In this document: in pieces, positions 1 through 64,000 of the stretch
Layout of the letters: each line of letters opens with the position of its first letter
Numbering within the stretch: the first letter of the stretch is position 1
Source of the DNA: Candidatus Bathyarchaeota archaeon
Lineage (GTDB): Archaea > Thermoproteota > Bathyarchaeia > Bathyarchaeales > Bathycorpusculaceae
Length of the DNA stretch: 64,000 bases
Reading direction: 5' to 3'
Assembly (NCBI GenBank): GCA_903901015.1
Contig: CAIUPH010000114.1
Span: forward strand, 1 to 64,000
Notes under the pieces: model-generated
Told to the model about the DNA's origin: nothing
The model's input: the letters and a program-made list of their open reading frames with translations, nothing else
Database searches by the model: none
Translations under genes and position numbers: made by a program

Positions 1-92
1 AGCTCGCTTAGGTTAACTATGCCTTTTTCGAGGGCTTCAAGTAGGTAGGGTTTGTTTCGCAGGTGGCTTCGCACGTTTTGAGCTACTGTCAT
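1..92 (-). CDS. N-terminus of an ACT-type amino-acid regulator (partial)
   Basis: The reverse strand reads from an ATG at 92 off the left edge. About 30 residues are visible, beginning MTVAQNVRSHL and continuing through KPYLLEALEKGIVNLSE. This N-terminal style (a short HTH-like segment with a conserved EALExGIVNxS) recalls archaeal proteins annotated as predicted regulators of amino-acid metabolism with an ACT domain (COG2150-like). The ACT domain itself would lie outside the window, so the call rests on the N-terminus only. It is divergent from argG and could control the biosynthetic genes, which is inference. Confidence 0.5.
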   Translation of the reverse strand, partial: MTVAQNVRSHLRNKPYLLEALEKGIVNLSE

Positions 93-218
93 GTCATTTG
101 TGAATGTACCAAATGGGACATTTAAAGCTTGTTAAGTAACAAAAAAGTCACAAGGTTTAAAAATACAGCCCTTAAGGTTGTTGGAATAATTTAAAGCAAA
201 AAATGGGGGAGCAAGCAC
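93..218 (+). promoter_or_regulatory. Divergent promoter region upstream of argG
   Basis: The 126-bp gap is AT-rich. A TATA-like TTTAAAAATA lies at 156-165, with a purine-rich tract before it. A second TTTAAA near 120 could serve the leftward gene. A G-rich stretch at 205-211 (GGGGGAG) lies 7 nt before the inferred argG start at 219 and can act as a ribosome-binding site. Confidence 0.4.
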
Positions 219-1439
219 ATAACCGATAAATTTGTATTAGCGTACTCAGGCGGATTAGACACATCTGTGTTAATCAAATACCTCCAAGAAAAACTTAACG
301 CACAAGTAATTACAGTAACCGTGGATGTTGGTCAAGGCGAAGACCTTAAAGCCGCTGGGGAAAAAGCCAAAAAACTCGGCGTCCTAAAACACTTCTCAAT
401 CGACGCCAAAGACGAGTTCGCCAAAGACTACATTTTCCCAGCCATCAAAGCCAATGCCCTCTACGAAGGCAAATACCCCCTAAGCACAAGCCTATCCCGC
501 CCCTTAATAGCTAAGAAAATGGTTGAAATTGCCGAAAAAGAAGGCGCCAACGGCTTAGCCCACGGCTGCACAGGCAGAGGAAACGACCAAGTCCGCTTCG
601 ACATAACCCTTGGCTCCCTAGCGCCCGAGATGAAAATTATTGCTCCAGTCCGCGAATGGGGCCTCACAAGAGACGAAGAAATCGCCTACGCTAAAACCAA
701 AGGCATCCCAGTATCTGATTCAGCTAAGAAATACAGCATAGACGCAAGCGTTTGGGGACGAGCCATAGAATGCGGCTTGCTCGAAGATGCAAGCCAGGCG
801 CCGCCCGAAGACGCTTACGAATGGACAACTTCACCCGAGAAAGCACCCAACACTCCCGAAATAGTCACAATCACCTTTGAGGCTGGCGTGCCAGTCGCCG
901 TCAACGGCAAAGCCATGGTGCCCCTCGCACTCATCGAGGAAGTCAACAAAATCGCTGGCAGAAACGGCGTTGGCCGCATCGACCACATCGAAGACCGTAT
1001 CGTCGGCTTGAAATCTCGCGAAGTCTACGAGTGCCCAGCCGCCACAGTGATTTTGGAAGCGCACAAAGACCTCGAAAAAATGGTCATGACCCGCCACGAA
1101 GTCCTCTTCAAACAGCAAATCGACGCCCAATGGGTATTCCTCGCATACGCAGGCTTATGGGTTGACCCACTCAAAGACGACTTAGATGCATTCATCAACA
1201 AATCCCAAGAAAACGTCACGGGCGAAGTCAAACTTAAACTCTACAAAGGCAGCCTCCAAGTAATCGGACGCAGCTCGCCAAACTCGCTCTACGACAAAAA
1301 CTTGGCAAACTACAACATCAAAACCAGCTTCAACCAATCTTACAGCAAAGGATTCATTGAACTCTGGGGCTTGCAAACAAGAATGTACAACACACTCAAG
1401 AAAGCCTCCAGCAAGAAACCGAAGGCAAAGAAAGCCTAA
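219..1439 (+). CDS. argG: Argininosuccinate synthase
   Basis: Joins citrulline and aspartate with ATP to make argininosuccinate, the penultimate step of arginine synthesis. The PP-loop motif AYSGGLDTS sits at the very N-terminus, followed by VTVDVGQGEDL and GCTGRGNDQVRFD, all typical of ArgG. About 406 residues fits the family. The start is odd: the first ATG/GTG/TTG in this frame is the GTG at 267, which would delete the PP-loop. The frame is open back to 195 without a standard start. ATA at 219 gives a normal-length N-terminus (TDKFVLAYSGG) behind a GGGGGAG. Alternatively the ATG at 203 is used and one G of the run is extra. It is followed 50 bp later by argH. Confidence 0.9.
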   Translation: MTDKFVLAYSGGLDTSVLIKYLQEKLNAQVITVTVDVGQGEDLKAAGEKAKKLGVLKHFSIDAKDEFAKDYIFPAIKANALYEGKYPLSTSLSRPLIAKKMVEIAEKEGANGLAHGCTGRGNDQVRFDITLGSLAPEMKIIAPVREWGLTRDEEIAYAKTKGIPVSDSAKKYSIDASVWGRAIECGLLEDASQAPPEDAYEWTTSPEKAPNTPEIVTITFEAGVPVAVNGKAMVPLALIEEVNKIAGRNGVGRIDHIEDRIVGLKSREVYECPAATVILEAHKDLEKMVMTRHEVLFKQQIDAQWVFLAYAGLWVDPLKDDLDAFINKSQENVTGEVKLKLYKGSLQVIGRSSPNSLYDKNLANYNIKTSFNQSYSKGFIELWGLQTRMYNTLKKASSKKPKAKKA

Positions 1440-1489
1440 TTTTCTTAACACAAAATAAACTGACAGGAGGGTAAGGAAAAACGTCAAAG

Positions 1490-2992
1490 ATGCTGCATGG
1501 AGGACGATTGGGCAATGTCCGCGAAGACGTTGCCAAGTTTACCTCTTCAAGAAAAGACGATGAGCGCTTAGCTGACGCTGTTTTAGCAATTAACAAGGCA
1601 CATGTCGCTATGCTTATGGAGCAGGAAATCATCCAGTGGCAGAACGGCGCAAAAATCCTTGCAGCCCTCCAAAAAATAGTCAGCCAAAAACTTGACCCCA
1701 ACGCCGAAGACGTCCATATGGCTGTCGAAGAAGCAGTTTTGGCTGAAACGGGACCTGAAGTCGGTGGAAACCTGCACGTTGCCAAGAGCAGAAACGACCA
1801 GACCACGACGGCAATCCGCATGGCACTTCGCAACGAATTATTGCGTATAATGCTTCAGGTGATTGACATGCAGGAAAGCCTACTGGCCACCGCGGTCAAA
1901 CACACTGAAACCGTCATCATAGCATACACTCACCTGCAGCCAGCCCAACCCGTCACATTCGCCCACTACCTGCTCTCACACGTCGATGGCTTGGGACGCG
2001 ACTTGCAAAGATTGCAGAGTGATTACGAACGAGTCAACTTGTGCCCGCTTGGCGCTGGTGCATTGGCAACTACGAGTTTTCCGATAAACCGCAACGCCAC
2101 CGCCGAACTCTTAGGCTTCGACGCCGTACTGGAGAACTCAATTGACGCAGTCGGCAGCCGAGACTTCATAATCGAAACCCAATCAGCACTAACCCTGCTC
2201 GCGGTAAACTTGAGCCGCTTAGCCGAGGACCTGATAATCTGGAGTTCCCCCGAATTTGGCACAGTCGAATTACCCGACGAATTCACATCCACCAGCAGCA
2301 TCATGCCCCAGAAAAAGAACCCTGAAGTCCTCGAAGTAATCCGCGCCAGAGCCAGCTATGCGCTGGGCGATTTTGTCGCTTCAGCGGCGGCGCTCAAGAG
2401 TTTGCCGTCAACTTACAACCTTGATTTCCAAGAGATAACTCCGAAGCTTTGGGCGTCAACCGACAACCTTGAAGCTTCCTTAGCCATATTTGCAAAGCTC
2501 ATTCCCACCTTGAAGGTTTCCTCGAACGTCGAGGGCAAAGCGGCGGCGGGCTTCGTGGGCGCAACTGAACTTGCCAACATGCTCGTGAGCAAATACGGCG
2601 TTGCTTTCCGAACATCCCACAAGATAGTCGGCGCCCTTGTGAAATCGCTGATTGATTCAAAACAGACTTTGCTCGATGCCACACCTGAATTGCTCCAGAA
2701 CATCGCACAGAAAGCCGACGCAATCAAATTAACAGTGAAAATCACGGACATAGCTGAATGCACAAATCCACGCAAACTAATCGAAACCTATAAAGTTCAA
2801 GGCGGTCCATCACCCACAGAAGTTGAACGAGCCATCAAGGCTAGAAGTAAAACCATGATATTAACAAAAACAAACATCGCAAAACTTCAAGGGAACCTCA
2901 CAAACGCAGAAAAAACCCTTAACGCCACCGTGACTTCATACGCTCAATCTGGCTCTTCCAAAAACGGAAAACTTAAAAATTTAAACCTGTAG
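1490..2992 (+). CDS. argH: Argininosuccinate lyase
   Basis: Splits argininosuccinate to arginine and fumarate. The fumarase/aspartase superfamily signature is seen as SSIMPQKKNPEVLE near residue 265. HGGRLG at the N-terminus and the KSRNDQ motif near residue 103 are the other ArgH hallmarks. The 500-residue length is slightly above the usual 450-490. The ATG at 1490 lies 17 nt after a GGAGG at 1467-1471; an ACG at 1481 would be better spaced and would give a TSKMLHGGRLG N-terminus, so the exact start is uncertain. It sits between argG and carA in a rightward run. Confidence 0.95.
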   Translation: MLHGGRLGNVREDVAKFTSSRKDDERLADAVLAINKAHVAMLMEQEIIQWQNGAKILAALQKIVSQKLDPNAEDVHMAVEEAVLAETGPEVGGNLHVAKSRNDQTTTAIRMALRNELLRIMLQVIDMQESLLATAVKHTETVIIAYTHLQPAQPVTFAHYLLSHVDGLGRDLQRLQSDYERVNLCPLGAGALATTSFPINRNATAELLGFDAVLENSIDAVGSRDFIIETQSALTLLAVNLSRLAEDLIIWSSPEFGTVELPDEFTSTSSIMPQKKNPEVLEVIRARASYALGDFVASAAALKSLPSTYNLDFQEITPKLWASTDNLEASLAIFAKLIPTLKVSSNVEGKAAAGFVGATELANMLVSKYGVAFRTSHKIVGALVKSLIDSKQTLLDATPELLQNIAQKADAIKLTVKITDIAECTNPRKLIETYKVQGGPSPTEVERAIKARSKTMILTKTNIAKLQGNLTNAEKTLNATVTSYAQSGSSKNGKLKNLNL

Positions 2993-2993
2993 G

Positions 2994-4151
2994 TTGAATA
3001 GGGCTTTGGTCCCACAAAATAACGTATCCGACAAAAATAAAAAAGCGATTCTGCTTCTTGAAGACGGAACGTCATTCATCGGTAAAGGTTTTGGCGCAAC
3101 AGGAAAAATCAGCGGCGAAGTTGTTTTCTCAACCCAGATGGTTGGTTACCCTGAAGCACTAACTGACCCGTCGTATAAGGGGCAGATTCTAACTTTCACT
3201 TATCCAATGGTAGGCAACTATGGTGTTCCATCCAACGAGTTGAGCCTTGGGCTTCCGCTTTACTTTGAGTCAGACCATATCCAAGTCCAAGGTTTAGTTA
3301 TCCATGAATTGTGCCATGAGCCGTTCCATTGGGCTTCCACAAGAACCCTGGATAAATGGCTGGCAGACGAAGGCGTCCCAGGCATCTACGGCATTGACAC
3401 AAGACGATTAACCAAGAAACTTCGAACCCACGGAGTCATGCTGGGTATTCTGCAGGTTTTTGAAGCAGGCGAAGAACCCGACTTAGACGCGCTCCTCAAG
3501 AACGGCAAGAACATCTCCGACCCCAACTTAACCGACTTGGTCAAACAGGTATCGGTGAAGAAACCCGTCACATACAGTTTGGATGGCAAAAGAACCGTGG
3601 TGCTTATCGACTGCGGAGTCAAATACAGCATCATCCGCAACTTGCTCAAACGAGGCATAAACGTTATCCGCGTACCCTACGATACGTCAGCATGCGAAAT
3701 CATGGCTTATAACCCAGACGGCGTCTTTTTGAGCAACGGTCCAGGCGACCCAAAGAAATGCATAAAAACAATAGAATCCATCCGTGAACTGTCTGAGAAG
3801 GTTCCGCTTATGGGCATCTGCCTTGGCGCGCAAATCTTGGCGTTGGCAATGGGCGGAGACACTTACAAACTTAAATTCGGTCACCGCGCCCAAAACCAAC
3901 CCGCGCTCGACTTAAACAGCAGTCGATGCTACATCACCACCCAAAACCATGGCTACGCCATAAACTTAGATTCCTTGAAGAAGACCCCCTTGGAACCATG
4001 GTTTATCAACCCCAACGATAAAACCACCGAAGGCGTCAAACACAAATCCAAACCCGTCTTTGCAGTACAGTGGCATCCTGAAGCTTCACCGGGACCATAC
4101 GACACCGAAATGTTATTCGATAAATTCGCTAAAACCTTGGAGGTCAAGTAA
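2994..4151 (+). CDS. carA: Carbamoyl-phosphate synthase small subunit (glutaminase)
   Basis: Hydrolyses glutamine and passes ammonia to CarB. The N-terminal CPSase domain contains LLLEDGTSFIGKGFG and the GYPEALTDPSY segment. The C-terminal class I glutamine amidotransferase domain shows MGICLGAQ with the nucleophile cysteine, TTQNHGYAI, and WHPEASPGP with the His-Glu pair. It starts with TTG immediately after the argH stop; a second TTG at 3006 is possible. It lies 2 bp upstream of carB, so the subunits are co-expressed. Carbamoyl phosphate serves arginine and pyrimidines; the position after argGH suggests arginine supply here. Confidence 0.95.
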   Translation: MNRALVPQNNVSDKNKKAILLLEDGTSFIGKGFGATGKISGEVVFSTQMVGYPEALTDPSYKGQILTFTYPMVGNYGVPSNELSLGLPLYFESDHIQVQGLVIHELCHEPFHWASTRTLDKWLADEGVPGIYGIDTRRLTKKLRTHGVMLGILQVFEAGEEPDLDALLKNGKNISDPNLTDLVKQVSVKKPVTYSLDGKRTVVLIDCGVKYSIIRNLLKRGINVIRVPYDTSACEIMAYNPDGVFLSNGPGDPKKCIKTIESIRELSEKVPLMGICLGAQILALAMGGDTYKLKFGHRAQNQPALDLNSSRCYITTQNHGYAINLDSLKKTPLEPWFINPNDKTTEGVKHKSKPVFAVQWHPEASPGPYDTEMLFDKFAKTLEVK

Positions 4152-4153
4152 GG

Positions 4154-7100
4154 ATGCCAAAGTTTGATTGGATAAAGAAAGTTATGGTTCTTGGCAGCGG
4201 TGCCATCAAAATTGGTGAAGCCGCAGAATTCGACTACAGCGGCAGCCAATGCCTAAAAGCTCTGCGTGAAGAAGGCATCGAAACCGTCCTCATTAACCCC
4301 AACATCGCCACAATCCAAACTGATCCGCGCCTGTCTGGGAAAGTGTATCTTTTGCCAGTTACTCCCGAATTCGTGGAGAAAGTCATCGAGAAAGAACGCC
4401 CCGACGGCATCCTGCTGGGTTTCGGCGGACAAACCGCGCTCAACTGCGGTTTAGAACTCGAAAAAACAGGTATCCTCCAAAAATACAACGTTAAAGTTTT
4501 AGGAACTCCCGTCCAAGCCATAGAAGACACGGGCGACCGCGAACGCTTCTACCAAGCCATGCTCAAGGCAGGTGTACCGCCGCTCAAGAGCAAAGCAGCC
4601 ACCAGCGTGAGAGGTGCTTTGGAAGTTGCTGACGAAATCGGTTACCCCGTCATTGTCCGCGTGGCTTACACTTTGGGCGGCAAAGGCTCAGGCGTCGCCC
4701 ATAATCCTGCAGAGCTAAAAGACCATGCGACCCGCGGCATCGCTCAGAGCCGCATAGGGCAGGTCCTAATTGAAGAGTACGTGGGTCACTGGAAAGAAGT
4801 CGAATACGAAGTCATGCGTGACTACGCTGACAACTGCTTAACCGTGTGCAACATGGAAAACTTTGACCCCATGGGCGTTCACACTGGCGACTCAATCGTG
4901 GTTGCGCCTTCGCAGACCCTGAGTAACCGCGAGTACCATCTCATCCGGTCCACCTCGATTAATGCCATCCGCGCGTTGGGCATCGTTGGTGAATGCAACA
5001 TTCAGTGGGCGCTGCATCCCAGCTCAGAAGAGTACCGCGTTATCGAAGTTAACTCCCGCATGTCCCGAAGCTCCGCGCTCGCAAGCAAAGTCACAGGGTA
5101 TCCGCTCGCTTACATAGCCACAAAACTCACATTGGGCTACACCCTGCCCGAATTAATCAACAAGGTCACCGAAGTTACAACCGCCTGCTTCGAACCAGCC
5201 CTCGACTACATAACAGTCAAAATTCCACGTTGGGACCTGCAGAAATTCAAGAATGCCGACCGCCACGTGGGTCCACAGATGCGTTCCGTGGGCGAAGTCA
5301 TGGCGATTGGACGCTGCTTCGAAGAGGCATTGCAGAAAGCCGTGCGCATGCTGGATACGGGCAAAAACGGTTTAGTGTGCAACATTGAAGAAGACTCAGA
5401 AATCGAATCTGAAGAACGCATCAGAGATGAAATCGCTAATCCAACTGACGAGCGCCTCTACAAACTCGTCAAAGCATTAAAAATGGGAATATCGGTTGCG
5501 GAAATCTACCGTTTAAGCGGTGTAGACCCATTCTTCCTCCATAAAATCCAAAACGTCATCGATATGGAAGCCCAGCTTCGCAGCCTAAACCTCGTAGAAT
5601 GTTCAGCTGCAGAAACCATGCGTGAAGCCAAACGTCTCGGGTTCTCAGACGAGCAAATCGCCCAGTGCCAAGCCACCGACGAATTCACTATCAGGGCATT
5701 TAGAAAGAACGCCAACATCCTCCCTGTCATCAAGCAAATCGACACGTTAGCCGCTGAGTATCCAGCTAAAACCAACTACCTCTACATGACCTACGGCGGA
5801 GACGAAGACGACATCGAACTTTCCAGTAACCCGAGCAAAGTCATCGTTTTGGGCGCTGGCGTCTTCCGAATCGGTTCAAGCGTGGAATTCGATTGGTGCG
5901 GCGTTAACACCATTTGGGCACTCAAGAAAAACGGTATACAAGAAGCCATAATGGTTAACTACAACCCTGAAACCGTCTCCACAGACTACGATGTCTCAGA
6001 CAAACTCTACTTCGAAGAGCTCTCTTTAGAGCGGATATTGGACATTTACGAAAAAGAAAACCCCTTGGGCGTCATCACGAGCGTCGGCGGGCAAATCCCA
6101 AACAACCTCGCTATGCCCCTTTCTAAAGCAGGCGTAAAACTTTTGGGCACGTCGGCGGAGAACGTGGATTTAGCGGAAGACCGCTCAAAATTCAGCGCAT
6201 TGCTCGACCAACTCGGCATCTGCCAGCCTAGCTGGAGCAAACTCTTGTCAATCGATGAGGCGAAACGGTTTGCGCAGAAAATCGGTTACCCCGTCCTTGT
6301 GCGTCCAAGCTACGTATTGTCGGGTTCAGCCATGCGCGTTGCCTACAACGAGGTTTCACTGGAGAACTTCCTCAACTTAGCCGCTAAAGTTTCCCGTGAC
6401 CACCCTGTTGTCATCAGCAAATTCATAACCCGCGCTAAAGAAGTCGAAGTCGACGGCGTCTCTGATGGCGAAAACGTTTTCATTGGCGCCATAATGGAGC
6501 ACGTTGAGAACGCAGGGGTCCACAGCGGCGACGCAACCATGACTATTCCGCCTCAAGCCCTCAAAATTGAGGTTCAAAGGAAAATCGAGGAATGCACCCA
6601 AAGCATCGTGAAAGCACTGCAGATTCATGGTCCCTACAACATCCAGTACCTCGTCAAAGACGATGTCGTCAATGTTATCGAATGCAACCTTCGGGCTTCC
6701 CGCTCTATGCCGTTTGTCAGCAAGACACGGGGCATAAACATGATTGAATTGGCGACGTTGGCGATGCTGGGCAAAAAAATCGACGGCGTCAAGTTGTCAC
6801 CTATGTGCGTTGCACCCCATGTGGGCGTGAAGGTTCCCCAGTTCAGCTTCATGCGCCTAAGCGGAGCCGACCCAGTTCTCGGCGTAGAGATGCTCAGTAC
6901 AGGCGAAGTCGCGTGTCTTGGCGAAAACTTCTCAGATGCCTTCAGCAAAGCGTTGCAGGCTGCTGAATTTACGATTCCGCCCAAAGACGGCAAAGTATTC
7001 ATCAGTGTCGGAGGCGACCAAGAACGAAAAGCCCGAGTTGTCCCAATCGCCAAATCCCTCGCGGAAATGGGCTTCAAAATCTACGCAACCCAACACACCG

Positions 7101-7432
7101 CCGACGTGCTCAACGCCCACGGCGTAGAAGCCACGGTGCTCTACAAAGTCAAAGACGCCCAAGTCAGCCCCAACATAATGGATTACCTTCAGGAACGCAA
7201 AATCGACCTGGTAATCAACGTGCCAATGGCTAATCGGCGCTCAAGCTTCTCAGACATCTTAACCGACGGCTACGTAATCAGGCGCCAAGCAGTAGAATTC
7301 AACATACCCGTCATAACCAACCTGCAACTCGCCGCAGCACTCGTGGATGTGCTCAAACAGAAAGGACAAAACGACAATTCCATCCGCAGCCTAAACGAGT
7401 ACATGGACGAGTTGCCCTGGAAACAATGGTAA
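4154..7432 (+). CDS. carB: Carbamoyl-phosphate synthase large subunit
   Basis: Makes carbamoyl phosphate from bicarbonate, ammonia and two ATP. At 1092 residues it is full length, with two homologous ATP-grasp halves. The first begins with VLGSGAIKIGEAAEFDYSGSQ; the second begins around residue 560 with VIVLGAGVFRIGSSVEFDW. A C-terminal methylglyoxal-synthase-like allosteric domain is visible from about residue 950 (KVFISVGGDQERKARVVPIA). No frameshift or missing segment is seen. It is the last gene of the argG-argH-carA-carB run. Confidence 0.97.
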   Translation: MPKFDWIKKVMVLGSGAIKIGEAAEFDYSGSQCLKALREEGIETVLINPNIATIQTDPRLSGKVYLLPVTPEFVEKVIEKERPDGILLGFGGQTALNCGLELEKTGILQKYNVKVLGTPVQAIEDTGDRERFYQAMLKAGVPPLKSKAATSVRGALEVADEIGYPVIVRVAYTLGGKGSGVAHNPAELKDHATRGIAQSRIGQVLIEEYVGHWKEVEYEVMRDYADNCLTVCNMENFDPMGVHTGDSIVVAPSQTLSNREYHLIRSTSINAIRALGIVGECNIQWALHPSSEEYRVIEVNSRMSRSSALASKVTGYPLAYIATKLTLGYTLPELINKVTEVTTACFEPALDYITVKIPRWDLQKFKNADRHVGPQMRSVGEVMAIGRCFEEALQKAVRMLDTGKNGLVCNIEEDSEIESEERIRDEIANPTDERLYKLVKALKMGISVAEIYRLSGVDPFFLHKIQNVIDMEAQLRSLNLVECSAAETMREAKRLGFSDEQIAQCQATDEFTIRAFRKNANILPVIKQIDTLAAEYPAKTNYLYMTYGGDEDDIELSSNPSKVIVLGAGVFRIGSSVEFDWCGVNTIWALKKNGIQEAIMVNYNPETVSTDYDVSDKLYFEELSLERILDIYEKENPLGVITSVGGQIPNNLAMPLSKAGVKLLGTSAENVDLAEDRSKFSALLDQLGICQPSWSKLLSIDEAKRFAQKIGYPVLVRPSYVLSGSAMRVAYNEVSLENFLNLAAKVSRDHPVVISKFITRAKEVEVDGVSDGENVFIGAIMEHVENAGVHSGDATMTIPPQALKIEVQRKIEECTQSIVKALQIHGPYNIQYLVKDDVVNVIECNLRASRSMPFVSKTRGINMIELATLAMLGKKIDGVKLSPMCVAPHVGVKVPQFSFMRLSGADPVLGVEMLSTGEVACLGENFSDAFSKALQAAEFTIPPKDGKVFISVGGDQERKARVVPIAKSLAEMGFKIYATQHTADVLNAHGVEATVLYKVKDAQVSPNIMDYLQERKIDLVINVPMANRRSSFSDILTDGYVIRRQAVEFNIPVITNLQLAAALVDVLKQKGQNDNSIRSLNEYMDELPWKQW

Positions 7433-7906
7433 CGCTGTTGCCCTCTCGACTTTCCCTTCCCCTTATTTTAAGCACTGAATTTTCAAAATGGTTTTGCTCC
7501 GATTCTGCGCCAATACTGACCTACCCCCTATAGGTTTCTGCAATGAGTTTCTAATAGGCTCCAAATAGGATCGTGTTTTTAATCTTTTATTGAGGCAGAG
7601 TTAGCGGTTTGTTGTTTCATCCATGTGACAACATCGCCTTATATTGAATCAAGCGGTAGGTGTGGTAAGGACGAAGTAACTAAGAGCCAACAAAGGTTGA
7701 ACGGGTCTGGCGGCTACCTTCAGATAAGGCGCGGCGTCTACTGTTTTTGCGCCAATCAAAGATAGCTCGCGGCTAAACCCGCTTAACAAACACTTTTTGC
7801 CCCAAAAAAATAGTTCTGCGTTCCCTATCTTCAGGCAGACACCGTAAACTTTTTATTTGCACATCTCTTTCTTTTTAAAGAACGGAGTTTCAAGAGGCAA
7901 GAACAC
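7433..7906. other. Intergenic region between carB and the ilvB unit
   Basis: About 470 bp with no convincing gene. It holds a 36-nt sequence that recurs near 26.35 kb (listed separately), a GC-richer block at about 7650-7790 that could fold, and T-rich stretches near 7850-7880 (including TTTTTAAAG) that could be the promoter for the ilvB unit. No tRNA or known riboswitch was recognised. Confidence 0.4.
7518..7553 (+). repeat. Dispersed 36-nt motif, copy 1
   Basis: Starts with GACCTACCCC and ends with GTTTCTGCAATGAGTTTCTA, separated by 6 nt. The same two blocks with the same spacing occur on the other strand at 26342-26377. It lies 86 bp after carB, and a GGCTCCAAA follows at about 7557. Its function is unknown. 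Confidence 0.6.
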
Positions 7907-7910
7907 ATGA

Positions 7911-8057
7911 GGGATCGTCACCTCCATAGCCGGGATCGTCGGGTACAACTTCTCTAACATACTCAGGTTACCCTCTGAAGAAACCACCGAAGAATTCTCG
8001 CAGCTAACTTTTCGAGACGGCAGTATAGATGAATTAGCATTCAGGAGACAGGATTGA
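7911..8057 (+). CDS. Possible small leader gene overlapping ilvB
   Basis: An open frame of 48 codons with host-like codon choice (many C-ending codons). It includes the stretch GIVGYNFSNILRLPSEE and ends in a TGA at 8055-8057, inside the ilvB start region, as expected for translational coupling. It has no ATG, GTG or TTG in frame. An ATG at 7907, preceded by AGAGG, is one base out of frame, separated by a GGG run. This is the same arrangement as in argG and leuA2. No family is recognised; it could be a leader peptide, a gene remnant or chance. Confidence 0.3.
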   Translation, partial: GIVTSIAGIVGYNFSNILRLPSEETTEEFSQLTFRDGSIDELAFRRQD

Positions 8058-9766
8058 AAATGGCAAAAATGACTGGTGCACGTGCACTCTTAGAATCCCT
8101 TGAACATCAAAAAGTTGAAGTTATCTTCGGCATCTTAGGCGGCGCCATCCTCCCAGTATACGATGAGCTGTGCGGCAACAAGAAAATCCGTCACATACTC
8201 GCCCGACATGAGCAGTGTGCAGCCCACGAAGCCGAAGGCTACGCACGAGCCAGCGGAAGAGCAGGCGTATGCATGGCAACCAGCGGACCCGGAGCCACCA
8301 ACTTAGTCACGGGAATCGCCAACGCCTACATGGATTCCTCCCCCATAGTTGCATTGACAGGGCAGATTCCAGCTTCAGGCGTCAACACCAGTTACATGAT
8401 TGGCAGAGATGCGTTTCAGGAAGCAGACATAATCGGCATCACCACCGCTATCACCAAATACAGTTACCAACCTCGAACAGTCGCCGAGATTCCTTTAACC
8501 GTCAACAACGCCTTCTACATCGCAACCACAGGCAGACCTGGACCAGTCCTGATTGATTTGCCCAAGAACGTTCAGTCAGCAAGCGCCGAAGTTGAATTCA
8601 CCAACAAAATTGATTTACGCGGTTACAAACTGCCCACAGAACCTGATTTGGCAAGAATCGCTGAAGCCTCAGACCTGTTAGCAAAGGCTAAGTTCCCATT
8701 GATTCTTGCAGGCGGCGGAGTCATAATTGCAGGTGCCTCAGAAGAATTAGTCAAGATGTCAGATTTGCTAATGGCGCCAGTTGCTACAACCTTCATGGGT
8801 AAGGGTGCTTTTCCAGAGAACCACCCGCTTTCGCTGGGAAGCATCGGCATGCACGGCAACCCCGCAGCAAACAAACTGATGGGTGAAGCAGACGTTTTGC
8901 TGGCTGCCGGAACCCGCTTCTCTGACCGCGCAACCGCAAACCTTGACAGTTTTGCCCCGAACGCCAAGAAAATTCACATAGACATCGATAACGCAGAAAT
9001 CAACAAGAACATCGAAATCGACGTGCCCATCGTTGCAGACGCTAAAGTCTCGATGAAAATGCTCTACGCTGCCACTTCACAGAAACTGAAGAAGGGCGAG
9101 GGCACCGCATGGACAAAACGGGTGAAAGAAGCCAAAGAACAGCTAAGCCCGCTGCTGAAAGATTTGCCAAGGGACTTAGTGCCTAAATCGCTGTTAACAG
9201 AGTTACGTAAACTGCTGCCTGAAAGCTCCATAGTCACCACAGAAGTTGGACAAAACCAAATGTGGTCCGCTCTGTACTTTCAAGCATTAAAACCCCGCAC
9301 ATTCATCAGTTCAGGCGGACTTGGAACCATGGGCTTCGGTTTCCCAGCAGCCATAGGAGCAAAAGTTGCGTGCCCAGACCGAGCAGTCGTGGATGTTGCA
9401 GGCGACGGCAGCTTCATAATGAGCGAACAGGAACTTGCGTGCTCAGTGACCGAGAACATTCCAGTTACCGTCATAGTGCTCAACAACTCAATCCTTGGCA
9501 TGGTGGCGCAGTGGCAACGTATGCTCTACAAACGCCGCTACATGGCTGTTCACTTGGGCAAGACACCCGACTTCGTCAAGCTGGCAGAAGCCTACGGAGC
9601 ACAGGGGCTGCGAGCAACCTCCATCGAAGAGTTCCACAAAGCAGTTAAGACAGCTTTAGCTAGTAAAGTAACGACGGTAATCGACGTGCCGATTGGCTCA
9701 GAGACCGATGTGGTTCCCTTTGTGCCTCCAGGCTGCGGTTTACCGCAACAGATAGGTGACTACTAA
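8054..9766 (+). CDS. ilvB: Acetolactate synthase large (catalytic) subunit
   Basis: ThDP enzyme that condenses two pyruvates, or pyruvate and 2-ketobutyrate, as the first common step to valine, leucine and isoleucine. The activating glutamate lies in RHEQCAAHEAEGYARASG. The ThDP/Mg motif is GDGSFIMSEQELA with the downstream VLNN, and the central domain shows AGTRFSDRAT. About 570 residues is normal. A TTG at 8054 sits 7 nt from AGGAG at 8042-8046; the ATG at 8060 is the alternative. It overlaps ilvN by one base. Confidence 0.95.
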   Translation: MKMAKMTGARALLESLEHQKVEVIFGILGGAILPVYDELCGNKKIRHILARHEQCAAHEAEGYARASGRAGVCMATSGPGATNLVTGIANAYMDSSPIVALTGQIPASGVNTSYMIGRDAFQEADIIGITTAITKYSYQPRTVAEIPLTVNNAFYIATTGRPGPVLIDLPKNVQSASAEVEFTNKIDLRGYKLPTEPDLARIAEASDLLAKAKFPLILAGGGVIIAGASEELVKMSDLLMAPVATTFMGKGAFPENHPLSLGSIGMHGNPAANKLMGEADVLLAAGTRFSDRATANLDSFAPNAKKIHIDIDNAEINKNIEIDVPIVADAKVSMKMLYAATSQKLKKGEGTAWTKRVKEAKEQLSPLLKDLPRDLVPKSLLTELRKLLPESSIVTTEVGQNQMWSALYFQALKPRTFISSGGLGTMGFGFPAAIGAKVACPDRAVVDVAGDGSFIMSEQELACSVTENIPVTVIVLNNSILGMVAQWQRMLYKRRYMAVHLGKTPDFVKLAEAYGAQGLRATSIEEFHKAVKTALASKVTTVIDVPIGSETDVVPFVPPGCGLPQQIGDY

Positions 9767-10278
9767 TGGAAACTGGAAAAACCAAAGTAATTAGCATATT
9801 AGTCGAAAACAAACCCGGTGTCCTGCACACCATCGCTAACCTGTTTCGCCGAAGAAACTTTAACATCGACAGCATCACCGTCGGACCTACCCAGGAACCA
9901 GACACTTCCCGCATGACCATCACCATCAACGGAGACGAAAAAACCATCGATCAAGTTGTTAAGCAAGTCGCCAAGCAAATTGACGTCCTCAGAGTCAGCG
10001 AACTGGAGCCAGGACACTTCGTCATGCGTGAACTCGCATTGGTAAAGGTTAACGTGCCAAGCAGCAAAGAACGAAGCGACATAATCAACTGCGTAAACGT
10101 GTTCCGAGGCAGAATAATCGACGTCTCCACCGAAGCTTTAACTGTTGAAATCACAGGAACCCCCGATAAAATCGATGCCTTCCTCAACCTCATGAATACA
10201 TTCGGCGTCATAGAACTCGCGAGAACAGGCATAACGGCGCTTGCAAGAGGCGCAAAATCGATAAGAATCGACGAATAA
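9766..10278 (+). CDS. ilvN: Acetolactate synthase regulatory subunit
   Basis: Small subunit that stabilises IlvB and confers feedback inhibition by branched-chain amino acids. An N-terminal ACT domain is visible (ISILVENKPGVLHTIANLFR, then NIDSITVGPT). The C-terminal ALS_ss_C domain follows from about residue 85. The 170-residue length is typical. The ATG overlaps the ilvB stop in TAATG, so translation is coupled and the stoichiometry balanced. Confidence 0.95.
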   Translation: METGKTKVISILVENKPGVLHTIANLFRRRNFNIDSITVGPTQEPDTSRMTITINGDEKTIDQVVKQVAKQIDVLRVSELEPGHFVMRELALVKVNVPSSKERSDIINCVNVFRGRIIDVSTEALTVEITGTPDKIDAFLNLMNTFGVIELARTGITALARGAKSIRIDE

Positions 10279-10373
10279 ACAGTATTCCATAAGCGGAAAT
10301 ACTTAATTGTCTGTTCTTCAAAAAAGCCAATATCTTAAGTGCATTTAGTTAAGTTTCAAGGATAGGAGAAACC
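10279..10373 (+). promoter_or_regulatory. Upstream region of the leu operon
   Basis: A 95-bp AT-rich gap. A GGAG at 10365-10368, 6 nt before the leuC ATG, is a good ribosome-binding site. AT-rich stretches such as AATACTTAATTG near 10300 may be promoter elements. The leucine genes may therefore have their own transcript in addition to read-through from ilvN. Confidence 0.3.
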
Positions 10374-11642
10374 ATGAACATAACAGAAAAAATCTTAGCT
10401 AAAGCTGCAGGAAAAAAAGCTGTGCATCCAGGCGAAATCGTCGACGCAAACGTCGACGTCGTAATGATACACGACTTAACTGGACCTTTAGCGGTTGAAG
10501 CCTTCAAAAGAATAGGCGTACAAAAAGTTTGGAATAACAAAAAAATAGTGTTAATTCTGGACCATCAGGTTCCAGCAGAATCGGTTAAGGCAGCAGAACT
10601 CCACAAGATCATGAGGCAATTCGCCAAAGACCAGAACCTGCAAATCTACGATGTGGGCAAAGGCGGAATCTGCCACCAGGTCATGCCGGAAAAAGGACAT
10701 GTAACTCCAGGCGCGGTCATAGTTGGCGCAGACAGCCACACCTGCACATACGGCGCGTTCGGCGCATTCGCCACAGGCATCGGCTCAACGGAAGCAGCCG
10801 CAGTTATGGCAACAGGAAAAATATGGTTCAAAGTGCCCCCAACAATCAAAGTCAACGTGAAGGGCAACTTCCAAAAATATGTTACACCAAAAGACCTAAT
10901 CTTATATGTAATAGGAAAGATGGGCGTTGACGGAGCTATATACAAAGCCGCTGAATTCACGGGTCCAACCATCAAAAAAATGAGCATCGCAGGCCGAATG
11001 ACCCTGTGCAACATGGCTGTGGAGATGGGCGCCAAAAACGGCATAATCGAACCCGACGAAACCACACGCAAATTCTTAGAGACCAGAGTCAAAGCATTGC
11101 CAGATTTTGACGCGTTGAAGAGCGACAAAGACGCGGCATACGAGAGCACCGTTGAATTTGATGTGTCGAAGATGGAGCCGCAGGTCGCTTGTCCATCATC
11201 CGTTGACAATGTGAAGCCTATTTCGGAAGTTGGCAACGTCACAATCGAACAAGCCTTCATCGGGTCATGTACAAACGGCAGGCTGGAAGACTTACGCTTA
11301 GCTGCGGAAGTCATGAAGGGCAAACGCGTTAAAGACGGCGTACGAGCCCTGGTGATTCCAGCGTCGCAGGAAGTTTGGAAACAAGCCGATCAAGAAGGCT
11401 TGCTGCAGATTTTCATTGATGCAGGCGCAATCGTATGCGGAAGCGCATGCGGGCCATGTCTGGGCGGCCACATTGGCTTACTGGCAGCGGGCGAATCATG
11501 CGTAAGCACCTCTAACCGTAACTTCATCGGCAGAATGGGCAGCACCCAAGCCAGCGTCTACTTAGCCTCACCCGCAACGGTGGCGGCTTCAGCAATCACG
11601 GGCAAATTAACTGACCCAACAAAACTGGAGAAGAAACCATGA
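10374..11642 (+). CDS. leuC: 3-isopropylmalate dehydratase / homoaconitase-type large subunit
   Basis: Aconitase-superfamily subunit carrying the [4Fe-4S] cluster; with LeuD it isomerises 2- to 3-isopropylmalate (or citramalate). Cluster ligands are visible in GSCTNGRLEDL and in CGSACGPCLGGH. GADSHTCTYGAFGAFATGIG is the substrate-binding motif of the short archaeal/bacterial form. At 422 residues it is the archaeal-type LeuC without the swivel domain. Its stop overlaps the leuD start by 4 bp. Because the window has two synthase and two dehydrogenase paralogs but one dehydratase, this enzyme may serve more than one pathway. Confidence 0.93.
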   Translation: MNITEKILAKAAGKKAVHPGEIVDANVDVVMIHDLTGPLAVEAFKRIGVQKVWNNKKIVLILDHQVPAESVKAAELHKIMRQFAKDQNLQIYDVGKGGICHQVMPEKGHVTPGAVIVGADSHTCTYGAFGAFATGIGSTEAAAVMATGKIWFKVPPTIKVNVKGNFQKYVTPKDLILYVIGKMGVDGAIYKAAEFTGPTIKKMSIAGRMTLCNMAVEMGAKNGIIEPDETTRKFLETRVKALPDFDALKSDKDAAYESTVEFDVSKMEPQVACPSSVDNVKPISEVGNVTIEQAFIGSCTNGRLEDLRLAAEVMKGKRVKDGVRALVIPASQEVWKQADQEGLLQIFIDAGAIVCGSACGPCLGGHIGLLAAGESCVSTSNRNFIGRMGSTQASVYLASPATVAASAITGKLTDPTKLEKKP

Positions 11643-12139
11643 ACAGCAAAATCAAAGCGCCAGCCATAAAATTCGGCAACAACATTGACACCGACGTCAT
11701 CTTACCAGGAAAATACTTAATCCTGGTTGATCCATGCGAACTGGCAAAGCACGCGTTAGAGAGCTTAGATACTGAATTCGTGAAGAAAGCCCAGAAAGGC
11801 GTAATCTTGGTAGGCGGCAAAAACTTCGGCTGCGGTTCAAGCCGCGAGCAGGCGCCGTTGGCGTTGAAGTACTCGGGCGTGAAATGCGTCGTAGCGGAAT
11901 CCTTCGCCAGGATATTCTTCCGAAACGCAATCAACATCGGTTTACCCGTAATCGAATGCAAAGGCATATCCGCAGCGGTTGAAACAGGAGACGAGTTAGC
12001 CGTGGACTTTGAAGCAGGTAAAGTAGAAAACGTGTCCAACGGCAAAAAATTCCAAGTAGAAAAGCTTCCACCATTCATCCTTGAAATAGTTGCGGATTGC
12101 GGATTAATCAAAAACTTGCGCAGGAAAATGAAAAAATGA
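11639..12139 (+). CDS. leuD: 3-isopropylmalate dehydratase small subunit
   Basis: Swivel domain of the dehydratase. KFGNNIDTDVILPGKYL at the N-terminus and NFGCGSSREQAPLALK near residue 60 are the family signatures. 166 residues is normal for archaeal LeuD. It overlaps leuC by ATGA, and its own stop overlaps the leuB start at 12136, so leuC-leuD-leuB are translationally coupled. Confidence 0.94.
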   Translation: MNSKIKAPAIKFGNNIDTDVILPGKYLILVDPCELAKHALESLDTEFVKKAQKGVILVGGKNFGCGSSREQAPLALKYSGVKCVVAESFARIFFRNAINIGLPVIECKGISAAVETGDELAVDFEAGKVENVSNGKKFQVEKLPPFILEIVADCGLIKNLRRKMKK

Positions 12140-13173
12140 CCGAATACAAAATATCCCTGATACCCGGCGACGGAATTGGACCAGAATTAACAGAAGCCAC
12201 CCTGAAAGTCTTAGATGCCGCACAAAAAAAATTCGGCATAAAACTCAAAATCATCGAAGCTGAAGCAGGCGACGATACCTTAGCTAAAAGAGGCGTTGCA
12301 CTGCCCGAGAGCACTGTTCAGATAATCAAGGATTCCCACGCTTGCCTAAAAGGGCCAGTGGGCGAATCCGCAGCAGACGTCATAGTGAAGTTGCGTGTAA
12401 TGTTTGATTTGTACGCTAACCTACGCCCCTTGAAGGCTTACCCCAACGTTCCAGTCGCCCGACCAGACATCGACATTATGTTTGTCCGCGAAAACACCGA
12501 GGACGTTTACAAGGGCTTAGAATTCACCATCGGCAACGACACTACATTGTGTCTGAGAGTTATCACACGCAGAGCCTGCGAACGAATCGCCAAAAAAGCC
12601 TTCGACATCGCACGCCTCAGAAACGGCAAAAAGAAAGTCACTGCCATCCATAAAGCCAACGTTATGCGTGTAACCGACGGGTTATTCCGTGATGTTTGCC
12701 GCGAAACAGCGAAACGTTACCCAGACATCGCGTTTAACGAACTCTACGTTGATGCAGCATCCATGCGCTTAATCAAGGAACCAGAAGTGTTCGATGTCTT
12801 CTGCACGTGCAACATGTTCGGCGACATATTGTCTGATGAGGCAGCGCAGCAAATCGGCGGCTTAGGCATGGCTCCAGGTGCAAACGTGGGCGACGACTTC
12901 GGCTTATTCGAACCCATCCATGGCTCCGCACCAAACCGCACTGGAAAACATACTGCTAACCCAATCTCAATGATACTCTCAGCAAAGATGATGCTTGAGT
13001 GGCTGGGCGAGAAATACGGCGACAAAAAATGTTTACAAGCAGGCGCAGCCATAGAGAACGGTGTAGTGTACGCATTGACTAATCGTCAGTCTGTTCCCGA
13101 CTGCGGCGGCAAAACCACGACTGTGGGCATGGCGGAAGCCATCGCTGCTGCTTTAACCGTGAAAACTGGTTGA
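12136..13173 (+). CDS. leuB: 3-isopropylmalate dehydrogenase, copy 1
   Basis: NAD-dependent beta-decarboxylating dehydrogenase acting on 3-isopropylmalate (or 3-methylmalate in the citramalate route). Visible motifs are ISLIPGDGIGPE at the N-terminus, the substrate-arginine region around MFDLYANLRPLK, FVRENTEDVYKG, and FGDILSDEAAQ with the metal-binding aspartates. The 345-residue length fits. The ATG at 12136 overlaps the leuD stop. A second member of the family lies at 36.1-37.1 kb; the two differ enough that substrate division is likely but cannot be read from sequence. Confidence 0.92.
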   Translation: MTEYKISLIPGDGIGPELTEATLKVLDAAQKKFGIKLKIIEAEAGDDTLAKRGVALPESTVQIIKDSHACLKGPVGESAADVIVKLRVMFDLYANLRPLKAYPNVPVARPDIDIMFVRENTEDVYKGLEFTIGNDTTLCLRVITRRACERIAKKAFDIARLRNGKKKVTAIHKANVMRVTDGLFRDVCRETAKRYPDIAFNELYVDAASMRLIKEPEVFDVFCTCNMFGDILSDEAAQQIGGLGMAPGANVGDDFGLFEPIHGSAPNRTGKHTANPISMILSAKMMLEWLGEKYGDKKCLQAGAAIENGVVYALTNRQSVPDCGGKTTTVGMAEAIAAALTVKTG

Positions 13174-13177
13174 AAAC

Positions 13178-14701
13178 ATGACAAATAAAACCTCAACAAC
13201 AATCCGTATTTTTGACACAACATTAAGAGATGGGGAACAAACCCCGGGAGTTTCTTTAACCGCCGACGACAAAATGGAGATTGCCCGCCAACTGAGCAAA
13301 CTAGGCGTTGACACCATCGAAGCGGGTTTTCCCAGTTCTTCTGGCGGCGAAAAAAAAATTGTCCGTGACATCGCTAAGGCAGGGTTAACTTCTGAAATCT
13401 GCGCCTTATCCCGTGCCACAAGGGGCGACATCGACGCGGCGCTCGCCTGCGACGTCGGCTTAATCCACGTATTCATCCCAACTTCGCCTGTCCAGATGAA
13501 GTATGCCGTTAACTTGACACCTGAGCAGGTGCTGGCTTCCACCGTGGATTCAATTGAGTACGTGAAGAAGCATGGAGTAAAATGCGAGTTTTCACCCATG
13601 GATGCCACACGCAGCGAAATGCCCTTCCTGAAAAAAGTCTGTAAAGCCGCGCAGGGCGCAGGCATGGACAGCTTAAATGTTCCCGACACCGTCGGCATAA
13701 TGATTCCTAAAACAACCTTCAAATTAATCGAGGAACTAAAAACTGTCGTATCCGTGCCCATAAGCACTCACTGCCACGATGACTTCGGGTTAGCAGTCGC
13801 CAACAGCTTAGCCGCGGTCGAAGCAGGCGCCTCCCAAGTGCACGTCGCCGTCAACGGCTTAGGAGAACGGGCAGGCAATGCATCGCTTGAAGAGGTAGTT
13901 ATGGCGTTGCATGTGATTTACAAGTACAAAACAGGCGTCAACTCAAGGTTGCTCTACAGCACCTCAAGGTTGGTTGCGTCTTTATCAGGCATCAATGTGC
14001 AGGCTAACAAGGCAATCGTTGGCGAAAACGCGTTTGCCCACGAATCAGGTATCCACACCCGCGGCGTAACTGAGAAACCATTGACTTTCGAACCAATAAA
14101 CCCCGAGTTGGTTGGGCGCACCAGAAAACTGGTGGCTGGCAAACTGGCTGGAACCCGAGGTATCAAAGCGGAACTCGAAGACATCGGCATCCACCCCACA
14201 GAGGAGCAGCTAAAAGAAATCGTGCAGCGGGTCAAAGACTTAGGTGACAAGGGCAAGATGGTTACTGACGCGGATTTGATTGCGTTGACTTCGGCGGTTA
14301 TGGGTGAAGTGTTTGGAGAAGAAAAAATCATCGACTTATGCGACATGGCTGTCGTGACAGGCATCAAAGTTATCCCGACCGCTTCGGTACGTTTGATGTT
14401 AGACGGTAAAGAATACGTTGCCGCCGAAACAGGCGTTGGACCAGTAGACGCAGTCCTCAAAGCAATCCAGAAATTAACAAGCAACATAGAAAACATCCGC
14501 CTACGAGAATACCGACTGGAAGCCATCACGGGCGGTTCAAACGCAGTCGCAGAAGTCATAATAAAAGTCGAAGACGAAAAAGGCAACCTCGTATCCGCAC
14601 GCGCTGCAAGAGAAGACATCGTAATGGCATCTGTGGAAGCAATGATAAACGGTATAAACAAACTTTTGATTAAAAGTCACAAGCAGGGTAAAAAACCGTG
14701 A
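13178..14701 (+). CDS. leuA: 2-isopropylmalate / citramalate synthase family, copy 1
   Basis: Claisen-type condensing enzyme of the HMGL-like TIM-barrel family. The N-terminus has the catalytic [15 protein letters not shown], with [14 protein letters not shown] (metal histidines) near residue 200 and AHESGIH further on. A C-terminal regulatory LeuA dimer domain is present from about residue 375, ending at 507. The neighbourhood (leuC-D-B) argues for isopropylmalate synthase, but citramalate or homocitrate synthase cannot be excluded, since a paralog exists at 31 kb. It starts 4 bp after leuB and overlaps pheA by 4 bp. Confidence 0.9.
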
Positions 14702-15510
14702 AAGTAACCTATCAGGGCGAAACTGGTGCCTACAGCGAAATGGCTGTCTACAAATTCTTCGGCAGCAAAGTAGAGCCTGTTCCATGCAAAGATTTCAGTG
14801 AAGTCTTTGAATCCGTAAAAACAGGCGTTGTTCCCCACGGTGTGGTTCCAATCGAAAATTCTATCGAGGGAAGCGTCAACCAAAACTACGACCTATTCTT
14901 AACATACAACCTTAAAGTCTGCGGTGAAGTCGCAGTAAAACTCGCCCATGTCTTAATCGCTAACCCCCAAACCAAATTCGACGAAGTCAAAACCATCTAT
15001 TCGCATCCGCAGGCGCTGGCGCAATGCCGCAGATACCTTGAGAGGCACAAGTGGGAAATTATCCCCGCCTACGACACCGCTGGTAGCGTCAAAATTATCA
15101 AAGAAAACGAAATCACAGACGCCGTCGCTATCGCGAGTGAAAAAGCAGCCGACCTCTACGGCATGAAAATCTTAGCTCGAGACATAGCCGACAACCCCTC
15201 AAACTACACGCGATTTCTTGTCCTCGGATTGGAAGATGCAGCACCCACAGGCGACGACAAAACCAGCATAATATTCTCAGCAAAACATGCCCCAGGAACT
15301 CTCTACCACGCATTGGGCGAGTTCGCCTCACGCAACATTAACCTAACCAGAATCGAATCCAGACCCACAAAAACCACCGCTTGGCAATACAACTTCTACC
15401 TTGACTTCGAGGGACACCGAACCGAGAAACGCTGCGCAGAAGCATTGCAGGCACTGGAGAAATACGTTACGTTCCTCAAAATATTGGGGTCTTACCCAAG
15501 AGTCATCTGA
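14698..15510 (+). CDS. pheA: Prephenate dehydratase
   Basis: Converts prephenate to phenylpyruvate in phenylalanine synthesis. The PDT domain begins with YQGETGAYSEMAVYKFFG and holds the catalytic TRF motif in NYTRFLVLG. A C-terminal ACT domain follows (SIIFSAKHAPGTLYHALGEF, then ESRPTKT), which in this family binds Phe for feedback control. The 270 residues form the stand-alone enzyme without fused chorismate mutase. The GTG start overlaps the leuA stop in GTGA. A degenerate duplicate of its last ~33 codons follows immediately. Confidence 0.95.
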   Translation: MKVTYQGETGAYSEMAVYKFFGSKVEPVPCKDFSEVFESVKTGVVPHGVVPIENSIEGSVNQNYDLFLTYNLKVCGEVAVKLAHVLIANPQTKFDEVKTIYSHPQALAQCRRYLERHKWEIIPAYDTAGSVKIIKENEITDAVAIASEKAADLYGMKILARDIADNPSNYTRFLVLGLEDAAPTGDDKTSIIFSAKHAPGTLYHALGEFASRNINLTRIESRPTKTTAWQYNFYLDFEGHRTEKRCAEALQALEKYVTFLKILGSYPRVI

Positions 15511-15544
15511 CCATATCGGACCACTCATCTGCTAAAAAACGGCA

Positions 15545-15646
15545 TGGGAATACGACTTCGAAGGACACAGAACAGAGAAGAAATGCAAAGCAGCATTGCA
15601 GGCACTGGAGAAATACGCGATTTTCGTTAAGGTCCTGGGAAATTAA
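15545..15646 (+). pseudogene. Duplicated tail of prephenate dehydratase
   Basis: Reads WEYDFEGHRTEKKC and then AALQALEKYAIFVKVLGN before a stop. This matches the end of the intact pheA (FEGHRTEKRCAEALQALEKYVTFLKILG) at most positions, with a two- to three-residue deletion just before it. It has no start codon and begins 34 bp after the pheA stop. It looks like the remnant of a tandem duplication or of allele replacement of the ACT-domain end. Confidence 0.8.
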
Positions 15647-15654
15647 CTAAACAA

Positions 15655-15729
15655 GTGATATTATTAACAGCTGTTCTCACGACTCTTACTATTGTACTGG
15701 TGATAACAACAATTCTAGGGTATCTTTAA
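15655..15729 (+). CDS. Possible 24-residue transmembrane microprotein
   Basis: A GTG-initiated frame of 24 codons encoding an almost wholly hydrophobic peptide (MILLTAVLTTLTIVLVITTI, then LGYL). It is long enough for one membrane span. No clear ribosome-binding site precedes it and it follows the pheA-tail remnant, so it could be chance. It lies between the convergent pheA and tyrA genes. Confidence 0.2.
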   Translation: MILLTAVLTTLTIVLVITTILGYL

Positions 15730-15762
15730 GAACGGTAATCTAATTAAGTTTCGATTCAAAAG

Positions 15763-16635
15763 TTATTTTTCTGTAGATTCCAGCATTTTGTACATGACGT
15801 CGTAGGAGTCGGCGAAGTCGCTGTCGGCAGCTGCAAGTTTCTTTTTGAGTTGTTCCATGCGTTCAACGATTGCTTTCTGGTTTTTGCTTTTGATTAGCGT
15901 GAGTAGTTCTTGGGCTTTAGTCATGAACAAATCTTCGATTTCGCCAAGGTCTGCGAGGTGGGTCTGCACAGCTGCGTAGAGGTCGGGTGTTTCCAATGCA
16001 GTTGCTTCTGCCAATGTGAAGAGCATTCGGTACGTGGTGCCTGCGACTTTTTTGGTTTCAGGCAGGTTCTTCTGTTCTAAGAGGGTTTCGCATGCGGCTA
16101 AACCGAGGAAATGCGGCAAACCCAACACGACGGACATTAATTCGTCGTGTTTTTTGGGCGTCATGATGAATACATGGGCTTCTTCCTCTTCCAGCCCCTG
16201 TTTAAAGTGCTCAGCAAACTCCTGTTCCTTAGCGTTGGTCGGGGTTAGGACGTAGGCTTTGTGTTTGACGCCGTTGCTTCCTGGTCCAAAAACCGGGTGA
16301 GTCCCCAAAACGGTGGCGCCCTTGATGTATTGGTGCATGATTTTCACTGGTGCTTCCTTGATTGAGCAGATATCCATAACCACTTGCCCCTCATGCAGAA
16401 CCGGGCTGATGACTTTCACTACTTCTTCCATTGCGTTTATGGATACGCATAGCATAATCAAGTCGGCATCCGCTACAGCTTCCTCGAAGCTGGTGGTCAA
16501 GTCAACAAGCACCTCTTTTTGTGCTTCAAGCTTCTCTTTCTTGCGGTCAGCTAAAATAACGTCGTAACCTTTAGATTCAAAAAATTTAGCGAACCAAACA
16601 CCCATTTTCCCAGCGCCGATCACGGCAACCTTCAT
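15763..16635 (-). CDS. tyrA: Prephenate dehydrogenase
   Basis: Oxidatively decarboxylates prephenate to 4-hydroxyphenylpyruvate for tyrosine. The Rossmann fold is seen as KVAVIGAGKMGVWFAKFF at the N-terminus, with GTHPVFGPG further on. The rest is the helical dimerisation domain. The 290-residue length matches the archaeal single-domain form, with no fused chorismate mutase. It overlaps the upstream aminotransferase gene by 4 bp and is the last gene of the leftward aromatic run. Confidence 0.92.
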   Translation of the reverse strand: MKVAVIGAGKMGVWFAKFFESKGYDVILADRKKEKLEAQKEVLVDLTTSFEEAVADADLIMLCVSINAMEEVVKVISPVLHEGQVVMDICSIKEAPVKIMHQYIKGATVLGTHPVFGPGSNGVKHKAYVLTPTNAKEQEFAEHFKQGLEEEEAHVFIMTPKKHDELMSVVLGLPHFLGLAACETLLEQKNLPETKKVAGTTYRMLFTLAEATALETPDLYAAVQTHLADLGEIEDLFMTKAQELLTLIKSKNQKAIVERMEQLKKKLAAADSDFADSYDVMYKMLESTEK

Positions 16636-17714
16636 TGCTTAGCTGCCTCACAGATTTTGTCGAGTCCAACCTCGATTTGGTCGTCTGGAGCAGTCAGGGA
16701 TATGCGGAAGTGTTCGGGGTAATCGCCAAAAGCGGTGCCTGGAGCTACAGCTACACCTTTGTCTAGGAGGTTTAGGGTGTATTTTACGCTGTCTAAACCG
16801 TCGAGTTTGGGGAAGACATAGAAGGGTGCGTCTGGCTTGGTGAATTTGAAGCCTGCCACCGAAAGTTTGGTGGATGCGAGCTGGGCGCGTTGTTGGTATT
16901 TTGCTTTGATTTTGGATGCGATTTGCTTGTGCAACTCTAAGCCTTTGAGGGCGGCGTCCTGAATGAAGACGGGCACGTTGTTTATGGTTATCTGGTTAAG
17001 TTTAGTGATTTGGTCGATTAACATTTTGTTGGCGATTAAGTAGCCTATGCGCCAGCCAGTCATGGTGAATGTTTTGGAGAAGCCGTTGCTGAGGATATGC
17101 TTGCATTCTTTGTCGTAGTCAAGAATGCTTTTGGTCTTGACAAAGCTGATTGCGCCGTACACTTCGTCGGAGAGTATGGTGACGCCTTTTTCGTTCGCTA
17201 ACTCCACTACGCCGTCGAGGGTTTTGGGGTCCATGGCTTTGCTGGTGGGGTTGTTGGGGTTGTTGAGTATTATCATTTTGGTGTCTTTATCGATTAAGCT
17301 TTCGAGTTTGTCTAAATCAATTTTCCAACCGTCTTCCATTTCCGTGCGCAAAAGCTTAGTTTGTGCGCCAAAGCTCTTCGCGATTAAATCGTAAGCTGTC
17401 CAGTACGGCGTGGGGATGATGACGTTGCCGCCGCTTCTGAGCATTAGAAACATCGTTGAGAATATTGCCCATTTCGACCCAGGCGTAATCACAACGTTTT
17501 CTGTTTTAACGCCATGGACTTCACCTATTTTTTGGCGCAGGTTAAGTTCGCCGTAAGAAGAGGAATACTTGGTTTTACCCGCTTTCATAGATGCGTACGC
17601 GGCTTCAATTATTTCAGGCGGCGTAGCCAAGTCTGGGTCACCCATGTTCAATCGAATGATTTTTTTTCCTTCACTTTCCAGTTTGAGGGCTTTCTCGTTT
17701 ATCTCGTAGAGCAT
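16632..17714 (-). CDS. Aromatic/aspartate aminotransferase (PLP, class I)
   Basis: Fold-type I aminotransferase. The PLP lysine lies in FSKTFTMTGWRIGYL near residue 205, with NNPNNPTSKAM and DEVYGAI also visible. Its place between chorismate mutase and tyrA argues that it transaminates phenylpyruvate/4-hydroxyphenylpyruvate, or prephenate if an arogenate route is used; the substrate is inferred. At 360 residues it is slightly short at the N-terminus compared with relatives of about 375-390. The ATG at 17714 is chosen because no better start is visible upstream. Confidence 0.88.
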   Translation of the reverse strand: MLYEINEKALKLESEGKKIIRLNMGDPDLATPPEIIEAAYASMKAGKTKYSSSYGELNLRQKIGEVHGVKTENVVITPGSKWAIFSTMFLMLRSGGNVIIPTPYWTAYDLIAKSFGAQTKLLRTEMEDGWKIDLDKLESLIDKDTKMIILNNPNNPTSKAMDPKTLDGVVELANEKGVTILSDEVYGAISFVKTKSILDYDKECKHILSNGFSKTFTMTGWRIGYLIANKMLIDQITKLNQITINNVPVFIQDAALKGLELHKQIASKIKAKYQQRAQLASTKLSVAGFKFTKPDAPFYVFPKLDGLDSVKYTLNLLDKGVAVAPGTAFGDYPEHFRISLTAPDDQIEVGLDKICEAAKQ

Positions 17715-17741
17715 TTCTATGGACTCTCCGTTAAGAGCGTT

Positions 17742-18002
17742 TTATTCTTGAACTGCACTGCACATATTAACTATTTCGCGGTAAACCCGTTCAATTTGAA
17801 CTGGATTAAGCCCGAATTCAGCGCTTTTTTCTTTGATGCGCTTGAAAACTTCGGTTTCCCTTGAGGCATCCTTGACGGGTTTGCCCTGTTTTTTCTTTGT
17901 TTCGCCGATTGCCCTGCAAACCTTGACTCTTTCACAGAGCGCGGTGAGGATTTGGTCGTCGATTTTGTCTACTTGTTTTCTGAGCTTGGGGATTTCATCC
18001 AT
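17742..18002 (-). CDS. aroQ: Chorismate mutase, AroQ type
   Basis: Rearranges chorismate to prephenate, the branch point to Phe and Tyr. The 86-residue all-helical protein begins DEIPKLRKQVDKIDDQIL and contains the catalytic arginine/lysine pattern (ERVKVCRAIGETKKKQGKPV) of the AroQ fold. It is a stand-alone domain lying directly after aroC and before the aminotransferase and tyrA. Confidence 0.92.
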   Translation of the reverse strand: MDEIPKLRKQVDKIDDQILTALCERVKVCRAIGETKKKQGKPVKDASRETEVFKRIKEKSAEFGLNPVQIERVYREIVNMCSAVQE

Positions 18003-18004
18003 GT

Positions 18005-19114
18005 TTAATGCTCCTTGAGGACTCTGGGTATGAAGCCTGAGCGTATCAGGTGGTCAGCTAAGGTTACTGCGACTACTGCTTCGATTGCTGGCACGGCTTT
18101 GGGCACCACGCTAGGATCATGTCTGCCCTTAACACTTAACGACGCGTCCTGCATGGATACGAGGTTAACAGTTTTCTGTTTCTTGGCAATCGACGGTGTT
18201 GGCTTAATCGCCACCCTTATCATGATAGGCATGCCGTTGGATAAGCCGCCCAATATTCCGCCTGCATTCTCCGTCGAAGTCGCAACCCTGCCTTCTTCCA
18301 TAAGAAATTCATCGTTGTTCTCTGAACCAGTCAACTCGGCTGCGGCAAAGCCTGCTCCAAACTCAACGCCTTTCACGGCGGGAACCGCAAATATCGCCTT
18401 CGCCAAATCTGCGTCCAGTGAATCGAACAATGGCTCACCCATTCCAGCTGGCATCCCAATCGTTAAGCACTCGATTACTCCACCGAGGCTGTCGCCTTCT
18501 TTCTTAGCGTTCACGATGGCTTCCTCCATCTGCTTGCCACAGACTAGGTTTGGGCATCTTGTTGAGGATTCGTAGCGGTTCTTGCGGATTTCGTCGGCGC
18601 TGAACTTTTGGTCGGCTCGTACTTGCCCAATCGCCGAAGTGTAAGCCAAAACATCCACGTCGAATTTGCTTAGCAGTTTCTTGGCGATTGTTCCTGCCAT
18701 GATGAGTGCGACGGTGACTCTGCCTGAGAATCTTCCGCCGCCTCGGTAATCGTTGAAGCCGCCGAATTTGACGCGCGCTGAGTAATCGCTGTGTCCAGGT
18801 CTTGGCAGGTCCTTGATGGCTTCGTAGTCGCTCGAGTCGGTTTCTTTGTTTTCAACTGTCAACGCGATTGGTGCACCAGTTGTGAATCCGTTGAAAACTC
18901 CGCTCAGAATCTTGGCAGTATCTTTCTCAACTCGTGCCGAAACGATTTTGGGTTCCGCTGGAATCCTGCGGTCAAGTTCTTCCTGAAAATCCTTCTCGGA
19001 AAGCGCCAAACCCGCTGGGCACCCATCCACCACTACGCCGACCACTCTGCCGTGGCTCTCGCCAAACGTGGTTACAACGAATTCTTTACCTATCGAATTT
19101 CCCGCCAACAACAT
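18005..19114 (-). CDS. aroC: Chorismate synthase
   Basis: Eliminates phosphate from EPSP to give chorismate using reduced FMN. TTFGESHG at the N-terminus, GGGRFSGRVTVALIMAG and GRHDPSVVPKAVPAIEA are the family signatures. The 369 residues are full length. The ATG at 19114 overlaps the end of aroA by 29 bp; an internal TTG at 19108 would start closer to the usual MAGNS N-terminus but still overlaps. Confidence 0.96.
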   Translation of the reverse strand: MLLAGNSIGKEFVVTTFGESHGRVVGVVVDGCPAGLALSEKDFQEELDRRIPAEPKIVSARVEKDTAKILSGVFNGFTTGAPIALTVENKETDSSDYEAIKDLPRPGHSDYSARVKFGGFNDYRGGGRFSGRVTVALIMAGTIAKKLLSKFDVDVLAYTSAIGQVRADQKFSADEIRKNRYESSTRCPNLVCGKQMEEAIVNAKKEGDSLGGVIECLTIGMPAGMGEPLFDSLDADLAKAIFAVPAVKGVEFGAGFAAAELTGSENNDEFLMEEGRVATSTENAGGILGGLSNGMPIMIRVAIKPTPSIAKKQKTVNLVSMQDASLSVKGRHDPSVVPKAVPAIEAVVAVTLADHLIRSGFIPRVLKEH

Positions 19115-20384
19115 CTGCTCCTAACTGTTTTAGATGAGTGAAGAACTGCGGATAAGACTTTCTGACGCACTCGCCATTTTGGATTGTGGTTTCTCCTTCT
19201 GCACCCAACGCGGCGACTGCGCATGCCATGGCGATTCGGTGGTCGTTGTGCGGGTCGATGACTGCGCCATGTAAGGGTGAACCGCCCTCGATGATTAAGC
19301 CGTCGTTGTTGACGGTGATTTTTGCACCCATCTTGGTTAACTCAAGGTAGAGCGATTCGAGGCGGTCGGATTCCTTTAGCCGTAGGCGGTGGGCGCCAAA
19401 AATATGAGATGTGCCCTTAGCGTAGCATGCTAAGACGGCTATGGCTGGGACAAGGTCCGGGATGTTTTTGGCGTCAACCTCTATGGGTTTTAGCATATTG
19501 CCTGAACCTTCAATCACGATGCTGTCAGCGCAAACTTTTCCGTTGACACCCATATGTTTGAGAGTGTTCATAATTGCTTTGTCTCCTTGAACGCTGGCGT
19601 ATTCAAGGTTGTTTATCTGGATTTTCGATTTGGTTATGGCTGCTGCAGCAAGTAGAAAGGCGGATGAGGAAAAATCGCCGGGAACCCTGCCGTCTGAGGG
19701 CATGTAAGTTTGGCATGATGGAATGTGAATGTGGTCTTCGTGTGCAGGAACTTTAATTCTGTGATTAGACAGAACAGCCTGAGTCATCTTAACGTAATCG
19801 ACAGACTCCAGCGGCGAAGTCAGCATTATTTCGGTGTCTAACTCAGCTCTTGGGCAAGCAAACATCAACCCCGAAATGAACTGGGAACTCACGTTGCCCG
19901 CAATGGATGTTTCGCCTCCAACGATGCCGCTGCCCTCCACAAAAACGGCGTCTATGCCGTCGAATTTTCCAACATAGGCTTTAGCACCGAGTTCTTTGAG
20001 GCTTGCCAGCAAAGGTTCAACAGGTCGCTTCTCGATGGAACCTCTGAAAACCAACGTAGTAGCATCAGGAACCAATGCAGCTACAGGAATCATGAAACGC
20101 AACGTAGCGCCCGATTCACCGCAGTCAATCGGCTCCTCTGAACCCTTCAGGGCTTTTGCGCCTTCGATAATCCAGCAGCCTTCTGCAACCGTCACTTTTG
20201 CGCCAAGTGCGGTGACAGCGCGGAATGTAGCTTCGGTGTCTTCGGATAAAAGTGGGTTAGAAATTTTAGATACGCCATTGGATAGAGCAGCCGCAATAAT
20301 CATTCTTTGCGTGTACGACTTAGACGGCGGCGCACAAACCTGACCGCCCAGCTTTCCAGTTTTTTTAACAGTTACGTCTGCCAT
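19086..20384 (-). CDS. aroA: 3-phosphoshikimate 1-carboxyvinyltransferase (EPSP synthase)
   Basis: Transfers enolpyruvate from PEP to shikimate-3-phosphate. Visible motifs are APPSKSYTQRMIIAAAL with the phosphate-binding lysine, DCGESGATLRFM, and RLRLKESDRLES. The 432-residue length is normal. Glycine in the GESGATLR loop follows the common arrangement. It lies 2 bp after the shikimate kinase gene and overlaps aroC. Confidence 0.96.
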   Translation of the reverse strand: MADVTVKKTGKLGGQVCAPPSKSYTQRMIIAAALSNGVSKISNPLLSEDTEATFRAVTALGAKVTVAEGCWIIEGAKALKGSEEPIDCGESGATLRFMIPVAALVPDATTLVFRGSIEKRPVEPLLASLKELGAKAYVGKFDGIDAVFVEGSGIVGGETSIAGNVSSQFISGLMFACPRAELDTEIMLTSPLESVDYVKMTQAVLSNHRIKVPAHEDHIHIPSCQTYMPSDGRVPGDFSSSAFLLAAAAITKSKIQINNLEYASVQGDKAIMNTLKHMGVNGKVCADSIVIEGSGNMLKPIEVDAKNIPDLVPAIAVLACYAKGTSHIFGAHRLRLKESDRLESLYLELTKMGAKITVNNDGLIIEGGSPLHGAVIDPHNDHRIAMACAVAALGAEGETTIQNGECVRKSYPQFFTHLKQLGADVVGGKFDR

Positions 20385-20386
20385 AA

Positions 20387-21256
20387 CTAGAGCACCTTGG
20401 CTTTTTCACAGTTCAACTGTACCCGCAAAACTTCACCCTCGTACCTTTGCAGGGCAGCCTCCACCAAATCAACCTTATCAATTGGAACCACCGCTGTCAC
20501 CGCGGGTCCTTTACCGCACAATCCAGCCGCTACAGCTCCAGCAGCCAACGCGTCGATAGCGATTGTGGTGTTTAGTTTTGAAGCTGAAGAGTAAATCAAA
20601 CCGTTAAGCGTGAGTGCTTCCCACACTTTGCCTTCTAAAGCCTGTTCGAACGCGATTTCCACGAGGGGTTTGAGGGTTCTTAGCCTGTCTACGTTACTGT
20701 TGATGGTGTAGGATTTTTGGGGCGGCACATGGAAGAGCACCGTTAAATCTTTGGGCAGGTGCAGCTGTTTGATTATTTCCCGTTTGGAGTTATCTGTGAT
20801 TGCTATGCCGCCGAAGAAGGATGCACATGCATCGTCAAAAGCGCCTGTAACCGTGACTTTGGCGTCAAAAGCTGCTTCAACGCCCAACTTTATGATTTCT
20901 AAGTCGCCGAGGGTTTTGCCCAATGCCGCCGTGGTTGCTAGGGCTGTGGCGTTTGCGGCTGCACTGCTGCTCTTGAGTCCTCGTGCGATGGGAATGTTTG
21001 AGAGAGTTTTTATTTTTACTCCAAAACGTTTCTCTAAACCAAAATGCCGCAATACTCTTGCCGCGGTTTTCTCGATGAGGAGCGTGCTTTCTTTGGGGTC
21101 AGAAACAATCTCCGCCCTAATCACGCTTGGTTCATCGGTTAATTGAACTTCAGAGCGGGTCCACAAATCAACCCCGAACGCAGCGCCCTTACCCAGCGCA
21201 ATCGCGTTAATGATTGTTGCAGCGCCATGAGCGATAGCTACAGCTTTTCCAGTCAA
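20387..21256 (-). CDS. aroK: Shikimate kinase, archaeal GHMP type
   Basis: Phosphorylates shikimate. This is the archaeal GHMP-kinase-family enzyme rather than the bacterial P-loop AroK. The ATP-binding motif IPIARGLKSSSAAANATALA is near residue 90, and the C-terminal GHMP motif LCGKGPAVTAVVP is near residue 245. The 289-residue length agrees. The gene lies between aroE and aroA with gaps of 2-3 bp. Confidence 0.94.
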   Translation of the reverse strand: MTGKAVAIAHGAATIINAIALGKGAAFGVDLWTRSEVQLTDEPSVIRAEIVSDPKESTLLIEKTAARVLRHFGLEKRFGVKIKTLSNIPIARGLKSSSAAANATALATTAALGKTLGDLEIIKLGVEAAFDAKVTVTGAFDDACASFFGGIAITDNSKREIIKQLHLPKDLTVLFHVPPQKSYTINSNVDRLRTLKPLVEIAFEQALEGKVWEALTLNGLIYSSASKLNTTIAIDALAAGAVAAGLCGKGPAVTAVVPIDKVDLVEAALQRYEGEVLRVQLNCEKAKVL

Positions 21257-21259
21257 AAT

Positions 21260-22120
21260 TTACACCTTCGCCAAATGACTAAGCGCTGCCTGCCTCATAA
21301 CTTCAACGGGCGCCGATTTACCCGTCCAGATTTCAAACGACGCCGCACCCTGATAAATCAACATTTCAACCCCGCTCACGACTTTGGCTCCTGCCGCTTT
21401 AGCATCTTTAGCCAGTTTGGTCTCAATTGGGTTATAAACAATATCCATTACCGCCAAGTCAGGACGCAACAGTTTGGGCGCCACGAGGCTCTCATCAGCT
21501 TTAGGTTTCATCCCGATTGAAGTAGCGTTAATGAGTATATCTGAGTCTTGGAGGTTCTGCTGGATTTCCCGTGGCGAAAGTGCGCCTGACCCAATTTTTT
21601 TGTTAGCGGTTTTCTCCAGCAGTTTAGCTAGTGCTTGGGCTTGTTTAGGGGTTCGGTTCAGGACTGCGAGTTCATCGGATTCTTTAGCCATCGCGTACGC
21701 TATTGCTCTTGCCGCTCCGCCTGCACCCAGCAACAGGACTTTCCTGCCCTTCAACTCTACACCGTTTTCTCGTAACGCTTTGAGTGCGCCGACGCCGTCT
21801 GTGTTGAAGCCGAATAGTTTGCCTTCCTTGTTTAAGACGGTGTTGACTGAATTCACGATTTGCGCAGACAGGTCTGTGCGGTCTAAGTAGTTCATGACTG
21901 TGCTCTTATGGGGCATAGTTACGTTTAAGCCGCGTATGTTTAGCGCTCGCATGCCGTTCACTGCGTTTTCAAGTTCCGCAGGCTTCACTTTGAAGGCTAA
22001 GAATGTAAAGTCGAGTTTGAGGGCGTTGAATGCGGCGTTGTGCATTATTGGGCTTAAGGTGTGTTCTATGGGGTCGCCTATGACTCCGCAAACACGTGTT
22101 TTTCCCGAAACATCCATCAT
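21260..22120 (-). CDS. aroE: Shikimate dehydrogenase
   Basis: NADP-dependent reduction of 3-dehydroshikimate. The substrate-binding SPIMHNAAF, the catalytic lysine in NVTMPHKSTVMNYLD, NTDGVGALKAL, and the nucleotide-binding LLGAGGAARAIAYAM are all seen. The 286 residues are normal. Its start overlaps the end of aroD by 4 bp. Confidence 0.95.
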   Translation of the reverse strand: MMDVSGKTRVCGVIGDPIEHTLSPIMHNAAFNALKLDFTFLAFKVKPAELENAVNGMRALNIRGLNVTMPHKSTVMNYLDRTDLSAQIVNSVNTVLNKEGKLFGFNTDGVGALKALRENGVELKGRKVLLLGAGGAARAIAYAMAKESDELAVLNRTPKQAQALAKLLEKTANKKIGSGALSPREIQQNLQDSDILINATSIGMKPKADESLVAPKLLRPDLAVMDIVYNPIETKLAKDAKAAGAKVVSGVEMLIYQGAASFEIWTGKSAPVEVMRQAALSHLAKV

Positions 22121-22800
22121 TTCATCCCCAACAGGCTATAAGCTGACCGCATTTCGCTGATGCTCATTTGCCCAGTTGCGGTTTCGCTGCCGTTTTCCAG
22201 TGAAGCAAACGTGAAGAAAGCGCCGAAAACTGGTGATAGGAGCCTTGAGATTTTGCCCTGGTCACCCATGCAGAAGCAAACCAATTTGGCTTTGTTCGAG
22301 GCGAAGGAAACAAAACTCAATAGTGGAAGGTTGTCTTCAACCTGTTTAGCTGTAACCACAATCTTGCATATGGTGGCGCCGCTCGCAATTTCCTCGTCAA
22401 GAACCTTCTCCATCGCTGAAGCGTTGAGTGCGCCGTCGAATTTGTGGTAGGACACGATTGGTTTAACCCCCAACAACTTTAGTTGGCTGACTGTGTCTTT
22501 ATGCTTTGGGCTTGACAAATCCACGTCGACGTATTGGAAGCCGTTTTTGGCGGCGTTCAAGAGGGTTTGCTGGCGCTCTGCTTCCGTTCCAGCATAGAAG
22601 CCTTTTTCGCTTTCGAGTTTGTTGGTGGCGATTAAGGGAATTTTTGTGCTAGCGGACAAGTCGGATAGTTTGCGGGAAGTTTCGAGACAGTCCAGCCTGA
22701 CTTCGACAAAATCCGCTTGGGCTTTCTCTGCTTTTTCAATTAGTTTTAACGCTTCAAGGTTGGTTTTTGGGAGAATCGAAACACATATTCTCGCACTCAC
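22117..22800 (-). CDS. aroD: 3-dehydroquinate dehydratase, type I
   Basis: Dehydrates 3-dehydroquinate through a Schiff base. EVRLDCLE, the histidine in VSYHKFDGAL and the Schiff-base lysine in ICKIVVTAK are visible in a 227-residue TIM-barrel protein. It overlaps both neighbours by 4 bp (aroE and the DHQ synthase II gene), indicating coupled translation. Confidence 0.94.
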   Translation of the reverse strand: MSARICVSILPKTNLEALKLIEKAEKAQADFVEVRLDCLETSRKLSDLSASTKIPLIATNKLESEKGFYAGTEAERQQTLLNAAKNGFQYVDVDLSSPKHKDTVSQLKLLGVKPIVSYHKFDGALNASAMEKVLDEEIASGATICKIVVTAKQVEDNLPLLSFVSFASNKAKLVCFCMGDQGKISRLLSPVFGAFFTFASLENGSETATGQMSISEMRSAYSLLGMK

Positions 22801-23837
22801 TTTTCAATCACCGTTTCTTCAGGCACGGATATTCCGAAGTGTCGTCCTCCCTTCGCCGCTAGATGCACTATGACTTCGTCGCCGGGTTTGAGTTCGGTTA
22901 CGGGTTTTGAGGCTTTAGGGGTGACTAAGCGGATGGTTTCGGCGTTTTGGAGGATAGTTTTTATCAGTTTACCTTCAACCTGAGCTTCCAATAGAATGAG
23001 GGGACGGATTTCGATTTTTATTCGTCCCACGTTGGTTTTTCGTGTTTTGCCCTCACGGTTAACGATGACGACTTCGTCGCCTGCCTTGAACTCTTGCAGG
23101 TACCTTGTGGTTTGCAGGTTGCCAAGTGTGTACATGGATAGTGACCCAGCGTTAACTCTGAAGGGTCTTGAGGCAACGTATGGGTTCTCGTGGACTTCTG
23201 CTTCAACCAGAAACAAACCTGCACTTTGGCTCCCCACTAACATGCCTTCGCCTTGTTTCATCGTGTCACAGGTATCCACGCATACTCGGGCTCCATTGCT
23301 AATGGGTTTCGTGGTTACGATTTTGGCGATTGCCATTTCAAGTTTTAGTGCTTCGGGCTTAGCGACTGCTACGGTTTTGAGGATTTCATCGGGATCAGAA
23401 GTCTTCAAAAGTACGCCGTCGGTTCCAAGCTCGAGGGTTTCAAGCGCGGTTTTGGCTTCTTCAGCGTTTGTGACTTCCGCGATTAGTTTGCTTTTGCCCT
23501 TTACTCGGGCGATGAGGTTTTCGATGGGAATAACACGCCAGTTTGCACAGCTAATGATTAAGTAGTTGGCTCCTAATTCCGCGGCCTTTACGGTCAGATC
23601 CTCGGATTCTTTATCCTGTATACAAATGCGAAAAATCTTTTCTGTAATATTTTCGTCACTAAGGCTTTTATTTGTAAGGTTGATAATATCAACTTCTTCA
23701 ATCACTTCTTCATTTTTAAGAAAATGCACAACGTTATCTTTAACGAAGGCTTCGCAATATTCTCGAGCGATTTGGTTTATTGTTCCGATTTCGTCGTCCT
23801 TTTCAATTTCTGTCCAGAGTTCCTTCAACTGTTTCAC
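22797..23837 (-). CDS. aroB': 3-dehydroquinate synthase II (archaeal AroB')
   Basis: Archaeal enzyme (MJ1249 family) that oxidatively deaminates and cyclises 2-amino-3,7-dideoxy-threo-hept-6-ulosonate to 3-dehydroquinate, bypassing DAHP and classical AroB. The 346-residue length is right for the family. RVCVDTCDTMKQGEGMLVGS, NPYVASRPFRVNAG and the C-terminal FGISVPEETVIEK are characteristic. It overlaps the aldolase-type gene upstream and aroD downstream by 4 bp each. Confidence 0.93.
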   Translation of the reverse strand: MKQLKELWTEIEKDDEIGTINQIAREYCEAFVKDNVVHFLKNEEVIEEVDIINLTNKSLSDENITEKIFRICIQDKESEDLTVKAAELGANYLIISCANWRVIPIENLIARVKGKSKLIAEVTNAEEAKTALETLELGTDGVLLKTSDPDEILKTVAVAKPEALKLEMAIAKIVTTKPISNGARVCVDTCDTMKQGEGMLVGSQSAGLFLVEAEVHENPYVASRPFRVNAGSLSMYTLGNLQTTRYLQEFKAGDEVVIVNREGKTRKTNVGRIKIEIRPLILLEAQVEGKLIKTILQNAETIRLVTPKASKPVTELKPGDEVIVHLAAKGGRHFGISVPEETVIEK

Positions 23838-24631
23838 CGTGAACCGAGAATTTTAATCGCCTGCTCAACTGAGGCTTTTTCGTGAACTATAGCTGAGAGC
23901 GCCTTAACGATTAGGGTTGGGTTGTCGCATTGGAACACGTTTCGTCCAATCGATAGTCCTGCGGCGCCTGCTTTCATGGCATCAGCTGTGGTTTGGAGGA
24001 TTTCTTGGAGGGTTTTGCATTTTGGTCCTCCCGCGATGACAACTGGGACGGGGCAGCTTTCAGTGACTGTTCTGAACGATTCTATGCTGCCTGTGTAGTT
24101 GGCTTTGATGATGTCTGCGCCTAGTTCCGCTCCAATCCTGGCGGCGTGCGCCACAACTTCTGGGGCGTGTTCGTTTTGGATTTTTGGTCCCCGCGGATAC
24201 ATCATGGCTAAGAGGGGTATACCGAAAATGTCGCATTCGTCGGAGACTTTGCCGAGGTTTTTAAGCATTTTATCCTCGTCCTGTGCGCCCACGTTAACGT
24301 GAACGCTGACTGCGTCTGCGCCGATTCTGATGGCTTCTTTTACGCTGCAGACTTGGACTTTGCCGTTTACGTTGGGACTAAGGTTCGACATGCCCGACAG
24401 CATAACGATTAAGCCTGCGTTTCCAACATCAATGCGTTTAGCGATGCCCTTATGGACAAGGATGGCGTCGGCTTTGCCCTTCACCAGTTTATCCGTGATT
24501 TCCTGCATGTTAGTGATGCCTTGGATTGGGCCGATTGTTACACCGTGGTCCATGGGCACTATCACTGTATGGTTGTCTTGCTGCATGATTTTTCTTAGTC
24601 TGCGTGTTTTACCCGAATTCATCTTTTCCAC
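23834..24631 (-). CDS. aroA': 2-amino-3,7-dideoxy-D-threo-hept-6-ulosonate synthase
   Basis: Class I aldolase-family enzyme (MJ0400 family) joining aspartate semialdehyde with a 6-deoxy-5-ketofructose-phosphate donor, the first committed step of the archaeal aromatic route. VPMDHGVTIGPIQGI, the Schiff-base lysine in IIKANYTGS, and VVIAGGPKCKTLQEIL are seen. 265 residues is normal. The same fold includes archaeal fructose-bisphosphate aldolase, but coupling to DHQ synthase II and lysC makes the aromatic role much more likely. Confidence 0.92.
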   Translation of the reverse strand: MEKMNSGKTRRLRKIMQQDNHTVIVPMDHGVTIGPIQGITNMQEITDKLVKGKADAILVHKGIAKRIDVGNAGLIVMLSGMSNLSPNVNGKVQVCSVKEAIRIGADAVSVHVNVGAQDEDKMLKNLGKVSDECDIFGIPLLAMMYPRGPKIQNEHAPEVVAHAARIGAELGADIIKANYTGSIESFRTVTESCPVPVVIAGGPKCKTLQEILQTTADAMKAGAAGLSIGRNVFQCDNPTLIVKALSAIVHEKASVEQAIKILGSR

Positions 24632-24632
24632 C

Positions 24633-25868
24633 CTAACGTGTCTTAAGAGAGTTTTTAATTAACTTTAATGCTTTCTCTTTCTCATTCCAATCAACAAACA
24701 ATAGAATACTTGAAGTGATAGTGAGGATACCTGAGATGTTTATACCTGCTACGCGTAGGTCCTCGCTGATTCTGCCGATGATGCCGTGGGTTTCTTCTAA
24801 GCCGACTCCGCTGGTTTTTAGGAAGACAAGGTCTTTTTTGACTGCCATCGCTATGGTTTCTTTGTTTGCGACTGTTATCTTGTGGATTTGGTTGAAGAGG
24901 ACATCGATGTTTTTTTCTTTGGGAACGTAGAGGATTATTGAGTTTGTGCTCATTGACATTCCGAGGAGCATGGAGTTTTCTTTGACTTTCTCCACCATTT
25001 GTGTTATGACTTGGGGGTTGGCGGAGATGCCGTTTCCAATCACGGTGATTTCCACGACCGGGGTCGGATGCGCTATTTCAGCGTCAAGCTCCGAAGCCAA
25101 TACGCCCTTGATTAATGTGCCTTCACTGCTTAAATCGCCATTTGCGTTGCTGATGACTTTAACGTCGACATTCTTTGGTTTGTACTTGAGAGCTTTACTG
25201 TGAATGAATTTCGCGCCTGAATCCGCCAAGCCCACGAGTGTGTTAACGTCGATTTCTTTGAGGCGCTGTGGATTCGCGATGATTTTGGGGTCACCCGACA
25301 TTATTCCGTCGGCATCGGTTACCAAAACCACTTGGTCTGCGCCCAATGCTTGTGCCAAGATGAACGCGGTGGTGTCGCTTCCGCCCCTGCCAAGAGTGGT
25401 CACTTTGCCCTCTTTGGTTTTGCCAAGGAACCCCGCGATGACGGGTATGGTGCCTTTTTCAACGATTGGCAGGATGCATTCTTTGATGTTTTTCTCGCAT
25501 TCTTTGAGGATTGGGTTGGCGTTTTGGAATGAGGCGTCGGTTATTATGGGCCAGTTGCAGTCGATTGGGTCGAAGTAGCAGCTGTTTGCTCCGTTGCTCT
25601 TCAGAGCCGCGGAGAATATTCGTACGCTTGTGCGTTCGCCCATCGAGAGGATGTCGTCTAAATCGTGTTTTTCCAGTTTGCCGTTTGAAGTGTTCTTGGC
25701 TGTGGACATGAGGACGTCGGTTGTTTTGCCCATGGCGGAAACTACGACGGCGATTTTTGTGCCTTTTCTGGATTCGTTAACTACCGCCATGACCGCTTTT
25801 AGGAGCCTTTCGTGGTCCGCGAGGCTGGAGCCTCCGAATTTTACAACGATTTTTTTGTTACCTTGCAT
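24633..25868 (-). CDS. lysC: Aspartate kinase
   Basis: Phosphorylates aspartate at the head of the aspartate family. VVKFGGSSLAD at the N-terminus, LGRGGSDTTAFILA and VTDADGIMSGDPK are the kinase motifs. Two C-terminal ACT domains follow from about residue 265 (EITVIGNGISANPQ and the final LVDWNEKEKALKLIKNSLK). It is first in the leftward aromatic run and lies 1 bp from the next gene. This suggests it is dedicated to supplying aspartate semialdehyde for the archaeal aromatic and homocysteine routes. No aspartate semialdehyde dehydrogenase gene is in the window. Confidence 0.93.
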   Translation of the reverse strand: MQGNKKIVVKFGGSSLADHERLLKAVMAVVNESRKGTKIAVVVSAMGKTTDVLMSTAKNTSNGKLEKHDLDDILSMGERTSVRIFSAALKSNGANSCYFDPIDCNWPIITDASFQNANPILKECEKNIKECILPIVEKGTIPVIAGFLGKTKEGKVTTLGRGGSDTTAFILAQALGADQVVLVTDADGIMSGDPKIIANPQRLKEIDVNTLVGLADSGAKFIHSKALKYKPKNVDVKVISNANGDLSSEGTLIKGVLASELDAEIAHPTPVVEITVIGNGISANPQVITQMVEKVKENSMLLGMSMSTNSIILYVPKEKNIDVLFNQIHKITVANKETIAMAVKKDLVFLKTSGVGLEETHGIIGRISEDLRVAGINISGILTITSSILLFVDWNEKEKALKLIKNSLKTR

Positions 25869-26390
25869 TTTGGTACCCCCGTGTTTCGCCCAGAACCGTT
25901 CCCAAAAATTTTTTCAGTCCTGGGCTTAAGGAAAATGGTAATAATAAAAGCCGTAGTCGAAGCTAAGAAACGGTGCTGCGCTGGTCTCTCTGTCGATGTT
26001 GCAATTTGGCATTTGCTTCGAACCTGTTGAAACAGTCATTTCCCAGAAAATATAAGCGTTTCGGATTCAGGCTACAGCTTAACCGATAGCTTTGCGTATT
26101 CTAACCGTTTTTTAGCAATCCTCTGCTTATTTGCTGGCATATTTGGAGCATAATATCCAGCCTATACAGAAAACGAGTAGAACAGTCAACGCACACGAAC
26201 CTATTTGGATCCGAGCCCTGTGCATAATTCGGTTTTGTGTTTTCTTTACTGTTTAACTTTCCTAACGGGCAACTTAGAGTAACAGAAAAAAAGCAACAAA
26301 CCACCCAAAAAATAGAATACTGCACACCCCTAGGATCCAAATAGAAACTCATTGCAGAAACAATAGAGGGGTAGGTCAAAAATCTGTTTT
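25869..26390. other. Intergenic region between lysC and the UPF0280 gene
   Basis: About 520 bp. It carries the presumed promoter of the leftward aromatic run (an A/T-rich tract at about 25900-25915) and copy 2 of the 36-nt dispersed motif. It also has a perfect 12-bp inverted repeat, CTATTTGGATCC at 26201-26212 and GGATCCAAATAG at 26333-26344. An open frame on the reverse strand here has no homolog-like features and was not called. Confidence 0.4.
26342..26377 (-). repeat. Dispersed 36-nt motif, copy 2
   Basis: On the reverse strand it reads GACCTACCCC, six bases, then GTTTCTGCAATGAGTTTCTA. The two blocks and the spacing are identical to the copy at 7518-7553. It lies 14 bp beyond the stop of the UPF0280 gene, in the sense orientation of that gene. 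Confidence 0.6.
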
Positions 26391-27095
26391 TTATGGTTCC
26401 ACCTTAATTATCTGCGGAATTTTCCCAGCCGTACCCACCTGCCCCTTGTACAAAATCAGCACGCCTTCAACCCCTTCAATCGACAAGCCCCTGATTAACC
26501 CAGCTTGAATCCCCGCCTTCGCATCCTTGCCCTTAACCACATTGCCGACCGCTGTAGCTGCCGCATCCGCCAACGTAGCATCCTTACAGAAAACAATAGC
26601 TGCCTCCGCATCCCCAAAACTGAGCGCGTGGCTGAAGCGTCCTGAGCTGGTGGCGACTCCGATTGGGAACTCTGTGAGCCGAAAGCCGAAGCGTTTTGAG
26701 AGTGGTTCTTCTCCTGCGGCAACTGCTACGTCAACGGGTCTGTTTGAGGATGCGGAGATTTCGCCGCCGTCCTCCACCACCGCCACCTCACAGCCTACAC
26801 GCTTCATTTCTTCCACCGCCAAATCTGCGATGGTTCCTGCAACCGCCGCCATGGGTCCAACGTCTGCTTTTCGGGCTGCTTCCGCCATCAACTTTGCCAC
26901 GAGCGGTTTATCTGGCGTGGGAATCGGAGTTAGTGTGTAAAGAAATTTTGGGTTTGCTCGAACATAGAGTTCAAGCTCTATATAGTTGCGTTTAATGGAT
27001 TCGACGGCAGCTTGGATGGCTTTTTGCTGGTCAGAAATTATAGTGCACTGCGATTCTTTATGGGTAAACTGCTCTTTGAAAAGATGCCCAGTCAA
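26391..27095 (-). CDS. UPF0280 / COG2122 family protein (ApbE-like fold)
   Basis: The 234-residue protein contains VGPMAAVAGTIADLAVEEM, VVEDGGEISASS, and GVATSSGRFSHALSFGDA, which are hallmarks of UPF0280. In Methanosarcina a COG2122 protein has been implicated together with COG1900 and NIL-ferredoxin proteins in sulfide-dependent homocysteine synthesis. Here the three genes are directly adjacent, with a 4-bp overlap to the ferredoxin gene, supporting that shared role. Its exact chemistry is not established. Confidence 0.88.
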   Translation of the reverse strand: MTGHLFKEQFTHKESQCTIISDQQKAIQAAVESIKRNYIELELYVRANPKFLYTLTPIPTPDKPLVAKLMAEAARKADVGPMAAVAGTIADLAVEEMKRVGCEVAVVEDGGEISASSNRPVDVAVAAGEEPLSKRFGFRLTEFPIGVATSSGRFSHALSFGDAEAAIVFCKDATLADAAATAVGNVVKGKDAKAGIQAGLIRGLSIEGVEGVLILYKGQVGTAGKIPQIIKVEP

Positions 27096-27523
27096 CGTTT
27101 CTTTTCCCTGTTGGCGGAGTCAGAGTTGTTTTGTTTGATGGATTTTATGGCTCTGGCGGGACAAGCATCCACGCAGACGCTGCAAGTGCTGCCCAAGCAT
27201 TTTTCCTTGTCAAATTCGACGCTGCAATCCTTCGCCAAACTGATGGCTTCGACTGGGCACAGCGCGATGCAACTGCCACAGCTGAAACATTTGTCGCTGT
27301 CGACTTCGATGAGTTTGGGCACAGTTACAGAGACGCCTCTTTGGCGGAAAGCGTTAACGACTTTTTCGAGTATGTCGTCGGGGACTTCAGCGAGGATTTC
27401 GCCGCCTTTCGAGTTAATGTGCGCCGACAAAATCGCCATGGGTACTTTGTACTCGATTATGATTTGCGAGGCTATGGGCTCGGCGACTTGTTCTTCGTTG
27501 AACCTTATGAGTATTCTTGCCAT
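27092..27523 (-). CDS. NIL-domain two-cluster ferredoxin
   Basis: The N-terminal NIL domain (residues ~1-75, ARILIRFNEEQVAEPI onward) is followed by two [4Fe-4S] motifs, CFSCGSCIALCP and CSVCVDACP preceded by a further cysteine in KCLGST. The 143 residues match the NIL-Fer protein that works with COG1900 in homocysteine formation from aspartate semialdehyde and a sulfur donor in methanogens. It sits 4 bp after the COG1900 gene. Confidence 0.9.
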   Translation of the reverse strand: MARILIRFNEEQVAEPIASQIIIEYKVPMAILSAHINSKGGEILAEVPDDILEKVVNAFRQRGVSVTVPKLIEVDSDKCFSCGSCIALCPVEAISLAKDCSVEFDKEKCLGSTCSVCVDACPARAIKSIKQNNSDSANREKKR

Positions 27524-27527
27524 GCAT

Positions 27528-29030
27528 TTACCGTCCTAACAGCTCAGACACGTCCTCGGAAGTGACTATGCCAAGAACCTTCTTTTCTATGTCAATCACG
27601 GGTAACGCGGAAATGTTGTGTTGCGCCATGCGTTTGGAAGCAATTTCCAAGGGCTCGTCAGGTTTAGCGGTGACGACGTTGTGGGATTCAATGTCGGCTA
27701 ACGCTTTTTTGCCCTCAGCCATAGCGCGAGTGATGTCCCATGAAGTAACTATTCCCTTTAGCCTTCCCGTTTCATCCACTACGACGATGTGGTTGACTGA
27801 TTTGGTTACGATGCGTTTTGCGATGGCTTGTATCTCCTCGTCCTCGGTGCATGTGACTGCTTTATGCATGACGCTGTAGACGAAGGGGATTTCCTCAGTC
27901 TGCCTCATAGGCTTGAACACTGTGGTTGTGGGCAGCCGCTCAACGGGTGAAGTTAAGAAGAATGAGCCCTCATCAATCCACGACTTTAATGTTTGGGAAA
28001 CTTTCTTCGCCATCTTTAGGCTTGAAAGTGAGCTTACGCGGACTTTTTTGCCGTTAACCGTTATCGCGCCCGACTTGAGTTCTTTGTAGCTTACCTGCCC
28101 GAATTTGGGGCGGTCTCTACGTGGGACGCTGTAATCGACGATGTCGGTTAAGATGTCTTTGTCTTGGATTGCAGTCTTTCGGGCTAATCCCTCGTTTAGA
28201 ATCGGAATCGGAACACCCAAGCCAACATACATTGAAGTTCCATAACCAGTAAACGCTCCGCCCTGCAAAAATTCAGGCGACATCTTCTTCGCATCCCCCT
28301 TCACCATCAAGGTTCCGTTGAGGTTTTTGGGACTATGTTGCGTGCCCTCACCGATGATGTAGCCCTGTCCGCCGCCGAGGAAGATGCGTGTTCCCATACC
28401 CATCGTCTCGTAGTCAGGGTCGTTCATCAGTGGATTGAGTTCGCCTGCGCCCGAGAAAGTGGCGTTTCGGAATCTGGGCAGAAGCTTGCTCATGTAAGTG
28501 TAGATGGTTTCGTCGCTGCTATTCACCGCGCAGTTGTAGCGTTGGTAGCAGTTGCGAAAGTTTAGCAGGTAAAACTGGTTTAGGTCCTCTTTGGTTATGA
28601 TTGTTTTCAGTGCGGTTCTTGGGTAGCAGTCGGTTCCATACGAGGTGGCTCTGAGCTCAACTTCTTTCCCCGCGACAAGGTCCTGGATGACGTGTCCTCC
28701 ACCGTACTCGTAGGGCTGCTTCTCAGACATGTTAGTGGCACCGATAAACAAGTCTACTGCGGCTCCTGGATGGCAGACTTCCACGTCGTTCATCCAAGCG
28801 TGCTCAATTTTTATCGGCGGGTCAGAGTGCCCAAGATTAACGATGGCGCCAGAACTGCACATCGCGCCGAAAGTGCCCGTGGTAACCACATCAACCTCTT
28901 TAAACGCAACTTCGACACCGCTGCTTTCAACCAGCTTCTTCATTTCCTCCGCCGTCAAAACTTGGGCGTCGCCCTTGCGGATTTTCTGGTTAATCTCTTC
29001 TACTGTCCGGGTTTTTGATGGGTTAGACAA
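27528..29030 (-). CDS. COG1900 (DUF39) homocysteine biosynthesis protein with CBS pair
   Basis: Residues ~1-370 are the DUF39 domain (KTRTVEEINQKIRKGDAQVL, GAMCSSGAIVNLGHSDPPIK, FLGGGQGYIIGEGTQHSPKN). Cysteines at FRNCYQRYNC are candidates for persulfide chemistry. The last ~120 residues are two CBS domains, which usually bind adenylates and may sense S-adenosylmethionine or energy state; that is inference. It heads the leftward three-gene unit and fits the family length of about 500. Confidence 0.9.
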   Translation of the reverse strand: MSNPSKTRTVEEINQKIRKGDAQVLTAEEMKKLVESSGVEVAFKEVDVVTTGTFGAMCSSGAIVNLGHSDPPIKIEHAWMNDVEVCHPGAAVDLFIGATNMSEKQPYEYGGGHVIQDLVAGKEVELRATSYGTDCYPRTALKTIITKEDLNQFYLLNFRNCYQRYNCAVNSSDETIYTYMSKLLPRFRNATFSGAGELNPLMNDPDYETMGMGTRIFLGGGQGYIIGEGTQHSPKNLNGTLMVKGDAKKMSPEFLQGGAFTGYGTSMYVGLGVPIPILNEGLARKTAIQDKDILTDIVDYSVPRRDRPKFGQVSYKELKSGAITVNGKKVRVSSLSSLKMAKKVSQTLKSWIDEGSFFLTSPVERLPTTTVFKPMRQTEEIPFVYSVMHKAVTCTEDEEIQAIAKRIVTKSVNHIVVVDETGRLKGIVTSWDITRAMAEGKKALADIESHNVVTAKPDEPLEIASKRMAQHNISALPVIDIEKKVLGIVTSEDVSELLGR

Positions 29031-29361
29031 AGTAGGTTACCTTGAATGCCAATCGAAAAGGCGGCGCGAGAATATATCATTTACGCAAAAATCCACTTTG
29101 ACGTGTGTTTTAAAGATTCTGAGGGTATCATGGCATGTTTGGAGCCCAATAGCGGTTCTATGTTGAAAAGATAGAGGGTAGTTATTTCGCTAAGGGGTAG
29201 GTCGCTAATGGCGTTTTCCGCTGCCATAAACATGTTGAAAAACAATGCTTAACAGAAAAAACCCAGTTGTCCGCGAATGGCTTTTGAGTTGAGCCGCACA
29301 AAATTTAACTGCAACGCATAGCAAATAGTTACGTAAATGTTCGTTTGCAGAGGTATTTGAA
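29031..29361. promoter_or_regulatory. Divergent promoter region COG1900 / ilvD
   Basis: A 331-bp gap between divergent genes. A TATA-like AATATATCAT at 29071-29080 (reverse sense) lies about 41-50 bp upstream of the COG1900 ATG. A GAGGT at 29350-29354 precedes the ilvD TTG by 7 nt. A GGGGTAGGTC near 29194-29203 is the reverse complement of the GACCTACCCC block of the dispersed motif. No gene is seen in it. Confidence 0.45.
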
Positions 29362-30990
29362 TTGCGCAGTGACGAAATTAAGCTGGGAATCGAGAAAGCG
29401 CCCCATAGAGCATTGTTGAAGGCGTTAGGTTTACAGGAAGATGATATAACTAAGCCATTCATCGGCATAGCTAACAGCTACACAAACATTGTTCCAGGAC
29501 ATATCCACCTGCGCACGCTCGGTGAAGCCGTGAAAGAAGGCATACTTGCGGCTGGCGGCACACCTTTCGAATTTAGTACAATCGCGGTCTGCGACGGCTT
29601 AGCCATGGGACATGAAGGCATGCGGTATTCGTTGCCCTCACGCGAAGTCATTGCCGACTCGGTCGAAATCATGTTGCAAGCCCACCGCCTCGACGGATTA
29701 GTTATGATTTCTAACTGCGACAAAGTCACCCCCGGTATGCTCATGGCAGCTGCACGCGTCGACGTTCCCGCCATTATGGTTACAGGGGGACCTATGCAGG
29801 CTGGGCGTCTTCACGGGATAAAAATTAGTTACTCATCAGTTCCTGAAGCACTCGGCGAAGTTGTTGCGGGAAAAATGACGGAAAACGAGTTAACTCAGCT
29901 CGAGAATGCAGCTTGCCCAGGATGCGGTAGCTGCAGTGGCATGTTCACCGCCAACACAATGGCATGCATGACCGAAGCACTTGGAATGTCGCTTCCGTAC
30001 TGCGGCACGTCGCTTGCAACGAGTGCTTTCAAGCTGCGTTTAGCTCGGCAGTCGGGTAAACAAATCGTCAAATTAGTCAATCAAGACCTCAAGCCATCCG
30101 CCATCCTTACGCTTGAAGCATTCAAAAACGCCATCGCCCTGGACATGGCTCTTGGCGGCTCAACCAATACAACCCTGCATCTGCCAGCCATCGCCAAAGA
30201 AGCAGGGTTAACATTGCCGCTGTCAATGTTCGATGAAATCGGACGCAAAGTTCCCCATTTAACCAGCATGATGCCAAGCGGCGTCAACGCGCTCGAAGAC
30301 CTCGACTACGCAGGTGGAGTCCCTGCGGTCATGCATCAAATCCAAAGCCTCTTAAATCTTGACCTCCCAACTGTGTCTGGAAAAACTGTCGGGGAAAACA
30401 TCAAAGACGCCCAAGTCCTCGACCCATCCGTCATCCACAGCATCGCAGACCCCGTTCACAAAGAAGGCGGCATCGCCATCTTAACTGGGAACCTTGCGCC
30501 GAAAGGAGCAGTCATTAAAACCGCAGGCGTCTCGCCTTCAATGCTTAAGCATACTGGACCCGCAAAAGTCTACGATTCAGAAAAAGAAGCCGTAACCGCC
30601 ATCCGCGGCAAAGCAATCAAGGAGGGCGACGTTGTGGTTATCCGTTATGAAGGACCGAAGGGTGGACCGGGAATGCCTGAGATGCTTATTCCTACAGCAA
30701 CTATTGCAGGTATGGGTTTAAGCGACAGCGTCGCGTTGATTACGGACGGACGTTTTTCGGGTGCAACTCGCGGTGGATCCATAGGGCATGTTGCTCCAGA
30801 AGCCTTCGACGGCGGACCAATTGCATTACTCCGAAATGGCGACATAATAACCATCGACATCCCCCGCCGAACCCTAAAAGTGGAGTTATCCGACGAAGAA
30901 CTCAAAGCACGGCTAGCGATTTGGAAGCCAAGAGAACCAAAAATCAGAAAAGGCATACTCTCCCGCTATAAGCCAACACAGACTGAATAA
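29362..30990 (+). CDS. ilvD: Dihydroxy-acid dehydratase
   Basis: Dehydrates 2,3-dihydroxy-isovalerate and -methylvalerate in valine and isoleucine synthesis. The Fe-S cluster cysteines are in SNCDKVTPGM and in CPGCGSCSGMFTANTM. DGRFSGATRGGSIGHVAPEA is the C-terminal signature. The 542-residue length is normal. It uses a TTG start with GAGGT upstream. Ketol-acid reductoisomerase (ilvC), the intervening enzyme, is not in the window. Confidence 0.95.
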   Translation: MRSDEIKLGIEKAPHRALLKALGLQEDDITKPFIGIANSYTNIVPGHIHLRTLGEAVKEGILAAGGTPFEFSTIAVCDGLAMGHEGMRYSLPSREVIADSVEIMLQAHRLDGLVMISNCDKVTPGMLMAAARVDVPAIMVTGGPMQAGRLHGIKISYSSVPEALGEVVAGKMTENELTQLENAACPGCGSCSGMFTANTMACMTEALGMSLPYCGTSLATSAFKLRLARQSGKQIVKLVNQDLKPSAILTLEAFKNAIALDMALGGSTNTTLHLPAIAKEAGLTLPLSMFDEIGRKVPHLTSMMPSGVNALEDLDYAGGVPAVMHQIQSLLNLDLPTVSGKTVGENIKDAQVLDPSVIHSIADPVHKEGGIAILTGNLAPKGAVIKTAGVSPSMLKHTGPAKVYDSEKEAVTAIRGKAIKEGDVVVIRYEGPKGGPGMPEMLIPTATIAGMGLSDSVALITDGRFSGATRGGSIGHVAPEAFDGGPIALLRNGDIITIDIPRRTLKVELSDEELKARLAIWKPREPKIRKGILSRYKPTQTE

Positions 30991-31085
30991 AAAATAAAAT
31001 AGGTAAAGCCCAGAGAAAACGGCGGGCACCATAATTCTTATATTTGTGCTTGCTCCCTTGAAAAGGTACGTGATTTAAATGGGGT

Positions 31086-32603
31086 ATTGCTTTATTCAAC
31101 CGCTTCCCTAATCAAGTTAGGTTTTTAGACACCACCCTGCGTGATGGTGAACAAACTCCCGGTGTATCTTTGGTTCCTGAAAATAAACTGCGCATAGCCC
31201 AGAGGCTCGACGAGCTCGGCGTAGACGTGATTGAGGCTGGGTTCGCCGCGGTTTCTGAGGGCGAAATGGAATCTGTCACCTTAATCGTTAAGCAGGGTTT
31301 GCGCGCTAAAGTTTACAGCGCCGGAAGAGGAACAAAAGGCGACATCGACGCGGTTTTGAAGAGCGGCGCATCGGGCATATCCATGATTATACCCACGTCA
31401 GATTTGCATATCGAATGCAAGCTGCGAAAGACCCGCGAGCAAGTATTGAAAACCACTGAGGAATGCGTGCAGTACGCCAAAGACCACGGTTTAACAGTGG
31501 AGCTTTTGGCGGAGGATGCAACCCGCAGCGACTTCGCTTACTTAACCGAGGTTTTCAAGGTGGCTACTGAGGCTGGAGTGGACAGGGTTACTCCATGCGA
31601 TACCGTGGGGGTTTTGACTCCTGAACGCTCAGCAGAGTTCTTCTCAAATCTCAAGAAAACCCTCAAAGTACCATTAGCGGTGCATTGTCACAACGACTTC
31701 GGCATGGCAGTCGCAAGCACCATCGCGGCGCTTGGCAGCGGCGCAGACGAGGCACACGTCACCATAAACGGCTTGGGTGAACGCGCAGGTAACGCGGCGC
31801 TCGAAGAAGTCGTAATCACCCTCAAATCGCTCTACAAAATGGATTTGAATGTCAAAACAGAGTTGCTTTACAGTACTTCGCAGTTGGTTTCACGCTTGAC
31901 TGGAGTGTACACGCAGCCCAACAAGGCAGTTGTGGGCGCCAACGCTTTCACCCATGAGTCAGGCATACACACTCAGGGCGTGCTCGTTAACCCGTTGACT
32001 TACGAGCCCATCGCGCCCGAACTGGTCGGTTGCACACGGCGCATCGCGCCAGGTAAACACAGCGGCAGCAACGCCATACGTGCAGACTTAACCAACATGG
32101 GCTTAAAACCCACCGAGACACAATTCAAGCTAATCTTCCAGCGCGTCAAGGAACTGGGCGACAAAGGCAAAACTGTCATGGACGCCGACGTACTCGCCAT
32201 CGCTGAATCCGTCATGGGTTTAGATGTTGCGAAGCCGATTCAACTGGAAGAAATGACGTATGTGGGCGGCGACAAAGTTACGTCGACTGCTTCAGTGCGC
32301 TTGAAACTGAACGGCAAAGTGGTCTGGGGCGCGGCAGTCGGAGTTGGACCCGTTGACGCGACGATAAATGCTGTGAAAGACGCTATCGCTGAAACCGAGC
32401 CCATCACTCTTGAGCAGTACATGGTTAAAGCCATCACGGGCGGCACAGACGCCATGGTTGAGGTGGTGGTGCACATGCGTAAGGGCAGCCGAACCGTCAC
32501 TGCTATGGGTGTGCGCGAAGACATCGTTAAAGCAAGCATGGAAGCAGTCCTTAGCGGCATGAACGTGCTAACAACCGACTACAACAACAAAAACCAGCAC
32601 TGA
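31086..32603 (+). CDS. 2-isopropylmalate / citramalate synthase family, copy 2
   Basis: Second condensing enzyme of the LeuA/CimA family. [16 protein letters not shown] is encoded from about 31122, with VHCHNDFGMAVAS, HESGIHTQGV and a C-terminal LeuA dimer domain. The first TTG in frame (31170) lies inside this conserved region. Upstream the frame is open from 31074 but has only ATT (31086) as a near-start, while the ATG at 31079, followed by a GGG run, is one base out of frame. Dropping one G would give a normal N-terminus. A TATA-like TTATATTT is near 31038. Placement after ilvD suggests branched-chain use, perhaps citramalate synthase. Confidence 0.85.
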   Translation: MALFNRFPNQVRFLDTTLRDGEQTPGVSLVPENKLRIAQRLDELGVDVIEAGFAAVSEGEMESVTLIVKQGLRAKVYSAGRGTKGDIDAVLKSGASGISMIIPTSDLHIECKLRKTREQVLKTTEECVQYAKDHGLTVELLAEDATRSDFAYLTEVFKVATEAGVDRVTPCDTVGVLTPERSAEFFSNLKKTLKVPLAVHCHNDFGMAVASTIAALGSGADEAHVTINGLGERAGNAALEEVVITLKSLYKMDLNVKTELLYSTSQLVSRLTGVYTQPNKAVVGANAFTHESGIHTQGVLVNPLTYEPIAPELVGCTRRIAPGKHSGSNAIRADLTNMGLKPTETQFKLIFQRVKELGDKGKTVMDADVLAIAESVMGLDVAKPIQLEEMTYVGGDKVTSTASVRLKLNGKVVWGAAVGVGPVDATINAVKDAIAETEPITLEQYMVKAITGGTDAMVEVVVHMRKGSRTVTAMGVREDIVKASMEAVLSGMNVLTTDYNNKNQH

Positions 32604-32767
32604 CCCCTTTTTTCGCCTTCTCCTTTTTGTTTAAGGCCGAAGGGTTGTGGTTGTGGGGTAACTACTGCAAACGCTTTTACACTGGGAAACATTGATTTTG
32701 TTAGCGATTTATTCCTGGATTGGGCGCTTTTTACTTCTGAGGAAAAAAATAAAAGAGGAATGTTTTG

Positions 32768-33115
32768 ATGTTAGTTGAAGGGTTACAGATGAACGCTAAA
32801 CGTATACCGAGAAAACAGCTTGCCGCCGCATGGAAAACACTTAGCCAAAAGCCCCTGCCCAAGGTTAAGGCGTTAAAAGTCAGCGACGACGATTTCAACC
32901 ATGTATTGGAGCACCGCCGATGTTTAGAGGATGATTTCCGCGAGATTGAGGAGTGGGGCAGGGTTCTGTCAACCAAGGGCACGGACGCCTGCGTTTTTAA
33001 CGGCGAAGAAAACGCCGACGCCGACTACATCATTATAGTCAGGGAAAATCCGTATCACAGCCTGGACGAAATTATCGTTCACGAACTATCTCATATCGCC
33101 CGTGGCGACCTCTAA
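32768..33115 (+). CDS. Small protein with C-terminal HExxH metalloprotease-like motif
   Basis: About 115 residues. The C-terminus is IIVHELSHIARGDL, matching the zinc-binding HExxH pattern, and the protein ends five residues after the second histidine. The middle contains an acidic region and VSDDDFNHVLEHRRC. The third zinc ligand usual in larger metalloproteases is not evident, so it may be a minimal metal-binding protein or an inactive relative. ATG at 32768 or 32789 could start it. The neighbouring LLM gene is convergent, 1 bp away. Confidence 0.7.
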   Translation: MLVEGLQMNAKRIPRKQLAAAWKTLSQKPLPKVKALKVSDDDFNHVLEHRRCLEDDFREIEEWGRVLSTKGTDACVFNGEENADADYIIIVRENPYHSLDEIIVHELSHIARGDL

Positions 33116-33116
33116 A

Positions 33117-34082
33117 CTACAGTTTCGCGGCAACCGCTTCTGCAAATAATCTTAACCCATCAGTGCTTGGCAAATCAGCGAAGTACAGCATAAAATAAGT
33201 CACGCCCAAATCAACGTAAACCCTCAACTGCTCAAGACATTCATCGGGGGTGCCATACAGATTGCCCTTCCTGTACTCCTCAAGCGGCAACCCTGTAGTA
33301 TTATGCTTAGAAACCATTTCCTTCAATTCGCTTTCTTCTTTAGCGATTAAAACTTGCCCTCCGGGCCAGCAAGACCGCTCAATCTCGCCAAAATCTCTAC
33401 CAACCGTTTTGCATTGTTCTTGTAAAACCCCGAGTTTACGCTTATACTCGTCAACAGAAGGCAGGGAGCCCCAATCGAACCTGTCCGCGTACTTCGCGGT
33501 GACTTTGAGTGTTTTTTCGCCGCTTCCCCCAACAGTTATAGGCGGATGCGGTTTTTGGAGGGGTTTTGGTTCACAAACAGCATCTTTGAGCACATAGTGT
33601 TTTCCTTGGCAGGTTGCCTTTTTCTGTGTCCACAGCTGCGTTAATACTTCCAAGGCTTCACCCATGCTCTCGATTCGAACGCTTGCTTTCGGAAAACCAA
33701 AGCCATACGCCATATGCTCCGTTTCTTGGCAGCCTGCTCCGATGCCGAATTCTAACCTGCCGTTCGAGACCACGTCGAGGGTGGCGGCGGTTTTAGCGAG
33801 CAGGGCTGGGTTTCTGTGCTGGTTGCATGTAACCATCGTTCCCAAACGTATCTTGCTGGTTAACGAGGAGAGGGCGGCGAGGGTTGTCCACGGCTCAAGG
33901 ATTGGCCATTCATTGTACATCAAGTGGTCGTCGAGCCAGACTGCGTCGTAGCCACAGTGTTCGCATTCTAAAACGATGTCTTTGAGAACCGAGAAATATT
34001 CCGTGGGGGTTTTGGTTTGGAAAGCGTAGAAGGGTAAAAACGCGCCGAATTTCAGTTTAACCAGAGCCATAGCCTCCAACAT
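33117..34082 (-). CDS. LLM-class (F420-type) oxidoreductase
   Basis: A luciferase-like TIM-barrel flavin/F420-dependent oxidoreductase of about 320 residues. Visible features are LKFGAFLPFYAF at the N-terminus, LGTMVTCNQHRNPALLAKTA, GRLEFGIGAGCQETEHMAYG, and ITVGGSGEKTLKVTAKYADR. Such proteins in archaea commonly use coenzyme F420; the substrate cannot be told. The start is ATG at 34082 or at 34070, the latter only 3 nt after a GGAGG. Confidence 0.88.
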   Translation of the reverse strand: MLEAMALVKLKFGAFLPFYAFQTKTPTEYFSVLKDIVLECEHCGYDAVWLDDHLMYNEWPILEPWTTLAALSSLTSKIRLGTMVTCNQHRNPALLAKTAATLDVVSNGRLEFGIGAGCQETEHMAYGFGFPKASVRIESMGEALEVLTQLWTQKKATCQGKHYVLKDAVCEPKPLQKPHPPITVGGSGEKTLKVTAKYADRFDWGSLPSVDEYKRKLGVLQEQCKTVGRDFGEIERSCWPGGQVLIAKEESELKEMVSKHNTTGLPLEEYRKGNLYGTPDECLEQLRVYVDLGVTYFMLYFADLPSTDGLRLFAEAVAAKL

Positions 34083-34251
34083 AGCCGAATAATATGTGGC
34101 TGGCTGGCGGTATTAGGCTTTAGGTTTCTTTTCGAAGGAAACGCCAGTTAAAGAAAGTTTTTGCTCTTTAACCTATTTTCCATGCTGTTCTTTTCGGGGA
34201 ACAGGCTGTTCTTTTGGGGAGCTAAATACGGCAAAATCTAATGAGGTAAAT

Positions 34252-35211
34252 ATGAAATCAATCTTGAAGACACCAGTCATTTCGGCTCTAATGTTCTTGG
34301 GATTATTGTGTCTCATAATAGTTGGAACTCAAACTTTTGGTGCCTCAGGTCAACTTGCGCCGCGTTCAACTTATTCTCCAGGCGACCCATATACAACTCT
34401 GTTTTATCCGCCCACAGAAGTACCTCCGCCTGATTATGCTAAGCCGCCAATAGTCACCATTCCCTCCCCAGTAAACGATACCGTCATCACAGCAAACAAT
34501 GGATCTTTAAATTTTTCTTTGACCTTGGAGGCATCAAATAGCTCTCGCCCTATTACTCTTGGACCAGTATCGTACAAAGCAAGTTGGATGTCAAATAATA
34601 TTACGATTGGTGTTGGTTATTCCTCAGCTCCGTTTTTGACAAAGACCCTGCCCCTGTCAATTGACCTTGCAAATATGCCGGAGGGCCCACAATCAATCAC
34701 GGTTTATGCTTACGCATCATGCGAGTATGAAACTAGACGGGAACAAACTGCGGTCAGTAACGACCCCTTTAATGTCCTTGTCTTCAAATATCTCAACATT
34801 TACTATAATGCCTACAAAATAGGCGGTTCCTCTTCAGTTAACTTCACATTTGATTCTCTGCCAAAAGTCAGCGTTCTATCGCCAATAAACAAGACTTACA
34901 ATGAAGATAGGGTTCCTTTGATTTTTACAGTAGATAAAACCGTTAACTGGTTTGGGTATAGCCTTGACGGAAAACAAAACCAAACTATAACTGGGAACAC
35001 TACCCTGTCAGGGTTATCCAGCGGGCTGCATAACGTTACGGTTTACGCGAAAGATGCGGTTGGCAGCGTTGGTGCTTCCAAAAATATCATTTTCGCCGTG
35101 TCTTTGCCGCCTTTTCCATATGTGCCGGCTGCTGCGGTTTTAGGCATATCGGCAGCTGTTATAGGTGCATCTATATTTGTGTGCTTTAAGAAATTCAAGC
35201 TGAGTGGTTAA
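34252..35211 (+). CDS. Exported membrane-anchored protein with Ig-like region
   Basis: 319 residues. The N-terminus is a signal-type hydrophobic segment (residues ~10-30, ISALMFLGLLCLIIVG). A Ser/Thr/Asn-rich extracellular region follows with a tandem beta-sandwich look (SPINKTYNEDRVPLIFTVDK, then GLSSGLHNVTVYAKDAVGS). A C-terminal transmembrane helix (AAAVLGISAAVIGASIFVCF) is followed by a short lysine-rich tail. Such cell-surface proteins are common in Bathyarchaeia. No enzymatic motif is seen; its role is unknown. Confidence 0.75.
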   Translation: MKSILKTPVISALMFLGLLCLIIVGTQTFGASGQLAPRSTYSPGDPYTTLFYPPTEVPPPDYAKPPIVTIPSPVNDTVITANNGSLNFSLTLEASNSSRPITLGPVSYKASWMSNNITIGVGYSSAPFLTKTLPLSIDLANMPEGPQSITVYAYASCEYETRREQTAVSNDPFNVLVFKYLNIYYNAYKIGGSSSVNFTFDSLPKVSVLSPINKTYNEDRVPLIFTVDKTVNWFGYSLDGKQNQTITGNTTLSGLSSGLHNVTVYAKDAVGSVGASKNIIFAVSLPPFPYVPAAAVLGISAAVIGASIFVCFKKFKLSG

Positions 35212-35514
35212 TGGGGTTCAAATGAAAAGAAGGCGGAGGTGAGAATTGAAGTCTTGCAGCTTATCTGCTCGTGGCTGCTTGCACACCCAATCCTCAAATC
35301 GCACCTGACCCAGAAAACAAAAATGAGCCTTCCACTCAATCTGCTGGTTGTTGTTGTGTATAGCGAGTTTTTGCCAACAACTAACCAAAAAGATGCCTCC
35401 ACAAGTTTGGAAGCTTCAAAATTCAATATTGAATAGTTCAAAGCTTGTGGGATAAGTAATTATAATTCATAAAGCCTATTTTTGAAGCAGACCAATTTAA
35501 CTGTGAATTCCACT

Positions 35515-36030
35515 ATGCCGTCTAAACCGCCTTCTACATACGAGCTGATGGATGAAGAAGCCAGCGGGCAGGTTGATGAGGACGCGGAGAGGCGGCAGCG
35601 GCGCAGGGAACTTTTGGAGCCCACAGGCGTTAAGGAGCTTTTTAAGGAAGGAAAAATCAAGATTAACGAGTTCACATGCGTTGGGGGACAATGCAAACTA
35701 TGTATCAAAGCCTGCCCGACTAACGCGCTGTATTGGGGCACAGGCAAAATAGGCGTTATGGAGGATTTGTGTGTTTACTGCGGTGCCTGCGTAGCTAACT
35801 GCATGGTGGATGACTGCATAAAAGTCGAGCGCAAACGCGACGACGGCAAAGTGGAGAAATTCAGCAAGCCCCGAGACGTCATCATGCTGCAAGAGAGAAA
35901 CAACAGCCAAAAACGGTTCGAACGAGTAAAAACCAACGCTGCAATACTTCGGCACACTTCTAAAGATGACAACATCAAGAAATACCGCGACTTCCGCGGG
36001 TTATATACCGAGCAGGAAAACAAAGTTTAA
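35515..36030 (+). CDS. Two-cluster [4Fe-4S] ferredoxin-type protein
   Basis: About 171 residues counting from the ATG at 35515; a TTG at 35482 is an alternative. It carries two cysteine motifs, CKLCIKACP with an upstream cysteine (CVGGQ) and CVYCGACVANC followed by DDC. The N- and C-terminal thirds are charged and unlike ordinary ferredoxins. Its stop overlaps the ATG at 36030 of the downstream leuB-like frame (TAATG), suggesting linkage to that dehydrogenase; the function is unknown. Confidence 0.75.
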   Translation: MPSKPPSTYELMDEEASGQVDEDAERRQRRRELLEPTGVKELFKEGKIKINEFTCVGGQCKLCIKACPTNALYWGTGKIGVMEDLCVYCGACVANCMVDDCIKVERKRDDGKVEKFSKPRDVIMLQERNNSQKRFERVKTNAAILRHTSKDDNIKKYRDFRGLYTEQENKV

Positions 36031-36116
36031 TGCACAGATGGCTTCGAAGAACAAAAGCCGATAGGAATGCTGATAAGCAAAAACATTATTTTACAAATCC
36101 AGAAGGCACACCTGAA

Positions 36117-37139
36117 ATGACTAAAACTTACAAGATAGCCGCGCTCAAGGGCGACGGCATAGGACCCGAAGTTACCGAAGCAACCATCAAGGTCCTCGAA
36201 GCCGTCGAGGCAAAATCCACGTTTAAACTTAACTTTCTTTACGGCGAAGCAGGATTACACTGCATAGCCCAATACGGCACTAACCTGCCTAAAGAAACGC
36301 TTGAACTCATCAGGCAGACAGACGCGTGCCTAAAAGGTCCAATGACTACGCCTGAGGAAGCAGGCGCACCAGTTAGCGTAGCTGTAACATTGAGGAAAAT
36401 CTTCAATCTGTACGCCAACGTGCGACCATGCAAAACATTCCCAAACGTTGAGGCACTCAAACCGAACCTGGATTTTGTTGTGGTCCGCGAGAACACTGAA
36501 GGTCTCTATTCGGGTGCAGAATCGCTTCTTGCGCCAGGAGTAGGCGTAGCACTGCGAATAATCACCCATGACGCTTCATTGAAAATTGCGGATTACGCTT
36601 TCAAACTCGCCAGCCAACGCAGAAAACACTTAACATACGTCCATAAAGGCAATATCCTGCGCATAACCGACGGCATCTTCAAAGACGCCGTGAAAGAAGC
36701 CCAGAAAAACTACCCAGACGTAACCGTTGACGACATGCACGTTGACGCAGCCACCATGCAGCTAATCAAGAAACCCGAATTCTACGATGTAATAGTTACA
36801 ACGAACCTCTTCGGCGACATACTCAGTGACGAGGCAGCGCAGGTTACAGGCAGCTTAGGTTTGGCGGCGGGAGCAAACATCGGCGAGAAATATGGCATGT
36901 TCGAACCAGTCCATGGTTCAGCTCCAAAATACACAGGTATGAATAGGGTGAACCCAATCGCCACCATAATGGCAGGCTCCATGATGCTCGATTACCTCGG
37001 CGAAAAAGCAGCAGCTGCAAAAATCGAGAACGCCGTAATCGCAGTGCTCAAAGAAGGCAAAGTTAGAACAGCAGATTTAGGCGGCAAAGATACAACAAGC
37101 GCGATGGCAGATGCAATCGTGGCTAAACTCAAAGCTTGA
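36117..37139 (+). CDS. 3-isopropylmalate/isocitrate-type dehydrogenase, copy 2
   Basis: Beta-decarboxylating dehydrogenase of about 340 residues with IAALKGDGIGPEVTEA, VVRENTEGLYSGAE, FGDILSDEAAQVTGSLG and the NAD-binding HGSAPKYTG. The frame extends upstream to an ATG at 36030, but those 29 residues (MHRWLRRTK...) resemble no family N-terminus. ATG at 36117 gives the normal one. It may act on methylmalate, homoisocitrate or isocitrate; the sequence alone does not decide. It overlaps the end of the RPA-like gene on the other strand by 11 bp. Confidence 0.88.
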   Translation: MTKTYKIAALKGDGIGPEVTEATIKVLEAVEAKSTFKLNFLYGEAGLHCIAQYGTNLPKETLELIRQTDACLKGPMTTPEEAGAPVSVAVTLRKIFNLYANVRPCKTFPNVEALKPNLDFVVVRENTEGLYSGAESLLAPGVGVALRIITHDASLKIADYAFKLASQRRKHLTYVHKGNILRITDGIFKDAVKEAQKNYPDVTVDDMHVDAATMQLIKKPEFYDVIVTTNLFGDILSDEAAQVTGSLGLAAGANIGEKYGMFEPVHGSAPKYTGMNRVNPIATIMAGSMMLDYLGEKAAAAKIENAVIAVLKEGKVRTADLGGKDTTSAMADAIVAKLKA

Positions 37140-38289
37140 CTACACAAGCAACCGTTGCGCTTCGGGTGGACAACTCCAGTTTCCCCCCAAACCCCTTCTT
37201 TACATAAACATTTTCCAACCTTAGTTTGTCGCCGACCTTCAAGTCCTTGAGGGCTTGGGCGTGTTCCCTCCATGCGGAAACGCGGACGATGCCCCCGTCG
37301 TCGTCTTTTAAGTCAAAAACTGCCAGTTTGATGGTTTCACCTTTGCCTGTTGTGACTTCTTTGTTTTCACGCACATCGCATACAAAACCTTCAAAGTTGA
37401 CTGTTTGGTCCTCACCTAAACCTGCGGCTTTCGCAAACTTTATTTCTGCGGCTTGAATTTCGATGAACGTGTTTGCGTCAACATGAATTTCTAAATTGCC
37501 GTTCTGCCCCTCCTTCACCCGAGCATTAATCAACAGCAAACGCATATTCGCTTTCAGATTTTTTTCGAGCTCAGTTGCTTTCTCGTTCCAAAAAACAACT
37601 GTTGCCACACCAGAATCATCCATTAAAGTTAGCCGCGTGACTATGCCGACGCTAGAGTCGCTTCGGATAAAGGATTTTTCGTCTAAAACTTCTTTTACGG
37701 TTCCTGAAAGGTTCACGTTGCCAGACTCAATGTTTAGGGTGCAAATTTTTACAGTGAATTTTTCGGCGGATGCGACTTCACCTGTTTGGACTTGTGGTAA
37801 AAATTCCACTTGGCTTTTGGTGCCAAGATGCAGCTCAGTTTTGCCGCTGCGGTCATTTCGCGTGTACCCATGCAACAGCCTGACCGTTTGCCCCGCTTGA
37901 AGCTCGCCCCTCTCAACCAACTCCGCCTTCTCATTCCACAAGACCACCCGCAAAAGCCCCTCCTTATCCGCAAGCATCATTGTGGCGAATTTGCCTGATT
38001 TTTCTGCGCCCTGAAAAGTTTTAGCTGGAAAAACAGCGATTAAGCGTCCCTCCACCGTAACGTCATATAAACCCGCGAACAAACGGCTCGTCGAGAGGAC
38101 TCCGCAGTTTTGAATCTGGTTTTGCTGCACTTGAACACCGAACTTCGCCGCAATCAACCGCAGCAGCGTCTCGTCGCCCAATAACCCCCCCGTTCGGGTT
38201 CTTTCAGCCGCCAGCTTATCCAAGATTTGCTCTTGGGTTAACATCGGGTTTTTCTGAAGTATCTCCTGAATTAGGTCTTCGGTGATCAT
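37129..38289 (-). CDS. rpa: RPA-like single-stranded DNA-binding protein
   Basis: 386 residues with at least three OB-fold repeats. Similar segments recur: ATMMLADKEGLLRVVLWNEK, LTLMDDSGVATVVFWNEKA, and AVFDLKDDDGGIVRVSAWRE. The N-terminus (ITEDLIQEILQKNPMLTQEQ) is a helical segment seen in archaeal RPA41-type proteins. No zinc finger is evident. It protects ssDNA in replication and repair. ATG at 38289 is chosen over the further upstream start, since the preceding ~32 residues look non-coding. Confidence 0.85.
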   Translation of the reverse strand: MITEDLIQEILQKNPMLTQEQILDKLAAERTRTGGLLGDETLLRLIAAKFGVQVQQNQIQNCGVLSTSRLFAGLYDVTVEGRLIAVFPAKTFQGAEKSGKFATMMLADKEGLLRVVLWNEKAELVERGELQAGQTVRLLHGYTRNDRSGKTELHLGTKSQVEFLPQVQTGEVASAEKFTVKICTLNIESGNVNLSGTVKEVLDEKSFIRSDSSVGIVTRLTLMDDSGVATVVFWNEKATELEKNLKANMRLLLINARVKEGQNGNLEIHVDANTFIEIQAAEIKFAKAAGLGEDQTVNFEGFVCDVRENKEVTTGKGETIKLAVFDLKDDDGGIVRVSAWREHAQALKDLKVGDKLRLENVYVKKGFGGKLELSTRSATVACVVKL

Positions 38290-38406
38290 TTTGCGCCGAC
38301 ACGATAGAGCAGTGTTGGAGCTTTTAATTTTTTGCGTTATTTTCCGCAGTTGGCTACGTTTATTAAAAACGCTGATTCTCTTCAACTTGGACGCGGAGGC
38401 AGACGG

Positions 38407-38568
38407 TTGGATCTCGCGGTTTTAGGCGGGTCTGAAAGTGTGGGCGAAGTAATATTCATCGGTCCTGTTCCCATTGTCTTTGGCGCTGGACCAGACGCTG
38501 GCTGGCTTATTGCTGTTAGCGCAATAATCACTGTCGTTAGCCTAGTTTTTGTTTCTGGTGTTGAATAG
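38407..38568 (+). CDS. DUF131 / TIGR00304-type small membrane protein
   Basis: 53 residues from TTG at 38407, which has GGAGG at 38395-38399 at proper spacing. GEVIFIGPVPIVFGAGPDAG matches the conserved GGVVFIGPIPIVFG core of the archaeal DUF131 family. One hydrophobic segment follows (WLIAVSAIITVVSLVFVSG). The family usually has an additional N-terminal helix; the open frame extends upstream to 38332, so a longer form is possible. Its function is unknown. Confidence 0.7.
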   Translation: MDLAVLGGSESVGEVIFIGPVPIVFGAGPDAGWLIAVSAIITVVSLVFVSGVE

Positions 38569-38607
38569 ACGCTCTAAAACGAATCAGAATTGAGGAAAAA
38601 ACGGTTT

Positions 38608-38733
38608 TTACTTGTTTGTTTGCTCTTCTTCATCCTTGCCGTAGTAGGCATACAGGAAGATTAGAGTTAGAGCAATGAACGTTGCACCCATCAGGGTGTA
38701 CTGGAGCGTTACGAAGTATGCACCTAGATCCAT
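38608..38733 (-). CDS. 41-residue single-span membrane microprotein
   Basis: An ATG at 38733 is preceded by AAGGAG at good spacing. The protein starts MDLGAYFVTLQYTLMGATFI and continues ALTLIFLYAYYG before a charged KDEEEQTNK tail. It has one clear transmembrane helix of about 25 residues. No known family is recognised. It is convergent with the DUF131 gene, and its promoter region faces the SWIM-protein gene. Confidence 0.65.
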   Translation of the reverse strand: MDLGAYFVTLQYTLMGATFIALTLIFLYAYYGKDEEEQTNK

Positions 38734-38776
38734 CGAGATTTCTCCTTGTATTTACAGTAATGTTGCATCTTCATAT

Positions 38777-39187
38777 TTAAGCAGTAGCTTTTTTCCACTC
38801 ATTCATCAACATGTCAAAACACTCGTCGTTTTCCTCAAGCGTCTCAAACCAGCCCAGATTCTGCGCAATCTTCTGCGTCAACAGGTGGTAGCACATGTGA
38901 ACCTTCTTGTCGAGCACTCGGAAATAGAAGTCGTCGCATGTGCAGAATTCCGCTTCAGGCATAATCAAGTAATCGCGTTCTCTGCCCACCACTATCCAGA
39001 CGGTTCTGCCGCTGGGTTTAAAAACGTATTTTTTGACTCTGCCTTCTTTTAGTGCATCGAGGGCTTTGGTGAACCTTGTCCCAAAAAGCTCGTAGAGCTC
39101 TGTTAGGTTGTCGCCTGACAGTTTGCCCGCTGTTTTTGCTTCTCTGCAAACCGTGTTCAACGTGTCGATTTCTGAGGTTTCATTCAT
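38777..39187 (-). CDS. SWIM zinc-finger protein
   Basis: 136 residues with the SWIM pattern CxCxnCxH, seen as FCTCDDFYF...HMCYHLL. Upstream KKYVFKPSGRTVWIVVGRER forms the beta strands that usually precede the motif. Archaeal proteins of this size are related to the Sws1/Shu2 recombination mediators that act with RadA paralogs. The nearby RPA-like gene is consistent with a DNA-repair role, which is inference. Confidence 0.75.
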   Translation of the reverse strand: MNETSEIDTLNTVCREAKTAGKLSGDNLTELYELFGTRFTKALDALKEGRVKKYVFKPSGRTVWIVVGRERDYLIMPEAEFCTCDDFYFRVLDKKVHMCYHLLTQKIAQNLGWFETLEENDECFDMLMNEWKKATA

Positions 39188-39235
39188 CGTTGCACTCTGC
39201 TCAATGCACTATTGTCGGGGTGGAGTTTTATGCTT

Positions 39236-39832
39236 TTAGCCTATGTCGATTGGTTCGCCTTTTGGTTTGGTTGAGGCTTCGGATTTTGGAGCTACAATTT
39301 CTAAGACGCCGTTCTTGTAGGTAGAGTTTGCCTCTTTAACCCTGACTTTCACTGGCAACTCGACTTCTTTGAAGTACTTGTACTGTGGGGTGTCGACTGA
39401 AATTGTGAGCGAATCTTCGGTTCCATGCAGTTTAATGTCTGTTTTCTCCACTCCTGGTAGTTCGACGACTACATGGACGTCTTCGTTGGTTTCCACGATG
39501 TCCACAAGCGGCTCACGTTCCTCCTTAACCTGCGGGGTGCCTTTGAGGCTTTTTTTGATGTTGCCAAACTCTTGGATTTCGGGTTTGCCGTCTGGTCCGA
39601 TTTTCATGCTGTATCCATAGACGAATGGACCCATCTCTTTAACGGTGCTTCCGTCTGGCAACTTGCGTTCCTTAACGTATTCCTTGGGAACTTTCTCCGT
39701 GAAGTTCTTGAGTTCCTCATCCATCATCTTCTCCATTTCACGAAACATGTCATCTATGTTGCTGAAAGGGTCTTTGGATTGGCTGCGGCGTTTCTTGAAC
39801 CATTCAGGGTAATCATCATTATCTGTGGACAT
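39236..39832 (-). CDS. Hsp20 small heat-shock protein
   Basis: 198 residues. The C-terminal alpha-crystallin domain runs from about residue 105 (LVDIVETNEDVHVVVELPGV) to KEANSTYKNGVLEIVAPKSE, with the A/GxxxNGvL signature. The N-terminus is charged and contains NIDDMFREMEKMMDEELKNF. ATG at 39832 is preceded by GGTGG/GTGAG; a longer start at 39862 is less likely. An ATAAATTTAT element about 35 bp upstream may be the TATA box. It is an ATP-independent holdase. Confidence 0.9.
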   Translation of the reverse strand: MSTDNDDYPEWFKKRRSQSKDPFSNIDDMFREMEKMMDEELKNFTEKVPKEYVKERKLPDGSTVKEMGPFVYGYSMKIGPDGKPEIQEFGNIKKSLKGTPQVKEEREPLVDIVETNEDVHVVVELPGVEKTDIKLHGTEDSLTISVDTPQYKYFKEVELPVKVRVKEANSTYKNGVLEIVAPKSEASTKPKGEPIDIG

Positions 39833-40257
39833 AAACTCACCACCCTTAAATGGGGTTTTCAATCCAATAAATTTATTGTTATAACTATCACTGTTCAGAT
39901 GGTTTGGCTGAGTTTGTTTTTTTTATTAGTAGTTGTAGTGAAAAGTCTCTCAGTCACAACAACAACCAACAGACTGGGCTGCACAGTGTGTTTGGGGTTC
40001 AGGGTCAGGTTTGGATTGCAGATTGATTGTGTCAGGCAGCCACAAACAGTTCAATCATAGTGAAAGAATTAAGGCAAAAGCAAGTTATAACAAGTTAACA
40101 AAGCATACGCGTGTTTTTGTGTAGCGACGCTGCTGATTGCTGTCTTATACCTGAGCAAAAGAAGTTCCTGATTAATCCAAAATAGCTCCAGAAGCTATAA
40201 GGTTTAAATGAAGGAAAACAGACTAAAAAGACACGGCTAGAAAAACAGTGGTTAATT
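39833..40257. other. Intergenic region between hsp20 and the tRNA-Met site
   Basis: 425 bp without a convincing gene. It contains the hsp20 promoter (leftward) and, at 40203-40209, TTTAAAT, a possible TATA box about 50 bp upstream of the tRNA 5' end. Short repeated words (CAACAAC, GTTTGG) occur near 39960-40060 with no clear structure. Confidence 0.4.
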
Positions 40258-40392
40258 GCCGGGGTAGCCTAGCCTGGCTAGGGCGCCAGACTCATAATCT
40301 GGTAGGACAAACCCAGATGAGAAATCTGGAGACAATAAATGGGGCTAAACGCCTGTTGCCAGAAGTCGCGGGCTCGAATCCCGTCCCAGAAG
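40258..40392 (+). tRNA. tRNA-Met(CAT), 5' part joined to element-borne 3' part; two introns; acceptor stem broken
   Basis: The acceptor strand GCCGGGG (40258-40264), D arm and anticodon stem CCAGA/TCTGG with loop CTCATAA are intact. A perfect BHB motif is present: helix CCAGA, 4-bp CTCA/TGAG, 3-nt bulges TAA and AAA, inner helix TCTGG/CCAGA. It predicts a 27-nt intron at 40297-40323 (position 37/38). A second motif (CTGG/CCAG, bulges AGA and AAG) predicts a 33-nt intron at 40332-40364, leaving the standard variable loop AGGTC. The T arm GCGGG-CTCGAAT-CCCGT is fine, but the 3' acceptor CCCAGAA pairs with only 4 of 7 positions. It is therefore probably inactive as it stands. CAT could also be a tRNA-Ile2. 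Confidence 0.75.
40284..40302 (+). repeat. attL core (19-bp direct repeat)
   Basis: CGCCAGACTCATAATCTGG, identical to 50501-50519. It covers the anticodon stem-loop of the tRNA. Flanking bases differ immediately on both sides (G/T before, T/A after), so the crossover lies within these 19 bp. Confidence 0.92.
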
Positions 40393-40586
40393 CAGAATTA
40401 GCGTCTGTTTCGACGAACGGCACCAATTCGACCCTGCTACCCCAACACAATCCCCAAAAGCCCCAAAATAGGGGTATTGATAACACCATTGATAACAAAA
40501 CTGCTAAGAATCGCCCACCGCAATTAAACATAGAGGACAGAAAGCGTTTATTCTACTCAATCCTATCTGAAGGGGTTCACCAATGA
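40303..40586 (+). pseudogene. 3' part of the att-spanning gene, cut off by integration
   Basis: Downstream of the core the frame runs on (NLVGQTQMRNLETINGAKRL) through the tRNA-like sequence to a TGA at 40584-40586 that overlaps the integrase ATG (ATGA). In the excised circle this frame is continuous with the gene starting at 50261: 259 + 284 = 543 bp, 180 codons plus stop, with no frameshift. In the integrated state it has lost its own start and promoter. The C-terminal half is hydrophilic, rich in N, K, P and T. Confidence 0.8.
40476..40496 (+). repeat. Arm-type repeats, left side (2 x ATTGATAAC)
   Basis: Two copies of ATTGATAAC start at 40476 and 40488, 12 bp apart. They are the reverse complement of the three GTTATCAAT copies at the right end. 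They resemble arm-binding sites for an integrase N-terminal domain or an excision factor; that role is inferred. Confidence 0.6.
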
Positions 40587-41428
40587 CACAAAATGAAGAC
40601 GCATTCACTAAATTATTTACTGATTGGCTACTAAACGAAAAAAAACTCAATGCTAAAGTTGTATACGAATATGCTAGAATATCCTTCAATTTTACGCAAA
40701 AAGCAAAGATAAGCGAATTTAACCCAAATGAAGACCCACAACAAAGAAAGCAAGAAATTCAAGAGAAAGTAAAAACTTTCCTAGACTTAGAGAACCCTCA
40801 TAGCTACAGAAATAATTTAGCATCTTTAAAGAAATTATTTGAATTCATTGGCGAACCTGAAGTTATGGAAGGTTTCAAATATAAAGCGATAATGCCGACT
40901 TTTAGCATACAAACACCTAGCATAGATGATATGGTTAAATTTGGTAAGGCAATAGAGAACCAAAAAATTCAAGTCTATTATTATTTAGGGGTAGTTTCGG
41001 CAATTAGACCTGAACACCTTCTAAGACTTAGAAAAAAGCTATTTGACAAAAACAATAATATGATTAATACATGGATGAAAGTTTTCGGCAAAAAGAACTT
41101 TTTCTTCAGTTTCTACACTAACGAAACTAAGCCACTGATTGAAGAATATCTTAAGCAGATTCCAGATAATGAAGTGCTATTTGATTTCGGCAAAAGATAC
41201 ATATGCAAAGAATTCTGTAAAGCGTCTGAAATTAGCGGTGTCAAAATCGTGCCTAAAATGATGCGAAAGTTTTCTACCAATTGGTTAAGACGGCATGGCA
41301 TGATTAGCGAAGACGTAGACGTTATAACTTCTCATGTGCCTCAAAGCGTAGTAGCAAAGAACTATCTAGACGTTAGCCGAATTCACGAATCATATAATGA
41401 AGCCACTGAAAAGCTAAAGATTCTCTAA
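40583..41428 (+). CDS. int: Tyrosine recombinase / integrase
   Basis: 281 residues. The catalytic domain shows R142 in IRPEHLLRL, a lysine near 170 (VFGKKNF), R228 in KMMRKFSTNWL, H251 in SHVPQSV and the nucleophile Y261 in VAKNYLD. The usual box-II histidine before R228 is absent (KMMR), as in several archaeal viral integrases. The N-terminal ~100 residues form a helical core-binding domain. Its ATG overlaps the stop of the att-spanning frame, so in the circle it would be translationally coupled to that gene and to the ATPase operon. After integration the upstream part is lost, which should lower its expression. Confidence 0.92.
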   Translation: MTQNEDAFTKLFTDWLLNEKKLNAKVVYEYARISFNFTQKAKISEFNPNEDPQQRKQEIQEKVKTFLDLENPHSYRNNLASLKKLFEFIGEPEVMEGFKYKAIMPTFSIQTPSIDDMVKFGKAIENQKIQVYYYLGVVSAIRPEHLLRLRKKLFDKNNNMINTWMKVFGKKNFFFSFYTNETKPLIEEYLKQIPDNEVLFDFGKRYICKEFCKASEISGVKIVPKMMRKFSTNWLRRHGMISEDVDVITSHVPQSVVAKNYLDVSRIHESYNEATEKLKIL

Positions 41429-41883
41429 GGTTCCATATCTCTTTTTAATCTCTTTTTATCGCCAAGTTTCTAAGTTCTAAAATACATCAAATAAGTGGAC
41501 TCTTTGCTTCTTAACAAATTAAAAACCGTTATGGATGTTATGCATCGCGGAAATATACATTAATAGTTAACGTGGGTTTGCATGGTTTAGGTTGGCTAAG
41601 GATGGTGTTATCAATCACCAGATGTTAAGTCTGAAGATTGTTAACAACATAGGTCAGTTTTTGCCCGCCGCAAAAAACCCAAAGTTAATGCGTCATAAGG
41701 CATGGATAAATTGAATGAAGCATGTTCGATTTTTTTCGGCTTGTAAATGGATTAATAAAGTTAAATAGGATAAAATATCCCCGTACCAGCCTAAATAAGC
41801 CCAAAACGTGACCGAATAGACTCCACTCTAAACTTATCGCTGAATAAAAATAAACTTTGGCATACGTAAAAAAAGAAATGGGT
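41429..41883. other. Intergenic region after the integrase
   Basis: 455 AT-rich bp without a gene. It contains a further GTTATCAAT at 41607-41615 within GGTGTTATCAATCACC, the same 9-bp word as at both element ends. GTTAACAACA lies near 41640. A T-rich run follows the integrase stop and may terminate it. Confidence 0.4.
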
Positions 41884-42117
41884 TTAGAGGTTTTCTAATT
41901 CTTTAGGATACTTATTGAGAAATCTAAAGCGAAGGCACAAGTTAATTTCAGGTTTTCTATATAATTCGTAAACTGCTAAAGTTCTGTAGCTATTGCTTAA
42001 AACAGCATAATCTTTTTTGTTAATTGTTCGACACTCTACTGTTTGACTAGGGCAATCAGCTTCTTTACCGAACCTTTGAACATACGCTTTGAATAATCTT
42101 GTTTCTAAGTAGTCCAT
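41884..42117 (-). CDS. Unknown element protein (77 residues)
   Basis: A small protein starting MDYLETRLFKAYVQRFGKEA. It has two cysteines (DCPSQTVEC) and a basic C-terminus. No family is recognised. It is the third gene of a leftward unit; its ATG lies 2 bp after the stop of the previous gene, and the GTGATTGA spanning that stop is its probable ribosome-binding site. Confidence 0.6.
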   Translation of the reverse strand: MDYLETRLFKAYVQRFGKEADCPSQTVECRTINKKDYAVLSNSYRTLAVYELYRKPEINLCLRFRFLNKYPKELENL

Positions 42118-42119
42118 GT

Positions 42120-42626
42120 TCAATCACTTTTTTGTGGTATTCCCCATGCCTTGTTTAGAATATCGGTGTCTTCTTTTGTTAGCCCTTCTATAACAAAAAC
42201 AGGGTACAATCCGTTATCATTTGCGTTTGTTGAACCTAGTATAATATCGTCTTTATCACTAGACCATATCTTAGCGAAAGTTTTTGCTTCTTCCACTGTT
42301 TTGCATTCTTTGATTAATCTATGTTCAAAGCTGTGTAACTTTCCGTTTTCAATGTAGCCGTCTGGAATTATTCCCTTTTCTCTAGGGTCATAAATCATTT
42401 TTCCTTGTTTGCTTTTCTCAAGCATTGGTGTATAGCCCAAAATGATGTTATGCGATGATAAACACATGAAACCCCAAAACGCTAATTGTCTAGCATTGGG
42501 ATTCCCTATTTGGCAGAAATGATTTTCGCAAATTCCACAGCCCACTATTTTACAACATTTATCGCCGTGTCCATGTGTCGTATGTTCTTGATTTGTTAAA
42601 GGACATTTAATAGTTAGTTCTTGCAT
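42120..42626 (-). CDS. Unknown cysteine/histidine-rich element protein
   Basis: About 168 residues. The N-terminal third has eight to nine Cys and several His (IKCPLTNQEHTTHGHGDKCC, then GCGICENHFCQIG), suggesting one or two bound zinc ions. The C-terminal part contains EAKTFAKIWSSDKDDIIL and FVIEGLTKEDTDIL. No known family is recognised. It is the middle gene of three, with GTGATTGA immediately before its start. Confidence 0.65.
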   Translation of the reverse strand: MQELTIKCPLTNQEHTTHGHGDKCCKIVGCGICENHFCQIGNPNARQLAFWGFMCLSSHNIILGYTPMLEKSKQGKMIYDPREKGIIPDGYIENGKLHSFEHRLIKECKTVEEAKTFAKIWSSDKDDIILGSTNANDNGLYPVFVIEGLTKEDTDILNKAWGIPQKSD

Positions 42627-42628
42627 GG

Positions 42629-42904
42629 TCAATCACTTTCTTGGTTTTCTGCGTTTTCGACAATATCGATAAAATCGTAAGTGATTGCCATAAGTTCTAG
42701 GAAATCAGTTTTGTTTTTTAGCTTTAGCTTTGAAATGTTGTGTTCACTTAGAATCTTCCTCATTATCTTGCTACTGCAATCTTCGCAAATATTTGCATAG
42801 CCATCTTTGTCGTAAAATGCATTATATTTTGTTTCAGTTTCTTTTTTGCTACGGGACTTTGGGTTCGTAGCCTGACCCTTTAAAGGTTCTTTAATTTGTG
42901 TCAT
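42629..42904 (-). CDS. Unknown small element protein with CxxC
   Basis: 91 residues from the ATG at 42904; the frame extends upstream to 42928. The N-terminus is basic (KSRSKKETETK), and ICEDCSSKIMRKIL carries a CxxC. The C-terminus is acidic and helical. It is the first gene of the leftward trio. No homolog is recognised; it could be a small zinc-binding regulator. Confidence 0.6.
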   Translation of the reverse strand: MTQIKEPLKGQATNPKSRSKKETETKYNAFYDKDGYANICEDCSSKIMRKILSEHNISKLKLKNKTDFLELMAITYDFIDIVENAENQESD

Positions 42905-43164
42905 AATCGCAAGAGTATACAAAATCACTATTTATACGTTGTTTATCTGAAACAATGTACCTGCAAATTGATTAATTGATTCATTTTTAGTTTATTTTTG
43001 AATTTAAGATACAGTTATATAAAAAGCTAGCGGATAGAGAAAAAGCAACATATAATAGCATCTAGGTCTTAATTCAGAAAAAACAATAAAATCAAGCTTA
43101 AGGAATACTTCTTCAGAGAAGCAAAAAGAAGCTTGAAAAGAGAAGGCAATTTAGAGTAAAAAAC

Positions 43165-43626
43165 TTAACTGAGCAGTATTCCCTTTCCACAGTTCTTCAT
43201 GACACAATTTGAAATTGTTATCCCGTTACCTATTATGAGACCGTTTTTTGTTGCTACAATCGGTAATTTGCCTATATGAAAGAAACCGTTAATTTCAATG
43301 TTGTCTGGTGTGTGTACTATCAATTCAAAGAAGAGTTTCTTGTCTGATTTCCGAATCAAAGAAAGGTTCTTCACTTCGCTTCCATCGTGTTTCTCAATTG
43401 TCTCATAATCAGAATGAACAAAAACGAAAGATGTGGATTTATGAATCTTACCCAAGAGTTTTCCAAATTCATCTCTTACTTCTACATCTATAAGTGGCTT
43501 CGAATCCGAACTTCTTAGTTCATATTTGAAAAGTTCTTTTTCTCTTCCATTCTTAACGTAATTGATTATTCCATTAGTGTCTATGTATTGATTGCTTCCA
43601 AGAGTAATATTGACCAATTCAATCAA
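43165..43626 (-). CDS. Unknown element protein (153 residues)
   Basis: Predicted beta-rich protein: IELVNITLGSNQYIDTNGII, then VEVRDEFGKLLGKIHKSTSF and FELIVHTPDNIEINGFFHIG. The final 35 residues (GLIIGNGITISNCVMKNCGK) look like turns of a beta-helix. No signal peptide is seen. The function is unknown. It is transcribed leftward with a gap of 72 bp to the large surface-protein gene upstream. Confidence 0.6.
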   Translation of the reverse strand: MIELVNITLGSNQYIDTNGIINYVKNGREKELFKYELRSSDSKPLIDVEVRDEFGKLLGKIHKSTSFVFVHSDYETIEKHDGSEVKNLSLIRKSDKKLFFELIVHTPDNIEINGFFHIGKLPIVATKNGLIIGNGITISNCVMKNCGKGILLS

Positions 43627-43698
43627 CTTACTCTTCTTGTAAAACTGCCTGAGGTTTTAAGGTTTTGCATCGCTTGCTTTTGTAGATTAAAAAAATTC

Positions 43699-45324
43699 TT
43701 AAAGAAAAGAATTATGCTGTTTAGCTTTTCTTATATTGTTCTTTCTTATAGTGATGGTTACAGCGAAAAGCGACAGAATCACGAATATGCCTAAGACGGC
43801 TATGGCTGGAAACTCTGGAACAGTAGGAGTTGGTGAAGGTAAAGTGGATGAAGTAACAGTTGGGATTGCTGTTGGGTTTGATGAGGTTGGCGAAGTTGTA
43901 GGTGATGATTTTGGACTTGCTGTTTGGGTTGGATTCGCAGTTGGTGAAACAGTTGGTGAAGGAGTAGGTGTTGGTGAAGGAGTAGGTGTTGGTGAAGGAG
44001 TAGGTGTTGGTGAAGGAGTAGGTGTTGGACTTGGAGACGGGGTTGGAGTTGGGTTAGGGGCAAAAGTTGCTGAGATGGTAGTTGCACCATTAACGTTTTG
44101 AACAGTATAAGAATTAACTGTACCCACTGAAGTTCCATTAACCAAAACATTAACTATGTAATAACCAGTATTTGGCGTTATATTGAAAGTTTGACTGCCG
44201 CCATAGTTAATGCTCATAGTTCCACTTGGGCTGATAGAACCACCCGTACTATTAGAAGCAGTAATGTAGGTTGGTGCTTGAGAATTTGGTGCATTCAAAA
44301 ATGGGCTGTATGTAACTGTACCTAAGTTGAAATCATTTTTAAAATCATAAATAGACTGGCTGATGGCTGTTGAATTAGTTGTTCCCCACCAATTATAAGT
44401 AGCATTTACGCTGATTGGAATATTTGATTTGAAATTATAGTTGCTGTTATTGTAGATATTATTATTCAGAATTGCTGGTTGAGGTGCAGTAATTCCAATC
44501 CAATCAATATAAACGCCAATTGTGTTGTTTGTGATTGTGTTATTTCTAACTAATGGGGAACCAAGATTGGAACCTTGCCATTCACTAATTCCTATGCCTG
44601 CTGTATTGTTGATTATTACGTTATTTTCTATGACGTAAGTAGGATTATCTGAAAAAGATGTAAAGGAATGGATTCCGTCTCCGCAACCTGATATGATATT
44701 ACTAGAAATTGTTGTATTGCCAGTAGCAACGGGGTTTTGCCAGAGAGAAATTCCCTGATTAAGGATAGTGTTATTAGAAATCGTGGCTATTCCACCCCAT
44801 TGAACACTGATTCCATTTGTTATAATATTGTTTGAAATTACAGATGTTCCATTTGCCCTTTGCAATATGCTTATGGCGTTATTGATAGTATCATTATATA
44901 TTTTGGCTGAATTACTTAATGCTAAATCAGAATTCAAAACCGCATTCTCTATTATTGAACCTGTGCCAGTAGATTGGTTCCAACCAGCACCGAACTGGGT
45001 GAAAGTTATTTGTCCTCCGTTGAAAGTGATGGAGTTGATACTGTTCCCCAATGCTTGCATTGTGCCATTAACCATTATGTAATTACTATTGAGGTTTACA
45101 GTTACACCTGACTGAATTGTCAAATTAACGCCATTGTTTACAAGAAGGTTTCCAGTTAAAATGTATGGGCTATCTGCTTGTGTCCATGTAGTGTCTGAAG
45201 TAATTACTCCACTTACGTTTGTAGAAGCTTGCACTAAATCAAAATGTATAGTGCCAAATAAAACAACTGAACTAACAATTAATGTTATTAAGAATATGCT
45301 TAACCGTGTTTTATTCATCTTCAA
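43699..45324 (-). CDS. Exported beta-helix surface protein with PEFP C-terminal anchor
   Basis: 541 residues. A signal peptide ([17 protein letters not shown]) is followed by a right-handed beta-helix of NosD/pectate-lyase style with many short N-rich repeats such as [14 protein letters not shown] and [15 protein letters not shown] beta domain ([20 protein letters not shown]) comes next. A Pro-Thr-Ser linker of about 70 residues is partly encoded by perfect 18-bp tandem repeats. [11 protein letters not shown] then leads into a transmembrane helix and basic tail, the archaeal PEF-type anchor layout. It likely binds a surface or polysaccharide, or is a spike-like protein; this is inferred. Confidence 0.85.
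43955..44026 (-). repeat. Four perfect 18-bp tandem repeats
   Basis: The unit GGTGAAGGAGTAGGTGTT (forward strand) repeats four times exactly, with degenerate copies on both sides. On the coding strand it gives a six-residue Pro/Thr/Ser unit (TPTPSP) of the stalk. Copy number probably varies between strains by slippage. Confidence 0.95.
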
Positions 45325-45402
45325 TCTTCCACTAAATCGTATTACCGCTTATTCGCATGCCATCTTTTAAACTTATGTTAGTTTTTGCCTTTGCTTTTTA
45401 CC

Positions 45403-46668
45403 TTATGTATACGGATGAATTTTTTTGGTTTTTATCTCTAAAGCATCAAACAAGTCTATGCGTCTTTTGCCGTCAACAAACCTATATGTGAATAATCTTT
45501 GTAAGGTGTCAAAGTCACTTACTTCCACATATTGGCATGAAACGTCTTTCTTGCTCCATGTTTTATCTAATAGCTTTTCAAATGGCTCTCTAAAAGTCAA
45601 ATACTGAACATTACCGTACAGGGTATTCTTGTTGTATTGTATAATTTTGAAGCTGTTGTCAAAGTGTATGTATGTATATTCTCCAAGTTCTTTAGCCCAT
45701 CTTGTTTTTCTGCCTTTTTTCGTGAATTCGGCTGACTCTACTATGTCGAATAGTTCCCATTTTAATGGGATTGTATGATGATAAAATCCATAGGGGTTAG
45801 TTATTCGCTTCTTTGTTTCATTGTCATATCCAACTATCTTGGAAGATGCGTGTTTATTCACTGGTAGACAACTTTCGAATATATTCCCGTTTTCAAAGGT
45901 AAGTGTTATGCTTACTAAGCCTTCAAAAAATGCTCTTACCCATTGAGCATGGCTACCCATTTCAAATTTATGGAATTCCACTTTAGCATTAACTATCTTT
46001 TCAATAGACTTAACAGCGTTCAATAACGGCAAATTGAGTAAATCGAAAAAGTCAATCTGTAGCCGTGCATATTCGCCAAGTAACAGATAAGTTTCGTCTA
46101 GGTCTCTGAGAGCTTCCAAGAATGGGTTAGCTCTGTAAGTTAATGCTCCACCTCTACCAAACGGAACTATCCATTTCAATTTAACTAATAATTGCATGTT
46201 CCGCTTTAGTTGTCTCTTGCTGACTCTATTTCTTAAATAATGTTCCAAGTCAGTAAAGCTTGCTATTCTAAAGTGACCTACATAAAACACAATCTCAGGT
46301 AATACTAAAAATCGTGTGGTCTTAGGGGCAGTATGTAAACGGTCTTCTCTCCCTTTTACTAGATAAATTTTTGAAAAAGTTAATAGGTCATTTAGGCTCA
46401 TTATGAGCTTGTTTTTCTGTTCGGTTCTATTATCGTCTTGAGTTAGAGTAATAAATAATTGATTTAACTCTCCTATTTTGCTACTAAAAAAGCTGTTTTT
46501 TATGTCATTGGGCTTTAGGTTTTTTACCCTATTTTTATTTAAATTTTCTTTATTTGCCCTGTACTTCTTTCTTCTATTCTTATTGATTCGTTCTTTATTC
46601 TTGTTATAGTAACTTTGCTGTTTACTGATTTTCCTTATGTCAGTATTTACTTCTGAGAGTAAACTCAT
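45403..46668 (-). CDS. Unknown basic element protein (421 residues), possible DNA-binding/replication role
   Basis: The N-terminal 55 residues are Lys/Asn/Arg-rich with a repeated pattern (YNKNKERINKNRRKKYRANK), resembling DNA-binding tails. Residues ~115-180 look like a winged helix (SFTDLEHYLRNRVSKRQLKR, then WIVPFGRGGALTYRANPFL). The C-terminal part is mixed alpha/beta without recognised catalytic motifs. It is the largest unassigned gene of the element and lies next to a 380-bp AT-rich non-coding region, so a replication initiator is a reasonable guess, nothing more. Confidence 0.65.
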   Translation of the reverse strand: MSLLSEVNTDIRKISKQQSYYNKNKERINKNRRKKYRANKENLNKNRVKNLKPNDIKNSFFSSKIGELNQLFITLTQDDNRTEQKNKLIMSLNDLLTFSKIYLVKGREDRLHTAPKTTRFLVLPEIVFYVGHFRIASFTDLEHYLRNRVSKRQLKRNMQLLVKLKWIVPFGRGGALTYRANPFLEALRDLDETYLLLGEYARLQIDFFDLLNLPLLNAVKSIEKIVNAKVEFHKFEMGSHAQWVRAFFEGLVSITLTFENGNIFESCLPVNKHASSKIVGYDNETKKRITNPYGFYHHTIPLKWELFDIVESAEFTKKGRKTRWAKELGEYTYIHFDNSFKIIQYNKNTLYGNVQYLTFREPFEKLLDKTWSKKDVSCQYVEVSDFDTLQRLFTYRFVDGKRRIDLFDALEIKTKKIHPYT

Positions 46669-47048
46669 ATAATCTGTTTCCCGTTCCTAATCAATCTAAA
46701 AATTAGCAGTTTTGGCTAACTAATTTATCACTTGATTAAAGTATGGTGTCGTAAGCTATAATATAAGCTTTATGCACTGTGCTTAACAGATTTAGTTACA
46801 TGTCTTTAAAAGATATATTTGCTAAGAAACGCATCGAAGTGAAAGGAGAGTAAATAGGAAGGGAACCGTCATAGGAGACATTATTATGCTGACGGCAAGA
46901 CATAATTAGGTATATATAATGCAATTTCAAGTAATTAAGTATTTTCTTTAATGTTACGTTTATACATATAAAGTTATATTTTATAGGAAGTTATAAATAG
47001 GTGAATAGCAAATTTTTGATTATAAAGTAGCAAATCGTAAGTGATAAT
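46669..47048. other. Divergent AT-rich region, candidate promoter/origin
   Basis: 380 bp between divergent genes. It has several TATA-like sequences (GGTATATATAATG near 46910, ATATAAAG near 46967, TTATAAATAGG near 46990) and very short frames such as MSLKDIFAKKRIEVKGE at about 46800. No long inverted repeats were found by eye. GTGAT at 47041-47045 is the ribosome-binding site of the next gene. Confidence 0.4.
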
Positions 47049-47318
47049 ATGAGAATAAAAACGTATCATACTGTTTCTTTGGAAACGGAAAATAAAAAAT
47101 TGTTAGAAGAATTAACCGCAATTATGGAATGCTCTAATCAAAACGAATGTTTAAGTAAAATCTTGAAACCAATGTATGAAGCCTTCTCATTCTATAAGAC
47201 AGGAAAATTAGAATCGTATCCGTTAGCTTCACGGGCACAGATAGTTTTTCAGCTTTACCCAAAACAAGCCTATGTAACTTTTGGTCAAAACCAACCCATG
47301 CCAAACGGAGACGATTAG
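47049..47318 (+). CDS. Small element protein, ribbon-helix-helix-like
   Basis: 89 residues. The N-terminal half (YHTVSLETENKKLLEEL, then NQNECLSKILKPMYEAF) has the strand-helix-helix pattern of RHH regulators. The C-terminal half is not recognised. It starts the rightward gene set after AAGTGAT. It may control the divergent promoter, which is inference. Confidence 0.55.
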   Translation: MRIKTYHTVSLETENKKLLEELTAIMECSNQNECLSKILKPMYEAFSFYKTGKLESYPLASRAQIVFQLYPKQAYVTFGQNQPMPNGDD

Positions 47319-47320
47319 AT

Positions 47321-47494
47321 ATGTCTAAAAAAATTATAAAAGATTTAGAAAACAAGCCTAGCGATTTTACGCATGGCATTGATGACAGAGATTTTTCTAA
47401 ACATACAGAAACCGAACCCGAAATTTTTCCAGAGATGGAACCATTCTGTAAAAGTCGTCAACCTCAAGATAGACAGAAATTGATTAGAGAGTGA
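47321..47494 (+). CDS. Unknown 57-residue element protein
   Basis: An ATG at 47321, 2 bp after the previous stop, reads SKKIIKDLENKPSDFTHGID and ends QDRQKLIRE. It is charged and without motifs. The stop TGA at 47492 lies inside the GTGATTGAG that precedes the next ATG at 47500, so the genes form one translational chain. Confidence 0.55.
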   Translation: MSKKIIKDLENKPSDFTHGIDDRDFSKHTETEPEIFPEMEPFCKSRQPQDRQKLIRE

Positions 47495-47499
47495 TTGAG

Positions 47500-48081
47500 A
47501 TGACAGAGCAACCAATTATACCAATTAAGAAAGAAAATAACATTCGTGTGATTCTGGATGCTAGTCCACAACTTAAGAACGCTAACGACCAAATTGAAAA
47601 GCTGAATCAAGAAATCGGAAAAAAAGACGAATTACTGAAGACATTCATGGCTCAAACTGCCGAATTCGAAAAACGAAAGATTGAAGAAAAAAGTACAGAA
47701 TCAAAACATTATATTAAAAGAGAAAGTGAAGAGACCGCACGATTAGAGACCCCTGAACCCCAAAAGCAGACATATGAGCTAGACCCCGAATGCGATGTTC
47801 CAAGAACCCTTAAAGGTGAAAGCATTTCTGAGGTTATAAATTTCCTTAGTGTGAATGCTAAACGGGGAAATTTGGATTCAAAACGTATTCTGAATGATTT
47901 GACCAAAAAAATAATTCACAACACTAAACCGCTAGATTTTGAATTTCATGGAGATTCTAAGCTTCTATGGAAAACCCCACTTCCTATAAGCGAATTTGAT
48001 TCAGATGAAAGAAAGAAAGCTGTAGCGAATTATAATGAAAAGTTACGTAAGAATCGCACTGAAAATTGGAGAGTGAATTAA
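47500..48081 (+). CDS. Unknown coiled-coil element protein
   Basis: About 193 residues from ATG 47500; a GTG at 47491 is also in frame. Residues ~25-70 form a likely coiled coil (NDQIEKLNQEIGKKDELLKT). The C-terminal half is charged, with RTLKGESISEVINFLSVNAK. No family is recognised. It ends in TAATG, overlapping the next gene by 1 bp. Confidence 0.6.
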   Translation: MTEQPIIPIKKENNIRVILDASPQLKNANDQIEKLNQEIGKKDELLKTFMAQTAEFEKRKIEEKSTESKHYIKRESEETARLETPEPQKQTYELDPECDVPRTLKGESISEVINFLSVNAKRGNLDSKRILNDLTKKIIHNTKPLDFEFHGDSKLLWKTPLPISEFDSDERKKAVANYNEKLRKNRTENWRVN

Positions 48082-48581
48082 TGAGTTTGCCTAGAACACA
48101 TCATAAGCCAATTTCGGGTCAATGGAAGCAACTTCCAAGTGGAAAGGTAATATGGCGTGAATTTCTTTCAACGTTCGGTGATAACTTTAAGGATTTTGAC
48201 CCACTTGATTTAATCGGCATAAGCAGAGAAGCAGATTTTAAAATTGTGTTTGTAAAAACTGACCCTGACCCAACTAAATTTAATTCAAGAATATCTAGGT
48301 TTTTCTGTCAAGATGTACACATGGAATTAAGAGAGGATGTAAGCGAAAACATTGTATTGAAATTCGGTTCTGACAAGTGCTATTATATTTCAGATTTAAC
48401 TCCACTAGGAAAAACGCTTAAAGCAGTTTTAGAGAGCAATCCCGAATTAATTGTTAACATTTCAGAGCCTTACTTAATTTCGCAAATTCAAGCAATCGCA
48501 TTTCTAAATCAATGGAACTATGGCTATGGTCGTGTCGAAGTTTCTGCTAACGGGTCAATTGAATATTATAAGACGGTTTAG
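48081..48581 (+). CDS. Unknown element protein (166 residues)
   Basis: The ATG overlaps the preceding stop. It contains WKQLPSGKVIWREFLSTFGD and KFNSRISRFFCQDVHMELRE, and a C-terminus with WNYGYGRVEVSANGSIEYYK that resembles a beta-hairpin. No recognised domain or membrane segment is present. It belongs to the rightward element operon. Confidence 0.55.
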   Translation: MSLPRTHHKPISGQWKQLPSGKVIWREFLSTFGDNFKDFDPLDLIGISREADFKIVFVKTDPDPTKFNSRISRFFCQDVHMELREDVSENIVLKFGSDKCYYISDLTPLGKTLKAVLESNPELIVNISEPYLISQIQAIAFLNQWNYGYGRVEVSANGSIEYYKTV

Positions 48582-48599
48582 CTTGGATTTGATTAAATA

Positions 48600-48728
48600 A
48601 TGAAAAATGATGATTTGTGTCATAGATGCAAAAAATGTAATGTGACCGTTCTTGAAATTCGTGAGGACACAGCATATTTTGTGTGCGATATATGTGGACT
48701 AATTAGGTCGAAAGACAAAAACCTCTGA
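48600..48728 (+). CDS. 42-residue zinc-ribbon miniprotein
   Basis: A short frame with five cysteines: DDLCHRCKKCNVTVLEIRED and then YFVCDICGLIRS. The two CxxC pairs 19 residues apart are a classic zinc ribbon. It starts 18 bp after the previous gene. It probably binds nucleic acid or a transcription component. Confidence 0.65.
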   Translation: MKNDDLCHRCKKCNVTVLEIREDTAYFVCDICGLIRSKDKNL

Positions 48729-48969
48729 AATAGCCCCTACCAGTACAGAAATATTGACTTTTGGAAAAGTAGTCTGAAAAATAGGGATTGCCAAAAGTAA
48801 ATTGAAGTTATGTTTAACTTTCTGTTTATTTGAGATTTATATTTACTATTTTTAATGGTTCTTAATTTGTAGTTAAGATTCGTTTCTGCATTCCAATAAC
48901 CTGATAATTCCAAGTTTGGCGTTAATAGAAAAGCAAAATTGCTAAACCTTTTAATGCTAATAGGTTCCT

Positions 48970-50196
48970 ATGTACGATTTTATGGCTTTTTTGCTTCAAA
49001 AAAGTCGAAAAATGGCACAAAAAAAGCGAAATATTTCGAAGATTTGCTATATATTTGTCAATCTAGTTCATCATTCACCACATTTAGAAGGTGAAAGCAC
49101 GGAAAACAACCAAAACCAAAACAATGAAGGGATTCATAGCGATTTAAGCAACATCTTAACCGACATAAAGCAACATTTAGGTTTAATTCTAGTCGCTGAA
49201 TCGGGACACGGTAAAAGTTTTACAGCGTTTAGCATAGTTAAAGAAGCACTAAAAGACCAAAACATGACAGTGATAATACTTAGCCCTAGCTCTATTTGGA
49301 AAAGAAATTATGGCTTTATCAATTGTGTTCAGGTTGGAACCTCAGAGTTTAACCCCATTGTGGCAATAGATAAGACCGACATCGAAAACGTTCAATTTCT
49401 CAGAGACACGATTCATATAAACTTAGACAAAAAATACAGCTACATTAAATCTCAATGGCTAGAAGACCTTTTACGTTCTAAGGCATCTTTGCTTTTTGAT
49501 ATTCACTATTTGAACGGTAGACGCATAAAATATTTTGAATCGGTAGTTCTTGAATACATCTTTAAAATGCAAAAATCAGCAATTGATAAAGACCCAACAT
49601 ACAAACATCATTATTTGATAGTTCTAGAGGAAGCACAAACAAGTTTTGGAACTTATTCAATGAATTCAGATGATTCACTAGAGCTATTTTCACTTTTTAC
49701 AATTTCCCGTTCGGATGCCTTCATTCACTACCTAGTTTTAGGTCAACGACTAAACGATATTAGCTGTAAAATTGTTGAACGCCTAAGAGTTTTTTGTGGT
49801 CTTACGCTAGGCGAAAATAGTTTAAGGAAATTAAAAGCCATGATGCCGAATGAAGAGACTAAGAAGAGAATTCAATGTTTGCCTAAACGACATTGGATTT
49901 ATTTAAACGGGTCAACGAATCCCGAACTAGTAATTTCAGAGTATAAGAAAGAAGGAAGTGTAAAATATTTAAAACCTGAGCCGAACCCAAAAAGAACAGA
50001 GCCAAAACCAAAAGAGTCTTTGGTTTTAAGGTATATGAAATTCGTAAATAAATTCAATCCATTCGGAACCGAACCAATGACCGAAAGCATAAACCTAGAC
50101 CCGAATACTTACGACACTGAGAACAAACAAGAAAGTGAAGAGGACGCTTTAGAGGAAGATAACGCACTTCTAGAAGAGGAAGACGATTTATGGTAA
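48970..50196 (+). CDS. P-loop ATPase of the element (HerA/VirB4-like or viral packaging type)
   Basis: 408 residues. The Walker A motif is AESGHGKS at 76-83 and Walker B is YLIVLEEAQ near 215-223. LVLGQRLNDISCKIVERLRV after it resembles the sensor region of HerA/FtsK-superfamily ATPases, which move DNA in conjugation or virion packaging. The C-terminal ~80 residues are charged and acidic at the end. Possible starts are ATG 48970, 48982 and 49012. In the circular form it would lie directly upstream of the att-spanning gene and the integrase. Confidence 0.75.
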   Translation: MYDFMAFLLQKSRKMAQKKRNISKICYIFVNLVHHSPHLEGESTENNQNQNNEGIHSDLSNILTDIKQHLGLILVAESGHGKSFTAFSIVKEALKDQNMTVIILSPSSIWKRNYGFINCVQVGTSEFNPIVAIDKTDIENVQFLRDTIHINLDKKYSYIKSQWLEDLLRSKASLLFDIHYLNGRRIKYFESVVLEYIFKMQKSAIDKDPTYKHHYLIVLEEAQTSFGTYSMNSDDSLELFSLFTISRSDAFIHYLVLGQRLNDISCKIVERLRVFCGLTLGENSLRKLKAMMPNEETKKRIQCLPKRHWIYLNGSTNPELVISEYKKEGSVKYLKPEPNPKRTEPKPKESLVLRYMKFVNKFNPFGTEPMTESINLDPNTYDTENKQESEEDALEEDNALLEEEDDLW

Positions 50197-50260
50197 ATTC
50201 TCAAGTTTGTTTGAATGTTAGAAATTATGAAAAACAAAAAATTTGGAGACCTAAAAAAAT

Positions 50261-50647
50261 ATGAAAATGATTTGTCCCGAATGTGGAATTATGGGTTATA
50301 CCCAAATTAGAAAACAATACGCAAGAATTGCACATTATAGAGGTTTCAAAGGAGAATCTAGACTAGTCGATTGGCACAGTACAACCATTGAAGAACTACA
50401 GAAAGTTAACCCTCAAATTGTTATCAATAATGTTATCAATGAATCTCAAGTTTTTGTTATCAATGGAAGAAAAGCAAATTCAACATTGTTAACATCATAT
50501 CGCCAGACTCATAATCTGGAGTTTGAAGGGCCAAGCGCCTGCAACCAGAAGTCGCGGGCTCGAATCCCGCCCCCGGCACCACTTTTAAAATATTTTTTTA
50601 ACAGCTCCTTCTGTTTTTTCTGGGACATTTGGTTTTATTGTGTTTAG
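50261..50647 (+). CDS. 5' part of the att-spanning gene, with an altered tail at attR
   Basis: Starts MKMICPECGIMGYTQIRKQY with a single CxxC. The frame enters the att core at 50501 as RQTHNL. In the integrated state it continues into host tRNA sequence (EFEGPSACNQKSRARIPPPA) to a stop at 50645-50647, giving 128 residues with a spurious tail. In the circle it would instead read into the left end and finish as a 180-residue protein overlapping the integrase start. The N-terminus resembles small archaeal CPxCG proteins; the function is unknown. Confidence 0.75.
   Translation: MKMICPECGIMGYTQIRKQYARIAHYRGFKGESRLVDWHSTTIEELQKVNPQIVINNVINESQVFVINGRKANSTLLTSYRQTHNLEFEGPSACNQKSRARIPPPAPLLKYFFNSSFCFFWDIWFYCV
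50420..50464 (+). repeat. Arm-type repeats, right side (3 x GTTATCAAT)
   Basis: GTTATCAAT starts at 50420, 50432 and 50456, spacings of 12 and 24 bp. The reverse complement occurs twice at the left end, with 12-bp spacing. The copies lie 36 bp inside the attR core. They are within a coding frame (VINNVINE), but the inverted copies on the other arm encode different residues (IDNTIDN), so conservation appears to act on DNA. Confidence 0.65.
50501..50519 (+). repeat. attR core (19-bp direct repeat)
   Basis: CGCCAGACTCATAATCTGG, identical to the attL core at 40284-40302. Confidence 0.92.
50501..50578 (+). tRNA. tRNA-Met(CAT) 3' part at attR, with variable-loop intron and intact acceptor strand
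   Basis: The anticodon stem-loop is followed by AG, a predicted 29-nt intron (50522-50550), then GTC, the T arm GCGGG-CTCGAAT-CCCGC and the acceptor strand CCCCGGC with discriminator A and an encoded CCA. CCCCGGC pairs 7 of 7 with GCCGGGG at 40258. The intron junctions follow the same CTGG/CCAG helix and 3-nt bulges (AGT, AAG) as in the left copy. The D arm and 5' acceptor strand are missing, so this is the host 3' half left by integration. Fusing it to 40258-40302 restores a full tRNA with one intron and variable loop AGGTC. Confidence 0.8.
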
Positions 50648-50695
50648 GCACAAATTTTATATCGATAGGTGAACCGTTGTACTCTGAGGTTAACG

Positions 50696-50908
50696 ATGGA
50701 AACTGTTACAGTTTCAAAAAAATACCAAATAGTCATTCCAGAAAAACTGCGCAAGAGCGCTGGAATTAAACCCGGCGACAAAATGGTGGCAATAACCAAG
50801 CATGGAATCCTCCAGTACATACCCGTGCGCCCCCTAAAAGACACTGAAGGCTTTATTTCAGGGTTAGACACAGACGACCTCCGCGACGAGTCTGACAGAA
50901 TTGATTAG
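50696..50908 (+). CDS. vapB: VapB-type antitoxin, AbrB/SpoVT domain
   Basis: 70 residues. TVTVSKKYQIVIPEKLRKSA and GIKPGDKMVAI form the swapped-hairpin AbrB DNA-binding domain. The acidic C-terminus (LDTDDLRDESDRID) is the toxin-binding tail. The ATG at 50696 is preferred to an upstream in-frame start at 50669. It overlaps vapC by 8 bp, the usual antitoxin-toxin arrangement. Confidence 0.9.
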   Translation: METVTVSKKYQIVIPEKLRKSAGIKPGDKMVAITKHGILQYIPVRPLKDTEGFISGLDTDDLRDESDRID

Positions 50909-51272
50909 CATAGACAGTTTCGGCTGGATTGAACGGTTCACAAAGGGACCAAAGGCGCCTCAGTACAAGCAGGTCATTGAATCAACTCCTCCTAAAGAGA
51001 TACTCACATCAATCGTAGTTCTCTATGAAGTTTACAAGAAAATAAAGAAGCTCAAAGGCGAGGAAGAAGCGCTGCTGGTAGTTGCCGCCCTAAGTCAAAC
51101 CACAATTGTGCCCCTTGACCAAACATTATCCCTTGAAGCAGCAGATTTCAGCCTTGAGTATAACCTGCACTTCTCAGATGCAATCGTTTACGCCACTGCA
51201 CGCCACTGGAAAGCTAACCTTTACACTAGTGACACCGATTTGAAGCCGCTAAAGGCAGTGTGCTTTATTTAG
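50901..51272 (+). CDS. vapC: VapC-type PIN-domain ribonuclease toxin
   Basis: 123 residues with the PIN fold: D5 in ISIDSFGWIERF, E43 in VVLYEVYKKI, D94 in FSDAIVYATAR and a final acidic residue in LYTSDTDLKPL. Such toxins cut RNA until bound by VapB. It starts with TTG inside vapB. The pair lies about 115 bp outside attR in host-like, GC-richer DNA. Confidence 0.9.
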   Translation: MISIDSFGWIERFTKGPKAPQYKQVIESTPPKEILTSIVVLYEVYKKIKKLKGEEEALLVVAALSQTTIVPLDQTLSLEAADFSLEYNLHFSDAIVYATARHWKANLYTSDTDLKPLKAVCFI

Positions 51273-51297
51273 CAAAAACTTGTCAGGATGCGTCGAA

Positions 51298-52851
51298 ATG
51301 AATTATCCGCATGTTCCTCTTCAAGAACTCCTTCATCAAAGTGCCGAGAATTTCCCAGAAAAAATCGCTGTTGTTTATGATGGGCAGAAAATAACCTATG
51401 GCCAGTTGGATGCGCTGTCTAATCAGTTTGCCAATGCATTGCTCAATATGGGCGTCGAAAAAGGCGACCGCGTGGCACTGTATCTACCCAACATTCCTCC
51501 GTTTGTAATTGGTTTTTTTGGAGCCCTCAAGGCAGGCGCGGTTGTAACAGCTATCAGTCCCCTGCACCGCGAACGCGAAGTGGAGTATCAACTCCGGGAT
51601 TCTGGAGCCCAAACCATCGTTGCGCTGGATTCGCTCTTTCCGATTGTGGATAAAGTTTGGGAAAAGACCCAGATTAAACACGTGATAATTGCGGACTTGG
51701 AAGAAAACACGGGTCCTCCATGTTCTCAAATCGCCATAAATTTCAGCCAGTTACTGGAAAACAACTCAAAAACAACCCCAAAAATAAAATGTAATCCACA
51801 TGAAGATTTAGCGGCTCTCCAATACACGGGCGGTACAACGGGAACAGCCAAAGGCGCCATGTTAACACACCGAAACCTCGTTTCAAACACTCTTGCATTC
51901 GCCGCAACGATAAAGGGAACATCGAAGGATGTCTTCCTGACGGCGCTGCCTCTGTTCCACATCTACGGCTTAACCACCAGCATGACCGTGCCCATAAGTT
52001 TAGCCGCAAAAATGGTGTTGATGCCCAAATTTGAACCAGCAAAGGTTTTAGAAACCATACAGACGCACAGGGTCACGGTGTTTTGTGGTGTCCCAACCAT
52101 GTATTCGGCGCTCATAGCCAACCCTGAACTGGGCAAATACGATTTAACATCTATCCGCGTATGCATCTCTGGTGCTTCGTCTTTGCCGCCGCTGGTCCAG
52201 AAGAAATTCATCGAAGTCACGAGGGGTTTCCTCGCAGAAGGGTATGGTTTGACTGAGGCTTCGCCAGTTACGCATTGCATGCCTGTAGATTTGTCGATGC
52301 GGACGATGAAAGTGAGTTCAATAGGGCTGCCGCTGCCAGATACAGAAGCAAAAATCGTGGATTTAGAAACAGGCGAAAAAACACTTGAAGCAGGCGAGAC
52401 GGGCGAATTAGCCGTGAAGGGACCGCAGGTTATGAAGGGTTACTGGCAAAGACCCGAGGAAACCGCTTTGGTTCTGCGTGGCGGGTGGCTTTTCACAGGC
52501 GACATCGCACGCATGGACCAAGACGGGTACTTCTACATAACCGACCGCAAAAAAGATCTCATCAAAACCAAAGACTACAGCGTCTACCCCCACGAACTCG
52601 AAGATATCCTATACGAACACCCAGCCGTCAAATTGTGCGCGGTCGTTGGCAAACCTGACCCGATGGCGGGCGAGGTTCCTAAAGCCTACATCGTGCTCAA
52701 TGATGGAGCAACTGTCTCGAAAGAGAAAATTATGAATTTTGTCAACGACAAAGTAGCCTCATACAAAGCAATCCGCGAAGTCGAATTCAGAATGGATCTA
52801 CCGATAAGCTCGGCAGGCAAAGTCCTAAAACGACAACTTAAAGGAACATAG
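51298..52851 (+). CDS. AMP-forming acyl-CoA synthetase / ligase
   Basis: ANL-superfamily enzyme of about 517 residues. The adenylation motif YTGGTTGTAKGAMLTHRNLV is near residue 180, EGYGLTEASPV near 320, GDIARMDQDGYFYITDRKKD near 400, and the catalytic lysine region SSAGKVLKRQL is at the C-terminus. It activates a carboxylic acid to its CoA thioester; medium/long-chain or aromatic acids are typical, but the substrate is not readable. ATG at 51298 is chosen over an upstream start at 51280. Confidence 0.92.
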   Translation: MNYPHVPLQELLHQSAENFPEKIAVVYDGQKITYGQLDALSNQFANALLNMGVEKGDRVALYLPNIPPFVIGFFGALKAGAVVTAISPLHREREVEYQLRDSGAQTIVALDSLFPIVDKVWEKTQIKHVIIADLEENTGPPCSQIAINFSQLLENNSKTTPKIKCNPHEDLAALQYTGGTTGTAKGAMLTHRNLVSNTLAFAATIKGTSKDVFLTALPLFHIYGLTTSMTVPISLAAKMVLMPKFEPAKVLETIQTHRVTVFCGVPTMYSALIANPELGKYDLTSIRVCISGASSLPPLVQKKFIEVTRGFLAEGYGLTEASPVTHCMPVDLSMRTMKVSSIGLPLPDTEAKIVDLETGEKTLEAGETGELAVKGPQVMKGYWQRPEETALVLRGGWLFTGDIARMDQDGYFYITDRKKDLIKTKDYSVYPHELEDILYEHPAVKLCAVVGKPDPMAGEVPKAYIVLNDGATVSKEKIMNFVNDKVASYKAIREVEFRMDLPISSAGKVLKRQLKGT

Positions 52852-52937
52852 TGCGTTTCTTGGATGGCTCCATCTTGGTAATCGAATATACAAAAATTAT
52901 TTCAATTAGAAAAGGTTCCTCTATAGGGTTAACCAAA

Positions 52938-53273
52938 ATGAACTTCTGTCCACAATGCGGGGCACTGCTCCAAGTAGTCAAAAAGGGAGAGGCTTCACTC
53001 AGATGCCCAAAATGCAAATACCGAAAGCCAATTGAACAAGAAGAAACAAAACAAAAAATACATATTTCTCACGGCAAATCAGCGGAAATCGCAGTTATAG
53101 ATAAAAAAACAGCATCGCTTAGACAACTGCCGACGGTTAAAGTGGTTTGCCTAATATGCGGCCACACAGAAAGCGAAATTTGGAACGTGGAGGCAGCAGA
53201 TGAAACCATCCATTCCACAATCACCTTCTTCAGATGCATAAAATGTGGGACAACAAGAAGAGAATCAGGATGA
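52938..53273 (+). CDS. tfs: Transcription factor S (TFS/RPB9-TFIIS-like)
   Basis: 111 residues with two zinc ribbons. The N-terminal one is FCPQCGALL...LRCPKCKYRK; the C-terminal one is CLICGHTESEIWNVEAADET...FFRCIKCGTTRRE. The acidic DE hairpin that stimulates RNA cleavage by RNA polymerase in TFIIS/TFS is present as AADE, where the common form is RSADE/RAGDE. The frame is open further upstream to 52851, but the methionine at 52938 gives the family N-terminus (MNFCPQCG). A TATA-like AATATACAAA lies about 55 bp upstream. Confidence 0.9.
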   Translation: MNFCPQCGALLQVVKKGEASLRCPKCKYRKPIEQEETKQKIHISHGKSAEIAVIDKKTASLRQLPTVKVVCLICGHTESEIWNVEAADETIHSTITFFRCIKCGTTRRESG

Positions 53274-53313
53274 CTCAACAGAAAAACAGTTGACGACCTG
53301 AGGACCGACTAAA

Positions 53314-53529
53314 CTACTCTTTCTTCAGTACTTTTAGCACAACTTTTTCGCCAACCCAAGCAAAAAACAGCACAACCACAAACGGACCCAAGAAGAGCGC
53401 GAAAACAAAGTCGTTGTTGGCTGTTGCGGCTTTCCCCAAAACGTCGGGGTAGAGCATAATGCCCGCTATGACTAAAACAGCCGTCAAAACGAATGCCACC
53501 GCGAAAGTTACGCCCTTCATAGCCATCAA
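53314..53529 (-). CDS. Small two-span membrane protein
   Basis: 71 residues with two hydrophobic helices (VTFAVAFVLTAVLVIAGIML and FVFALFLGPFVVVLFFAW) and a lysine-rich C-terminus. No family is recognised. It is divergent from hypF across a short promoter region. Confidence 0.6.
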   Translation of the reverse strand: MMAMKGVTFAVAFVLTAVLVIAGIMLYPDVLGKAATANNDFVFALFLGPFVVVLFFAWVGEKVVLKVLKKE

Positions 53530-53547
53530 ACGTGTTTTGATTGATGC

Positions 53548-55911
53548 TTGTTTGTTTTAAAGGTTGCCAGAAAACCCCTCGAAATGTATAAGAGAAAACC
53601 TCGACTTCAATTAGCTAAGGCTCCACCTTTGCGTGTAAAAATTAATGTTTCAGGGATTGTTCAAGGCGTGGGTTTCCGCCCTTTTGTCTATCGTTTAGCT
53701 GTGCGGAACAGGTTGGCGGGGTATGTTCGCAACAGGGGCGATGCCGGCGTTGAAATCCTGCTTGAGGGTACCGCGGAGAACATCGAGAGTTTTAAGAATA
53801 GTTTGAACGCTGAGAAACCGCCGTTAGCACAAATAGACCAATTAAAATCAACCGAGCTCTCAGGCAAAAATGAATTTGGCAAATTTACTATTTACAAAAG
53901 CTCCGATGAAGCCGAAAATTCGGGCTCAATCATCCCGCCAGACATCGCCATCTGCAACCAATGCCTTGCCGAACTACGTGACCCCAAAGACCCTCGCTAC
54001 AAATATTTCTTCATCACCTGTACCAATTGTGGACCGCGCTTCACCATCATCGAGCGCCCCCCGTATGATCGAGAAAACACCACCATGCGCGAGTTTCCAT
54101 TGTGTGGGTTCTGCCTAAAAGAGTATGAGGACCCTGCGAACAGGCGTTTTCACGCGCAGACCGTTGCGTGCCCAACATGTGGACCCAAAGCGTATTTGAC
54201 AACTAACACAGGTGAACTAGTCCAAACCGAAGACCCTGTGCGGCTGGCGGGAAAGCTGTTGTCCGAAGGTAGTGTTCTTGCGGTAAAAGGCTACGGGGGC
54301 TTCCACATTGCAGCCTCAGCCCTCAAAGAAAAGCCCTTAGAGCGGCTTCGAAGCGCAAAGCATAGGCGCGAGAAACCATTCGCCATCATGGCAAGAAACC
54401 TCGATGCCACCAAAGAGTTCGCCGAAATCTCTTCAAAGGAGCAGGAACTGCTGGCTTCGCCCGCACGCCCAGTTGTCTTACTCAACAAAAGTCCAAGCTA
54501 CAATCTCTCACCGCTAGTTGCGCCACACCTGCACAACGTCGGCGTCATGCTTCCCTACACTGGCTTGCACTACATGCTCTTCGACCAAGTCAGCGACCCA
54601 GCGTTTGTGATGACGAGCGCGAACCCGCCAAACCAACCCATAGTGAAGGACAACGAGGCAGCACTGAAAATTCTGGGCGGCACAGTGGATTATTTCCTGT
54701 TCCACAACCGCGAAATCGCCCATCGCTGCGACGACTCAGTCATGCGCGTCCACGGAAACCGCCAAGTGTTCCTCCGCAGAAGCCGAGGATACGCACCCGC
54801 CCCCATCAGGCTCAAGCAAAAATCTAAACGCTGCGTAGTGGCATTGGGCGGCGAACTAAATAACGCCTCCTGCGTGCTACTCGACGATAAAGCCTTCATC
54901 AGCCAACACATCGGCGACGTCGAAAACGTGGAAACCCGCAGTTTCCTCCAAAAAGCCACCGCTCATCTGCAGCGCTTAATCAACTGCCACGGGGAGACGG
55001 TTGCATGCGATTTGCATCCCAAATTCACCACTACCAACTTGGCTAAGGCGATGGCTGAGATGGATGGTTCGCCGCTGATTCAGGTGCAGCATCACCACGC
55101 GCACGCGGCGGCTTTGATGGCGGAGCACGGTTTAGATGAAGCTGTCACCGTTGTCTGCGATGGATACGGCTACGGCACCGGCGGCGAAGCATGGGGCGGC
55201 GAAGTCCTTTTCTGTACACGCGAATCACCAGAATTTAGACGCCTTGGGCACTTGGAAGCTCAGCGGCTGTTAGGCGGCGACTTAGCAAGCCGCTACCCCG
55301 TCCGCGTCGCAGCTGGAATGCTCTCCAAATCTGGGGTAGACGTTGAAGGATGGCTCGCAAAAAACAGCCAACACCTGCCCCACGGCGAAACAGAAGCCCA
55401 ACTAATCCTGAGCCAACTCAAAAAAGGCGCAGAAACCGTGGAGACGACGAGTTGCGGCAGGGTTTTAGATGCGGCTGCGGCGGTTTTAGGAGTCTGTTTC
55501 GAGCGCAGCTACGAGGGTGAACCCGCCATGAAGCTGGAATCCGCTGCACTGGCTGGAAAGGACATTTTAGAGCTTAAGCCCATGCTACACGGAGATGTCC
55601 TGGATACTGCCTGCCTGATAGAAGAGGTTTATCGCAATTTGGGTAGGGTTTCTACTGCAAGTTTAGCCTACAGTGTCCACTCTTACTTGGCAAAGGGCTT
55701 GGCGGTGCTGGCAACTCAAGGCGCAAACGCAAAAAACGTCAAGAATATCGGTTTTTCAGGTGGCGCAGCCTGCAACCAAATCCTCGCGGAACTGATGCGG
55801 GAAACCGTTGAGTCTGCGGGTTTGCGGTTTTTCGTTCACGAACAGGTTCCAGCGGGGGACGGCGGAATCTCGTTTGGTCAAGCAGTTGTCGCTGGGTTTT
55901 CACGGTTTTAG
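53548..55911 (+). CDS. hypF: Carbamoyltransferase HypF
   Basis: Makes the thiocarbamate/cyanide precursor for the NiFe-hydrogenase active site. The N-terminal acylphosphatase domain (VSGIVQGVGFRPFVYRLA) is followed by two zinc-finger motifs (CNQCLAEL...CTNCGPRF and CGFCLKEY...CPTCGP). A YrdC-like domain and a C-terminal Kae1-like carbamoyltransferase domain (QVQHHHAHAAALMAEHG) follow. The 787 residues are full length; ATG at 53584 is an alternative start. It is followed by hypC and hypD. Confidence 0.95.
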   Translation: MFVLKVARKPLEMYKRKPRLQLAKAPPLRVKINVSGIVQGVGFRPFVYRLAVRNRLAGYVRNRGDAGVEILLEGTAENIESFKNSLNAEKPPLAQIDQLKSTELSGKNEFGKFTIYKSSDEAENSGSIIPPDIAICNQCLAELRDPKDPRYKYFFITCTNCGPRFTIIERPPYDRENTTMREFPLCGFCLKEYEDPANRRFHAQTVACPTCGPKAYLTTNTGELVQTEDPVRLAGKLLSEGSVLAVKGYGGFHIAASALKEKPLERLRSAKHRREKPFAIMARNLDATKEFAEISSKEQELLASPARPVVLLNKSPSYNLSPLVAPHLHNVGVMLPYTGLHYMLFDQVSDPAFVMTSANPPNQPIVKDNEAALKILGGTVDYFLFHNREIAHRCDDSVMRVHGNRQVFLRRSRGYAPAPIRLKQKSKRCVVALGGELNNASCVLLDDKAFISQHIGDVENVETRSFLQKATAHLQRLINCHGETVACDLHPKFTTTNLAKAMAEMDGSPLIQVQHHHAHAAALMAEHGLDEAVTVVCDGYGYGTGGEAWGGEVLFCTRESPEFRRLGHLEAQRLLGGDLASRYPVRVAAGMLSKSGVDVEGWLAKNSQHLPHGETEAQLILSQLKKGAETVETTSCGRVLDAAAAVLGVCFERSYEGEPAMKLESAALAGKDILELKPMLHGDVLDTACLIEEVYRNLGRVSTASLAYSVHSYLAKGLAVLATQGANAKNVKNIGFSGGAACNQILAELMRETVESAGLRFFVHEQVPAGDGGISFGQAVVAGFSRF

Positions 55912-55960
55912 ACCAATCTGTTTTTATCGCCGTTTAATGCGTCTTTAATAACTGATTGTT

Positions 55961-56185
55961 ATGTGTTTAGCAATTCCAGCAAAAATAATGAGCCTAGACG
56001 GCGCCAAAGCACATGTGGATTTCGGTCAAGGCGTATTGCGTGAGGTCAATGTGTCGCTTGTTGAGGCTAAAGTCGGCGAATACGTTTTGGTTCACGCTGG
56101 CTACGCCATTCAGGTTTTAGAGGAGAAAGAAGCCTTAGAAACACTGAGTCTTTGGAACGATGTTTTAGCCGCTGGGCAAGAATAG
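55961..56185 (+). CDS. hypC: Hydrogenase maturation chaperone HypC
   Basis: 74 residues beginning MCLAIPAKIM, with the invariant Cys2 that holds the Fe(CN)2CO unit. It works with HypD as the scaffold complex and hands the iron to the hydrogenase large subunit. It lies between hypF and hypD, 12 bp from the latter. Confidence 0.96.
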   Translation: MCLAIPAKIMSLDGAKAHVDFGQGVLREVNVSLVEAKVGEYVLVHAGYAIQVLEEKEALETLSLWNDVLAAGQE

Positions 56186-56197
56186 AGGCATTAAGCT

Positions 56198-57286
56198 ATG
56201 TCTGATAATTTGCGGTTCCGAAACCCTGAACTGGCACACAGCATAGCCGAAAAAATCAAGACCGTAGCGCCCAAGAAGGGGATGGTGAAGTTTTGCCATG
56301 TCTGCGGAACCCACGAATGGACCATAACCCACTACGGCTTACGCAGCCTTTTGCCTGAAAACGTCGAAGTCATCGCTGGACCAGGATGTCCCGTATGCAT
56401 TGTGCCCGCAGCGGAAATCGATGAAGCCGTGCAACTGGCGCAGAAAGGGGTTGTGATAACTTGTTTTGGTGATGTGTTGCGTGTTCCAGGCAGCCAATCT
56501 TCGCTTCTAGAAGCCAAAGCGGCAGGTGCAGACGTCCGAATCGTATACGCGGTTTCAGACGCTGTTGAAATGGCTAAACATGAACCAACCAAACAATTTG
56601 TTTTTCACGCTGTCGGCTTCGAAACCACCGCACCCATCACAGCCGTTGAAGCCCTGGGTGACTTGCCAAAAAACTTTAGTTTCCTAGTTTCCCACCGCTT
56701 GATTCCGCCAGCCATGGAGCTACTGCTAGGCGTCGGCGACCTGCAAATCGACGGTTTCATCGCGCCCGGACACGTAAGCGCCATAATCGGCCTCAAACCC
56801 TACGAACTCTTCACAAGAGTCTACCGCATGCCCACGGTCGTGGCGGGGTTTGAACCCAACGACGTGTTAATGTCCATTTACATGCTCCTAAAACAAGTCA
56901 GCGAACACGACGCCCAGCTGGAGAACGAGTATTCGCGTGTAGTGAAGCCCGAGGGCAACCCCAAAGCGATTGAAATGATGAAAAAGGCCTTCACGGTTAC
57001 CGCTGGGAACTGGCGCGGCATCGGCAGATTACCCGATTCGGCGTTGCAGTTGCGTCCGTCGCTTGCCCAGTTTGATGCCCGAGAAAAATTTGACGTTCAC
57101 GTTACAGAAGGAAAAGACATCAATTTCGGCTGTGAATGCCACCTTGTCATAATCGGAAAAATCAAGCCCGACAAGTGCCCATTGTTCATGAAAGCCTGCA
57201 CGCCCGCTAAACCCGTCGGCGCCTGCATGGTCAGCAGCGAAGGCACCTGCCGCGTCTGGGCAAAAAACGTTGCCGCCCAAGCCTAG
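56198..57286 (+). CDS. hypD: Hydrogenase maturation protein HypD
   Basis: 362-residue [4Fe-4S] scaffold. Visible are FCHVCGTHEWTI, GPGCPVCIVP (redox cysteines), and the C-terminal cluster region with cysteines in CECHLVIIG, KCPLFMKAC and GACMVSSEGTC. It receives cyanide from HypE and forms Fe(CN)2CO with HypC. Its end overlaps the end of the convergent hypE by 4 bp. Confidence 0.96.
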   Translation: MSDNLRFRNPELAHSIAEKIKTVAPKKGMVKFCHVCGTHEWTITHYGLRSLLPENVEVIAGPGCPVCIVPAAEIDEAVQLAQKGVVITCFGDVLRVPGSQSSLLEAKAAGADVRIVYAVSDAVEMAKHEPTKQFVFHAVGFETTAPITAVEALGDLPKNFSFLVSHRLIPPAMELLLGVGDLQIDGFIAPGHVSAIIGLKPYELFTRVYRMPTVVAGFEPNDVLMSIYMLLKQVSEHDAQLENEYSRVVKPEGNPKAIEMMKKAFTVTAGNWRGIGRLPDSALQLRPSLAQFDAREKFDVHVTEGKDINFGCECHLVIIGKIKPDKCPLFMKACTPAKPVGACMVSSEGTCRVWAKNVAAQA

Positions 57287-58347
57287 CAGATTCTTGGGAC
57301 AGGGTCGCCTACTGGCTTTGCAATTATTCTTTTGCCACCCACCAGCGTCTGCATCGCAACGCCCTTGAACTGAGTTGTGGTTTCCCCGATTATCTGCGCA
57401 TCTTTGCCTTCGACTGTTTTCTGCAAAAACTCCACCACTTCTTGCGCCTTCTGCGGTACGACGCCTATTATTATTTTGCCTTCGTTGCCTACTTCTAAGG
57501 GGTCGAGTCCGAGCATTTCACATGCTGTCTGTACGTCTCTGTGGATGGGAACTTTGTCTTCGTATAGTAGGATGCCTATTTTGGATTTTTCTGCCCACTC
57601 GTTAGTTGCATCGGCTAAGCCACCTCGGGTCGGGTCTTTCATGGCGACGACTCCGCCGACTTTGCCCAGTAAACTCTGAATCATGCGGTTAAGCGGTTTG
57701 ACATCGGATTTTATTTCGCTGCCGAACTTTAGGCCCTGCTGAGCTGAAAGCACCGCGAGTCCGTGGTCGCCGATGGTGCCTGACAAAATGATTTTATCGC
57801 CGACTGCAAGGTTGGAATCCAGCGCCCAGCGGGTTTTCAGTTCCCTATACTGCTTTACAACTTGGAGGTCACTGTCAAGCGCCGCTGTGCGTTTGCCGAT
57901 TCCTGAAACGTTCATGACGCAGCCGCCGAGGCTGCCTTTTTCGACAACTTTCGTGTCGCCCGTAACTATGCCCACGCCCGCTTCGATGCACGCCTGCCTC
58001 ATGCTGGCGAGGATTCGCTCCAAATCCGACAGCAACAATCCCTCCTCCAAAATGAGCCCGCAAGCCAACGCATAAGGCTCCGCGCCCAAACATGAAATGT
58101 CGTTAACTGTGCCCGAAATCGACAGGCGCCCAATGTCGCCGCCCGGGAAGAAAATCGGCTTCACCGCATGGGAATCACTTTTGAAAACTATGTCACCTAT
58201 AACCGCGGCGTCATCCATGGCTTCCAACGGCACCTCAGCAACGTTGCCAATTCCGCCGAAGGCTTTGACGACGTAGTTCTTGACAAGGTCATGCATAACT
58301 GAGCCGCCCGCGCCATGCAGCATAGTGATTTTCTCTTTTTTATCCAT
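57283..58347 (-). CDS. hypE: Hydrogenase maturation protein HypE
   Basis: Dehydrates the HypF-made thiocarboxamide to thiocyanate on its C-terminal cysteine. That cysteine is present: the protein ends PVPRIC. ATP-binding PurM-like motifs include GGDIGRLSISGTVNDISCLG and KDPTRGGLADATNEW. 354 residues is normal. It is on the opposite strand to hypFCD, converging tail to tail. Confidence 0.96.
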   Translation of the reverse strand: MDKKEKITMLHGAGGSVMHDLVKNYVVKAFGGIGNVAEVPLEAMDDAAVIGDIVFKSDSHAVKPIFFPGGDIGRLSISGTVNDISCLGAEPYALACGLILEEGLLLSDLERILASMRQACIEAGVGIVTGDTKVVEKGSLGGCVMNVSGIGKRTAALDSDLQVVKQYRELKTRWALDSNLAVGDKIILSGTIGDHGLAVLSAQQGLKFGSEIKSDVKPLNRMIQSLLGKVGGVVAMKDPTRGGLADATNEWAEKSKIGILLYEDKVPIHRDVQTACEMLGLDPLEVGNEGKIIIGVVPQKAQEVVEFLQKTVEGKDAQIIGETTTQFKGVAMQTLVGGKRIIAKPVGDPVPRIC

Positions 58348-58624
58348 GAATTTGATGTCTCCTAGGGGTTCTAACTGGAATAGATTACCCTAAATGCACA
58401 AAATAAACGCATCGCAAAAGTCAACGACTATCTCTATTTGTACCTCATGGGCGAAATGGGGAGATAGGCTCAAAAAACGAGTTTTGCCGTGACAAATGGC
58501 TTGTTATTGCTCGCTTGCAATCACATTGGTTTTAATAGATTCGCCTAATTAATTGTAGGTATAAGTTAGTTTTTCTAAATTTGTTTTTGAGTTAAGCAGA
58601 AGTTTAAGAGGAGAAAAAAAATTT
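58348..58624. other. Upstream region of hypE
   Basis: About 275 AT-rich bp between hypE and a small basic gene, divergent in orientation. It has A/T-rich stretches but no clear structure or further gene. GAGGAG at 58608-58613 precedes the small gene on the right. Confidence 0.35.
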
Positions 58625-58768
58625 ATGAATTTTGCTAAGAAAGTCGAGTGGAATCTTACAGCGTTAATTATGGTCTCTCTGGTTAGGGTTGAAGCGAAAG
58701 AAAGAGATAGACGGCGCAAAGAAAGGTTGCGGCGTTCAGCGCAAAAGCAACTGAAAAAAGTAAGTTGA
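58625..58768 (+). CDS. 47-residue basic small protein
   Basis: ATG at 58625 is preceded by GAGGAG 11 nt upstream. The protein (MNFAKKVEWNLTALIMVSLV, then an Arg/Lys/Glu-rich helix RDRRRKERLRRSAQKQLKK) has a short hydrophobic stretch and a highly basic tail. No family is recognised; it may bind nucleic acid or a membrane surface. A convergent frame of 29 codons (58774-58863, reverse) reads LPYWKLREKDLAEYEEKIER in coding-like fashion but has no proper start codon. Confidence 0.45.
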   Translation: MNFAKKVEWNLTALIMVSLVRVEAKERDRRRKERLRRSAQKQLKKVS

Positions 58769-59075
58769 AGGATTCAAGCTCCATCTTTTTTTAAAATCTG
58801 TTTTCTTTCTATCTTTTCTTCATACTCAGCAAGGTCTTTTTCCCGCAGTTTCCAGTAGGGCAGGTATTAGTTTAGGGGTAAATTCGAGTTGTCTAACCTG
58901 TTTTTGAGCAAACTATAAAAGCCTAAACGTTATCCAAAAATAGTACACCTCACGCGTTCGAATAGTTCCTCGCAGGAACACCCACTTAGTCAGTTAAGAG
59001 TAAAATCTTAGTTGTGATACGGAAAGCCATATAAATTGCTTTTACGTCTTTGAATGCGCACTGGAGAAATATTGT
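58769..59075 (+). promoter_or_regulatory. Promoter region of the r-protein operon
   Basis: 307 bp. CATATAAATT at 59029-59038 is a good archaeal TATA box, placing transcription start near 59055-59060. GGAG at 59063-59066 is the ribosome-binding site of uL22. A possible reverse-strand small frame lies at 58774-58863. Nothing else is recognised. Confidence 0.55.
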
Positions 59076-59561
59076 ATGCCAAAATGGGGATACTCAATAA
59101 TCGAAGAAATGCTCAATCCAGAAAAAACAGCGAAAGCCAGCGGTAGAGAACTTAAGGTATCCCATAAAGCCGCACGGGAAGTCTGTAGAGCTGTTAAGGG
59201 CATGGACCTTGTTCAATCCAAAGATTTTCTACGCGACGTAATGATAAAGAAAAAAGCAGTTCCATATTCTAGGTACACCAAGAAACTGGGACATAAAGGC
59301 GGATTAGTCAATCACTGCGTAGGCAGGTTCCCAATTAAATGCGCCGAGCAAATCCTCCACGTCATAGAAGCCGCACAAGCTAACGCAGAAAACAAAGGCT
59401 TAGACGTTGACCGCCTCAAAATAATGCATGCAGCCGCATACCAAGGCATAAAACTTAAGCGTTTCATGCCAAGAGCACACGGCAGAGCATCACCGAAATT
59501 CGACACAACCACACACGTCGAAATCGTTCTAGAAGAGAAACCGACTCAAGGAGAGCAATAA
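59076..59561 (+). CDS. rpl22: Ribosomal protein uL22
   Basis: 161 residues of the large-subunit protein lining the exit tunnel. ASGRELKVSHKAAREVCRAV, the tunnel-loop region KRFMPRAHGRASP and HVEIVLEE at the C-terminus are typical of archaeal uL22. It is the first gene of the unit here. In many archaea uL3-uL4-uL23-uL2-uS19 precede it, so the S10-type operon is split at this point. It overlaps nothing and lies directly before uS3. Confidence 0.95.
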   Translation: MPKWGYSIIEEMLNPEKTAKASGRELKVSHKAAREVCRAVKGMDLVQSKDFLRDVMIKKKAVPYSRYTKKLGHKGGLVNHCVGRFPIKCAEQILHVIEAAQANAENKGLDVDRLKIMHAAAYQGIKLKRFMPRAHGRASPKFDTTTHVEIVLEEKPTQGEQ

Positions 59562-60329
59562 ATGAGCATAGTCAAACGTTTCATCACAGAATCGATTAAA
59601 CGAACCGAAATAGACGAGTTTTTACAGAAAAAGCTTGAACGCGCAGGATACGGCGGAGTAAACCTGTCCAAGACACCACTCGGAACCCACGTGGTAATCT
59701 ACGCGATGCGCCCAGGCTTAGTCATTGGCAGAGGCGGAGAAACTATCAAGGAACTTGCCTCAGCACTCGAACAAAACTTCAAAGTTGGTAATCCACAAAT
59801 TTCTGTTTCAGAAATCGAAGTACCAGAATTTAACGCCCACGTAGTCGCAAACCGCGTTGCCTCAGCCCTCGAGCGAGGAGTACACTTCAGACGCGCTGGC
59901 TTTTGGGCACTAAACCAAGTTATGGAAGCAGGTGCTCTTGGCGCTGAAATCGTTATTAGCGGCAAACTAACAACTGAACGAGCACGCTTCGAAAAATTCA
60001 AAGCAGGCCACTTTCCAATCGTCGGAGAACCAGCATTACGCGCCATGAAAACCGCTGAAGCACACGTTCAACTAAAACCAGGCATCATCGGTGTACGCGT
60101 AAAAATCATGCCTCCGGACGCATACTTCCCAGACAAAGTAACAATCGTAGAACCAGCATCAGAAGAAGAAAAAGTAGTGGTTCCACAAGCACCCGCTCCA
60201 GTAGCACCGGTAAAAACAGAACCAGTGGAAGAAGAAACAGCCGAAGCAGAACCGGAGCCAGAAGTGCAAGCAAAAGAGGTTGTTGACGAACCAAAACCTG
60301 AATCCAAACCTGAGGAGACAAAAGAATAA
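59562..60329 (+). CDS. rps3: Ribosomal protein uS3
   Basis: 255 residues. The KH domain (VIYAMRPGLVIGRGGETIKE) and the C-terminal domain (GAEIVISGKLTTERARFEKF) are clear. The last ~55 residues are an acidic, Pro/Glu/Val-rich extension (VEEETAEAEPEPEVQAKEVV) beyond the conserved core. The stop overlaps the uL29 ATG by one base. Confidence 0.96.
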   Translation: MSIVKRFITESIKRTEIDEFLQKKLERAGYGGVNLSKTPLGTHVVIYAMRPGLVIGRGGETIKELASALEQNFKVGNPQISVSEIEVPEFNAHVVANRVASALERGVHFRRAGFWALNQVMEAGALGAEIVISGKLTTERARFEKFKAGHFPIVGEPALRAMKTAEAHVQLKPGIIGVRVKIMPPDAYFPDKVTIVEPASEEEKVVVPQAPAPVAPVKTEPVEEETAEAEPEPEVQAKEVVDEPKPESKPEETKE

Positions 60330-60634
60330 TGCGAATAAAAGAAATTAATGCCCTCTCAGTTGAGGACCGTGCAAGCAAACTGGCAGATTTACGTATAGAA
60401 CTCGCCCGCGTCAGAACCATGGTTAACGCAGGCGGCGCCGTTGAAAACCCCTCAAGAATTAGAGATCTGCGCAGAACCATTGCTCAGATACTAACCGTTG
60501 ACAACGAAAAGAAACTGGGCATCCACCAGCCAGTTGAAGAGAAAGAGGAAAAACCCGCAAAGAAAACTGTTGCTGCAAAACCAGCCAAAGCCCCCAAAGC
60601 TAAGAAAGAAGCTAAGGAGACCGTTCCCAAATGA
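60329..60634 (+). CDS. rpl29: Ribosomal protein uL29
   Basis: 101 residues; the core is about 68 residues (RIKEINALSVEDRASKLADL, then ENPSRIRDLRRTIAQILT). A Lys/Ala/Pro-rich tail of about 35 residues (KPAKKTVAAKPAKAPKAKKE) is an addition. It overlaps the next gene by 4 bp. Confidence 0.94.
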   Translation: MRIKEINALSVEDRASKLADLRIELARVRTMVNAGGAVENPSRIRDLRRTIAQILTVDNEKKLGIHQPVEEKEEKPAKKTVAAKPAKAPKAKKEAKETVPK

Positions 60635-60912
60635 AGATAACTCCAGATATTATCCGCTACGAGTTAATCGGCACTCAAGCACGAATCGCACAGAGCCCAC
60701 ACATAAGCTACCTTGGATTAGCTGGTCCAGTAGTGGCTGAAACAAGAAATACCCTGACCCTAATTCATCAGGGTCAACCAAAAAGCGTCATAAAAGACCT
60801 GGCGTCATTCGACTTCGCCTTCAACGACGGCACAACAGTAAACATTGACGGTAAACTCTTAGTCGGCAGATCTGAAGACAGATTAAAGAAAAGCGTAAAG
60901 AGGCTATGGTAA
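60631..60912 (+). CDS. rnp1: RNase P protein component 1 (Rpp29/Pop4)
   Basis: 93 residues of the Sm-like RNase P subunit that matures tRNA 5' ends together with Rpp21. IRYELIGTQARIAQSPHISY and GPVVAETRNTLTL are the conserved segments. Its place between uL29 and uS17 is the classic archaeal arrangement. It overlaps uL29 by ATGA. Confidence 0.93.
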   Translation: MKITPDIIRYELIGTQARIAQSPHISYLGLAGPVVAETRNTLTLIHQGQPKSVIKDLASFDFAFNDGTTVNIDGKLLVGRSEDRLKKSVKRLW

Positions 60913-60913
60913 T

Positions 60914-61234
60914 ATGTCTATGACTTTCAAGAAACCAAAAAAGACCTGTGACGACCGCAACTGTCCATTCCACGGCGAATTAGCCGTCAGAGGACGTATA
61001 CTCGAAGGCGTCGTTCACACATCAAAAATGGATAAAACCGTTATCGTTGACAGAGAATTCACACAGTTCTCCACAAAATTCGTACGTTACGAAAGACGCC
61101 ACGGCCACATCCCATCACACAATCCACCATGCATCGACGTTAAGGAAGGCGACCGTGTAAAAATCGCAGAGTGCCGACCAGTCAGCAAAACAGTCTCGTT
61201 TGTCGTGGTAGAAAAATTAGGAGAGGAAAGATAA
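60914..61234 (+). CDS. rps17: Ribosomal protein uS17
   Basis: 106 residues. [36 protein letters not shown] and the OB-fold core [20 protein letters not shown] identify archaeal uS17. It lies 1 bp after rnp1 and 1 bp before uL14. Confidence 0.95.
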
Positions 61235-61235
61235 T

Positions 61236-61679
61236 ATGTGCGCAGCGAAGGCAAAGCAAAGAGCCCTAACAGCAAAAGGTATGCTTTCACACGGACAAAA
61301 AATCAGCCGTGGACTCTTAGCAGGCTCCGAACTACGATGCACAGATAACACAGGCGCACGAGTACTCCGCCTCATCCAAGCCATGGGTTATAAAGGAAGA
61401 CTAAGACGTTACCCATCAGCAACAGTAGGCGACAAAGTCACAGTTTCAGTACGCCAAGGATCACCCGACATGCGCAAAAAAATCTTCCAAGCAGTCATCG
61501 TCCGCCAAAGAAAAACCTATAGGCGGGTAGACGGCGTTTGGGTTCAATTTGAAGATAACGCCGCAGTAATAATCACTCCAGACGGTGAAATGAAGGGTTC
61601 AGAAATCCGCGGTCCAGTAGCAAGAGAAGCAGCTGAGAGATGGCCAAGAATCGCAAGTGCCTCCAGCATAATAGTGTAG
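61236..61679 (+). CDS. rpl14: Ribosomal protein uL14
   Basis: 147 residues. [40 protein letters not shown] and [20 protein letters not shown] are the uL14 signatures. The N-terminus is about 10-15 residues longer than in many archaea, and a later start at the second methionine is possible. Confidence 0.95.
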
Positions 61680-61690
61680 GTGTAAAAGTA

Positions 61691-62338
61691 ATGCAAGATA
61701 CAAAACGTGTAAAGAACCCTAAGAAACAACGAAAAAGAATGTTCAACGCTCCAGCTCACTTACGCCACAAACTCATGTCAGCACCGCTGTCACATGAGTT
61801 AACTGCCTCAAAAGGCGCAAAGACTCTTCCAGTTAGAAGAGGCGACACCATACTCATTAAACGCGGAGACCACAAGGGATTCGAAGGCAAAATTTCACGC
61901 GTTGACTTGAAAGCCTTCCGCATCTACGTAGAAGGTTTAACACGGGAAAAAGTAGATGGAACAAACATTTTCCTTCCAGTTCATCCATCCAAGGTTGAAA
62001 TAAGAAGCCTCAACTTGGACGATAAATGGCGAAAGAAGATCCTTGACCGCAAGGTTGTAACAGAAAAACCAAAAGCTAAGCCAGCAACGAAAGTTGAAAA
62101 GGCTCCAGCTAAATCCAAAACGGCAGTTGAAGAAGAAAAAGCCATAGAAGAAACATTCAAAGAAGAAGCGCCCACAGCAAAGAAAGCACCCGCAAAGAAG
62201 CCCGCCGCAACCAAAGAAGAAGCTCCTGCCAAAAAAGAAGTAACAAAAAAGGCACCAGCCGCAAAAAAGAAAGAGGAAAAAGAAGCCGCGCCAAAAGCAA
62301 AGGCTAAAACCTCTGAGAAAACTAAAGGAGGACAATAA
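61691..62338 (+). CDS. rpl24: Ribosomal protein uL24 with long KAP-rich tail
   Basis: 215 residues from ATG 61691. The KOW core (VRRGDTILIKRGDHKGFEGK) and NPKKQRKRMFNAPAHLRHKL are conserved. Residues ~125-215 form a Lys/Ala/Pro/Glu-rich tail (KKAPAKKPAATKEEAPAKKE) resembling histone H1 tails, far beyond the usual ~120-residue archaeal uL24. A longer frame starting at 61640 inside uL14 is not used. Confidence 0.93.
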   Translation: MQDTKRVKNPKKQRKRMFNAPAHLRHKLMSAPLSHELTASKGAKTLPVRRGDTILIKRGDHKGFEGKISRVDLKAFRIYVEGLTREKVDGTNIFLPVHPSKVEIRSLNLDDKWRKKILDRKVVTEKPKAKPATKVEKAPAKSKTAVEEEKAIEETFKEEAPTAKKAPAKKPAATKEEAPAKKEVTKKAPAAKKKEEKEAAPKAKAKTSEKTKGGQ

Positions 62339-62339
62339 A

Positions 62340-63101
62340 ATGGGTAAAAAAGGAAAAACCGCAAGGCTGAAACGTAAGCCAGCGCCAGCATTCTGGCCAA
62401 TTCACAGAAAAGAATTGCCGTGGGTAGCAAAGCCCTCGTCAGGTTCACATTCACTCGCAAAATGCCTACCTTTAACGCTCGTTCTAAGAGACATCTTGAA
62501 CGTAGCGCAAACACGTAAAGAAGGCCAATTCATCCTCGCTCAAGGCAAAGTCCTAGTTGACGGAAAAATCGTGAAAAAAGACGATACCCCAGTCGGCTTA
62601 ATGGACGTCATCTCAATGCCTGACTCAGACAAATACTACCGCATAATGCCCTCACACAAAGGATTAGTTTTAGCTCCAATCAGCAAAGACCAATCCAAAA
62701 CCAAACTGGTCAGAGTCGAAAACAAATCCACCGTTCACAACGGCGTCCAAATCGCACTCCACGACGGCACAAACATGCTCATAAAAGTCGCAGATCCAAA
62801 ACACCCAGTCGAAGTAACATACGAAACATTCGACATACTCAAAGTAACCTATCCAGAAAAAGAAGTAGTTCAAACCTTGAAAACAAAAGAAGGAAACTTG
62901 GCAATAATCACTGGCGGAAAAAACATCGGCAAACAAGGCAAAATCGTTGAAATCGAAAAAACAGTCGCTAAAAAACGCCGCCAAGCCCTGGTAGTTGTTG
63001 AAGACTCCGAAGGTAAACGCTACCAAACAATCTTAGAGTTCATTTTCTCGATAGGAGAAACTGAACCATTCATAACAACGGAGGCACCAGCACTTGTCTG
63101 A
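62340..63101 (+). CDS. rps4e: Ribosomal protein eS4
   Basis: 253 residues. The S4-like RNA-binding domain (GKVLVDGKIVKKDDTPVGLM), central domain and KOW motif (IITGGKNIGKQGKIVEIEKT) are in the family order. PAFWPIHRKELPWVAKPSSG is the conserved N-terminus. It overlaps the uL5 TTG start by 8 bp. Confidence 0.95.
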   Translation: MGKKGKTARLKRKPAPAFWPIHRKELPWVAKPSSGSHSLAKCLPLTLVLRDILNVAQTRKEGQFILAQGKVLVDGKIVKKDDTPVGLMDVISMPDSDKYYRIMPSHKGLVLAPISKDQSKTKLVRVENKSTVHNGVQIALHDGTNMLIKVADPKHPVEVTYETFDILKVTYPEKEVVQTLKTKEGNLAIITGGKNIGKQGKIVEIEKTVAKKRRQALVVVEDSEGKRYQTILEFIFSIGETEPFITTEAPALV

Positions 63102-63633
63102 AGAAGCAATGATTAAAAATTGGGAACAGCATCCGATGCTGCGGCCACGAATCGATAAAGTCGTCGTTAACCTAAACGTTGGGAAATCAGGCGAACCACT
63201 CGAAAAAGCCAACACTGTCCTTAAAGAAATCACCGGTCAAACACCCGTAAAGCGAAAAGCCAAGAAAACCATCAGGGAGTTTGGCATACGCGAAGGCGAA
63301 TCAATCGCTGTCGTCGTGACTTTGCGAAAACAAAAAGCCATTGACTTCCTTAAAAAAATATTCCCCGTTGTCGATAACAAGCTTTCTAAATCTTCCTTCG
63401 ACGAACGCGGCAACTTTGCATTCGGCTTAAAAGAACACATTGAAATTCCAGGCATCAAATACGACCCTGAAATCGGCATCTTCGGAATGGACATATGCGT
63501 CGCCGTCAACCGTCCTGGACAAAGAATAAAGATTCGAAGAAAACAAAAGCAGTCGATAGGTCCAAAACACGTGTTAACACCTGAAGAATCAGTCGTCTTC
63601 GTAAAACAAACTTTAGGAGTCGAAATCGTCTAA
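63094..63633 (+). CDS. rpl5: Ribosomal protein uL5
   Basis: 179 residues with [40 protein letters not shown] and [23 protein letters not shown] at 63094, inside the end of eS4, is supported by GGAGG at 63080-63084; an internal ATG at 63109 would drop five residues. It binds 5S rRNA. Confidence 0.95.
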
Positions 63634-63647
63634 ACGAGAGTGGATGT

Positions 63648-63812
63648 ATGGGAAAACAGCAAGTTAAAAAAGTAAGAAAATACGGCAAAGGTTCACGACC
63701 ATGTGTCAGATGCGGCGCTTATGGACCAGTCATAAGACGTTATAATTTATATCTATGTAGATGCTGTTTTAGAGAAGCAGCCCCAAAATTAGGGTTCAAG
63801 AAATACGAGTAG
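63648..63812 (+). CDS. rps14: Ribosomal protein uS14 (zinc form)
   Basis: 54 residues: [20 protein letters not shown] and then [20 protein letters not shown]. Both CxxC pairs are present, so this is the zinc-binding type. It lies 14 bp after uL5 and 13 bp before uS8. Confidence 0.95.
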
Positions 63813-63825
63813 GAGCTAAAGAAAA

Positions 63826-64000
63826 ATGGATACCTTAACTAATGGTTTGATAACCATCAAAAACAACGAAACACGCAACAAACGCGAATGCATAATTAGC
63901 CCCGCCTCTAAACTTTTGGGACGCGTTCTACGCATCATGCAGCTTAACGGTTACATCGGAGAATTCGAATTCATCGACGATGGACGTCAGGGAAAATTCA
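63826..64000 (+). CDS. rps8: Ribosomal protein uS8 (partial, runs off the window)
   Basis: The first 58 residues are visible: [40 protein letters not shown], then [14 protein letters not shown]. This is the start of archaeal uS8. The remainder is beyond 64000. An AGGAG at 63810-63814 precedes it. Confidence 0.95.

What the first reader, a model, noticed from the sequence alone, without database searches (positions are those of the whole stretch)
40303..40586. The att site lies inside a reading frame that is whole only in the excised circle and is coupled to the integrase
Joining 50261-50519 to 40303-40586 gives 543 bp, exactly 181 codons with no internal stop. It ends in TGA that overlaps the integrase ATG. 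Thus in the free form ATPase, att-spanning gene and integrase would form one operon. Integration swaps the end of this protein for a spurious tail and removes the promoter from int. This differs from SSV-type integration, where the integrase gene itself is split, and suggests a built-in switch that silences int after insertion.
Basis: seen in the sequence. Interest (0 to 1): 0.85.

Follow-up and report, generated by a model that had tools for sequence, protein, structure and literature searches.

The report
Split archaeal integrase gene spanning att
The reading frame that becomes whole only when this archaeal mobile element pops out of the chromosome is the front half of the element's own integrase, a zinc-binding piece with its likely DNA docking sites written inside its coding sequence, so the finding is real but belongs to the known self-splitting (SSV-type) integrases in an unusual two-gene form.

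Summary
The joined frame is real: 50261-50519 + 40303-40586 gives 180 codons plus a TGA that overlaps the integrase ATG.

The interpretation needs changing. Relatives show that this ORF is the N-terminal half of an SSV-type ("suicidal") integrase. Homologues of its zinc-binding domain run into tRNA genes at 13 of 16 loci. In two same-genus genomes the N- and C-halves rejoin in frame across a tRNA core into one integrase. So the frame is conserved, and it is not an extra gene distinct from SSV-type integration. In this element a TGA/ATG overlap separates the halves, so the catalytic ORF survives integration, 157 bp behind a rebuilt tRNA gene. That argues against a strict "off" switch.

Two further features are new to me. 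Short DNA words (TGTTATCAAT here) are repeated inside the coding sequence on both sides of att, and relatives carry other words: possible lambda-like arm sites. The element's tRNA half also carries three introns, turning a one-intron host tRNA-Met into a three-intron one. Nothing was tested biochemically.

The parts
40203..40209 (+). TATA-like TTTAAAT, about 50 bp upstream of tRNA-Met (putative tRNA promoter, could also serve int in the provirus)
   Evidence: seen in sequence; inference
40258..40302 (+). host 5' half of elongator tRNA-Met(CAU), ending in the 19-bp attL core 40284-40302
40303..40425 (+). element-borne 3' half of tRNA-Met with three introns (40297-40323, 40330-40362, 40388-40417), ending CGGCACCA; with 40258-40302 it rebuilds a standard tRNA-Met
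40303..40586 (+). 3' part of the att-spanning ORF (N-terminal moiety of the integrase); TGA 40584-40586 overlaps int ATG 40583
40476..40497 (-). two inverted copies of TGTTATCAAT (40476-40485, 40488-40497), putative arm-type sites, C side
40583..41428 (+). tyrosine integrase catalytic ORF (281 aa, core-binding + catalytic domains); covers positions 123-350 of 355 in phrog_5127
41606..41615 (+). sixth element copy of TGTTATCAAT, downstream of int
48970..50196 (+). HerA/DUF87-like ATPase, upstream gene of the proposed operon
50261..50519 (+). 5' part of the att-spanning ORF: CxxC...H...H zinc domain (C5, C8, H25, H39) plus linker; in the provirus the frame runs on to 50647 as a tail
50419..50464 (+). 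three direct copies of TGTTATCAAT (50419, 50431, 50455), putative arm-type sites, N side
50501..50519 (+). attR core, 19 bp
50520..50581 (+). displaced host 3' half of tRNA-Met with its single native intron (50520-50548)

Best explanation
The att-spanning ORF is the N-terminal moiety (Int(N)) of an SSV-type (suicidal) tyrosine integrase. In the free circle it is a zinc-binding domain, a linker whose DNA holds three TGTTATCAAT sites, the attP core embedded in a tRNA-Met 3' half, a second linker holding two inverted sites, and then, by a TGA/ATG overlap, the core-binding/catalytic polypeptide. The zinc domain most likely binds the repeated words as arm-type sites while the catalytic part acts at the anticodon-arm core. 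Integration into the single elongator tRNA-Met gene cuts the N-terminal moiety off and rebuilds the tRNA with three introns supplied by the element. Shown by sequence: the anatomy, the crossover, the tRNA rebuilding, the homology and the repeats. Inferred: DNA binding, co-translation, excision control and splicing.
For: Zinc-domain homologues end in tRNA-derived peptides, and 13 of 16 overlap an ARAGORN tRNA. Catalytic relatives begin in tRNA-derived peptides. G015 (21-bp tRNA-Val core) and G001 (45-bp tRNA-Arg core) N- and C-halves join in frame into single integrases of about 350 aa, which score above the PF16795 cut-off. Our int aligns only to positions 123-350 of the 355-position phrog_5127. 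Arm words: 6 of 9 genomic TGTTATCAAT copies lie in this element, five of them flanking att. 14 of 23 N-linkers have a direct repeat of at least 9 nt against 3% of control coding windows. Copies fall in different reading frames in many relatives, and the word differs by zinc-domain subfamily. The rebuilt tRNA folds as tRNA-Met.
Against: Our own catalytic ORF scores below the PF16795 cut-off (23 vs 27 bits) and groups with a different catalytic clade than the same-genus zinc-type integrases. No excised circle was found. In G001 the zinc domain abuts the core with no repeats, and C-side copies were not found in G015. The zinc domain has no structural match. The zinc domain and linker are only weakly coding-like by codon use.
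Confidence: 0.8

Rival explanations
1. One reading: an independent gene, not part of the integrase, whose interruption silences int after insertion.
For: In this element the two ORFs are separate cistrons and int lies downstream of the att-spanning frame in the circle.
Against: Int is intact in the provirus and sits behind a tRNA gene.
Confidence: 0.08
2. The integrase is really one polypeptide here too: the TGA/ATG break is an assembly indel, a recent mutation in a trapped provirus, or is bypassed by frameshifting.
For: Relatives are single ORFs. Other relatives also show breaks between tRNA and catalytic domain (L207, L216). The int frame is open only 4 codons upstream of its ATG, so a single change there would fuse the frames.
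Against: An ATG sits exactly at the overlap, immediately before the core-binding domain. The catalytic motif is intact. I see no clear slippery heptamer.
Confidence: 0.22
3. The TGTTATCAAT copies are operators for a transcription regulator rather than integrase arm sites.
For: A sixth copy lies 178 bp past the int stop codon, in front of leftward genes.
Against: Five of six copies flank att, pointing inward from both sides. Repeats of other words recur in the same linker of relatives in other tRNA genes.
Confidence: 0.15
4. The frame past the junction is open by chance and codes for nothing.
For: Much of it is tRNA gene; coding signal there is absent. About 1% of shuffles are open.
Against: In-frame joining is conserved in two same-genus relatives, and full-length RHH-type integrases also read through a tRNA core.
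Confidence: 0.05

Closest known systems
SSV-type / suicidal integrases (SSV1, SSV2, pTN3, pT26-2; reviewed in PMC8371274)
   Same: att in a tRNA gene and inside the integrase coding unit; integration separates Int(N) from Int(C); Int(C) carries the catalytic residues and could be read from the tRNA promoter
   Different: N- and C-parts are separate overlapping cistrons here; zinc-binding N-domain; repeated DNA words around att inside the coding sequence, which I did not find described for archaeal integrases in the parts of the review I read
pNOB8-type integrases
   Same: an intact integrase ORF directly downstream of the rebuilt tRNA on the same strand in the provirus
   Different: att lies inside the upstream N-terminal cistron rather than outside the integrase unit; homology is to partitioned integrases
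Lambda/Tn916-type attP with core and arm sites
   Same: core flanked on both sides by short repeated sites, and a small N-terminal domain available to bind them
   Different: sites lie inside the integrase coding frame; zinc domain not shown to be homologous (fold search found nothing)
MGE-borne intron transfer into tRNA genes (Sugahara 2012, PMC3293823)
   Same: an intron-containing attP recombines with a tRNA gene that has fewer introns and leaves a more disrupted tRNA
   Different: three introns here, including an acceptor-stem intron seen in no other of 257 genomes

Membership tests
SSV-type (suicidal) integrase | attP lies within the integrase coding unit, which is partitioned by integration | tested here: inconclusive
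   Met in G015 and G001 relatives; here the partitioned frame is the N-terminal cistron while the catalytic ORF stays whole
SSV-type (suicidal) integrase | Phage_integr_3 (PF16795) catalytic domain at curated cut-off | tested here: not met
   Ours 23 vs 27 bits, E 8e-5; G015 and G001 relatives 30.8 and 35 bits
SSV-type (suicidal) integrase | tRNA target rebuilt by the element-borne part | tested here: met
   attL rebuilds tRNA-Met after removal of three introns; empty sites
Tyrosine recombinase | R...KxxR...H/R...Y catalytic set | tested here: met
   alignment; core-binding domain aligned there too
pNOB8-type integrase | integrase unit not crossed by att | tested here: not met
   att crosses the N-terminal cistron, homologous to Int(N) of partitioned integrases
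Lambda-like arm-type system | integrase N-domain binds arm sites | not testable with these tools
   repeats found; no binding data
Lambda/Tn916 Int N-terminal domain fold | structural similarity | tested here: inconclusive
   model of three long strands then a helix, pLDDT above 90 over residues 1-50; no Foldseek match

The most novel reading that the evidence does not exclude
A family of archaeal SSV-type integrases carries its own lambda-like attP, core plus arm sites, inside its coding sequence. The arm sites are read by an exchangeable N-terminal DNA-binding domain (zinc or ribbon-helix-helix), and integration physically separates that domain from the catalytic domain, giving a directionality control without a separate excision factor. 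In this element, fission into two overlapping cistrons keeps the catalytic part expressible in the provirus, a possible step from SSV-type to pNOB8-type integrases.
Probability: 0.45. Interest if true: 0.8.

Novelty: new variant of a known kind. Interest (0 to 1): 0.62.

Why it matters
It turns a puzzling 'att inside a gene' into a testable design: an integrase that encodes its docking sites within its own gene and loses its docking domain on integration. It gives a possible answer to how suicidal integrases set direction, suggests a route between the two classic archaeal integrase types, and shows an element adding introns, including an acceptor-stem one, to an essential single-copy tRNA.

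Tried and rejected
(1) Crossover at the T-arm repeat: rejected by the empty sites. (2) Destruction or trans-splicing of the only elongator tRNA-Met: considered because the assembly has no second copy; rejected once the acceptor-stem intron was recognised and the tRNA proved rebuilt. (3) Closest ATPase relatives (G023, G006, 61-65%) do not help: other proteins follow the ATPase; only G022 keeps the zinc ORF. (4) IMG/VR scans with ATPase, int, zinc-domain and catalytic alignments, and phage and plasmid collections: no relatives. (5) Structure of the N-domain: good local confidence but no fold match, so the resemblance in strand order to lambda/Tn916 Int N-domains stays a lead from memory. (6) No full-length single-ORF zinc-type integrase was found; only pairs joined across contigs.

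Full report
1. Observation. The joined frame, its length and the TGA/ATG overlap are as described. The post-junction stretch stays open in 1.1% of dinucleotide shuffles. Two repeats offer two possible crossovers, and only the anticodon-arm one keeps the frame. Same-genus genomes carry an uninterrupted tRNA-Met, 28 of them matched over the full length. The best two equal left flank to 40302 plus right flank from 50520, and the host flanks align across the site. The junction is therefore correct, though the circle itself is not in any collection searched.

2. The target tRNA. The target is the only elongator tRNA-Met in the assembly. The other two CAU tRNAs look like initiator Met and Ile2, by sequence. 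At first sight attL lacks an acceptor stem. It is complete once three introns are removed: 40297-40323 (canonical 37/38, pairing with the anticodon), 40330-40362 (homologous to the host's single intron) and 40388-40417 in the acceptor stem. The last has two 3-nt bulges around a 4-bp helix, and cutting there gives CCC+CGGCACCA (helix read by eye; the computed fold pairs part of it). The spliced product is a normal tRNA-Met that differs from the host's at one T-stem base. One same-genus genome, G003, has the first two introns; no genome of 257 shows the third. Recombination of an intron-bearing attP with an intron-poorer tRNA was proposed by Sugahara et al. (PMC3293823).

3. What the ORF is. Its first 40 residues form a domain with invariant C5, C8, H25 and H39. 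Homologues occur across the class. At 13 of 16 loci the homologous ORF runs into an intact tRNA gene, with tRNA types Arg, Val, Ser, Glu, Ala, Gly and Pro. Conversely, catalytic relatives in Bathyarchaeia, Hadesarchaea, Methanomethylicia, Nitrososphaeria and others mostly begin inside a tRNA piece, sense or antisense. In G015 and G001 the two halves, found on different contigs, share a tRNA core of 21 and 45 bp and join in frame (phase 0, no stop) into integrases of about 350 aa. Four full-length relatives, one in this very genome (L050), place a tRNA-derived stretch between a different N-domain and the catalytic part; for two of them this N-domain is ribbon-helix-helix-like by Pfam. The att-spanning ORF is thus Int(N).

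4. How this element differs. Relatives are one ORF. Here TGA/ATG separates the halves just before the core-binding domain. The 281-aa int keeps its catalytic set and groups with the wider catalytic clade rather than with the same-genus zinc-type integrases. This fits exchange of N- and C-moieties, as proposed for suicidal integrases (PMC8371274). Whether the break is functional, recent or an assembly fault cannot be told from one assembly.

5. Putative arm sites. TGTTATCAAT occurs nine times in the genome: three direct copies before the core, two inverted copies after it, one beyond int, and only three elsewhere. Relatives carry other words in the same linker: GGAAGTAA, mostly two to four times, in one zinc subfamily, ATTGACC one to three times in another, GGTAAACAA three times in L134. 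In the first group and L134 the copies sit in different reading frames (for example positions 2, 12, 26), so the DNA word and not a peptide is repeated. 14 of 23 linkers have a repeat of 9 nt or more against 3% of control windows (loci are related, so the P-value is only indicative). A 24-bp interval recurs here, in L134, in the GGAAGTAA group, and as TGTACGGTAC in Methanomethylicia Int(C) linkers. Not every relative has them, and binding is not shown.

6. Mechanism and silencing. In the circle, ATPase, Int(N) and int could be one operon. After integration Int(N) lies at attR with a tail, and int lies 157 bp after the tRNA end at attL. [quoted passage not shown] So separation from the docking domain is the likelier control, and transcriptional silencing is unproven.

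7. Verdict. A real and interesting anatomy; a new variant of a known kind.

Noticed in passing
window 40388-40417: Acceptor-stem intron in the element-borne tRNA-Met half; absent from every other of 257 class genomes searched.
   Followed up: yes
L138 27-672 (G002:C8) and L242 1501-1997 (G010:C57): Two zinc-type Int(N) frames face each other across one tRNA region, as if two elements had entered the same tRNA gene from both sides.
   Followed up: no
L050 about 9593-10657 (own genome C4:101657): A second, full-length suicidal-type integrase in the same genome whose ORF reads through a tRNA-derived stretch.
   Followed up: partly
L204, L207, L215, L222: Methanomethylicia Int(C) linkers carry TGTACGGTAC-like repeats 23-24 bp apart after the tRNA; in L207 a stop breaks the frame between tRNA and catalytic domain.
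   Followed up: partly
window 50669-51272: MazE/AbrB-like antitoxin and PIN toxin pair directly beyond attR.
   Followed up: no
window 43699-45324: 541-aa protein on the minus strand with a signal-like start, a Pro/Thr-rich repeat stretch and a C-terminal membrane-like segment; possible element surface protein.
   Followed up: no

Follow-up and report, generated by a model that had tools for sequence, protein, structure and literature searches.

A 10.2-kb integrative element probably exchanged the 3' half of an archaeal elongator tRNA-Met gene for one with three introns

Two published ideas bear on how archaeal tRNA genes gain introns: protection from integration, and delivery by mobile elements. 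The first was proposed by Randau and Soll (as cited in PMC4090602). The second derives from the tRNA-Thr(GGU) locus of Caldiarchaeum subterraneum, where an attP with an intron was proposed to have recombined with an attB that had none (Sugahara et al. 2012; PMC3293823), a model cited as a proposed mechanism by Badel et al. (2021; PMC8371274). Sugahara et al. also suggested that exclusion of competing viruses would be to the element's benefit (PMC3293823). Thaumarchaeal elements occur within intron-containing tRNA genes (PMC6563490). tRNAs with three introns are known in Pyrobaculum (PMC4390854) and multi-intron tRNAs in Atabeyarchaeia (PMC4390854, PMC11291895); as we read these reports, they tie no mobile element to the introns, unlike the case described below, in which three lie on a single element-borne tRNA half.

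The window analysed here, 64,000 nucleotides of a contig from a Candidatus Bathyarchaeota archaeon, offers a close parallel to the Caldiarchaeum case. In our reading, to which we assign a probability of roughly 0.87, a 10.2-kb element integrated into the one elongator tRNA-Met gene known in the host and swapped that gene's 3' half, raising its introns from one to three. The two loci share an attachment site that carries part of a tRNA with an extra bulge-helix-bulge (BHB) intron, a displaced fragment at the other end and a native variable-loop intron. In Caldiarchaeum the element measures 1.8 kb, added a single intron (24/25), involves a 5' fragment of the tRNA and has a recombinase that only a classifier predicts. 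In the present locus the net gain is two introns (37/38 and 68/69), the complete 3' half bears all three, the tyrosine integrase is recognisable, attL and attR are exact, and about 30 relatives have empty sites. It is a cleaner, multi-intron variant of the intron-gain idea of Sugahara et al. (2012); what is new is that the element is complete and can be identified, that the 3' half it delivers is entire and has three introns, of which the host gene previously lacked two, and that the att sites, the empty sites and the donor lineage are all visible.

The complete elongator tRNA-Met (CAT) gene at attL spans 168 nt (40258..40425, + strand), encodes its CCA and is interrupted by three introns, which together account for 90 of the 168 nt. 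Intron 1, at position 37/38 (40297..40323, +; 27 nt), is framed by a canonical 3-4-3 BHB, CCAGA-CTCA-TAA-TCTGG ... CCAGA-TGAG-AAA-TCTGG, and its 5' end, ATCTGG, repeats exon sequence. Intron 2, in the variable loop (40332..40364, +; 33 nt), has a BHB with central helix CTGG/CCAG, bulges AGA/AAG and inner helix CAATA/TGTTG, and leaves the variable loop AGGTC. A preliminary description of the locus had reported both motifs, the first as a perfect 3-4-3 BHB; the first is exactly as it stated, and the second is present as well. It placed the end of the tRNA near 40392, which is too early because it overlooked a third intron, at position 68/69 in the acceptor stem (40388..40417, +; 30 nt). The BHB of intron 3 combines the helix CGTC/GACG and bulges CCA/AAC with an 8-bp inner helix and an outer helix of only 2 bp; excision joins CCC to CGGC-A-CCA and so creates a perfect 7-bp acceptor stem, GCCGGGG/CCCCGGC. 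At the splice sites of all three introns two 3-nt bulges flank a 4-bp helix, and the intron of the right-hand copy, read from sequence, is built likewise.

Removal of all three introns yields a 78-nt tRNA that ARAGORN calls as tRNA-Met(cat); the program made no call on the unspliced left gene, and the RF00005 match to it is partial, at 30.7 bits. The likelihood of such motifs arising by chance was estimated by shuffling each intron in place 20,000 times and scoring a matching central helix together with an inner helix of at least 5 bp: the proportion of shuffles with this structure was 5e-5 for intron 1, 0/20,000 for intron 2 and 1.5e-4 for intron 3. When the DNA downstream was shuffled for intron 3, a BHB junction with a restored acceptor end arose in 0/20,000 cases. 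The left gene, with its three BHB introns, is predicted to be spliced to a working tRNA-Met.

The element itself (40284..50500; 10,217 bp) has a GC content of about 34%, against 45-48% in the host flanks. The identical 19-bp cores, CGCCAGACTCATAATCTGG, lie in the anticodon arm at attL (40284..40302, +) and at attR (50501..50519, +). A tyrosine integrase is encoded about 160 bp downstream of the left tRNA and on the same strand (40583..41428, +); it matches phrog_5127 integrase (E=1.1e-15) and, below the cut-off of that family, PF16795 (E=8e-5). Aligned with homologues its motif reads KMMR, i.e. KxxR, so that the SSV-type signature R...KxxR...Y is present and the pNOB8-type R...YxxR...Y absent; the gene is nevertheless intact, not split by integration as in the SSV type, and adjoins the tRNA as in the pNOB8 type. 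Viral contigs yielded nothing closely related to the integrase; within the class the relatives that align over most of the protein are only 22-29% identical, with short matches reaching 43%, and a search of solved structures returned no useful match. Elements of the SSV1 and pNOB8 types usually have att halves that match the host over 40-50 bp (PMC8371274); the present match is confined to 19 bp because the introns and the sequence differ.

Near the left end are two copies of TTGATAACA 12 bp apart (40477..40497, +) and near the right end three inverted copies (50419..50463, -). The window contains six in all, at 40477, 40489, 41606 (after the integrase gene), 50419, 50431 and 50455, with 12-bp spacing and opposite orientation at the two ends. 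Since 0.61 would be expected in 64 kb and none lies outside the element, the repeat is a candidate integrase arm site. The element also encodes a HerA/DUF87-like ATPase (48970..50196, +), which falls narrowly short of the PF01935 cut-off (E=2e-4). For this protein alone closer kin turned up, with homologues of 61-65% identity in three genus members, on contigs without a tRNA-Met site. In one further contig (L356, G022:C337, 4756-6016) a related ATPase and a relative of the ORF at 50261 adjoin a tRNA-Ser gene, which suggests sister elements that target other tRNAs. A large predicted secreted protein with repeats and a C-terminal membrane anchor is encoded within the element (43699-45324, - strand), and an AbrB-like and VapC-like toxin-antitoxin pair lies just beyond its right end (50669-51272). 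With direct-repeat att sites overlapping a tRNA, an integrase at one end and an empty site in relatives, the locus reads as a tRNA-targeting integrative element.

The right end carries the displaced native 3' half of tRNA-Met (50501..50581, +), with one intron and an encoded CCA; its downstream flank is syntenic with that of relatives' tRNA-Met. The host 5' part of the gene, comprising the acceptor 5' strand and D arm (40258..40283, +), is common to relatives, and its upstream flank is syntenic with their empty sites; on both sides, then, the flanks match those of the relatives' tRNA-Met locus. If the 5' half on the left is rejoined to the 3' half on the right, the result is a normal tRNA-Met gene with one intron, whose spliced product is one base apart from that of the left gene (T-stem C, against U on the left). 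In about 30 genomes of the same genus tRNA-Met is uninterrupted by the element, nearly always with a single variable-loop intron, and most members of the genus show 100% identity over exon positions 1-47.

The two 3' halves differ in their variable-loop introns. That of the right half (50522..50550, +; 29 nt; inner helix TTG/CAA) is of the TTTG...CAA type found in 3/3 of the host's nearest relatives by CarB identity: G013 (94%), G023 (92%) and G018 (90%). The intron of the left half is closest to those of G022, G017, G001 and G010 (CarB 82-85%). This distribution, with the right-half type in the nearest relatives and the left-half type in more distant ones, marks the right half as native and the left half as brought in by the element, from another lineage of the same genus. 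Earlier claims that intron 1 is absent from the right copy, where the second intron measures 29 nt, and that the two halves stem from different tRNA-Met lineages with the intron-rich one borne by the element, are thus upheld. The preliminary description had also proposed a covariation check over relatives, which came out positive for the variable-loop intron (44 distinct sequences, most from relatives) and had one relative to draw on for intron 1 and none for intron 3. Within the 44 sequences the four central pairs are invariant; both sides of the first inner pair have changed in 28, and it is unpaired in none; both sides of the second have changed in 18, and it is unpaired in one; of the five inner pairs scored, the three outermost covary more weakly. 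The covariation score was 0.358, compared with 0.03 to 0.10 for slid registers.

The single relative of intron 1 in the genus, built alike, is in G003 (PLSP01000118.1, Bathyarchaeota bog_991); it was the one named-genome match in a search for 37/38 introns of this type, which found none in viral contigs. The pattern of the acceptor-stem intron 3, searched in 256 genomes of the class, matched only in the genome under study. Other members of the family or order (L074, L076, L080, L083, L089, L293, L294, L297, L309) have a tRNA-Met with a 37/38 intron in place of the variable-loop intron; the two introns were seen together only in G003 and in the 10.2-kb element. Another contig (L084, G052:C46) ends in the 3' part of a tRNA-Met whose T loop is interrupted by a short intron of about 13 nt (TCCAAAGCGAGAG); its 5' side is unusual and may contain an intron in the D arm. 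An origin of intron 1 by tandem duplication of the anticodon arm found no support (shuffle p 0.24 and 0.12).

Three CAT tRNAs are present among the 39 tRNA hits in the genome: an initiator (A1-U72, GGG/CCC stem), a tRNA-Ile2, and the tRNA-Met at the element. The second of these (L008, G000:C92:12144-12218) is of the GGGCCCG type usual for archaeal tRNA-Ile2; its anticodon arm, GCGCCAGACTCATAATCTG, is nearly the same and differs from the att core only at the last base, yet this tRNA is itself uninterrupted. No second elongator tRNA-Met was found among the 39 hits in this draft genome (97% complete, 117 contigs, 2.6% estimated contamination), and the locus is probably the host's only such gene. 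If so, the hybrid gene must function for the cell to live, with the proviso that in a draft 97% complete a second tRNA-Met gene could be missing. The genome also encodes two splicing endonuclease paralogues, alpha (the L264 product) with Y, H and K, and beta (the L265 product) without the His. The best solved-structure match of the catalytic alpha subunit is 2cv8, with end-to-end coverage; the best-matching chains are from Sulfolobus and Aeropyrum. The pair would place the host enzyme in the two-subunit, heterotetrameric (alpha2beta2) type. Two-subunit endonucleases are associated with introns at odd positions (PMC4090602).

The exon bases CTGG at nt 40-43 are shared by motifs 1 and 2, so that the two BHBs cannot coexist and introns 1 and 2 would have to be removed sequentially. 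Fold predictions for the isolated intron 1 RNA slightly favour two hairpins (-13.8) over the BHB (-13.2), and the whole pre-tRNA is predicted to prefer a non-BHB fold by about 2.6 kcal/mol. Because the two-hairpin fold has this small predicted advantage over motif 1, the order of removal or help from protein may matter.

A similar exchange is seen in the provirus IMGVR_UViG_3300031463_000021 (L093/G256). Its left end bears a full tRNA-Met (7-114) with one variable-loop intron, and its right end (about 32333-32427) a native 3' half with variable-loop and T-loop (59/60) introns, CTCGAA[ACACAAGAACAAAGCGAGAA]TCCCG. As in the present case the same anticodon arm is targeted and a 3' half with a variable-loop intron is swapped; the displaced native half has the extra T-loop intron, however, so that integration there lowered the number of introns, whereas the present element raised it. 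In a bin of the same family as our genome (L279, G123:C71, reverse strand around 2906) viral DNA lies on either side of a tRNA-Met 3' half that has a variable-loop intron, and an integrase frame overlaps the att site; this junction is likely to be a viral attP. Related ends occur in additional contigs. Together, the provirus, the junction and the contig ends indicate that swapping of intron-bearing 3' halves at tRNA-Met recurs in the class.

From the att sites, the two halves and their origins, the introns and the enzyme genes, all of them read directly from the DNA, we infer a recombination event of the following kind. The element's attP would have carried a full tRNA-Met 3' half with three BHB introns, acquired from a former host. 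The tyrosine integrase would have swapped strands within the CCAGA-CTCATAA-TCTGG arm, between attP and the host anticodon arm, making the host gene a hybrid of host 5' half and element-borne 3' half and leaving the native 3' half stranded at the right end; the host's heterotetrameric EndA would then splice the hybrid pre-tRNA to a tRNA one T-stem base off the native one. IntSSV1 is reported to cut at the anticodon-loop borders (PMC8371274). A 37/38 intron would normally be expected to break an anticodon-arm integrase site, but intron 1 does not: since it starts with the same ATCTGG as the exon past the splice site, the DNA keeps an unbroken palindromic core despite the intron, whole in both the intron-bearing attP and the intron-less attB, and integration and excision could thus still work. 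This preservation of the core may have been selected or simply inherited.

The observations that bear on splicing could also be read as the signs of a dead gene: the left copy would be an attachment-site remnant, introns 1 and 3 unspliced insertions, and elongator tRNA-Met supplied from elsewhere. The draft state of the assembly (97% complete, 117 contigs), the free folds that disfavour the first BHB and the failure of ARAGORN to call the unspliced gene are in line with this, but the exons are perfect (acceptor stem, A73 and CCA) once the exactly BHB-bounded segments are removed, and no other elongator Met gene is among the 39 hits; we consider the proposal improbable. Another alternative is a gene with two introns, in which introns 1 and 2 form one 60-nt variable-loop intron cut at TCTGGTA|G...AA|GTC. 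Here a normal anticodon arm could be closed by the first TCTGG, forming a hairpin that the isolated RNA favours, and CTGG-TAG pairs with CCAG-AAG to leave the loop TAGTC. Its inner helix is mismatched beside the bulge, however, and two perfect BHBs fit better; moreover, in the G003 37/38 intron, of the same design, the first copy is TCTGT and could not form the full arm, and for this reason we set the 60-nt intron aside as quite improbable. That the two halves come from two genomes of the metagenome bin and are joined only by an assembly error is the least probable proposal, and barely credible: a fragmented draft with 2.6% estimated contamination makes it conceivable, but a misjoin would hardly be expected from a shared block of 19 bp, both flanks match the relatives' tRNA-Met locus, and the boundaries of the element and the placing of its integrase are those of a normal insertion.

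A proposal of another sort would supplement integration by the element instead of replacing it: the intron load would itself be selected, the element using introns to change the site and so exclude competing viruses of the same arm. Several proviruses of the class do target this arm, sharing ACTCATAATCTGGAG onward, a stretch that introns 1 and 3 interrupt. Against this, attL and attR both retain the whole 17-nt palindromic core, which may leave the site open to use, and passive capture of a former host's half accounts for all the observations; we regard such selection as unlikely, though less so than the preceding proposals. An extension of it, that the introns are shaped by the element, with the exon copy in the 37/38 intron keeping the integrase core whole while the introns alter the flanking DNA against rival viruses of the same arm, seems to us slightly more doubtful still. 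If true, it would mean that competing integrative elements are the main route by which tRNA introns spread in Bathyarchaeia, the introns being both their passengers and their weapons.

Integration of the element with exchange of the 3' half, our preferred reading, has its event on one contig and its before state in about 30 relatives, with two net introns gained in an essential gene; a single locus in a soil archaeon shows how mobile elements can add introns to such a gene. Taken with the provirus, in which an intron was lost by the same route, this gain makes a model that had been built on one locus testable across a class of archaea.
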